Assembly: GCA_016840545.1 (NCBI GenBank)
Contig: JAEOSD010000007.1
Location: 1-35,042, forward strand
DNA: 35,042 nucleotides
Direction of reading: 5' to 3'
DNA from: Promethearchaeota archaeon
GTDB taxonomy: Archaea > Asgardarchaeota > Lokiarchaeia > Sigyniarchaeales > SOKP01
Made by a program: the position numbers and the translations under genes. Below the pieces are notes generated by a model. That model worked only from the letters and a program-made list of their open reading frames with translations. It was not told the origin of the DNA and made no database searches. Below, one piece after another: positions 1-35,042 of the stretch (positions are counted from its first letter, which is position 1; the number at the start of each line of letters is the position of its first letter).

Positions 1-77
1 AATTTGAGTTAAATTTAGCAAGAAAATTGATGATGGAGAAATATTCAAAGGATAATTGGTTAAAGAAATATGAGTAA
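1..77 (+). CDS. 3' end of a gene cut by the window edge, possibly lipoate-ligase-like
   Basis: From base 3 a frame stays open for 24 codons and ends at TAA 75-77. The peptide ends in EKYSKDNWLKKYE. Its stop overlaps the start of the next gene as ATGAGTAA, the same 8-nt overlap style (ATGAATAA) seen between the next two genes, which supports a real translationally coupled gene. The KYS-x-D-x-W pattern recalls the C-terminal tail of lipoate-protein ligases (LplA/LplB), which would fit a lipoyl-synthase-like radical SAM neighbour. So short a fragment cannot prove this. Confidence 0.45.
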   Translation, partial: FELNLARKLMMEKYSKDNWLKKYE

Positions 78-1140
78 ACCGAAGAATTTATTAGATAAAT
101 TTAAAAATGGAAACCCCTCTTGGTCTGATTACTCGAGATTTTTAGACTTAAAAGCGATTGAGGTGAATCCTTTTTTTGCAGTTGCTTTAGAATTAAAAAA
201 CAAGAATTTTGGCAATCAAATAAAGATTTACATACCAGATAAGAGATTTCCAGCTATTAGCATAACTGGAGATGATTGTGCTCTAGAATGTGAACATTGT
301 AACAAGAAATACCTTAAAGGAATGAATAAAATTCTTAATAAAGATGATTTAGAGAGATTTTTATTAAATCATTTCGAAAAAGGAGGAGTTGGTGCGCTAA
401 TATCAGGAGGATGTGAACCAGATGGTTCTGTTCCCCTATTAAGATTCTTAGGTTCAATCAGGTTAATAAAGGAGAAAACTAATTTGATAATAAACACACA
501 TACTGGGTTATTAAATGAAGAAACTGCTAAAAAGTTAGCTGAAGCACGAGTAGATATTGTTTCATTTGATGTAACTATGGATGAGGAGGTAATCAAAAAA
601 ATTTACCATTTAAATAAAGATCCTGAAGATTATAAAAAATCTATTGAGTATCTAAAAAGTTATAATTTAAATATTGTCCCTCATATTTGTATTGGGTTAT
701 TTTATGGGAAAATACATAAAGAATTAGAGGCAATAAAATTTCTTAAAGAATCTGGGGTTAATCCTTCTTTGATTGTTTTAATTGCATTAATCCCACCTAA
801 AGATTCTAATACTAAATTTATCAGACTCAATCCAATTGATATAGCAAAGGTAATTGCAGTAATTAGGTTTGTTTTCCCTAATACTGAAATTTCTCTTGGG
901 TGCATGAGACCAAGGGGAAAGGCAAAAATACAAATTGAAAAATCTGCAATTTTGGCTGGAATAACGAGAATAGAAATTCCTTCAATTGAAACTTTAAAGT
1001 GGTTAAAGCAAAAATATCCCGATATTAAGTTTAAATTTTTTTCTGCATGTTGCGCAATTCCTGAACAGTTTGAAAAGTATGCTAAAAGTAAAGAATTTGA
1101 TTTGAAAAAATATAAAGAATTTGACTCTTATCATGAATAA
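70..1140 (+). CDS. radical SAM enzyme, COG1856-like (possible lipoyl synthase partner)
   Basis: A 356-residue protein with the canonical radical SAM cluster motif CX3CX2C at Cys70, Cys74 and Cys77 (DDCALECEHCNKKY), followed by an SGGCEPDG segment near residue 113, a glycine-rich SAM-contacting strand typical of the fold. Additional cysteines in the C-terminal part (Cys278 in GCMRPRG, Cys327-Cys328 in SACCA) could bind an auxiliary Fe-S cluster. The pattern resembles the COG1856 group of biotin-synthase-like archaeal proteins. From memory, two-component archaeal lipoyl synthases (LipS1/LipS2) come from such groups, but I cannot verify the assignment. It is not CofG or CofH: their NxxNxTNxCxxxCxFC context is missing, even though the next two genes make F420. 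The ATG at 70 overlaps the upstream stop, and its own stop overlaps the cofE start (ATGAATAA), so this is a coupled operon. Confidence 0.8.
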   Translation: MSKPKNLLDKFKNGNPSWSDYSRFLDLKAIEVNPFFAVALELKNKNFGNQIKIYIPDKRFPAISITGDDCALECEHCNKKYLKGMNKILNKDDLERFLLNHFEKGGVGALISGGCEPDGSVPLLRFLGSIRLIKEKTNLIINTHTGLLNEETAKKLAEARVDIVSFDVTMDEEVIKKIYHLNKDPEDYKKSIEYLKSYNLNIVPHICIGLFYGKIHKELEAIKFLKESGVNPSLIVLIALIPPKDSNTKFIRLNPIDIAKVIAVIRFVFPNTEISLGCMRPRGKAKIQIEKSAILAGITRIEIPSIETLKWLKQKYPDIKFKFFSACCAIPEQFEKYAKSKEFDLKKYKEFDSYHE

Positions 1141-2542
1141 AAAAATCGAGTTAATAGGATTAGAGAATTTTCCTCTTATAAAAGCTGGAGATAATATTGC
1201 TCAAATAATTTTTAAAAAATTAAATGAAAATAATATTTCATTACAAAATGGAGATATTCTTGTCATAGCACAAACTATTGTTTCAAAAAGCATTGGAAGA
1301 ATTAGAGATTTAAAAAAAATTAAACCAAGCAAGAAAGCAATTGAAATTTACAATAGAATAACTCCTAAAGAAAAAAAAGTTCATATGCCAATAAAAAGCC
1401 CTGAACTTATTCAAGCAATTTTAGATGAAACAGAAGTTATATTAAAAACTGAGCATGTTTTAGTAGTTGAAACTAAACACGGATTTGTTTGTGCCAATGC
1501 AGGTATTGATAAATCTAACATTGAGGGAGAGAATAATATTGGCTTATTACCAGAAAATCCTGATGAAGAAGCAAATAAGATACGCTCTTCTCTAAACAAA
1601 TTAACTGGAAAAGATTTAGCAATAATAATTTCTGATTCTTTTGGGCGTCCTTTCAGGGTTGGAGCAACAGGAGTAGCATTGGGAGTTTCTGGAATTAATC
1701 CAATTCTGGATAAAAGGGGTGTAAAAGATTTATTTGGGTATGAATTACAGAGCACAATTATAGGTCAGGTTGATAATTTGGCATCATCAGCTCAATTAGT
1801 TATGGGAGAGGCTGATGAAGGTTTACCTGTAGTGATAATTAGGGATTATAAATTTGATTTGGTAAAGAAAACATCTATTTCTGCAATTTTAAGAGATAAA
1901 AATCTGGACTTATTCAGAAAAAGAGCTTCAGAAGAAGATTTTGTTGATCTTTTAAAATCAAGAAGAAGTTATAAGTTGGAATTTAGTTCAGAAGATGTTG
2001 ATAAAAAAATGATTGAAGAATGCATTGATATAGCTCGTTGGGCTCCAAGTGCACATAATGGACAGTTTTGGCGCTACATAATTTTGGAAAAATCCAAGCT
2101 TCGCGAAGATCTCATTATTAAAATGAATGAAAAATTACGAAAAGATTTATTGAATGATGGCAAATCAGAAACTTTCATAAAAAATAAAATTGCAAGCACA
2201 AAAAATCAATTCTTAAAAGCATCATACTTAATTTTACTCTGTTTAGATAAATCTAATTTTGAAAAATATCCTGATCCTAATCGTAATCAAAATGAGTTCA
2301 TTATGCAGATTCAGAGTGTCAGCGCATCAGCAACATATTTATTGTTAGCTCTAGAATCTAAAGGTTTAGCGGCATGTTGGTATTGTGCTCCATTATTTGC
2401 TAAGCATATTGTGAAAGAAGTGTTAAATTTACCAGAATCTTATTATCCAATTGCTTTTTTCACCACGGGGTATTCAATAAAAATACCTCCTATTCCAAAA
2501 AGAAAGAAATTAGAGGATATAGTATATAAGTTAAATCAGTAA
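1133..2542 (+). CDS. cofE: F420:gamma-glutamyl ligase fused to a nitroreductase-type FMN domain (FbiB-like)
   Basis: The N-terminal ~245 residues are CofE: near the start QNGDILVIAQTIVSKSIGR, then HGFVCANAGIDKSN, IISDSFGRPFRVGATGVALG and a GEADEGLPVVIIR end. CofE adds glutamates to F420-0 using GTP. From about residue 265 a nitroreductase-family domain follows (LLKSRRSYKLEFS, then IARWAPSAHNGQFWRYI, an FMN-binding pattern; C-terminal GLAACWYCAPLFA). The two-domain order is that of actinobacterial FbiB, where the FMN domain reduces dehydro-F420-0. Methanogen CofE is a single domain. A TTG at 1121 would add four residues, but ATG 1133 is preferred because it overlaps the previous stop by 8 nt. 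Length ~469 residues, as for FbiB. cofD follows 12 nt downstream. Confidence 0.93.
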   Translation: MNKKIELIGLENFPLIKAGDNIAQIIFKKLNENNISLQNGDILVIAQTIVSKSIGRIRDLKKIKPSKKAIEIYNRITPKEKKVHMPIKSPELIQAILDETEVILKTEHVLVVETKHGFVCANAGIDKSNIEGENNIGLLPENPDEEANKIRSSLNKLTGKDLAIIISDSFGRPFRVGATGVALGVSGINPILDKRGVKDLFGYELQSTIIGQVDNLASSAQLVMGEADEGLPVVIIRDYKFDLVKKTSISAILRDKNLDLFRKRASEEDFVDLLKSRRSYKLEFSSEDVDKKMIEECIDIARWAPSAHNGQFWRYIILEKSKLREDLIIKMNEKLRKDLLNDGKSETFIKNKIASTKNQFLKASYLILLCLDKSNFEKYPDPNRNQNEFIMQIQSVSASATYLLLALESKGLAACWYCAPLFAKHIVKEVLNLPESYYPIAFFTTGYSIKIPPIPKRKKLEDIVYKLNQ

Positions 2543-2554
2543 AAAGTAGTCAAA

Positions 2555-3490
2555 ATGAAAGATTATTTTTATTTAGTGCTGGCTGGTGGAGTTGGTGCGG
2601 CAAAATTTATTGATGGCTTATCAAATGTAATTTCTCAAGAAAAGTTTAAAGTGTTAATAAATACAGGTGATGATATTGACTTATTCGGTTTGAAAATTTG
2701 CCCAGATATAGATATTATTACCTATTCGTTAGCAAATGTAGTGGATAGAGAAAAGGGATGGGGTTATTTTAATGAAACATTTAATTGTTTAAGTGTTTTA
2801 AAAAAATATTATCAATTTAAGTGGTTTAATCTTGGTGACAAAGATTTAGCAACACACATTTTTCGAACAGACTTATTGAAACAGGGATTTACTAAGGCAG
2901 AAGTTACTTCATTGATTAGTAAGAAATTAGGAATAAAAGCTCATCTTATCCCTATGTGTAATGAAGATGTTCAGACAATTATTAACATAGGTTCGGAATC
3001 AATACATTTTGAAGAATACTATATAAAGCATAATTGTGAACCTGAAATTAAGGGCATACAATTTGAGGGAATTCATGAGGCAAACCCAGTTAAAAATGTT
3101 TTGAAATATATTAGGGAAGCAAAGAGAATAATAATAAGTCCATCAAATCCAATAGTATCAATTGGAACAATTCTACAAGTTAAAGGAATCAAAGAAACAT
3201 TGAGAAAAGTGAAAAGTAAAGTATTTGGGATATCACCAATAATAAAAGGCACAACCATCAAAGGTCCAGCTGATAAAATGATGAGATACCTCGGTTTAGA
3301 AGCCTCATGTGTAGGTGTCGCAAAATATTATCAAGATTTCTTAGGTCACTTTGTAATTGATAATATGGATTGTCATTTAAAATCAAAAATAGAAGAATTA
3401 GATATAAAAACTTATTGTTTTGATACAATAATGGAAAATTTGGATAAAAAAAAGAAATTGGCTCAATTTATAATTGATATTCACAATTAA
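2555..3490 (+). CDS. cofD: 2-phospholactate/phosphoenolpyruvate transferase CofD (F420-0 synthesis)
   Basis: A 311-residue protein of normal CofD length. It begins with the family's nucleotide-binding loop LAGGVGAAKFIDGL (commonly GGxGGAK; here one Gly is Ala). It continues with LINTGDDIDLFGLKICPDIDI, FNLGDKDLATHIFRT, IISPSNPIVSIGTIL and a C-terminal GLEASCVGVAKYY block, all CofD signatures. CofD transfers a phospholactyl or phosphoenolpyruvyl group from its guanylylated donor to the deazaflavin Fo. It lies 12 nt after the CofE-nitroreductase gene, so probably in the same transcript. Its stop is only 6 nt from the stop of the convergent gene on the other strand. No gene for CofC or for Fo synthase is in this window. 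Confidence 0.93.
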   Translation: MKDYFYLVLAGGVGAAKFIDGLSNVISQEKFKVLINTGDDIDLFGLKICPDIDIITYSLANVVDREKGWGYFNETFNCLSVLKKYYQFKWFNLGDKDLATHIFRTDLLKQGFTKAEVTSLISKKLGIKAHLIPMCNEDVQTIINIGSESIHFEEYYIKHNCEPEIKGIQFEGIHEANPVKNVLKYIREAKRIIISPSNPIVSIGTILQVKGIKETLRKVKSKVFGISPIIKGTTIKGPADKMMRYLGLEASCVGVAKYYQDFLGHFVIDNMDCHLKSKIEELDIKTYCFDTIMENLDKKKKLAQFIIDIHN

Positions 3491-3496
3491 ATATGA

Positions 3497-4945
3497 TTAA
3501 GTAACTGCTTCCTCTGCTTTCACTTCTTCTTTAGCTTCTTTTTCCTTTATATCTTCTTTCTTTACATAATCTCCAACAGATGTTAGAATTTCTTTGATTC
3601 TTCCCTCTTGTTGAAGTCTGATAATTAAATTCCTATGTTTAATAAAGGAAACAATTTTAGATACAATTGGAAAAATTAACATTATTGGTAACAATAAGAG
3701 TAAGATAATTTCTGGCGAAAACATTACCACACTCTCTGTGATTGCAGGAGGTAAGTTAAATACGTCTTCTAAGAACCATTTTGGATGGATAATGATAAAA
3801 CTTATAATAATAAGTACAACAAGACGAATCAGAATATTTAAAAAAGTGGATAATGCTAAACTTTGTGCTCTAGGTGCAGATGATCTGGCTGTTAATGTAT
3901 CTTGAGCTTCAATATCTTCACGATAAAGTCTCTCGACATATCTTCCCAGTCGTCTTGTTTTAGATGCTGCAGTTACTAATTTTTTCTCTTCTTCCTCTAA
4001 TTTCCTTTTTTCAATCATTTCTTTAATATATGAAAACTTTTCACTTGTTTTGGCAAAGAATTTACTTATTGTTGTTTTCTCTCCAATTTCTAGCTCTTCC
4101 ATTCTACTTTTGGCTTCTTCTTTAATTTTTTCCACGTTTGCAGTAATATAATGGGATTCACTCTTCAAAATTTCTAATTGAATTTCTAGTCTATCACTTC
4201 TTTCTAATGAAGGTCTTGTAACTGTTTCTGTATAATTAATTTGAAACGCTAATTCTATATACAGATAGGATATAATTGCGAGTAGTATGACTGGACTTGC
4301 CAGAAAAAGAAAGAAATTATCTATTGGAATTGAATTTAAAGATGGGTCTAGAGGATTTGGTAAATCTTCCAGATATTCAATTGAAACATGAAATAAATCT
4401 AACAGTTCATTAAAACCAGAAAAAATTAGGGGTACAATAATCATTAGAACTAATGCCCCTACAGCGATTAAGTCGTGTTTTGGGTTTGTTTTTAAAAATG
4501 TTCTAATTGCATAAATAATTGAAATAACAAATAATAATTGAAAAAGGATTAAATAAAAATCTCCAAAGAAGATTGAAATTTCATTTAAAATTAAATCTGG
4601 AATTTGATTTAAATCTGGTGTAGTTCCATCAGGAAAAGTGAACCAAAGATTTAAGAAGTTCTTAAAAAATCCATCTATGAAACTAAACATGAAGTCCCGA
4701 TTAATGAATGGAAGAAAAACGGTTGTTGCGATGAAAGCACAACCTATTGCTATTATATATGCTCCCGCAAAAATGATGAAGGTAAAAATGTTTTTAATAC
4801 TATCGATAAACGAAAATAAGGCAAATTCACCATCAGAAGTAAAGAGTACTTCATTAAAGTCGAATATAGAGAGAAAAACTAATATTAGCCAAACAAAAAT
4901 CAGAGCATTGATTATCTTTAATATTTTTAAATAATATCTTACCAT
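3497..4945 (-). CDS. polytopic membrane protein with central coiled coil, last gene of the MoxR/DUF58 cluster
   Basis: I do not recognise a named family. The 482-residue protein has about five hydrophobic segments in the first half (around residues 10-30, 48-78, 125-148, 157-180 and 205-232). A highly charged, probably cytosolic helical region of roughly 130 residues follows (EKIKEEAKSRMEELE, then EMIEKRKLEEEEKK). Two more membrane segments lie near residues 370-395 and 405-437. It ends in an acidic/lysine tail (KEKEAKEEVKAEEAVT). Its ATG lies two bases after the DUF58 stop, so the two are almost certainly co-translated. By position it may link the DUF58/MoxR cytosolic machinery to the membrane; that role is inference from context. 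Confidence 0.8.
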   Translation of the reverse strand: MVRYYLKILKIINALIFVWLILVFLSIFDFNEVLFTSDGEFALFSFIDSIKNIFTFIIFAGAYIIAIGCAFIATTVFLPFINRDFMFSFIDGFFKNFLNLWFTFPDGTTPDLNQIPDLILNEISIFFGDFYLILFQLLFVISIIYAIRTFLKTNPKHDLIAVGALVLMIIVPLIFSGFNELLDLFHVSIEYLEDLPNPLDPSLNSIPIDNFFLFLASPVILLAIISYLYIELAFQINYTETVTRPSLERSDRLEIQLEILKSESHYITANVEKIKEEAKSRMEELEIGEKTTISKFFAKTSEKFSYIKEMIEKRKLEEEEKKLVTAASKTRRLGRYVERLYREDIEAQDTLTARSSAPRAQSLALSTFLNILIRLVVLIIISFIIIHPKWFLEDVFNLPPAITESVVMFSPEIILLLLLPIMLIFPIVSKIVSFIKHRNLIIRLQQEGRIKEILTSVGDYVKKEDIKEKEAKEEVKAEEAVT

Positions 4946-4947
4946 AT

Positions 4948-6237
4948 CTAAAACGCCTTTCCTTTTTTCTTTGCCTCCATATAAGTACCTAATACTTGGG
5001 TCATCATATCATCAGGACCTACTGTTACAATATTAATTCCAAGATTTCGAATATCTTGCTTAACTTTTAGAATATGTTCCATCATCTCTTCACTGATGGC
5101 TTCTGCTAAAGCTTTATCTGTTGTAGATAAATCAATTTCATGAATCTCAAACCAAGGACTAAATGGGTTAATGATTATAATCGAGTGGTTGAATGGAACT
5201 AACTTCCTTATACCTTGGCCGATTTCTTTAATAGGTGATTCTAAATCTGATATATAGAAGATTAAACTGCGTTTTTGAAAACGCCTGATAAAATAGTCCA
5301 TTCCTTCAACTATTCTATTTTTTCCTTCAGGCTTAATTTTTGCCACAAAATCTAATACCTGATAAAAATGATCTTCTCCCTTTCCTGGTTTCAAAAATTG
5401 CATATTCTTTTTATCTGAAAATGTAAATACTCCAACGCTATCTCTACGTGTTAGCGCAACTTTTGTTAAAAGCATACCTGCTCTTATAGCATATTCAAAT
5501 TTTGTATTTTCAATAGCACCTCCTGCCATAGAATTTGACGAGTCAATAACAATCATGACAGTAATATCTCGTTCACTTTCGTATTCTTTTACAATTAATT
5601 GTTGAGTACGAGCACTTGCTTTCCAGTCTATTAGTCTGAATTGATCTCCAAAAACATACTTCCTCATACCATAAAATTCTGAACCGAGCCCTTTTTGCTT
5701 AGATCTTTGTAAACCATAGTTTAGTTGCAGAGATCTTTTAGATCCTAAAATTTCAATCTTTTTAATATCTTCATAAGGGGGATAAACTAATATATCTGAA
5801 ACACTGTCGGGAACTATTCGTTCTTCTGAATTAAATCCAAGTCTGTCTTTTACAGTAATTGAGAGTGGACCCAACGGATATTCTCCTCTAACTTTTGGCT
5901 CAAGAACATATGAGAATTTAATTAAACCTTTGGGGCCAATACGGGTAGAAATAAAATTTTCTCCTAAAACTAATCTAAAAAGTTCTGGATTATAATAATC
6001 TCGAATCTCAAGAAAATCAAAACTATTTTTTCCAGTATTTTCAACCACTACTTTTACATGAACAAAGTCATCTTTAAAGACCTTTTCTTTCTCTAACTCA
6101 CGATGTACACGTAATTCTTCTACATTCATTTTCCAATAAAAAGCTGGCAGGCTAATTATTGTACTAAATAATAAAAGAATGGCGAAATATATCAAATAAT
6201 AATTTACAAATGCAAATCCAGCTGTCAGAAAAAACAC
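4948..6237 (-). CDS. DUF58 protein with von Willebrand A domain
   Basis: A 429-residue protein. Residues ~8-36 form one or two N-terminal membrane segments, followed by a beta-rich region (HVKVVVENTG, SITVKDRLGF). The DUF58 signature lies at about residues 184-222 (GSEFYGMRKYVFGDQFRLID, then WKASAR and KEYESE). A vWA domain begins there with an intact metal-binding MIDAS motif, DSSNS at residues 232-236. DUF58 proteins are the habitual partners of MoxR AAA+ ATPases, acting as substrate adaptors or metal-dependent binding proteins on the cytosolic side. The start is a GTG; no ATG lies in frame before the upstream TGA, and a purine-rich GGAGG sits about 25-30 nt upstream, so the exact start is uncertain. 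MoxR precedes it by 118 nt. Confidence 0.9.
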   Translation of the reverse strand: MFFLTAGFAFVNYYLIYFAILLLFSTIISLPAFYWKMNVEELRVHRELEKEKVFKDDFVHVKVVVENTGKNSFDFLEIRDYYNPELFRLVLGENFISTRIGPKGLIKFSYVLEPKVRGEYPLGPLSITVKDRLGFNSEERIVPDSVSDILVYPPYEDIKKIEILGSKRSLQLNYGLQRSKQKGLGSEFYGMRKYVFGDQFRLIDWKASARTQQLIVKEYESERDITVMIVIDSSNSMAGGAIENTKFEYAIRAGMLLTKVALTRRDSVGVFTFSDKKNMQFLKPGKGEDHFYQVLDFVAKIKPEGKNRIVEGMDYFIRRFQKRSLIFYISDLESPIKEIGQGIRKLVPFNHSIIIINPFSPWFEIHEIDLSTTDKALAEAISEEMMEHILKVKQDIRNLGINIVTVGPDDMMTQVLGTYMEAKKKGKAF

Positions 6238-6355
6238 TGAAAATAGAATTAAGGTTCTTCCTTTTCCTCCAAAAATTTCATTTCACCATTCTTTTAGTTA
6301 TTTTCCTATACAAAATTTTCCAATATTTTAATTTATTATGATAGAGTGTCTTGAA

Positions 6356-7336
6356 TTAGATTGGAATTGGTATTTCTTCTATAATGTTTTTAATTACTGA
6401 TCTAACATCTAAACCTTCCAACTCTGCTTCCGGCTTCAATAAAATACGATGATTTAATGCTGGGACTACTAACGCTCGTACATCGTCTGGTGTAACGTAT
6501 TGGCGACCTAAAATCGATGCTCGTGCTTTAGCACACTTCATTAATACCAAGCTAGCTCTTGGGCCTGCACCCATACTCAATTGTGGGTGGTTCCGTGTCT
6601 TTAAAATTATGTCTCTAATATATTTCAATATTCTGTCATCAATATAAACGAGATTCATCAGTTTCTGAGCAGCAAGTATTTCTTGAGAGCTTGTAATTTG
6701 CTCTACAGAAGGAGATTCGCCAGAAATTTGTCTTCTCATAATTTCTACCTCTCCATCCTCTTCAGGGTAATCAAGCCATACCTTCATGAGAAATCTATCT
6801 AATTGTGCTTCTGGTAAAGGGTAGGTACCCTCCATTTCAATAGGGTTCTCAGTAGCTAGAACTATGAAAGGCTTTTCTAAAGGCAAAGTTGTACCCTCTA
6901 TTGTTACTTGACGCTCAGCCATAGCTTCTAATAATGCTGCTTGAGTTTTGGGTGCACTTCTATTTATTTCATCGGCTAAAACCACATTTGCGAAAATTGG
7001 TCCTTTTTGAAGTACAAATGTCCCTTCTTCTTGAGAGAAGATTTTCGTGCCAGTGATGTCTGCTGGGAGTAGATCGGGAGTAAACTGAACCCGTCTAAAA
7101 CCAATTCCAAGCGTTTTAGCGAAAGTTTTGGCCATAACAGTCTTTCCTAGACCGGGTACTCCTTCAAGAAGTACATGTCCATTTACTAGAAGTGCTATAA
7201 AGAGTTCTTGCAAGATTTCTCCATAACCGACGATTACCCGCGAAACCTCGCTCAAAACTTCTTGTGCCATCTCTCGAATGGGAGCGACATCAAGTTCCTC
7301 TCTTTCATAATATTTTGCTTTATCTGGGGCTTCCAT
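6356..7336 (-). CDS. MoxR family AAA+ ATPase
   Basis: A 326-residue protein, full length for MoxR. Walker A is GVPGLGKT (59-66); Walker B is VLADEI with Asp122-Glu123, in the family-typical context VVLADEINRSAPKTQAALLE. TENPIEMEGTYPLPEAQLDR is the sensor/arginine-finger region. The C-terminal lid carries the LVVPALNHRI block. MoxR ATPases are cytosolic chaperone-like hexamers that help fold, insert cofactors into or remodel partner complexes, usually with a vWA/DUF58 protein encoded next door, exactly as here. It is the most strongly conserved member of the cluster. The ATG is preceded by an A-rich stretch without a clear ribosome binding site. Confidence 0.96.
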   Translation of the reverse strand: MEAPDKAKYYEREELDVAPIREMAQEVLSEVSRVIVGYGEILQELFIALLVNGHVLLEGVPGLGKTVMAKTFAKTLGIGFRRVQFTPDLLPADITGTKIFSQEEGTFVLQKGPIFANVVLADEINRSAPKTQAALLEAMAERQVTIEGTTLPLEKPFIVLATENPIEMEGTYPLPEAQLDRFLMKVWLDYPEEDGEVEIMRRQISGESPSVEQITSSQEILAAQKLMNLVYIDDRILKYIRDIILKTRNHPQLSMGAGPRASLVLMKCAKARASILGRQYVTPDDVRALVVPALNHRILLKPEAELEGLDVRSVIKNIIEEIPIPI

Positions 7337-7405
7337 TTTTTTTCACATTTTTTTTTTTTATTTTTTTAACTAATTTAATTTGGTTATCATGATTAATTTT
7401 CTAAC

Positions 7406-9157
7406 TTATACATTATTAACAACCCATTCCATCTCAAAGAACAGGTTTTCAAAATCTTCTTCATTTTTAACTTTAGATTTACCTTCTTTAATAGGTAGTA
7501 TTCGATCCATAAATTTAGAGATTCTTTTAATTTTTACTTTAGTAATGCTAGGTTCTTTAGAGACTGCCAATTCAACAACATTTTTAGTTGTTATATTTCC
7601 ACCTTTTAATTGAGCATTCAATTTACGCTCTAATCTTCTATATAATAATTTTAGAGCTTTACCATATTCACTTTTATTCCTAAACCATTCTATTTTTTGG
7701 GCAAAATAAGACGAAGTTCTAAATTTTTCTCTTTCTTCTATTTGTTCTTGCTTTTTTGCTTTCTTCTTTTCTGCTTTTTCATCTTTTTTCGGTAAATACT
7801 TTCTTAATGTATAGACTGCTAGAAGAGGGTATATCCAAGCAGTTATTGGATTGGTAGAAAGGTGAACAACATATTGAATAATAAAACCAAAAAGTCCAGC
7901 AGAAGTTAAATCTCTTGAATATTCGGGGCGGATGTGAGCTTCATCAAATGCAACGACCCAATTGTCCTTATTTTCCCCAAAAGTGAGCCAATCTACAATA
8001 TTTATCCCAAATTGACGATTATCATAGCCTGGATTATTTATCAATTCATTATTAAATAAACTTGCATCGGCAGCCACAAAGAAGCGCCCATTTCCACCAA
8101 AAGCAGTTAAATCTTTGGCCATAAAGACAGCATGATAATATCCCGCTAATGGCCATTCAGTGGGAAAACCGGGTATAAAACTAGTAATCATGCTTAAATC
8201 TAGATAATCATCTTCATACTTATACATATGATCCCCGTTTTTATCAACGTAGGCAAATTTTGAAGTAGAACCTATTACATCCCAGTCAAAGACAGAAGTA
8301 AATGGTTCTCCAAGAGCACTTGATGAATGTGAAAGAATTACTTCATGTATATTATTTGTTGTTGGATGAGCTGGATCAAAACTTTCAATAACAGGAAAAT
8401 CTGGGCGAGTATCATAAGAATCATTATCTCGCAATATTCCATCGGGAAAAATTGCTACGGGAATTACTCCTTGGATATCAGGATCCAAAGCACTTGCAAT
8501 AAAAATTTCCCATAATAAGGTGCTGGTGCTGCCATGATCATGACAAATCAAAATTGAATTTTTAGTCTCATTACTAAAAAAATCTACAAAAAAGGGTACT
8601 TCAAATAACGGATTATAAAATTGATTTGGGCCTAATAATATTAATAAAACAGATTTATTCAAGCGTTGAGTTGCGCTTAAGCTAGTTTGTATTGACATAA
8701 TATTATATCCTTCCTGCTCAAGAGAATTTCTAAAATCAGAAGCTCCATTCCACTCATCATTGTATATAGAGAAATTTTGATCATTCTCTCCTTTATCAAA
8801 AATAGGACCTATTAATGGGGTTAAAATAAAAATAAAAATGGTAAGTAGTAATGCTTCTTTGTAAATGGAACCAGTTTGAACTTTTTTACGGGAGAGCGCC
8901 TCTCTTGACTTTTGTGCATAAACATTACGAAGAAAAATAGCAAATCCTATTACTAGGAAGATGGCTCCAATATAACATACGAAGGGAATATAACTTAAGT
9001 AAACTGGGGGTACTTCACCAGGATGGTTTATTTGATAAATTTCGACAAAATCTGAAATGAATATACCATAATATATTAAAAATATGGTAGAGAATACAAA
9101 AAGTATCCCTTTCGACAAATTTACATTTTTCCTTTTATTTTTCCCACTACTAGCCAT
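7406..9157 (-). CDS. DUF4350-like membrane protein with C-terminal helical domain
   Basis: The 583-residue protein has three hydrophobic segments near residues 16-38, 52-74 and 95-117. An extracytoplasmic domain of ~300 residues follows with a DUF4350/GATase-like layout: SDFRNSLEQEGYNIMSI, then a strand-rich VLLILLGPNQFYNP, and near the end VVAFDEAHIRPEYS, a conserved-looking acidic segment. A further membrane segment lies near residues 430-455 (GFIIQYVVHLSTNPITAWIY). The cytosolic tail starts with a lysine-rich linker and ends in a helical domain (~495-583). That domain resembles the small protein encoded downstream of the 522-residue gene and the tail of the 522-residue protein (pattern ALKLLYRRLERKL ... 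NVVELAV ... FMDRIL). DUF4350 genes commonly accompany MoxR, DUF58 and transglutaminase-like genes. Start ATG 9157. Confidence 0.75.
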   Translation of the reverse strand: MASSGKNKRKNVNLSKGILFVFSTIFLIYYGIFISDFVEIYQINHPGEVPPVYLSYIPFVCYIGAIFLVIGFAIFLRNVYAQKSREALSRKKVQTGSIYKEALLLTIFIFILTPLIGPIFDKGENDQNFSIYNDEWNGASDFRNSLEQEGYNIMSIQTSLSATQRLNKSVLLILLGPNQFYNPLFEVPFFVDFFSNETKNSILICHDHGSTSTLLWEIFIASALDPDIQGVIPVAIFPDGILRDNDSYDTRPDFPVIESFDPAHPTTNNIHEVILSHSSSALGEPFTSVFDWDVIGSTSKFAYVDKNGDHMYKYEDDYLDLSMITSFIPGFPTEWPLAGYYHAVFMAKDLTAFGGNGRFFVAADASLFNNELINNPGYDNRQFGINIVDWLTFGENKDNWVVAFDEAHIRPEYSRDLTSAGLFGFIIQYVVHLSTNPITAWIYPLLAVYTLRKYLPKKDEKAEKKKAKKQEQIEEREKFRTSSYFAQKIEWFRNKSEYGKALKLLYRRLERKLNAQLKGGNITTKNVVELAVSKEPSITKVKIKRISKFMDRILPIKEGKSKVKNEEDFENLFFEMEWVVNNV

Positions 9158-9210
9158 TTTTCTTCTAATTTTCTTATTTTAGATTAGTATTTCTTAGTTT
9201 TCTTAAAATT

Positions 9211-9591
9211 TTAGAAACTAACAGCTCGTAAATTTTTACCTGTAATTTCATTGTACAAATTGGAAAATAATTGCATTGTGAAATTTAATTCTTTATTGGT
9301 AGGTTCTATCCCCCCATAAATGATATCTTCAATTTTTTTTATAAAGGGATACACAGTCTCAGGTTTTTGCCCTAATTCATTCACGCAAGTAATAGCATAT
9401 TCACGAATTGTTTGATGGGCTAATCTAGGTTTTTTATACTTTTTTTTAACTAAATCGTTGTAGACAAGATATATGTAAGCTATAGCTTCCGTGGATCGTT
9501 CTGTTTGAACTAATACTTTAACATTTTCAAAACTTTGTGTCACATCTAATTCTGGCTCTGGTTCTTTTTTTTTTTTCTTTGCTTTTACCAT
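9211..9591 (-). CDS. small soluble helical protein, DUF4129-like domain
   Basis: A 126-residue protein with a basic N-terminus (KAKKKKKEPEPE) and no membrane segment, then four predicted helices. The helical part aligns by eye with the C-terminal ~110 residues of the 522-residue protein just upstream: EAIAYIYLVYNDLVKKKY versus ESLSYLFNAIYMDLVNAKF; TIREYAI versus TIRDFAI; YPFIKKIEDIIY versus YPFIQKIEEIIY. It looks like a stand-alone copy of that cytosolic domain. Such helical tails occur in the DUF4129 position of MoxR/transglutaminase loci; the family name is my inference. Codons 5-9 contain a run of 12 A residues on the coding strand (positions 9565-9576), a possible slippage or sequencing-error site. 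Confidence 0.75.
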   Translation of the reverse strand: MVKAKKKKKEPEPELDVTQSFENVKVLVQTERSTEAIAYIYLVYNDLVKKKYKKPRLAHQTIREYAITCVNELGQKPETVYPFIKKIEDIIYGGIEPTNKELNFTMQLFSNLYNEITGKNLRAVSF

Positions 9592-9699
9592 ATTAAGACC
9601 CTTTCAGTATATTTTTCTTTTTTAATAAATTATTTTTTTCAAGTTTTTATTTTTATCTTATTTTTTTTGTTACATTTGTTTATATATTGTAATATTTGG

Positions 9700-11268
9700 T
9701 CAAAAATTCAATACAAAATTATATCCCGTTAATTGTAAATAAATTGGTGAAAATAATTCTACAGTTTTATAAAAATCATGATCAGATATTTGAAATGGTT
9801 TTGCATAAATAATTTCTTCAATTTTTTGAATAAAAGGATAAATAGTCGTAGGATTTAATTTTAAATCTTTTACGCTTATTATCGCAAAATCTCTTATTGT
9901 CTCTTTTACATCTCTTGTTCTTCCAAATTTAGCATTTACTAAATCCATATAAATTGCATTAAAAAGATAAGATAAAGATTCTTCTAATCTTCCAGAATCT
10001 TTTAAAATTTTAAGATTAATTATTTTACTCTCAAGAGGAAGATTAACAACCCTTGAAAGTTTATCTTGTTTTTTATAATAACGATAACCATAAAAAGATA
10101 ATCCTGCAATAATAACAGCTAATACAGGTAAAAAAATTGCTAGAAACATAAAGAAAGGGGTTTCACCTGGGGTTGAAGGTCCACTTGGTTGCTGGGCTTC
10201 AACATCAATATATTGAGTTGTTTCTAAGCCACTCCCAATTAGTACAATTCTTAAACTAGAAAGTCCTATTCCTGTAGGGAGGGGAAATACGTAAGAGAAA
10301 TCTCCATTACTATCTGTTCTATCTGTTCCAATAAAAGATCCATTATAATATATATCTATATCTCTATTACTAATTAAAACGGAGGGATTTGTGCTGGATA
10401 CTAATTGCCCAGCAATATTTAAATTGCTATTTTCAGTAATAGTAGAGGGTAAATTCCATAAGCAAGAAATATCTGAAAAAATCTTAGTATTAACAATTAC
10501 TGCTTCTGAATAACCTACAAATGGAGGATCAGAATAGTTCAGCTTTAGAGTTAGATCATCTTCTGGAACAAATGGGACAAAAATAAAGTCTTTTGGGATT
10601 TCACCAAACCCATTTGTGAAAAACGAGCCCGAATCTATAATATTGAGACCATAATACCAATAATAGTTAACAAAGGCATTAGAGATGCCCATTCCGTTTT
10701 GAAAGTTTAAGTAACCATCAAAATTAAAAAATTCACCATGTAAAGAGGCAGAGAAAGGATCCTGCACATCAAAATAAGAAGTAGTATTTACAAAAATTAG
10801 TAAATAAGTACGGTACTCTACGTTGTCTGGAGTAGAGTCAGTAACTTCAGCTTCGATTGTATGACTGATATAAACATCAAGAGAAGGAGTAACATTATAA
10901 TTAATTTGGAAATATCCATTTAAATCTGTATCATCATTTATTCCTGGGTATAATATTCCATCAATTTTTAAGGCCACTGTATATCCTTGTTTACCATCAT
11001 CCCATATCCTATTATATAATCTACCATAAATCTGTATTAAGTTATTATGAGGATGTCGGGAATTATTCACATTGTAAATGTCAATTAAATCTAAAGTTGC
11101 CCATATCCCTGACTTTTTAAGATTTTTATTGTCAATATAAGTTATGTTAGTTTTAATGTAATTTAAACTAAATAAAAATAGAATTGAAAAAAATAAACCT
11201 AAAGCTAATTGTATCTTTTTTTTCCCTAATTTTCCAATTTTTAATTTGTTTCTAAAAATTTTATTCAT
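9700..11268 (-). CDS. membrane-anchored Ig-like surface protein with cytosolic helical tail
   Basis: The 522-residue protein has a signal-anchor (IQLALGLFFSILFLFSLNYI, ~19-38), then an ectodomain of ~330 residues. The ectodomain has repeated beta-sandwich features typical of carboxypeptidase-regulatory or Big/Ig-like domains: TDLNGYFQINYNV near 115, and DSNGDFSYVFPLPTGIG near 320. A proline-rich linker and a membrane segment (FFMFLAIFLPVLAVIIAGLS, ~372-392) follow. The cytosolic domain of ~110 residues is homologous by eye to the 126-residue protein encoded next. Several N-glycosylation sequons are present in the ectodomain. It starts 20 nt after the stop of the giant surface protein, so it is probably co-transcribed with it. 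The likely role is linking the extracellular assembly to the cytosolic MoxR/DUF58 side (inference). Confidence 0.75.
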   Translation of the reverse strand: MNKIFRNKLKIGKLGKKKIQLALGLFFSILFLFSLNYIKTNITYIDNKNLKKSGIWATLDLIDIYNVNNSRHPHNNLIQIYGRLYNRIWDDGKQGYTVALKIDGILYPGINDDTDLNGYFQINYNVTPSLDVYISHTIEAEVTDSTPDNVEYRTYLLIFVNTTSYFDVQDPFSASLHGEFFNFDGYLNFQNGMGISNAFVNYYWYYGLNIIDSGSFFTNGFGEIPKDFIFVPFVPEDDLTLKLNYSDPPFVGYSEAVIVNTKIFSDISCLWNLPSTITENSNLNIAGQLVSSTNPSVLISNRDIDIYYNGSFIGTDRTDSNGDFSYVFPLPTGIGLSSLRIVLIGSGLETTQYIDVEAQQPSGPSTPGETPFFMFLAIFLPVLAVIIAGLSFYGYRYYKKQDKLSRVVNLPLESKIINLKILKDSGRLEESLSYLFNAIYMDLVNAKFGRTRDVKETIRDFAIISVKDLKLNPTTIYPFIQKIEEIIYAKPFQISDHDFYKTVELFSPIYLQLTGYNFVLNF

Positions 11269-11288
11269 TGTTATAATAAATTTTGTAT

Positions 11289-14200
11289 TTAAGGTCTAAA
11301 TAACTGTTGTTCACTTGATTTTATAAAATAATATCTTGGAGCAGTAAAATTATCTTCTGGGTAAAAACTCACCCATACTTCTGCATCATCTGGCCAAGCA
11401 GCTCCAATCACGATTGTAATATTAAAGAATCCATTAATATCTGTAGAACCTATTTTACTAGTAATAATAAATCCTAAATTATCACGAATAGTCACAGTAA
11501 CGTTCTTAAATGCAATTTCAGTACCGTTATCCCATCTTAAATAACCATAAGCATAAAGATCATCTCCTTCATAAAACTGATCTTTAACTACTCTAGTATC
11601 ATAATTTCCTGAAAGCGTAGTTCCAGCACTAACATTTATAGGAATAGGTGAGCTAATTTCATAGGCCATATAATTAAATAAACTAATTCCTGCATCAAAA
11701 AGATTACCATAAAAATCGATTCTTAGATAATATTGTCCTTCAGGACAATTTAAGAGTATTGAATTAATGTTAAATTGATAATATCCATTATATACTGTTA
11801 TAGTTTGAGGTCCAGCAAGATTTAGATAAAAAGAAACGTCAGAAAACGTATTATCTAAAAGTAATATGGTAATTTCTAAACCATTTAAGTTAATCGTCCC
11901 ATCTCGAACGTAAGTATTTACATCAAAATTATCAAAATTCCTTAAAACAGAGTCTTTAGCGTTTGGCGATATTGTGAAAGTTTCGTTTACCACAACATAA
12001 GTAATATTGAATGTAGGAAAAGTATGATAATTTACTCGAATTCTATTTAATCCTGCATGGAGGTTATTAGTAGAAACATTAAATTGCACAAATCCTGTAT
12101 CACTAGTAAATATATAAGATTGTATTGGAGAACCTGAATAATCATCATACATTGTAACTGATCTCCCAATTTTTGATTCAGCATGAACAATTTGAACTTG
12201 AAAATGTGCTTGTTGACCAAAGTAATATGTTTCAGGAGGTTTACCGTTGTCATAAAATGGTAAAGTTGGATTTCCCTCAACTGATAAGTAAATGTCTAGA
12301 TTATCTGGATCAATAACTTTTAGCTCATGAGAAGCATTTACAATATCGTAAAAATTAGGGAGAAATAAATAAAAATCGTGCGGATTATTACTCGGGGGAT
12401 AGGAATATAAGAAAATTCCATTGAACTCTACCTTAATTGTATAGTTTTGTTCTGGTGTTGAGCCTGAAACTGAATAATATAGATCAAATTCACCAGTATT
12501 ATCCAGCTGTAAGGAACCGCTTTCGTGAATTAAATAACCGAAAACTTCAGTAGAACCATAATAAAGATGGACAGAAATTTCTGCATATTTTATAGGGGAA
12601 TGATTTAAAGAATCATTTACATATCCATGTAAATTGAAACTTGTTTGACCTCTACTAATTTCACGAGGTACAGGACCACTTTCGAAATCAACTATTATTT
12701 GCTCATTCAATATAAAGTAAGAAAAATTATAATATGAACCCCACCTTGCACATATTTGATGGGGTCCTGCAATAGTAGAGAAATCTGTGATATATAACGT
12801 TTGAGCAAACCCAGAGCTTGTAGATACCGCGTCTATTAACCTGTCTTGTGTAACATCATAAAACTCTATGAGTTCTCCATCTCCTATTGGTGCACCTCCC
12901 CAAGTTAAATTAACTGAGAGGTCAAGATGATCATTATAATTAATTATAGGTTGATTATAATTATCTGAAGTAGTCCCATTTATCCAAAAGTTAAATGATA
13001 ATGTAGCAGGAGTGGAAATTAATAATTCATGTGCAAAGTTGGAAGATGTACTTAATATTGGTAAATTAAAGAAATATGGATACATTGGAACCCAATTTCG
13101 ATCCATCGTTCCATTAAAATCTAATCTTAAGGTATAGTTCCCTATTGGAGTATTTGAGTCTACTTCAAAGTTTAAATTAAAATATCCATTAAAATCAGTA
13201 TAGAAGGACTCACTAGGAAGCAAGTTGGAAGAATAATCTGATCCACCTAAACTGAAGAGTCTTAATCTTAATATACAATCACCTAACGGATTAAGATTTG
13301 TCGCATCAAGAATTTCTCCTTCAATGTTGAACCAGGTGTTTGTAGCTCCTGAACCAGTACGATTAATTTCCCTTGGGACGGGACCAGAAAAAATATTTAT
13401 TGTTGGTTCTTCGTTTAAAATAAAATAGGAATAATTTTCTTGTAGATTATGCCTTGCGTACAATAGATTTGGACCCGCTGTGAAGCTATTATTCGCTGGG
13501 ATAGTAATTGAAGCAGATCCAGTCACATCTGAAATAGCACTTCCTAATTCGATGCCACCTCTTGTCCAATCATGAAAGAAGACCCTTTTTCCTTGAACTG
13601 GTCCTACATTCTCAAGCATGACAATTGCATTAAGAATAAGAGGATCATTTCTAAAAACAAGTGGATTATTTGGATCATTCGCAGGATAACTATTTATATA
13701 AAATAATAAGGATAATACTTTTGTTATATTAAATTCCCGTCGTTGGCTAGAATTCGTAATAGGAACGATACTAGTAAAAGGGACATAAAATATGGGTAAC
13801 ATCCATGTTCCATTAAAATCAACCCTTATTTCATATTGACCTGCTGGTACACTAGGATTGATATTTAAAATTTCGTTAAATTCGCCATTCGGATCAGTAA
13901 ATTGGGTTGAAGGTATAAACGCATTAAAGATTTCATTATTAGTACCAATTTGGAGTAATTTAAAATTTACCTCAGCATCCTTAACTCTTTTATTTGCTAC
14001 TGGATCATATAAATAACCCTGCACATTTGTAATATCTGGTGCTGTATCAGAACGATTTACCATTGTTGGAGTTACTAAAGTTAGATTTACTTGAATATCT
14101 CCAGCAATAGTAAAGAGAGTATAGTTTACTATGACAGGATTTACTCTTGCTTCTATTAGATGATGCCCAACTACTTTTGAATCATTTATGTTAATCAAGA

Positions 14201-15737
14201 TTGAAGATTGTCCATTAGGATCTGTATAGTCATTACCAAGAAGTTCCCCAGTACTTAGATCTCTGAAAGTAATTCCTATATTATCTATAGGTTCGGTAGA
14301 GGAACTCAAATAAGCAGTTATATTCGCAGTCTCTGGTAATCGATAATAAACTGCAGGAAAGGGGCGATCAGTATAAACGGAAATATTATAATCTCCTCCT
14401 GTTACTGGGCTTCCACCAGTTCCAAAGCTGTCAAATATGATATCCATTTGTACCCATTGACCATTTCCAAAATAATCTGATGGCACATAAATTTCTGCCC
14501 AATTGTATAAATTTTTATACTTAATTGCAAAACCATTGGCGCCTTCAATTGGATCAGAAATTTCTTGAATACCAAAACTATTAAATCCATCAACAAATCG
14601 ACTTGCCACTCCAAAAATTCGGCAAAACACACTGAAGGCAGATGCAAAATCAGACCAAACACCTTGCTTAGTCTCACAAAACCAGTCAACAGCATCTCTA
14701 CCAGGCGGAGCAGGATTATAAGAGTTGGGATCAATTGGAAACGTAAAATAGGTTTGAAGATGATTTCTGATCTTATTAGCTACTACAAAGGCATTGTCAT
14801 ATTCATTTATGGTATTATTTAATATTACTAAGGTGTCATTGACAAAATAATTGTTTGTTAGATAAGCATCTAAAGCCAGAGGTAATTGTAAATACCGATT
14901 TTGAATTACCGGAGGAGTATATATTGCTCCTACCGCACTATTATTGATATCATCATTCGAGGGTAGGTTTAGGCCAAACATGTAATAACTCATGTTTACA
15001 TCAGCTTCACTTATAAAAGTTAAATCCATTGTAGTACTATTAAAATCATCTTTATAAAATTTAGGATCATCTGGTGCTGTTAGTACCATATTGGGAGCAG
15101 AAACTGAACCATCAATAACATATGGATTTGGAAAAAGAGTAGGGGCGACCATAGAATTTATTCCTAAGGTAGGAGTTAATGGCATTTTTATTTTCAGTAA
15201 ATCCTTATCAGAATGATAAGTAAGCCAATCGTTATAAGAATAAAAATTATAATTTTGAGTGGACGCAGTTGAGTGCCATCCATCTCCAGTATATTCATCA
15301 AAACATTCATATTTCCATAATTTATTTGTCATTGCATTGAAATCACTATAATAAAAAACTCTAAATACTTCAATTTCAGAAGCTAATAAGCCTAAAATGC
15401 TTTGTGAAAAATTTCCTAAATCTAAATCGTCAATATCACCATCAAACATATCTTGTAGTGAGTCTAATAAGTCTTGCAATTGATCTTGAGATAAATTTAA
15501 ATTATCAAAAATATCAGACCAATTAAAGGGTATGGGAATGAATACCGGATTCCCCTCCTCATATTCTGCTTCTGATAATTGGTCGCTAGGAAAGGGTCTT
15601 TGACTACCAAAAAGTAAACTATAAAGAAGTACAGAAAAAGCAAATAGGGAAATTAGCAAGATAGTAACAAGAAATATCCCAATTACTCGCTTTTTATTAA
15701 TAGGTGAAATTAATAAATCTTCACGAAATTCTGACAT
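11289..15737 (-). CDS. giant surface protein: degenerate transglutaminase-like domain plus four Ig-like tandem units
   Basis: A 1482-residue protein. One N-terminal membrane anchor lies at ~17-42, then an acidic Asp/Leu-rich segment (~75-112). A transglutaminase-like (papain-fold) domain at ~300-440 reads QGVWSDFASAFSVFCRIFGV, ASRFVDGF, YNWAEIYVP and WVQMDIIFD. Family members have Cys, His and Asp in these blocks. Here they are Trp361 (TGG), Tyr411 (TAC) and Asp432, so only Asp remains and cross-linking activity is not expected. The rest is beta-rich with four units of ~230-240 residues. These are recognisable by DFNGT-like strands at about 640, 876, 1102 and 1341, and by SGPVPREINR and SGPVPREISR at about 784 and 1020. 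Many Asn-X-Ser/Thr sequons are present and no C-terminal anchor is visible. It is the first gene of the seven-gene cluster; ATG with an A/T-rich promoter upstream. Confidence 0.85.
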   Translation of the reverse strand: MSEFREDLLISPINKKRVIGIFLVTILLISLFAFSVLLYSLLFGSQRPFPSDQLSEAEYEEGNPVFIPIPFNWSDIFDNLNLSQDQLQDLLDSLQDMFDGDIDDLDLGNFSQSILGLLASEIEVFRVFYYSDFNAMTNKLWKYECFDEYTGDGWHSTASTQNYNFYSYNDWLTYHSDKDLLKIKMPLTPTLGINSMVAPTLFPNPYVIDGSVSAPNMVLTAPDDPKFYKDDFNSTTMDLTFISEADVNMSYYMFGLNLPSNDDINNSAVGAIYTPPVIQNRYLQLPLALDAYLTNNYFVNDTLVILNNTINEYDNAFVVANKIRNHLQTYFTFPIDPNSYNPAPPGRDAVDWFCETKQGVWSDFASAFSVFCRIFGVASRFVDGFNSFGIQEISDPIEGANGFAIKYKNLYNWAEIYVPSDYFGNGQWVQMDIIFDSFGTGGSPVTGGDYNISVYTDRPFPAVYYRLPETANITAYLSSSTEPIDNIGITFRDLSTGELLGNDYTDPNGQSSILININDSKVVGHHLIEARVNPVIVNYTLFTIAGDIQVNLTLVTPTMVNRSDTAPDITNVQGYLYDPVANKRVKDAEVNFKLLQIGTNNEIFNAFIPSTQFTDPNGEFNEILNINPSVPAGQYEIRVDFNGTWMLPIFYVPFTSIVPITNSSQRREFNITKVLSLLFYINSYPANDPNNPLVFRNDPLILNAIVMLENVGPVQGKRVFFHDWTRGGIELGSAISDVTGSASITIPANNSFTAGPNLLYARHNLQENYSYFILNEEPTINIFSGPVPREINRTGSGATNTWFNIEGEILDATNLNPLGDCILRLRLFSLGGSDYSSNLLPSESFYTDFNGYFNLNFEVDSNTPIGNYTLRLDFNGTMDRNWVPMYPYFFNLPILSTSSNFAHELLISTPATLSFNFWINGTTSDNYNQPIINYNDHLDLSVNLTWGGAPIGDGELIEFYDVTQDRLIDAVSTSSGFAQTLYITDFSTIAGPHQICARWGSYYNFSYFILNEQIIVDFESGPVPREISRGQTSFNLHGYVNDSLNHSPIKYAEISVHLYYGSTEVFGYLIHESGSLQLDNTGEFDLYYSVSGSTPEQNYTIKVEFNGIFLYSYPPSNNPHDFYLFLPNFYDIVNASHELKVIDPDNLDIYLSVEGNPTLPFYDNGKPPETYYFGQQAHFQVQIVHAESKIGRSVTMYDDYSGSPIQSYIFTSDTGFVQFNVSTNNLHAGLNRIRVNYHTFPTFNITYVVVNETFTISPNAKDSVLRNFDNFDVNTYVRDGTINLNGLEITILLLDNTFSDVSFYLNLAGPQTITVYNGYYQFNINSILLNCPEGQYYLRIDFYGNLFDAGISLFNYMAYEISSPIPINVSAGTTLSGNYDTRVVKDQFYEGDDLYAYGYLRWDNGTEIAFKNVTVTIRDNLGFIITSKIGSTDINGFFNITIVIGAAWPDDAEVWVSFYPEDNFTAPRYYFIKSSEQQLFRP

Positions 15738-15797
15738 ATATAATCAAATATTCCCTTAACATTTACTAAATTAAATTTGCAATATTAATTAAAATTA

Positions 15798-15807
15798 TTA
15801 TATAAAT
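15798..15807 (-). promoter_or_regulatory. candidate TATA box for the seven-gene surface cluster
   Basis: On the minus strand this reads ATTTATATAA, about 60 nt upstream of the ATG at 15737 of the giant surface protein. It is the best TATA-like element in this A/T-rich spacer. The background is so A/T-rich that the call is weak. Confidence 0.3.
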
Positions 15808-15939
15808 AATTTTCCTTATGAATTATTATGATATGAAATATCTATAAATGAGTTTTTAAACTTATTTTAAAACTGTCTCTAATGATATTAATAATAGACT
15901 GAGAAATAAGAATTATTGAAGATTTAAGACAATAATTAA

Positions 15940-15980
15940 TGCACCCTAGTGCAATTTCGTAGGAATTTTCGTTGAAAATT
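15940..15980 (-). terminator. two adjacent short hairpins downstream of the zinc-ribbon gene
   Basis: TGCAC(15940-15944)-CCTA-GTGCA(15949-15953) and AATTTTC(15964-15970)-GTT-GAAAATT(15974-15980) are two perfect inverted repeats, 10 nt apart. They lie 15-55 nt past the stop of the minus-strand coiled-coil zinc-ribbon gene. They could act as 3'-end signals or stabilise the transcript. The remaining spacer from 15738 to 15939 shows only A/T-rich promoter-like sequence. Confidence 0.35.
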
Positions 15981-15994
15981 AACAAATCACTGCT

Positions 15995-16858
15995 TTAAAA
16001 TTCAAATCCACATTTAGTACAGACATTTTTCTTTGCATATTGTGGTTTTGGTATGTAACTGATTATCTTGGTTTTATCTTCAACTTCCTTAATAGCAAAA
16101 CCAGATGCACCACAATTTGGGCAAATTCTCCTTGAACCTCCAAGTTCAACTCCTAGATCCTGGGAAGGAGTAGATATTGGGGCGGTAGATGTTCCAAAAG
16201 AAGGACTACTTCCAAAGGTTGATGTTTGAGAGGTAATTCCTTGTGCTAAACTAGATGGCATAACTGGTTTGGGTTCTTTTAATTCCTGAATCCTCCTTTC
16301 TTTATAGGTTAATTCTTCCTGCAATTTATTAATTTGTGATTGAAGGGGACCAATTTGTTGCTGTAAATTCATGTTTTCTTGTTGAACTCGCTGGAGCTGA
16401 CCTTGTAGCTGTGGTAATTGTGCTTGCAATTGTGCTTTTTCATTATTTATTTGGTTAATTTGATTTTGATAGGTTTCTATAGTAGCTTGAAGATTTTGGA
16501 CTTTAGAAGTTAATTGGTTTATTTGATGATCCTTTTCATGAACTTGTGCATTTAAGTTAGCAAATTGAGTATTAACACTTTGGAGTTGATTTTCTAAATC
16601 CCTGAGACGTGCTTCTCTTTCTTGAACTTGACTCATTGCTGCATTATATTCTGCTTGTGATGGCCCACTTGGAAATGATGGTTCAGGTTCATATGTTGGG
16701 TATGAAGGAGCAGGTGTAGGTGGTGGAGGGCTTGTTGGTGGTATAGATTGTGGCGGGACGGTAGGTGGGGGCATAGAAGGAGGTCTTAATGGAGGGGGTG
16801 AGGGTTTTTTTGGTTTTTCTTCGTCTTCTCTATCATATTCGTATGAAATTATAATCAC
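15995..16858 (-). CDS. proline-rich, coiled-coil, C-terminal zinc-ribbon protein
   Basis: The 287-residue protein has three parts. Residues ~15-75 are very proline-rich (PSPPPLRPPSMPPPTVPP and more) and likely unstructured. Residues ~70-205 form a Gln/Asn-rich coiled coil with strong heptads (INQLTSKVQNLQATIETYQN, LQGQLQRVQQENMNLQQQ). After a Ser/Thr linker, the C-terminal 45 residues are a zinc ribbon with two CxxC pairs, CPNCG and CTKCG. No membrane segment is seen. The start is GTG with no in-frame ATG nearby. I cannot name a family; an adaptor or scaffold is suggested by the poly-proline plus coiled-coil layout (inference). It is monocistronic by spacing, 257 nt upstream of the surface-protein cluster and on the same strand. 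Confidence 0.8.
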   Translation of the reverse strand: MIIISYEYDREDEEKPKKPSPPPLRPPSMPPPTVPPQSIPPTSPPPPTPAPSYPTYEPEPSFPSGPSQAEYNAAMSQVQEREARLRDLENQLQSVNTQFANLNAQVHEKDHQINQLTSKVQNLQATIETYQNQINQINNEKAQLQAQLPQLQGQLQRVQQENMNLQQQIGPLQSQINKLQEELTYKERRIQELKEPKPVMPSSLAQGITSQTSTFGSSPSFGTSTAPISTPSQDLGVELGGSRRICPNCGASGFAIKEVEDKTKIISYIPKPQYAKKNVCTKCGFEF

Positions 16859-16965
16859 CTTTTTTATTATTTATAAAAAATGATCTAATTTGTAACTTTA
16901 ATAGTGAACTAACTTTATAAATTATCGCACAAAAGTTAAAGAAAAAGAGTAATAATTTAAAGAAA

Positions 16966-18057
16966 TTAGAAGCACTTCCAATAAGGACTTAGTATCTCCT
17001 TTAATTTCGGTATTAATTTATTATTCATATAATCTAAAAGTTCTTTATCTGATTTTTTAGGTTTCTCCTCAATTAATTGATCATACTTATCATTAAGAAC
17101 TTGTAAACAATTATAAACAGCTTTCGCTTGTTTATCAAGCTCGTAGCCTCCCTCCAATGTAATTAGAATACGATCATTTGCAAATTCCTTAGCAATTGTT
17201 TTAATTTTTTTTAAGTAATTTGCTGGTGCTTGATAAGTCCATCCCATCATTGTTAATTCATCTGTCCAATGTGTATCGAAGCCTGCTGATATGAGAATAA
17301 ATTCAGGCTTAAATTCATTACAAATGGGCGCGATTATTTCGTCGAAATAAAGAGAAATTACATCATCAGCAGCCCTAGGAGGCATGGGATAATTAATTAT
17401 TTTACCTTTTCCTTTTCCTGTACCTATTTCACCAATAAATCCACTTCCAGGATAAAGAGTCCTCCCATCCTGATGAGAGTTAAAAATTACTAATTCTCCA
17501 TCAGATTTTGATCCATTGAAAAATATATCTTGAGTACCATTACCGTGATGACAGTCCCAATCAATAATAGCAATTCTTTTAATGTTTTTCTCTCTAAAAA
17601 GATATTCTGCGGTAATAGCAATATTATTGAATATGCAAAATCCTGAAAACTTATGCGAATTAGAATGATGACCGGGAGGCCTCACTAATGCAAATGCATT
17701 TTTGCAATTTCCATTCAGAATTTCATCCGCAGCTTGTAAATTTCCTCCAACGGAATATAATGAGGCTTCATATGTCATTGGTGATGCGTCTGTATCCATA
17801 TCAATATGTTGGATTCGACCGGTTTTTTCAGCTAATTCACAAACAGATTGAATTTCTTTAATTAACCCTTCTCTATGGACATATTTTATCTGTTCTAAAG
17901 TTGCTTTTCTAGGTTTTATTAATTTAAAATCTGGATCTTCTAATACTTTTTTTTCATTTAAAAGATCCATTATTACAATAAGTCTTTCATGACTCTCGAC
18001 GTGCGTGCCTATCCTATGTTGTAGATAAATGTCATCATATACTATTCCAGTTGTCAT
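16966..18057 (-). CDS. histone deacetylase family protein (zinc-dependent, arginase fold)
   Basis: A 363-residue protein with every catalytic element of the HDAC/acetoin-utilisation family. His130-His131 lie in RPPGHHSNSH, Asp168 and His170 in IDWDCHHGNGTQDIF, Asp261 in SAGFDTH, and the transition-state Tyr305 in LEGGYEL. Zinc would bind Asp168, His170 and Asp261. The layout is closest to class II-type HDACs and bacterial/archaeal acetylpolyamine amidohydrolase-like deacetylases. The substrate could be acetyl-lysine on chromatin proteins or a small acetylated amine; sequence alone does not decide. ATG 18057 has a good ribosome binding site (GAGGAAAT at 18062-18069). It is divergent from a small GTPase gene across a 129-141-nt spacer with an inverted repeat. 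Confidence 0.92.
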   Translation of the reverse strand: MTTGIVYDDIYLQHRIGTHVESHERLIVIMDLLNEKKVLEDPDFKLIKPRKATLEQIKYVHREGLIKEIQSVCELAEKTGRIQHIDMDTDASPMTYEASLYSVGGNLQAADEILNGNCKNAFALVRPPGHHSNSHKFSGFCIFNNIAITAEYLFREKNIKRIAIIDWDCHHGNGTQDIFFNGSKSDGELVIFNSHQDGRTLYPGSGFIGEIGTGKGKGKIINYPMPPRAADDVISLYFDEIIAPICNEFKPEFILISAGFDTHWTDELTMMGWTYQAPANYLKKIKTIAKEFANDRILITLEGGYELDKQAKAVYNCLQVLNDKYDQLIEEKPKKSDKELLDYMNNKLIPKLKEILSPYWKCF

Positions 18058-18147
18058 TAATATTTCCTCTAATAAGTTTAATAATCTTCTTTTAGTTTAA
18101 TTTTAGGTTTTAATTTATTTAATACTTACATATTTTTATTTTAAATC

Positions 18148-18169
18148 TATTATGTATTATTACATAATA
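18148..18169. promoter_or_regulatory. perfect inverted repeat in the HDAC/GTPase divergent promoter
   Basis: TATTATGTA (18148-18156) and TACATAATA (18161-18169) are perfect inverted copies separated by TTAT. The element lies 30 nt before the GTPase ATG at 18199 and about 90 nt before the HDAC ATG. A 9-4-9 dyad in a divergent promoter is the usual shape of an operator for a dimeric transcription factor; being A/T-rich, it may be partly chance. Confidence 0.4.
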
Positions 18170-18198
18170 ATAACTATTAAGAAAATTTGAAAATAACA

Positions 18199-18720
18199 AT
18201 GGTTTATCGAACATACAATTTAAAGATCATAATTATTGGAGATTCTGGGGTTGGAAAAACGAGTTTAGTAAAGAGGTTTGTATCAAGGCAATTCTCCAGA
18301 GATTACAAAGCATCTATAGGGACAAATTTATTTATCAAGAAAATAGTATCGGATTCTGATGAGGAGATATCACTTAATATTTGGGATATAGCAGGTCAGG
18401 AACGTTGGGTGAAAATGAGACATTTATATTATAATGGTTCGGATGGAGCTTTAATTGTTGGAGATCTTACAAGAAAGAATACTTTTTATCAAATTACTAA
18501 ATTTTGGATACCAGATTTGAAAAAAAATTGCAGTGGTATCCCAATTATTTTACTAGCTAACAAAAATGATCTTAACCCTGATATTTCAAAAACAGAGATT
18601 GAGGAAATTAGCAATAAAATAAATGCTAATTCAATAATATATACTTCAGCAAAAAATGGAGAACATGTTGAAGAATCATTCAAATTGATATCAGAATTAT
18701 CTTTAAAATTCTCACATTAA
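18199..18720 (+). CDS. Ras/Rab-like small GTPase
   Basis: A 173-residue protein from the ATG at 18199 (a TTG at 18187 would add four residues). All five G boxes are present: G1 GDSGVGKT (14-21), G2 Thr42 in SIGTNLF, G3 DIAGQE (63-68) with catalytic Gln67, G4 NKND (121-124) and G5 TSAK (149-152). The DxAGQE and GTxxFxKK context is Rab-like, as in the large GTPase families of Asgard archaea. The protein ends in LKFSH with no cysteine, so there is no C-terminal prenylation box and no transmembrane segment. It therefore probably acts as a soluble switch or binds membranes through partners. It is divergent from the HDAC gene and convergent with the dehydrogenase gene, so transcribed alone. Confidence 0.95.
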   Translation: MVYRTYNLKIIIIGDSGVGKTSLVKRFVSRQFSRDYKASIGTNLFIKKIVSDSDEEISLNIWDIAGQERWVKMRHLYYNGSDGALIVGDLTRKNTFYQITKFWIPDLKKNCSGIPIILLANKNDLNPDISKTEIEEISNKINANSIIYTSAKNGEHVEESFKLISELSLKFSH

Positions 18721-18734
18721 TTTTTAATATAATT

Positions 18735-18756
18735 TAGAATAGAAAACTTTATTCTA
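18735..18756. terminator. hairpin between convergent GTPase and dehydrogenase genes
   Basis: TAGAATA (18735-18741) and TATTCTA (18750-18756) are perfect inverted repeats with an 8-nt loop. They sit in the 36-nt gap between two convergent stop codons, flanked by T-rich sequence. The position and shape suggest a bidirectional transcript end. Confidence 0.45.
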
Positions 18757-19743
18757 TTAATCGATTTTGACTATAATTTTTATAAATTTTCTTTCTCCAG
18801 GAGTTAAAATCATTTTAAATGTGTCTTGCATATCTTTTAATGATATAATTTTGGAGATATAATCATCAGCGTTAACTTTTTTCTTAGCAAAAAAATCGAT
18901 TGAATTTAAAATATCTTCTCTATCATGACTTATACAACCTTTAATACAAATTTCTTTCGAATTTATTATAGACATGGGAAAGGATACTGTTCCTTTATAA
19001 AGGCCCTCGATGAGAATTGTCCCTCCTTTTCTTATTAAATTTATTGCCATAAGTATTGACTTTTCATTACCAGCGCAATCAAAAATGAAAGAAGGTAATC
19101 CATCGGATTTGATAAATTTCTTGATTTTTGCTACACTAGGAGGAAACGCATCTGTTGCTCCAAATTGTAGCGATTTTTCTCTTAAAAATTGATGAGGTTC
19201 AATAATTACAAGATAATTTGGATCTTTTTCACGCATTAAATATTTTAAAAAACACAATCCAATATTTCCTCCACCTATTACAAATATATTTTGGTTATCT
19301 TCGATATTAGATAATCTCGTACCTCTTACTGCATTAGCAAATGATTCAATCATCACAGCTTCTTTTGTTGAAATATTTCTTGGTATATGAAATAAATATT
19401 CAACTGGTACTTTTGCATATTCTGCAAAACCACCATCTTCAAAGATGCCCATTCCACTTAACTTTCTTTGGCTTAAATCAAGAGCAACGTTTATTCCACA
19501 TACTTCTTCACCAATTTTTACTCCTAAGACATTTTCTCCTATTTCAACAACTTCACCTGAAAACTCATGACCCATAATTAGTGGAACTTGGTATAATTTT
19601 AATTTATAATTTGTAATATCGCTTCCGCATATCCCACAATAATGAACTTTTACAATTACTTCATCTTTTCCTGCAGTGGGTTTAGGATAATCCTCTTTAT
19701 AAATAATTCTTTGAATATCCTCAAAAACAGCGGCTTTAATCAA
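18757..19743 (-). CDS. zinc-type medium-chain dehydrogenase lacking the structural-zinc lobe
   Basis: A 328-residue member of the medium-chain dehydrogenase/reductase family (sorbitol/threonine dehydrogenase-like). Catalytic zinc ligands are intact: Cys39 in CGICGSD, His59-Glu60 in MGHEFSGEV, and Glu133 in IESFANAVRG as the probable further ligand. The Rossmann loop is VIGGGNIGL (155-163), for NAD(P). The usual loop with four zinc-binding cysteines after the GxxV motif is missing; the protein reads VCGINVALDLSQRKLSGMGI instead, giving a short family member. The substrate is unknown. It starts at TTG 19743; the only nearby ATG upstream runs into a stop after four codons. It is convergent with the small GTPase and 151 nt downstream of mcm on the same strand. 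Confidence 0.88.
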   Translation of the reverse strand: MIKAAVFEDIQRIIYKEDYPKPTAGKDEVIVKVHYCGICGSDITNYKLKLYQVPLIMGHEFSGEVVEIGENVLGVKIGEEVCGINVALDLSQRKLSGMGIFEDGGFAEYAKVPVEYLFHIPRNISTKEAVMIESFANAVRGTRLSNIEDNQNIFVIGGGNIGLCFLKYLMREKDPNYLVIIEPHQFLREKSLQFGATDAFPPSVAKIKKFIKSDGLPSFIFDCAGNEKSILMAINLIRKGGTILIEGLYKGTVSFPMSIINSKEICIKGCISHDREDILNSIDFFAKKKVNADDYISKIISLKDMQDTFKMILTPGERKFIKIIVKID

Positions 19744-19894
19744 TAATCATCTCTTTTTTTTCATAATTACATTAAAATTATTTGAATTAGCATAATAAAA
19801 GCTTTATTAAAATAAACAAATAGTCTTCTCATTTAAGTAAAAAATCGATTAATAATAAAATTTAATGAATATTTAATTAGGAATTAAGTTCTAT

Positions 19895-22021
19895 TTAGTC
19901 TTCCTTATTTGTAAACTTTATAAAATTATTTCTTGGTTCATATAGAGTTCCTTCTTTTATTAATTCTTCAAGAGCATCATTAATCCATTTTTCATCTAAA
20001 TCCTCTTCTACATCAAGAATTTGAATTATAGCTTTCTTCTCCATTGATTTCCAATTATTTTCTTCAAATATTTCTTTTAATCTATTTAACAATTTATCAA
20101 GTTTATTAATTGAACTCCTAGATTGACCCACTAAAATTCTATCCATATCTATTTTTCCAGTTGTCTCATCATAACCCGTATCTTTTAAATATCTTTTAAA
20201 CAGTTTTATAACTTCATCTACATCTTCCTTAAGTACCTTACTCCTTAAGGCCATTTTAGCATAAGCTTCACTTAATCTGACAAGTGCATCTAAATTTCTT
20301 GCTAAGATTGATACAACAGCATCCTCACTTTCATATTGGCCTCTTAAATCTAAATAAAATTCTTTTATCTGTTCTTTAGCTTCTTCTGTTATTAAAGGAT
20401 GACAAGTTTTCCTAGCATGTTTAATATATTTTTTTAAGAAATCTCCCGATATCGGAGAGATTTTATTATTTTCATCTGTAATTGTTTGATTTGCACTAAT
20501 CATAGAATTCTGAAGTATGAATTCAGCCATTTGAGCATCCTCAGTAGGATTTGGTCTGTCAATAACTACAAAAATTAGATCAAATCGTGATAATAGAGAG
20601 GGTGGTAAATAGATATTTTGAGTTGGAGTTTTATATCGGTCATATCTTCCTGATCGAGGATTTGCTGCTGCAATAATTGCTGTTTGTGCTTTTAATGTTG
20701 CTACAATACCAGCCTTAGCTATACTAACAGTTTGTTGTTCCATCTGTTCATGTAGAGCAGATCTATCAGCAGGATTCATCTTATCGAATTCATCAATAGC
20801 TGCAACACCACCATTGGCTAATACAACTGCACCTGCTTCAAGGTTCATTTGTCCTGTATCAGAATCTTTAATAACCGCTGCCGTTAAGCCAACGGCCGTA
20901 GATCCTTTCCCAGATGTGTAAAGACCTCGCGGTGATATATCAATTGCGCTTTTGAGGATTTCACTTTTGCCAGTCCCGGGATCTCCTACAAATAACACAT
21001 GTATTTCTCCTCTCTTATAACTACCGTCAGGCCTCTGTTTTCTAGTACCTGCAAATAAACTTAAAGCACATGCCATTTTAAGTTCATCCCTTCCATAAAT
21101 CGTAGGAGCAATGGATCGAGCAATTTTTCTTTGGATCATTGGCTCTTTTGATAAATTTTTAATTTCTTTTAGATCTTCTTTTGATAGTTCTATGATGTCT
21201 TCTGTTTTATCTTCTGAATCGATAAAATTTACTTCAATGAAGGTTTTAAATAAAGTACTATTTATGTTTTTAATCGATTGGGCTATAACAGATTTGAAAA
21301 TGCCAATAATTTTTACCCTATCTCCTGGTTTTACAAAATCCACTAATTCTTGTATTAAAATTGCTTGATTAGATCTAGGAATTCTACCAGGGGGTAAATC
21401 TTCAGGGATTTCTTGTATCATAATACTTTGCCAATCTATAAATGAAGAATTTTTAGATATTAATCTAAAATCTGATTGTGCCTTAGCCTTACATCTTTTG
21501 TTAATACAGAATTTTGGCCACTTTATTTTTGATGTAAGTTGAATCACTTCAAACTGAGAGCCACATATTGTACATTCAAAAGTTGCTTTCACTAACTTTG
21601 GTCTTATTGTTGAACTTCTAACTACAATTCCATTGAAACATACTAATGTATCAATATTTTTCGCTCTCAGTCCTCTTAAAGGTAAAATTAATGGACTGTT
21701 TTCATCTTTTGTGGTAATCCTAACGTAAAATTCCTGACTTGTTTTACCTCCTCCTTGAAATTTCATAATATTTTCAAAAGCTTCAGCAGCATCTTCTAGC
21801 AACAATTCAGGATCTTTTTTAAGCATTTCAGCAATTTGAGAGTCAAAAGCCAATAAATCCTCATATAATATGATTAGAGTATTACCACCTTTAGATATAA
21901 TATCAATAATTTGGTCCTGATACTTATATACTCCTGGTCTATCTTCGAATAACCTTATAAAATCCTCAAATCGCTGAACTTGATGAATAGGAATACTGGG
22001 ACTAGTTGAAGGTATAGCCAA
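19895..22021 (-). CDS. mcm: replicative DNA helicase MCM
   Basis: The 708-residue protein matches archaeal MCM throughout. The N-terminal domain carries a zinc site (Cys150, Cys153, Cys172, Cys177) and the OB-fold block RIPRSNQAILIQELVDFVKP. The AAA+ core has Walker A GDPGTGKS (346-353), Walker B AAIDEFDKM (Asp410-Glu411), sensor ANPRSGRY and the arginine finger SRFD (Arg479). A C-terminal winged helix follows (~620-708, IIQILDVEEDLDEKWINDAL). It unwinds DNA at the replication fork as a hexamer with Cdc45/RecJ and GINS. The start is TTG at 22021, fixed by a strong ribosome binding site, AAGGTGAA, five bases upstream (22027-22034). A GINS-like gene lies 3.6 kb away on the other side of a HEAT-repeat gene. 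Confidence 0.97.
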   Translation of the reverse strand: MAIPSTSPSIPIHQVQRFEDFIRLFEDRPGVYKYQDQIIDIISKGGNTLIILYEDLLAFDSQIAEMLKKDPELLLEDAAEAFENIMKFQGGGKTSQEFYVRITTKDENSPLILPLRGLRAKNIDTLVCFNGIVVRSSTIRPKLVKATFECTICGSQFEVIQLTSKIKWPKFCINKRCKAKAQSDFRLISKNSSFIDWQSIMIQEIPEDLPPGRIPRSNQAILIQELVDFVKPGDRVKIIGIFKSVIAQSIKNINSTLFKTFIEVNFIDSEDKTEDIIELSKEDLKEIKNLSKEPMIQRKIARSIAPTIYGRDELKMACALSLFAGTRKQRPDGSYKRGEIHVLFVGDPGTGKSEILKSAIDISPRGLYTSGKGSTAVGLTAAVIKDSDTGQMNLEAGAVVLANGGVAAIDEFDKMNPADRSALHEQMEQQTVSIAKAGIVATLKAQTAIIAAANPRSGRYDRYKTPTQNIYLPPSLLSRFDLIFVVIDRPNPTEDAQMAEFILQNSMISANQTITDENNKISPISGDFLKKYIKHARKTCHPLITEEAKEQIKEFYLDLRGQYESEDAVVSILARNLDALVRLSEAYAKMALRSKVLKEDVDEVIKLFKRYLKDTGYDETTGKIDMDRILVGQSRSSINKLDKLLNRLKEIFEENNWKSMEKKAIIQILDVEEDLDEKWINDALEELIKEGTLYEPRNNFIKFTNKED

Positions 22022-22200
22022 GAAAATTCACCTTAATTTTTACGTTAATATACCCAAATTATTTTTAATGATATTTTAATTTGTTATATTAACGATTTAA
22101 GCTTATTAAACTGCAAATAAAATTTTTTAGAAAAAAATAAAGAGAGAGATATAGTTTAGTAAAATATAGATTTATTTATATTTTCAATTAAGGAAAATTT
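22022..22200. other. A/T-rich spacer upstream of mcm
   Basis: 179 nt between the end of the HEAT-repeat gene and mcm on the same strand. It holds the mcm ribosome binding site (22027-22034) and TATA-like A/T tracts (e.g. around 22080-22095), but no clear hairpin or small gene. mcm probably has its own promoter here. Confidence 0.4.
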
Positions 22201-25200
22201 TTAAGTTTCTTTAAGTTTTGCTAGTATTTCGCATATTATAGGATCTTGCGACATCTCACATCTTACCTTTAATAAAGCAATGATTCTCTTCTTTATTTTT
22301 TCATCTTCATATTTAGCTGTTCTTCCTAAAATTAAGGCAATAGATTGTTGTGTAGTTAAAGAACCAGAATCACTGAGATTTTTCAATAATCTAGATAAAA
22401 TTTTAGATAATCCAACCTTTTGGATGATTTGAATCATAGTATTTATTATCGATCTTCTTACATCATCAGATTCATCACCTAACAGAATTAAAACTTTTTC
22501 AAAATTGTCATCGATAATATTAAAATCGTATATTTTTAGTAAATTAGCAGCTCCTTGTCTAACTTTAGAATCTTCATGATTTAGATTTCCTAATACTTTT
22601 TCAATTGGAATTATTGAGGGATCAATATTTTTTATTGAAGCAATTAAATTCATTGAGGAATTCCGGACCCAATTATTTTTATCATTCATTAATAGAACTA
22701 ACTCGTCAATAATTTGTCGTTTGTCATCAACTTTTTGAATAATATTTCCTAAACTTGAGACAGCTGCATCTCGTACTATCCATTCTTCATCAATTAATGC
22801 CTTGTTTAATAAAATATTCACAGCTTCTAAAGGCACTTTATACCCAATAAATCCTAATATTTTAACACTTGTTTCTCGGATAAATGAATCTTTATCTGAA
22901 TATAAATTTATAATAGTACTCACAGGTATTAAATCAGGTTCTTTTTTAGCAATTTCTAATAATGATTTTGTTAAAATAACTCTTACTGATAAATCCTGTT
23001 TATATTGCAACTGGAATAATTCATTTATTACTGGCTTTAAGTAGATTGGATCTTTTTTCGCGATCTTTGAAATTAATTGAGATCCCTCCTTTTTAGCATT
23101 GATATTGTAAGGTTCTTGAAATATTGAAAGAATTACCTTTTTATCTATATTATAAAGATAATCATCAACTAGACCTTCTAATGAAACAATTGAATTTAAT
23201 ATTATATCATCATTATCACTGTGAATGAACTTCAGTAGCTTTGGGATTAAGGTATCTGGATTCTGTCTAACTATTTCAATTATGGTGCTTGAAATAATCC
23301 CTTTTGATATAAATTTCGATTCATCTTTTATTTTTATTAGATTTTCAAAAATTAAATCTGGAGTTTTAGGATATTTTGTTATAAGAATCTTTGAGATTTC
23401 ATTTTTCAGATCATTATCTTCAAACTTTATGAAAATTAGGAGGATGCTTAAAACTTTTTCCGGATTTTTTTCCCATAAATCGCCAAGAAGTTTTAATACA
23501 CTTAATAAAATTTTAGTGTTGCTTGGATCAACTTTATTTATAATCATATCTATATTTAAAGCTTTAGGGTTTTCATCAAAATATTTTCTAAGTGCTTGAG
23601 CTGCTGAAATTCTTACATTTTCATCAAAATCAACCAATCCCTCAAAGAGTGGTGTGATTGGAATTGAAAATTTCTTAAAATTCCCTATTTTTGCCAAAAT
23701 TTCAAAAACTGAAGCTCTAACATTTGCAGTTGGATCATTTATAAAGGGAAGAATTTGAGAAATTAATTCTAAATTAATATTGTCTAAAGAAATATTTTTA
23801 AGATTGCGAATAGCAGCGGCTCTTATTTCTCTATGAGGATGATTTAATTTATTCAATATGATATTAATTGGAATGGGAAACCCAGATTCTTCTAAAACAT
23901 TAAAAATTTCAATCTGTACTTGATTATCTGGATCATTTATCAGCTTTTTCATATCAAGTTTTAGAATTAATTCTTCTTCTTGTTGAATTAGTTTTGAAAT
24001 TAATTTTAATCCGATTAATTTTAATCTCCACTCGAAATCATTTATTAAGCTAAAAATTAATTTTTTTGGGATTTTTTGTAATAATTCGATATTGGTATTT
24101 AATAGAGATCTCGCAAAAGGAAGGACTTTATCATAATTTGGGGAGTCTAAACCCTCTGTTATCCAAGGAAGGATTGTTTCTGGAATATCTTCTTCCAATT
24201 GATTTAATACTTTATAGCATACTCTTCTTGAATTAATATTGGGATCACACAAGCCATCAATTAGTAAATTTTTGAATCTCCATTCATTAGGAGAAATTTC
24301 ATATTTTAATGGGATTCGCTCAAACATAAGAATTAATGTACTCTCAGCATATTTTCTCAATTCTGGATTTTTATTTTTTATAAAATGAAAAAGAGGGATA
24401 GGGTCAAAACTTTGACCGCATTTAGTAATTTTAGAATACCTAATATTAAATTTGAATTTATTTTTTCTTGATACTAAATAAAAGGTTGTAAAAATTATTA
24501 GAATGATTTCTTCGATTACTGAAGGCCATGCATATAACAAATAATTAGGTTCAATTTCTTGAGTTAAGGTCCAAAAATTTAACGTGTTAGCTAAGGTAGT
24601 AATATTTACTAATATAAAATTGACAAATACATTTAAACCAATCGCAGCCATTAAATACGCAGCAAAATAAATATCGATACCACGATATTTAATTTTTCTT
24701 CCCCAAAATCGTGTAAAATATCCAATGATTCCAAAAAATAATGTAATATATACAAAATATGAAGACATTGTGGATATAGCGAGTTTACCAGTGAAGAAAA
24801 AACTTATTGTTTGAATTAGAGATATCCAAGCCCATACGAATACAAATATCATGAATCCTAAAATAATATATGGTCTAGGAAAAGATACAAACTGTTTCAT
24901 ACCACGTTTACTATTTTCAAAATTTAAAAATAGAGATCTTTTTATCTCTGGGATATGATAATATTCATTTGAAATTCCAGCAATATAACCTTTTGTTCCA
25001 TAGAGCACTAATATTAATAATGGGTAAACTAGCATCCAGAATATCCAGATCAATAAAAAAGGTAATCCTAACATGCTTAATAAAAGGGGAGGTATAACAA
25101 ACAAAGAATATAACAATAGAGCCATAAAGAATGAAATTAATTTATTGTTTGATATGTTGATAAAGTATTTGCTAATGAATTTATGAAAAGGTGTAAGACC

Positions 25201-25518
25201 CTCATCAGATTCTTTGCTTAAGGCAATAAATAAAAAATCTATTAACGGATAAACAGAAATGTAGATTAGGCAAATAATAAAAGGAATTAATAAAATAAGG
25301 GGGTTAACTGTTTCAATAGTAAATATAACTCCCATAGAAATAACAATCATAGCCGCCAAGCAGAAAATAACACCATAAATAATACATTGAAGACGATCTT
25401 TTGTGTTAAATTCTCCTTTTTTTACTAAAGCAACTTGTTTATATATAATAAAAAAACCAAAAATAAAGATTATTATAAAAATTACAACTAAAATTGATTC
25501 AACAAGCAAATTTTCCAC
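22201..25518 (-). CDS. polytopic membrane protein with a long cytosolic HEAT-repeat array
   Basis: The 1105-residue protein is in two halves. Residues 1-~355 hold about nine or ten hydrophobic segments (e.g. VESILVVIFIIIFIFGFFII, LILLIPFIICLIYISVYPLI, YIILGFMIFVFVWAWISLI, VIEEIILIIFTTFYLV). From ~385 to the end come roughly 15-18 HEAT-type helical pairs of ~37-40 residues with the usual D/N-x-x-V/I-R spacing (HREIRAAAIRNLKNI, TANVRASVFEILAKIG, ENVRISAAQALRKYF, DDVRRSIINTMIQI). HEAT arrays are protein-binding scaffolds, so a membrane-tethered scaffold is plausible. I do not recognise a named family. Start is GTG 25518. It is divergent from the GINS-like gene and lies between it and mcm. Confidence 0.88.
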   Translation of the reverse strand: MENLLVESILVVIFIIIFIFGFFIIYKQVALVKKGEFNTKDRLQCIIYGVIFCLAAMIVISMGVIFTIETVNPLILLIPFIICLIYISVYPLIDFLFIALSKESDEGLTPFHKFISKYFINISNNKLISFFMALLLYSLFVIPPLLLSMLGLPFLLIWIFWMLVYPLLILVLYGTKGYIAGISNEYYHIPEIKRSLFLNFENSKRGMKQFVSFPRPYIILGFMIFVFVWAWISLIQTISFFFTGKLAISTMSSYFVYITLFFGIIGYFTRFWGRKIKYRGIDIYFAAYLMAAIGLNVFVNFILVNITTLANTLNFWTLTQEIEPNYLLYAWPSVIEEIILIIFTTFYLVSRKNKFKFNIRYSKITKCGQSFDPIPLFHFIKNKNPELRKYAESTLILMFERIPLKYEISPNEWRFKNLLIDGLCDPNINSRRVCYKVLNQLEEDIPETILPWITEGLDSPNYDKVLPFARSLLNTNIELLQKIPKKLIFSLINDFEWRLKLIGLKLISKLIQQEEELILKLDMKKLINDPDNQVQIEIFNVLEESGFPIPINIILNKLNHPHREIRAAAIRNLKNISLDNINLELISQILPFINDPTANVRASVFEILAKIGNFKKFSIPITPLFEGLVDFDENVRISAAQALRKYFDENPKALNIDMIINKVDPSNTKILLSVLKLLGDLWEKNPEKVLSILLIFIKFEDNDLKNEISKILITKYPKTPDLIFENLIKIKDESKFISKGIISSTIIEIVRQNPDTLIPKLLKFIHSDNDDIILNSIVSLEGLVDDYLYNIDKKVILSIFQEPYNINAKKEGSQLISKIAKKDPIYLKPVINELFQLQYKQDLSVRVILTKSLLEIAKKEPDLIPVSTIINLYSDKDSFIRETSVKILGFIGYKVPLEAVNILLNKALIDEEWIVRDAAVSSLGNIIQKVDDKRQIIDELVLLMNDKNNWVRNSSMNLIASIKNIDPSIIPIEKVLGNLNHEDSKVRQGAANLLKIYDFNIIDDNFEKVLILLGDESDDVRRSIINTMIQIIQKVGLSKILSRLLKNLSDSGSLTTQQSIALILGRTAKYEDEKIKKRIIALLKVRCEMSQDPIICEILAKLKET

Positions 25519-25624
25519 AGAATCTAATTTTTATTTATTAATAAATAACATTTAATTTCAATAGTGGTTCATTTTTTTTAATATATTAAAGTATTTTAAT
25601 TTTTAAATTATAGTGTGGTAAAAT
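25519..25624. promoter_or_regulatory. divergent promoter region between HEAT-membrane and GINS-like genes
   Basis: 106 nt of almost pure A/T sequence between two divergent start codons. It includes TTAATATATTAAAG around 25578-25591, a palindromic TATA-like stretch that could serve either side. No other structure stands out. Confidence 0.35.
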
Positions 25625-26185
25625 TTGAAAAAAATTGAGGAAGAGTTATCTTTAAATTTAAATAGAGTTAATTTTGTATTTAAAAATGAAGAAATTATTA
25701 CTGAATGTTTAAAAAACCATGGAGGGTTTTCCTTATTAGGAGAACAATATGGTCCATTTGAGAAAGGAAATAAATACAAATTAAAATACTTTTTAGCATT
25801 ACCATTTATTCAAAATGAGGTTTTAAAACTTAATTCTAGTGAAAAGTGTGACAATATTGATGTTCAGAGGTATGCTATAAACGAACGTGATGATCAAAAA
25901 TTAATCCATCAATTAAACATCTACTTTTTGAACAGAGTTAAAGAGTTTAAACATTTTATGGAAATTGACGTTAAACGCAACCATAAACCTAAGGTTGATT
26001 TAGATAGATACAATTCTTACACTACAAATATCATTGATAGCAGATTATTAAAATTACTTAGATTATCTAAAGCAGAATTATCTTTAGATGATGAAAAAAG
26101 ACTGAGTTATGCGGAGAAATTATTATATAGAAGACTATATGCTATTATTAAAGCCTGGAGAGCATTTTTCTTATCAATAAATTAA
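25625..26185 (+). CDS. GINS-like replication factor (probable Gins23 type)
   Basis: The 186-residue protein has a short beta-type region first (GEQYGPFEKGNKYKLKYFLA, ~39-58, then LPFIQNEVLKL). Near the C-terminus comes a helical region with the typical GINS A-domain pattern (SRLLKLLRLSKAELSLDDEK, then SYAEKLLYRRLYAIIKAWRA). The order B-like then A-like is that of archaeal Gins23 (Psf2/Psf3 side) rather than Gins51. GINS binds MCM and Cdc45/RecJ in the replisome, and its genes are often near mcm in archaea, as here. The similarity is by pattern only and the protein is divergent. It starts at TTG; no in-frame ATG precedes the conserved part. It is convergent with pyrE, 19 nt apart. Confidence 0.6.
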   Translation: MKKIEEELSLNLNRVNFVFKNEEIITECLKNHGGFSLLGEQYGPFEKGNKYKLKYFLALPFIQNEVLKLNSSEKCDNIDVQRYAINERDDQKLIHQLNIYFLNRVKEFKHFMEIDVKRNHKPKVDLDRYNSYTTNIIDSRLLKLLRLSKAELSLDDEKRLSYAEKLLYRRLYAIIKAWRAFFLSIN

Positions 26186-26204
26186 AAAAGAGTCAATCAA
26201 AAAT

Positions 26205-26879
26205 TTATAGTTCTATTTGCCTTACTCCAAATTTTTTAAAGTAATTTTCTATTAATAATGCAATTTCTTTATTTGGATTTAACTTAGGTAGGATTTCGAT
26301 GATATTACTCAATGCAAAATATTTTACTCCTTTTTCACTAACTAATTGCTCAACGGTTTTTCCATCATCTCTTATTTCGTTTCTATTCGTTAATCCAATA
26401 GCAGAAATTACATTTACATTAAGTTTTTGTAAATCTTCGATGCATTGGATTAATGAACCTCCAGTAGTAGTGACATCTTCAAGAATTACAACTTTACCAT
26501 TAGGTATTCCTAAATAAAATCTATCTTTTATTTCTCCATGATTTTTTGGTCTTCCTCTGCCCATTGACAATTTAAAAATTCCTGGTTTATAATTTCGATT
26601 TTTTCTTGCCCACTTAAATTGCGTGATAATACCTAATTTAGTAGCTCCTTCAGGTACACCAAAAAAACAATCAGGAACCAATTGTAAATATTTTATGTAC
26701 GATAATAAATAATCGGTTAATTTATCGGTTAAATAAACGTCCTCAGAAATATTTCTCCAATTAACATAAAATGGAGACTCTCTGCCAGATTTTAACAGAA
26801 CTGGTTCCTTATAAAATCCGATTACTTTATTTTCAATAATAAAATCATAGAATTTTTCTTTTTCAGTTTCCCAATTCAT
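26205..26879 (-). CDS. pyrE: orotate phosphoribosyltransferase (PyrE-like)
   Basis: The 224-residue protein has the type I phosphoribosyltransferase PRPP loop VVILEDVTTTGGS (130-142). It also has the OPRT-specific blocks LLKSGRESPFYVNWRN near 28-43, FFGVPEGATKLG (72-83) and RGRPKNHGEIKDR (108-120, the mobile catalytic loop with Lys/His). OPRT joins orotate and PRPP to orotidine 5'-phosphate in pyrimidine synthesis. Another purine or pyrimidine PRTase role is possible but the motifs favour PyrE. It is the last gene of the topoisomerase VI operon, 11 nt after the preceding stop. ATG start. Confidence 0.88.
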   Translation of the reverse strand: MNWETEKEKFYDFIIENKVIGFYKEPVLLKSGRESPFYVNWRNISEDVYLTDKLTDYLLSYIKYLQLVPDCFFGVPEGATKLGIITQFKWARKNRNYKPGIFKLSMGRGRPKNHGEIKDRFYLGIPNGKVVILEDVTTTGGSLIQCIEDLQKLNVNVISAIGLTNRNEIRDDGKTVEQLVSEKGVKYFALSNIIEILPKLNPNKEIALLIENYFKKFGVRQIEL

Positions 26880-26890
26880 CTAAAATCATA

Positions 26891-27415
26891 CTATTCTTTT
26901 AAAAGTAGATATTCTTTTCTAATTTTTGCATAATCTTGAGCAGTAATTTTTCCATCTAAAAATTCTTTTTCCTTCTGCCGCATTATTTTTCTTTTTCTTG
27001 CTAATTCTTTTCTCCTCTCAGCTTTCACAAACATTTCTGATATGTTTTTTGATAATTCTACTACTTTATTGTTTTTACTTTTTTGAAGATCAACAAGATA
27101 CTTCTGAATAGGTTTAACCATTTCAATATTTTTTTTTGCTACATCTAATATTCGAGTAAGAGAGAGAATTATTTCTTCGTCATTTTCGCTATCTAATACA
27201 CCGATTAAACGTGGAATTGCAATTTCCTTCATGATCTCATCAAGATAACTCTCTATATCTTTCTTAATTGTATTATCTTCATATCTATCTAATTTTTTCT
27301 CTCTAATGTATTCTATAAATATAAGGGGTAATTCTACTGGCCAGTTTTTCATTTTTTCCTTGTCTATTAACTGAATTACTCCACCATCTTTTTTATGAAA
27401 TAATTTTATATCCAA
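26891..27415 (-). CDS. uncharacterised helical protein encoded with topoisomerase VI
   Basis: I do not recognise this family. The 174-residue protein is predicted to be almost all helical. The middle (PRLIGVLDSENDEEIILSLT, then RILDVAKKNIEMVKPIQKYL) resembles a pair of HEAT/ARM-like repeats. The C-terminus is a very basic helix (KAERRKELARKRKIMRQKEK) ending EYLLLKE. The TTG start at 27415 overlaps the end of top6A by 10 nt. An alternative ATG 21 codons downstream, at Met22, has an AAGGAA ribosome binding site and would not overlap. It sits between top6A and pyrE with an 11-nt gap to pyrE, so it is co-expressed with both topoisomerase subunits and could be an accessory factor (inference). Confidence 0.75.
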   Translation of the reverse strand: MDIKLFHKKDGGVIQLIDKEKMKNWPVELPLIFIEYIREKKLDRYEDNTIKKDIESYLDEIMKEIAIPRLIGVLDSENDEEIILSLTRILDVAKKNIEMVKPIQKYLVDLQKSKNNKVVELSKNISEMFVKAERRKELARKRKIMRQKEKEFLDGKITAQDYAKIRKEYLLLKE

Positions 27416-28593
27416 TCACCTGTGGTTAGTTTTTCTGGTAAGTATTCATCTGTTAAAAATTTGAACCCATGCGTTGCAAAAGCTTGGATTTCTGCTTTCT
27501 CTCTTAATTTTATAGCAAGTTGTAAATCTGTTTCCCAAGCTTTATTCTTTTTTACAAAATCTTCTTTCAATAAGTCTTTTGTACGCTTTTCATCCTGTTT
27601 ATTCATCCTAATTCTTGCAGCTTTAGGAATTTGATATTTATCCAAATCTCTTGTTAAAACACCTAAAAGCTTTATATTTGGTGTAGCAAGGAAAGGTGAT
27701 TCATAACTTAATCTTTTTGAACCTCTTAGATAAACAGAGTGAATATAATGTCCATAAGGATCACTGTCAACTAAAGTAAAAGTAGGCAAATTTAATTCTT
27801 TATTTAGTCTTTTTAAAAACATACGGGTAGCTACATTTCCTACTCCTTGAGCAGTAAGTAAAATGCAAGGATATTTCCGCCAAAATCTATCTTCTGCAAG
27901 TCTCATCATAGCAGCATTTTTCTCAATAACTAAGATTAATTCAGCATCAGATTCAATAATTTCAATTTGATCCAGAAACGGTGATATAGTCCATCCACCA
28001 CTTCCTTGGGCCTCAAGATCTATAATATCAGTTCTGTCTCTTATTCTTAGTCTCCCCACACATGAACCTCTTGGAGCTGCGACTATATGTGTAGAATTTC
28101 TTGATGTATACAACATAGTAGAAACATCTTCAATGCTTTTATCGCTATTTTTTTGTTCACTAAATAAATTCACATCTGTATAAAACACTTCTCTTTTTGT
28201 GGCATGAAGATCCTCATTAAGTAGCTCGGTTACTACTTCAAGAACTCTCATTAATCGCGTAATATCAGCAACACTTGTAAGTGAATGAAATTGTTTTTCC
28301 ATAATTTGTTTACCAAGTAATAATAAGTCATTTTCTTCATCCCAAATTATATTTAATGATGATCTAGAAGGTAATTCAATAGATGGTCTTCCAGTATTAT
28401 AGATTTGTTTAATAATAGTATCTGTAAGTTTATATATTCTATTTAAAATCTTATTTCTACTTAGATCTTCTATCTTGATAGTATCTACTGGTTGCTCAAA
28501 ATCTTTTATTTCCTTTCCTCTTTCTAAATATTTATAATATAATTCTTTTGCAGCTTTTAAATCATAACTTTTATCAACTTTTTTTTTTGCCAT
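27406..28593 (-). CDS. top6A: DNA topoisomerase VI subunit A (Spo11 family)
   Basis: A 395-residue protein of normal length. The winged-helix (CAP-like) domain carries the catalytic tyrosine Tyr138 in TKREVFYTDVNLF, the same position as Spo11 RDIFY. The Toprim domain has Glu224 (VIEKNAAMM) and the DxD pair Asp276/Asp278 (LVDSDPYGHYI), which bind Mg2+. This subunit makes the transient double-strand break in type IIB topoisomerases. ATG 28593 lies 7 nt after the top6B stop, and an AAGTGAT element precedes it. Codons 2-5 contain a run of ten A residues. Together with top6B it makes the A2B2 enzyme. Confidence 0.97.
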   Translation of the reverse strand: MAKKKVDKSYDLKAAKELYYKYLERGKEIKDFEQPVDTIKIEDLSRNKILNRIYKLTDTIIKQIYNTGRPSIELPSRSSLNIIWDEENDLLLLGKQIMEKQFHSLTSVADITRLMRVLEVVTELLNEDLHATKREVFYTDVNLFSEQKNSDKSIEDVSTMLYTSRNSTHIVAAPRGSCVGRLRIRDRTDIIDLEAQGSGGWTISPFLDQIEIIESDAELILVIEKNAAMMRLAEDRFWRKYPCILLTAQGVGNVATRMFLKRLNKELNLPTFTLVDSDPYGHYIHSVYLRGSKRLSYESPFLATPNIKLLGVLTRDLDKYQIPKAARIRMNKQDEKRTKDLLKEDFVKKNKAWETDLQLAIKLREKAEIQAFATHGFKFLTDEYLPEKLTTGDWI

Positions 28594-28600
28594 GTTAGAA

Positions 28601-31600
28601 TCACTTTAATTTCCAATGCTTTTTAGATTTGATTATATTTTCTTCAACTAAACCTTTTCTTTCTAATTCTTTCATTTTAAGCTGTAAAAAACGAGCATCC
28701 ATCATATCTTGGATTTTTAGTTTAAAAATGAGATGAGTAATTGGTTGCCAATCTTTATTAGATAAAGTGGTTAATATTTTTTCAGTAGTAATTATTGGAA
28801 CTTCTAATTTTTTACTTTTCGGAGTTTTTTTGACTGATTTTTGAGGTTTAATCGCAACTGGTACTTCGCTTTCAATTTTTTTAGCAGGTGTTATTTCGGT
28901 TTCCTTATAAACGATCTTTTCTTCATCGACTTTAACTTCTTTTGTACTCTCGATCTTAATTTCTTTTTCTTCTATTTTTTGTTCCTCAGCTTTTACTATT
29001 GTCGTGTCTTTTGTATCGATTATTTCTTCTTTAGATATAGACATTATTGGTTTTACTCCTATAGCATTCTTCATTAGATCTATTAAATCATCTATATTCA
29101 ATTGTTTCTTATATTTACTCTCTCCTTTAGAAGCTATATTGTATAGACTTTCTACGAATTGAGGTATATATTTCTCAATTAAACTTGCTCTCTTTTCTTT
29201 TTTATGTATTGCATGTTTTCTGTTAAGATATACTCGTAATCTCCTACCTATTGCTTCAAGACAATATTTTATTTCTTTAATTAAATCTTCATCATCTGCT
29301 AAAGCGTTTTTTGACTGTGATTTAAACATTAAATGCACATAAGGACCAGAAACATTAATTAACAATTTAATTGGTCCCTTTGGAAGATTATTATCATAAG
29401 TATCTAGTTTATAATTCTTCCAATTTACTGATTGAACTGCTTTAGTTATTGCACAATCAGCACTATCTCTCAATTTTGGAGTTCTATTTACAAACCTGGA
29501 TAATACATCCCTTGATCTCTTGGGAGTATCTAATTTAGCAGCATCATTGCAATAAGCTAATCCAGCTTCAACTACATATGCTAATCCTTTCCCACTTGTA
29601 GGGGATCTTGTTTCAGCAGACACAAAATCATCATCCTTAGTGTAATTTTCGATAAAATAATCAAATACATCTTGATAAGCAGTATCTTCCTTTTCTTTTA
29701 CGTCTGTTAAAAATTTTTCATTAGATTTTTTAAATTGGGTCAATTCAATATTAGCATTTTGAACTGCTATATTTGCTAATATTCTAGAATTTAATGTAAT
29801 TAATTCTTGTTTTCCTACTGATATATTTCTAAGTATCTCATCACTTGCAGAGGGGTTTTCTCTAATAATAGCTCTTTTTTTAGAATCAATAATCTCATCA
29901 TCAATTGTTTCAATTTCTTCAATTGGATCTTCAAAATCATCAATATTTTCCGAAACTTGTATTCCAATCTCTTTAATTAAAGTATTCTCTAAAACTTGTT
30001 CTCCTACAGGTATTGCTGTATCAGTTGGAGGCGCCATATATTTTATAGATTTAAATGCATGGAATAAGGAATTAAATTGTTCAGTTGATAATTCTGTAGG
30101 TCTTTTTTTTGATAACTGAACCTCACTAATTAAATCTTCAAAGTCTGTCCTATTTTTAATTTTTTTTAATTCTACTAATCCATTTTTATTCACTTGAAAA
30201 ATCTGATTTAGTTTAACCTTAATCCCTTCTTTCTCTTTATTAGCAATATCAATATCTTTTATTAAGTTTGTAATAGTTTTTTCTAATTGTTTAATATCTT
30301 TCCTTGTCTCACTTTTTTCAATTTTATTATTAGTTTTCTTTATTTCTTTGTTAATTTTCTCAAGATCTTTATTTAATATATTATATTTAGCAATTAAATT
30401 CCAATAGCTTTCCCTTAACTCTTCAGAAGCTGCTTGATAGATTATTAGTTTATCTCTTAGTTTTGTAGATTTTCCATAAACTCTCTTTTCAAACTTCAAA
30501 TAATATATCGGATCGCTTTTCTTTTCTAATTTGGTTAGATATCCATCGTTAAGAATAAAAAGGTTAGATTTATCTTGCAAATCCCTTTCTGCAATCTTTA
30601 TTATCTCTTTAGCAGTTCGAGGGCTAATTCTGACGAAGTTTTCCTGTAAAAAGGCAGATATTGTAAGATTTTCAGATTTTGTTAATAAATCTTGCAAATC
30701 TCCAATATTAGTTGAAGAAGGGTGTGGTTTAGCATATTTAGGTTGTTTTGGGAAGGAAGATACTAATCTTCGATAAATAAATTCTTCGCCATAAGGATCA
30801 ATAAAAATAAGTGTAACATGAGGGTTCATTAAGGCAGTCTCTTTGATATATGTATCTACATAGCCCCTTATGTATTTAACATTTAAATAATTCAACTTTA
30901 CATACGTTCCATGAAGGAATGGACTGTCAACCTCAGAAGGATGAACTAAATATTTTTTTTCATTTTTAGATGTAGTAAAAAATTCCGATACTGTGGTATA
31001 AATCATGTCTGATGTTTTTGATACTGCGATAATTGGTTTTCCAGTTGTATTTTGAGCATCACTGAAAGCGCTTGGGGCTCCAAATCCCTGACTGCCTCTT
31101 GTTTGTTTTAATTCAACACTTTTAGAAGATGCTAAATATTTACCAAATTTTCGTAAATCAACTTTACTCATACCTAATCCGTTATCAAAAATTTCGAAAG
31201 TATAATTCATTATATTCTTTTGACTTAGTTCTGAAGTTAGGAAAGAAGCTGCTTCATATTCTCTTAATCTAATTATTACTAATGGTTCAATATCAACAAT
31301 ATCTGCAACTGGTTTAATTAGTTCGTTCATATCATCAATGATTCTTCGTACTTCTTCTTCGACTTCTAATTGCGTTTTATCCGCAATTTCTCCCGATTGT
31401 TCTTCTTTTTCCTCACTAAGAACTTTACTTTCTACTTTTGATTCAGTTATTCCTACTTCTTGCATTAATGCTAACTTTGCTTCATTGTTTAAAGGTTGAA
31501 TTTCTTCATCTTCTTTTATTTCCTGAATTATAGATAGATTTTCTAATGATAATTCTTGATCCAAGGAGAATTTAATTTTAGAATCTTCCTCTTCTAATTC

Positions 31601-31794
31601 ATTCCATTGAAATGATTCAATTGCATCTAATGCATTATCTAAAAATTCAGCTACATATTGCTTGCACAGGTTCAGGATATCTGGAACCCCGTATGCTTCC
31701 AGTAACCGAATTCGAATCCTACTAATTGAGTTCTTTTTCTCATGAATTGAGCGATAGTTCCCTGTGTAATCCGCCCATCCTCTTCAGATGTCAT
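28601..31794 (-). CDS. top6B: DNA topoisomerase VI subunit B, oversized, with apparent frameshift near the 5' end
   Basis: An ATPase subunit of the GHKL family. The main open frame (to 28601) holds DNGLGMS, the RGSQGFGAPSAFSDAQNTTG loop, an H2TH-like LTISAFLQENFVRISPRTA, MAPPTD, and the transducer (GLAYVVEAGLAYCN, FVNRTPKLRD). It ends in a winged helix (last ~55 residues). The first ATP motif, EFLDNALDAIE, lies upstream of any in-frame start: this frame is open only back to a TGA near 31785 and has no ATG, GTG or TTG before 31564. The ATG at 31794, with ribosome binding site GGTGAAGG (31800-31807), opens another frame (ends at TGA, 31672-31674) encoding TIAQFMRKRTQLVGFE, the expected Top6B N-terminus. 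A one-base deletion around 31701-31720 would reconcile them; 3194 nt is one short of a multiple of three. Insertions between motifs make it ~1064 residues, versus 500-660 usually. Confidence 0.9.
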
Positions 31795-31799
31795 TTTTT

Positions 31800-31850
31800 C
31801 CTTCACCAATCATTTTTTCAATACATTAATATTAAAATTATATATAAATA
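31800..31850 (-). promoter_or_regulatory. candidate TATA box and ribosome binding site of the topoisomerase VI operon
   Basis: On the minus strand, TATTTATATATAA (31838-31850) lies 44-56 nt upstream of ATG 31794. GGTGAAGG (31800-31807) lies five bases before that ATG. The ribosome binding site is the main reason to place the top6B start at 31794 and not at the internal TTG at 31564. Confidence 0.5.
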
Positions 31851-31878
31851 CTTACATATTCGTTAATTAATCAGAAAG

Positions 31879-31941
31879 TAACCCTATAATTATAATAATC
31901 TGGGTTATCTATTCAAAATGCATTCTTTCTTTCATTTTGAA
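31879..31941. terminator. two hairpins between coaBC and top6B
   Basis: TAACCC (31879-31884) pairs with GGGTTA (31902-31907) across 17 nt. TTCAAAATG (31912-31920) pairs perfectly with CATTTTGAA (31933-31941) across 12 nt of mostly pyrimidines. They lie 70-130 nt past the coaBC stop and just upstream of the top6B promoter, so the second is a plausible transcript end for coaBC. The rest of 31942-32010 is featureless A/T sequence. Confidence 0.4.
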
Positions 31942-32010
31942 AAGAAATTGAATTATTATTTAAATATTTTCATATACTCAAAATTTTTAAAAATGTAGGA
32001 TAACTAAATC

Positions 32011-33288
32011 TTACTTCCTTATTTTATGATAATTTTCTAAGGTAACATCCAAAATTCTTGAGGATACATATCTTTTTGTAGATTTTTCTACATGTGTTAT
32101 ATGCTTTTCTTTATCAATTATGTATACTTCATTATCTTTACTACTAAATCCAATGTCATCTCTACCTATATCATTAGCAACTATTAATTCAATTTCAGAT
32201 TTTAATAACCTATTATAAGCGCGGTCTATTAATTGAGTCCTAGATACATTAGTTTCTGCTTTAAATCCAACTATATACACTTTATAATTCTTTCTCCTAG
32301 CTTCATCAATAATTTTTGGAGTCAATCTCATGTTCACTTGCAATTCCTTAACTTCATCAGATGAGATTTTCCCTTCGATATATTCAATAGGTTTATAATC
32401 ACTAATTGCTGCCGCTGAAATGAATATATCATAATCTTTGGAGGAGAGCTCATTTTTAACAGCGTTAATAAAGTCATCTGTTGTTTCCACATTTGTGGTA
32501 TTTATGTAGTCAGGAATTTTCACCATACATTCACCTGCGATTAATAAAACATCTGCTCCCCTTGCTGCAGCTTCTTTAGCTAATTCAATACCCATACGCC
32601 CTGAGGATCTATTTGAGACAAATCTTACTTTGTCAATTGGTTCTCTTGTAGGACCTGCTGTGATTAATACTTTTAATCCATCAAAATCCTTTTTAGCTAT
32701 TAATAAATCAATTACACGGTCAATTATATCATCTAGCTTCGCAATTTTGGCTTTTCCTTCAGAAATTCTTGGTCCAAGTATATCTATACCGTACTTTTTT
32801 AAGGTTGATATATTTTTTTCTAATATCGGATGAAACATACTTTCATGCATAGCTGGAACAATAACAATTGGTATTGAGGATCCAAAGGCTGTTGAAACTA
32901 CGGTTGTAACAGGTGTATCATCTATTCCGTTAGCTATTTTTGATATTGTGTTTGCTGTAGCTGGGCAAACTAATATTAAATCTGCCTTTCCTGCAGCATT
33001 AGGTCTATATCCTGCTAGAAGGACATGTTCCACTTCCCCAGTTAATTTAGTGATAACAGGATTACCTGTTGCCCAATGCATCAATGATGGATCTATTAAA
33101 GCGGTTGCTGCCTTGGACAGTACGGTAATTACTTCAGCACCCAACCGCATTAATTCTCTAGCTATTATAGGAGCATTTATTATCGCAACTGAACCAGTTA
33201 AACACATACATATTGTTTTTCCATGTAAAATTGTGCCTTTTGTTTCAATTATATCTTTTGAAGGATGATGAAATTTCTCTTGTTTCAT
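32011..33288 (-). CDS. coaBC: bifunctional CoaBC: phosphopantothenoylcysteine synthetase/decarboxylase
   Basis: The 425-residue protein has two domains in the normal order. The N-terminal flavoprotein CoaC (~20-195) shows CMCLTGSVAIINAPIIAREL, LVCPATANTISKIANGI and PAMHESMFHP, the archaeal form of the PAMNxxM substrate clamp. The C-terminal CoaB (~205-420) shows LITAGPTREPIDKVRFVSNR, the SSGRMG motif, FISAAAISDYKP and IVANDIG. It conjugates cysteine to 4'-phosphopantothenate and decarboxylates the product in CoA synthesis. Archaeal CoaB usually prefers CTP or ATP; the sequence does not settle which. It starts at ATG 33288 with a TATA-like element only 25-36 nt upstream, so the mRNA may be nearly leaderless. 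It is monocistronic by spacing. Confidence 0.96.
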   Translation of the reverse strand: MKQEKFHHPSKDIIETKGTILHGKTICMCLTGSVAIINAPIIARELMRLGAEVITVLSKAATALIDPSLMHWATGNPVITKLTGEVEHVLLAGYRPNAAGKADLILVCPATANTISKIANGIDDTPVTTVVSTAFGSSIPIVIVPAMHESMFHPILEKNISTLKKYGIDILGPRISEGKAKIAKLDDIIDRVIDLLIAKKDFDGLKVLITAGPTREPIDKVRFVSNRSSGRMGIELAKEAAARGADVLLIAGECMVKIPDYINTTNVETTDDFINAVKNELSSKDYDIFISAAAISDYKPIEYIEGKISSDEVKELQVNMRLTPKIIDEARRKNYKVYIVGFKAETNVSRTQLIDRAYNRLLKSEIELIVANDIGRDDIGFSSKDNEVYIIDKEKHITHVEKSTKRYVSSRILDVTLENYHKIRK

Positions 33289-33312
33289 AATTCAACATCT
33301 ACTAAAAGAGAG

Positions 33313-33324
33313 TATATATAATAA
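33313..33324 (-). promoter_or_regulatory. TATA box of coaBC
   Basis: TTATTATATATA on the minus strand, 25-36 nt upstream of the coaBC ATG. This spacing puts the transcription start close to the start codon, as in leaderless archaeal mRNAs. No ribosome binding site is visible before the ATG, which agrees with this. Confidence 0.5.
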
Positions 33325-33370
33325 AATTTTATGTTTAATTTAAAAATAATGGTAGTAGTGCCCATAACCC

Positions 33371-33407
33371 TATGCTAGCATATTCTAAACTAGAATCTTA
33401 GAATATG
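33371..33407. terminator. overlapping palindrome and 10-bp hairpin between coaBC and the longin-like gene
   Basis: TATGCTAGCATA (33371-33382) is a perfect 12-bp palindrome. It overlaps a perfect 10-bp inverted repeat, CATATTCTAA (33379-33388) and TTAGAATATG (33398-33407), with a 9-nt spacer. It lies 25-60 nt past the stop of the longin-like gene, so a 3' hairpin is one reading. An operator for coaBC about 90 nt upstream of its ATG is another. Confidence 0.45.
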
Positions 33408-33431
33408 TAAAAATCCCTCTTTTTCTTCTTA

Positions 33432-34184
33432 TTAAGTCAAATTAAATTCAAATAAATGATCTTGTATTTTATTTTTAATTTCTTTTAACAGATTATTTAA
33501 TGTATCCTCTGGAATATTTTCTAGATATTCAAACAAATCATTTTGAATTATGGGACTTAGTTTATTCATAAATTTCTCGATAATCTCATGCTTTTTCAAA
33601 TATGAATTCTCATAGGTGTTTAAATAAGTTCTATTAATTTTTTCTAACCATTTTTTTCCATTTCTCTCCAAAGTCTTTAAAATTTTTTTAGAACTTGTAG
33701 CATTAAAATTTTTAAACTCATAATGATATTTTTCTAGTTTTTCTTCAAAAAAACCTATGATATGGCTTTTATCTATTGAAGTTAAATTTGTATTAGAATT
33801 AAGAAATAAAATTATCATATATTCATCAAATAGAAAATATAGCTGAATTTTAAGATTAGAACCATAAATTTCAAGATGAGATAAATTTTTAATATTAGTT
33901 TGTGTTGCAAAGACTTTAAATGAGCTAAAATACATTGATATCAGATCAACTTCTAAAAAATTTTTAGTATCTTCTGTTATATACGTCTTTATTGGTCCAT
34001 AATTACAACCTTCTTTTGAATCATATTCTAAAACCAAAATTGTATTCCCATACTGATCTGCAACAATAATGCCTAATATTGGGGGTATTTCATTAAAATT
34101 TTTTGAATTAGAAGCAAACTTTATTATAGATTTTTCAGTAAAAGAATTATTTTTTTCAAAATTATTGAATGGCTCCTTTATCAT
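33432..34184 (-). CDS. probable longin/roadblock-like protein with C-terminal helical region
   Basis: About 250 residues. Residues ~37-150 alternate strands and helix in a way that recalls longin/roadblock-superfamily domains: an opening ILGIIVADQYGNTILVLEYD (strand, turn, strand), then a helix with ISMYFSSFKVFATQTN, then LEIYGSNLKIQLYFLFDEYM, strands ending IILFLN. The C-terminal ~90 residues are helical and charged (SSKKILKTLERNGKKWLEKI ... LENIPEDTLNNLLKEIKN). Such domains act as platforms for small GTPases in eukaryotes and are abundant in Asgard archaea. The match is by pattern, not by motif, so treat it as tentative. A TTG one codon upstream (34187) is an alternative start; no clear ribosome binding site is seen. 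Confidence 0.5.
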   Translation of the reverse strand: MIKEPFNNFEKNNSFTEKSIIKFASNSKNFNEIPPILGIIVADQYGNTILVLEYDSKEGCNYGPIKTYITEDTKNFLEVDLISMYFSSFKVFATQTNIKNLSHLEIYGSNLKIQLYFLFDEYMIILFLNSNTNLTSIDKSHIIGFFEEKLEKYHYEFKNFNATSSKKILKTLERNGKKWLEKINRTYLNTYENSYLKKHEIIEKFMNKLSPIIQNDLFEYLENIPEDTLNNLLKEIKNKIQDHLFEFNLT

Positions 34185-34452
34185 CAATTATTTACACTTT
34201 TTTTCCTAAATTGAGTATAATTCAATTTTAAATTTATTTTTAAATAAAATTGATAGACTGTGTTAATTTTTGCTTAAGAGGATATATTTATTTTTAAGTT
34301 TTGATAGATCTCATTTTGATCTGCTACTTTGCATATAATGTAATATATTCGTTTTTTTAAAGAAGTAATTCTTCTAAAATAGTGTAAAGCATAATTGAAT
34401 TTATTAAAGAAAAGTTTTAAACTACTAAATTTACTTAATTAATATTTGATCT
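34185..34452. other. A/T-rich intergenic region, no gene seen
   Basis: About 265 nt between two minus-strand genes. It contains TATA-like tracts that may drive the longin-like gene (for example around 34226-34255) and a short AGAAG/CTTCT dyad near 34363-34377. No RNA gene or open frame is convincing here. Confidence 0.4.
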
Positions 34453-35042
34453 TTATATCGCAATTTGGGAATTTTTGATATCTAATTTTAAATTTAATTT
34501 ATTCGCAAATTTATTGATCTTATTAAAAAATTCTTGATTTACCAGATTCTTATTACCTAAATTTAGGATTTGGGAAAGTTTTTGGCCATAATACGTTTTA
34601 TGAAGGTTTGTTATGTCATATTGCAAATTTTCTTCATCTGAGGATTTATATACTGTAGATTTTTCAAATTCTTCTTTCCTAATTTTTAATATCTCATCTG
34701 AATATTTCATAAACGGCGTATTTTTCATTTTTTTTATTTTGAATACTTTAGTTGTTCCAAGTTCTCTTTTTGTAAGAATTTTTTTAATTAGAGAATGAGT
34801 TTCGTCCAAAAATTTTTTCCTAAATTGTTTTAGAGTAATATCTTCTGAGAATAAATTATTAATAATATCACTATAAGGTAAATTTAAACCAGCTAATTCT
34901 GTTGTTAAATTTAATAAGGATAATATCTGATTCGTTTTTAGTTCTTGATTTATTTTTAACTCATCAAAAATATATTCTCTTTCTTGATTTATGAAATTAA
35001 ATAGAAACCTTCTGAAATTTTTGATAAATTGATTATAATTTG
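34453..35042 (-). CDS. 3' portion of an unrecognised gene, cut by the window end
   Basis: The frame is open from the stop at 34453 to the last base of the window, giving at least 195 residues, so the TTG at 34809 is not a real start. The visible part is helical, Lys/Asn-rich and soluble (NYNQFIKNFRRFLFNFINQE, LSLLNLTTELAGLNLPYSD, TNLHKTYYGQKLSQILNLG). I recognise no motif or family. It lies about 265 nt upstream of the longin-like gene on the same strand; no functional link can be inferred. Confidence 0.65.
   Translation of the reverse strand, partial: NYNQFIKNFRRFLFNFINQEREYIFDELKINQELKTNQILSLLNLTTELAGLNLPYSDIINNLFSEDITLKQFRKKFLDETHSLIKKILTKRELGTTKVFKIKKMKNTPFMKYSDEILKIRKEEFEKSTVYKSSDEENLQYDITNLHKTYYGQKLSQILNLGNKNLVNQEFFNKINKFANKLNLKLDIKNSQIAI

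Follow-up and report, generated by a model that had tools for sequence, protein, structure and literature searches.

A transglutaminase-like domain without the catalytic cysteine and histidine in a MoxR-DUF58 gene cluster of a Lokiarchaeon

Clusters of MoxR, DUF58 and transglutaminase genes are widespread, and the transglutaminase-like protein is usually taken as the enzyme of the system. Asgard archaea are the archaeal phylum closest to eukaryotes, and one such cluster lies in the window studied here, a stretch of 35,042 nucleotides of a Lokiarchaeon genome. Its leading gene, gene G, encodes a transglutaminase-like domain with aromatic residues in the places of the catalytic cysteine and histidine. 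This raises the question of whether the protein is an enzyme that works through other residues, a decaying relic, an artefact of the assembly or a domain that selection keeps for a task other than catalysis.

Architecture and catalytic positions of the gene G protein

The gene G protein has a single N-terminal transmembrane segment followed by a beta domain, the transglutaminase core and a series of Ig-like repeats (Table 1). From this layout we predict a large membrane-anchored protein of the cell surface. Because the hydrophobic segment is the only one, the residues that follow it are most simply extracellular, which would place the transglutaminase domain outside the membrane. The Pfam profile Transglut_core (PF01841) matches residues 320-432 with 43.6 bits (cut-off 23). 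Just one second match occurs in the source genome, in a separate protein of 227 amino acids in which GxC and HxY motifs are present. NCBIfam names were looked for the transglutaminase-like protein and for the products of genes F, E, D and A, and none was found.

Table 1. Features of the gene cluster and of the gene G protein, in window coordinates
Feature	Position	Strand	Basis
Gene G, pseudo-transglutaminase with Ig-like repeats, 1482 aa	11289..15737	(-)	open frame; Transglut_core; 46 distinct same-family sequences
N-terminal transmembrane segment, residues 18-36	15630..15686	(-)	hydropathy 2.81, no second segment of this kind
N-terminal beta domain, residues ~120-300	14838..15380	(-)	AlphaFold2 together with the transglutaminase core, mean pLDDT 87; Foldseek
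Transglutaminase-like core, residues 320-432	14442..14780	(-)	Pfam; TgpA alignment
Ig-like ectodomain (predicted), residues 461-1482, repeats of ~232 aa	11292..14357	(-)	self-comparison; AlphaFold2 of residues 442-920; Foldseek
Trp361, codon TGG, at the catalytic Cys position, block GVWSDFASAF	14655..14657	(-)	sequence, homologues and TgpA alignment
Tyr411, codon TAC, at the catalytic His position, LYNWAEIYVP	14505..14507	(-)	Tyr invariant, 46/46 same-family homologues
Asp432, third triad position, WVQMD, kept	14442..14444	(-)	Asp 45, Glu 1 among 46
Gene F, membrane protein whose predicted extracellular part lies between two hydrophobic segments; C-terminal domain cytosolic	9700..11268	(-)	hydropathy; conserved order
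Gene E, stand-alone homologue of the F C-terminal domain, 126 aa	9211..9591	(-)	39% identity, E 2e-21
Gene D, DUF4350-like membrane protein	7406..9157	(-)	Pfam PF14258 E 2.3e-6, 28.5 bits, cut-off 30.4
MoxR-family AAA+ ATPase	6356..7336	(-)	Pfam AAA_3 217.7 bits, AAA_lid_2
DUF58 protein, vWA-like domain	4948..6237	(-)	Pfam DUF58 103.7 bits, VWA_2
Gene A, end of the cluster, polytopic membrane protein	3497..4945	(-)	about ten hydrophobic segments; conserved order

The AlphaFold2 model of residues 110-476, built with 34 homologues, has a mean pLDDT of 87 and a pTM of 0.86. Its best PDB match is the periplasmic domain of Pseudomonas aeruginosa TgpA (6g49/6g4h; E 4.1e-12 and 3.6e-11, TM-scores of 0.50-0.64), with 331 columns aligned by Foldseek, and a further match is 3isr, a putative cysteine protease of Cytophaga (E 5.3e-6). 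A significant match was also sought in the viral structure library, and none was found. TgpA, which has been assayed as a transglutaminase (PMC3507681), resembles the Lokiarchaeal protein in carrying a beta domain and a transglutaminase core in the same order and outside the membrane, a location that is predicted in our case. It differs in having several N-terminal transmembrane helices, whereas the Lokiarchaeal protein has one such segment and a long tail of Ig repeats. The AlphaFold2 model of residues 442-920 is all-beta and shows a row of Ig-like domains (pLDDT 91). Its top Foldseek matches are complement, alpha-2-macroglobulin and an adhesin repeat, with TM-scores over the query so low (0.17-0.26) that we call this region just Ig-like or macroglobulin-like beta domains.

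TgpA (6g49) was also the best sequence-profile match in the PDB when a family profile of 34 homologues was aligned with it (E 2.1e-10). The alignment sets GFCAHYAG over GVWSDFAS, DAHAWVEY over LYNWAEIY and WLSVD over WVQMD, so that the Cys, His and Asp of TgpA fall on Trp361, Tyr411 and Asp432 of gene G. The same three residues had been named in a preliminary description of this DNA, whose interval 14444-14657 spans exactly from Trp361 to Asp432, and the frame of 1482 codons is open as it stated. TgpA keeps the full triad, whereas the Lokiarchaeal protein is without its Cys and His, and a domain with W/Y/D lacks the catalytic Cys-His-Asp triad of the Transglut_core superfamily. By descent and fold the domain is transglutaminase-like and, as far as the defining triad can be read from its residues, it is not a functional transglutaminase.

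Homologues are present in most genomes of the same family, and we compared 46 distinct same-family sequences from Lokiarchaeia. The Cys position is aromatic in all of them (W 31, Y 8, F 7) and the His position is Tyr without exception, while the Asp is kept in 45 sequences and replaced by Glu in one. The proximity of the TGG and TAC codons to Cys and His codons, one base away in each case, had been pointed out before; it is true and weak by itself, and the evidence comes from the orthologues, which share the aromatic class at the first position and the Tyr at the second. These sequences also refute an artefact of sequencing, assembly or reading frame. The source assembly is fragmented (2.88 Mb in 220 contigs, 92% completeness), which would favour such an artefact, but the same residues recur in genomes from many species that were assembled independently, and the replacements are common to every same-family homologue with a readable active site, so that we give this explanation practically no probability.

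An intact Cys and His elsewhere in the domain would be the mark of an enzyme that acts through other residues, with Cys354, Cys369 or, in related families, a Ser as the nucleophile. The cysteines found most often near the site are C354 (40/46) and C369 (32/46), many other Asgard families have S/H/D, and papain-like enzymes with migrated active sites are known (PMC10318531). However, neither of the two cysteines is invariant and the window has Ser at position 369. Invariant Cys or His columns were sought in the transglutaminase domain of the 46 sequences and there were none, so that no substitute catalytic dyad is apparent. The replacements by P, G or A, which in family f8 accompany a changed His (M, T, I, A), are incompatible with a Ser enzyme. 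An alternative catalytic pair elsewhere in the domain was rejected for want of an invariant Cys or His, and continued catalysis through other residues appears improbable. In the Asgard families that combine Ser, His and Asp, some residual chemistry is conceivable.

Selection on the transglutaminase-like domain

The alignment of the 46 sequences contains 17 invariant columns, the reading frames are open in all, and the invariant fold residues are G359, R373, R380, G384, W413, E415 and W428. In the tree of these sequences, W and F/Y were exchanged at the Cys position at least seven times. The codons are TGG versus TAY and TTY, and each exchange thus takes two base changes. None of the intermediates (Cys, Leu or stop) is present at this position among the 46 sequences, which argues that selection favours aromatic side chains at this site or disfavours Cys there. 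The transglutaminase core is under purifying selection, with dN/dS in six close pairs of 0.05-0.18 (NG86) and 0.06-0.26 (YN00), figures that are approximate, as some pairs are close to saturation at synonymous sites. In most of the six pairs the value is below that of the Ig part.

A useless enzyme in decay would account for the varied replacements across the phylum, which suggest that the two catalytic positions came under weaker constraint. Low dN/dS, the invariant columns, the open frames and the aromatic class kept at the Cys position speak against it, and on the conserved columns and dN/dS we reject decay of the domain, leaving it only a very small probability. Read from these alignments, the transglutaminase domain is a pseudoenzyme kept up by selection, with the catalytic residues gone in every one of the 46 family members.

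The main rival to a binding role is a purely structural one, in which the aromatics pack into the former active-site cavity and make the fold more stable, the domain serves as a rigid base or spacer between the membrane and the Ig stalk, and the cleft holds no ligand. The bulky W, F and Y replace one another and remain aromatic, as expected for packing, and other Asgard families have Pro, Gly, Ala or Ser at the same position, which leaves no common chemistry of the cleft. Against this, Tyr411 never varies and Asp432 hardly does, a degree of conservation beyond what packing by itself would demand, and the motif around these two residues is among the best conserved stretches. We regard the structural role as unlikely on balance, while it deserves more weight than any of the other rivals. 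It also bears on the preliminary description, which had proposed selection for a non-catalytic, probably ligand- or peptide-binding role. The first part is borne out by the homologues, the low dN/dS and the aromatic class maintained through the exchanges; the second part is one of two possibilities, since an aromatic plug in a structural domain fits equally. Ligand binding by the domain is plausible.

The MoxR cluster and the loss of the cysteine across the Asgard phylum

Gene G is followed after 20 bp by gene F, and the order G-F-E-D-MoxR-DUF58-A, with gene G first and all genes on the same strand, recurs from the family of the window to distant Asgard families. The pair of E and F is retained in many Asgard clusters. 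A predicted archaeal complex for secretion or membrane remodelling combines arCOG01314/DUF4350 with MoxR, vWA and Ig-like membrane proteins (PMC5898192). The Lokiarchaeal locus is similar in that the MoxR ATPase and vWA/DUF58 pair of this type is present and clustered with Ig-like membrane proteins; gene D, with its PF14258 score just under the cut-off, is a candidate for the DUF4350 component. It differs from the complex as published in being led by a giant protein of pseudo-transglutaminase and Ig-like domains; a transglutaminase was looked for in the main text of PMC5898192 and is not mentioned there. For other members of the MoxR group it is established that MoxR and vWA partners work together as chaperones, remodelling or assembling complexes (PMC7159879).

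Several neighbouring genes were also recorded. Directly upstream of the transglutaminase-like gene lies a gene for a coiled-coil protein with a CxxC zinc-ribbon-like C-terminus (15995-16858), conserved in this place across the family. Ras-family small GTPases are typical of Asgard archaea, and the window encodes one at 18187-18720 (Pfam Ras, 136.6 bits). The MCM gene (19895-22021) adjoins a gene, conserved in the family, for a membrane protein of 1105 amino acids with a long HEAT-repeat region (22201-25518). In a related Lokiarchaeota genome the MCM helicase gene (L046:2797-6480) is interrupted in frame by some 520 inserted codons that encode intein-splicing and LAGLIDADG domains. The MCM gene of the window is without this insertion, and the MCM genes of L050 and L056 show gaps of similar size.

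Beyond the family, the homologous gene in the same taxonomic order has P/D, P/Y and Y/C at the Cys/His positions, with S/H and F/H in the same class and P/M, P/T, P/I, P/A, G/H, S/H and A/H in other families of the phylum. Among homologues outside the family of the window that are linked to MoxR (downstream, on the same strand), 22 of the 27 genomes are without the Cys and 5 have it. The triad C/H/D is intact in family f22 (L198, L199 and L227). These sequences indicate that, across the Asgard phylum, the Cys has as a rule been lost and that the replacements (W/F/Y, P, S, G or A) vary by family. Counting losses as irreversible on a quick tree would imply seven independent events, versus three by plain parsimony, and the AU test did not reject a single clade of all Cys-bearing rows (p 0.11).

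Two other arrangements were observed in the phylum. In family f10 (L181, L197 and L226) tandem transglutaminase domains lie in one protein of 1.56-1.59 thousand amino acids upstream of MoxR; the first domain keeps the Cys in all three, with C/H/D intact in two and His replaced by Tyr (C/Y) in one, and the second has P/H. One genome of family f4 (G047; L036/L178) carries an intact C/H/D copy that clusters with f22 (99% SH-aLRT), unlike the other f4 copies, and this grouping suggests a transfer or contamination of the assembly.

Outside Asgard, 16 of 17 homologues near MoxR keep both Cys and His, in a sample whose pattern fixed the His position to Y or H and left the Cys position free, so that the comparison is fair for Cys only. 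The exception is Dorea, with Ala at the Cys position. The preliminary description noted that in clusters of this type the domain is usually assumed to be an enzyme, and in these homologues the triad is indeed mostly kept.

A proposed role for the pseudo-transglutaminase

Pseudo-transglutaminases are already known. Fungal Cyk3 stimulates chitin synthase through a transglutaminase-like domain that lacks the catalytic Cys (PMC4758748), and the human transglutaminase-like proteins EPB42 (band 4.2) and FBXO21 are catalytically inactive and retained in evolution (PMC10318531). The Lokiarchaeal domain resembles Cyk3 in the missing Cys, and the job of Cyk3 is non-enzymatic and regulatory (PMC4758748). 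Cyk3, however, keeps His and Asp and acts inside the cell at the division site, whereas the Lokiarchaeal domain has neither Cys nor His and is predicted to be extracellular. EPB42 and FBXO21 likewise conserve an inactive transglutaminase-like domain, but they are eukaryotic, have other domain architectures and stand in a context unrelated to gene G.

The gene cluster too had been predicted before. What appears to be new is that, judged by its residues, the transglutaminase-like protein of the MoxR cluster is non-catalytic across most of Asgard, and that one large family of Lokiarchaeia carries a fixed aromatic pair. Papers on transglutaminase with Asgard or Promethearchaeota, and on Lokiarchaeota with MoxR, were searched for in the open literature, outside which most subscription papers lie, and none dealt with the gene G protein.

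The reading that we favour, with some confidence, is that the conserved pseudo-transglutaminase serves as a non-catalytic module for docking or assembly of the predicted MoxR-DUF58 surface complex, by analogy with Cyk3, EPB42 and FBXO21. The TgpA-type fold would have been retained while catalysis was lost, and in the Lokiarchaeia family the positions of the nucleophile and the base would have been refilled by the aromatic pair (W/F/Y and Tyr). Presumably placed outside the membrane at the base of the Ig-repeat stalk, the domain may use the old substrate cleft to hold a segment of a partner, perhaps one of the further Ig-like proteins encoded in the cluster, and MoxR and DUF58 may remodel or assemble the complex from inside. 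The sequences themselves show that Cys and His are lost throughout the family, that purifying selection acts, that gene order is conserved and that one hydrophobic anchor lies at the N-terminus; the extracellular placement, the lack of activity, the docking role, its partner and any effect of MoxR on the complex are what we infer.

A broader version of the docking proposal is doubtful and is offered as a tentative idea. Throughout Asgard, the transglutaminase-like protein of the MoxR surface complex may have turned from an enzyme into a binding module, with the active site in Lokiarchaeia becoming an aromatic pocket for a surface peptide or glycan, and the complex would then be a receptor or sorting machine and not a cross-linking or proteolytic one.

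If Asgard archaea do keep the cluster complete around a dead enzyme, transamidation or proteolysis by this protein would not be what the complex is mainly for, which would narrow the role of the system in a testable way. At most Asgard MoxR loci the label 'transglutaminase' is probably a misannotation, and gene G would encode a strongly selected protein of the predicted cell surface.
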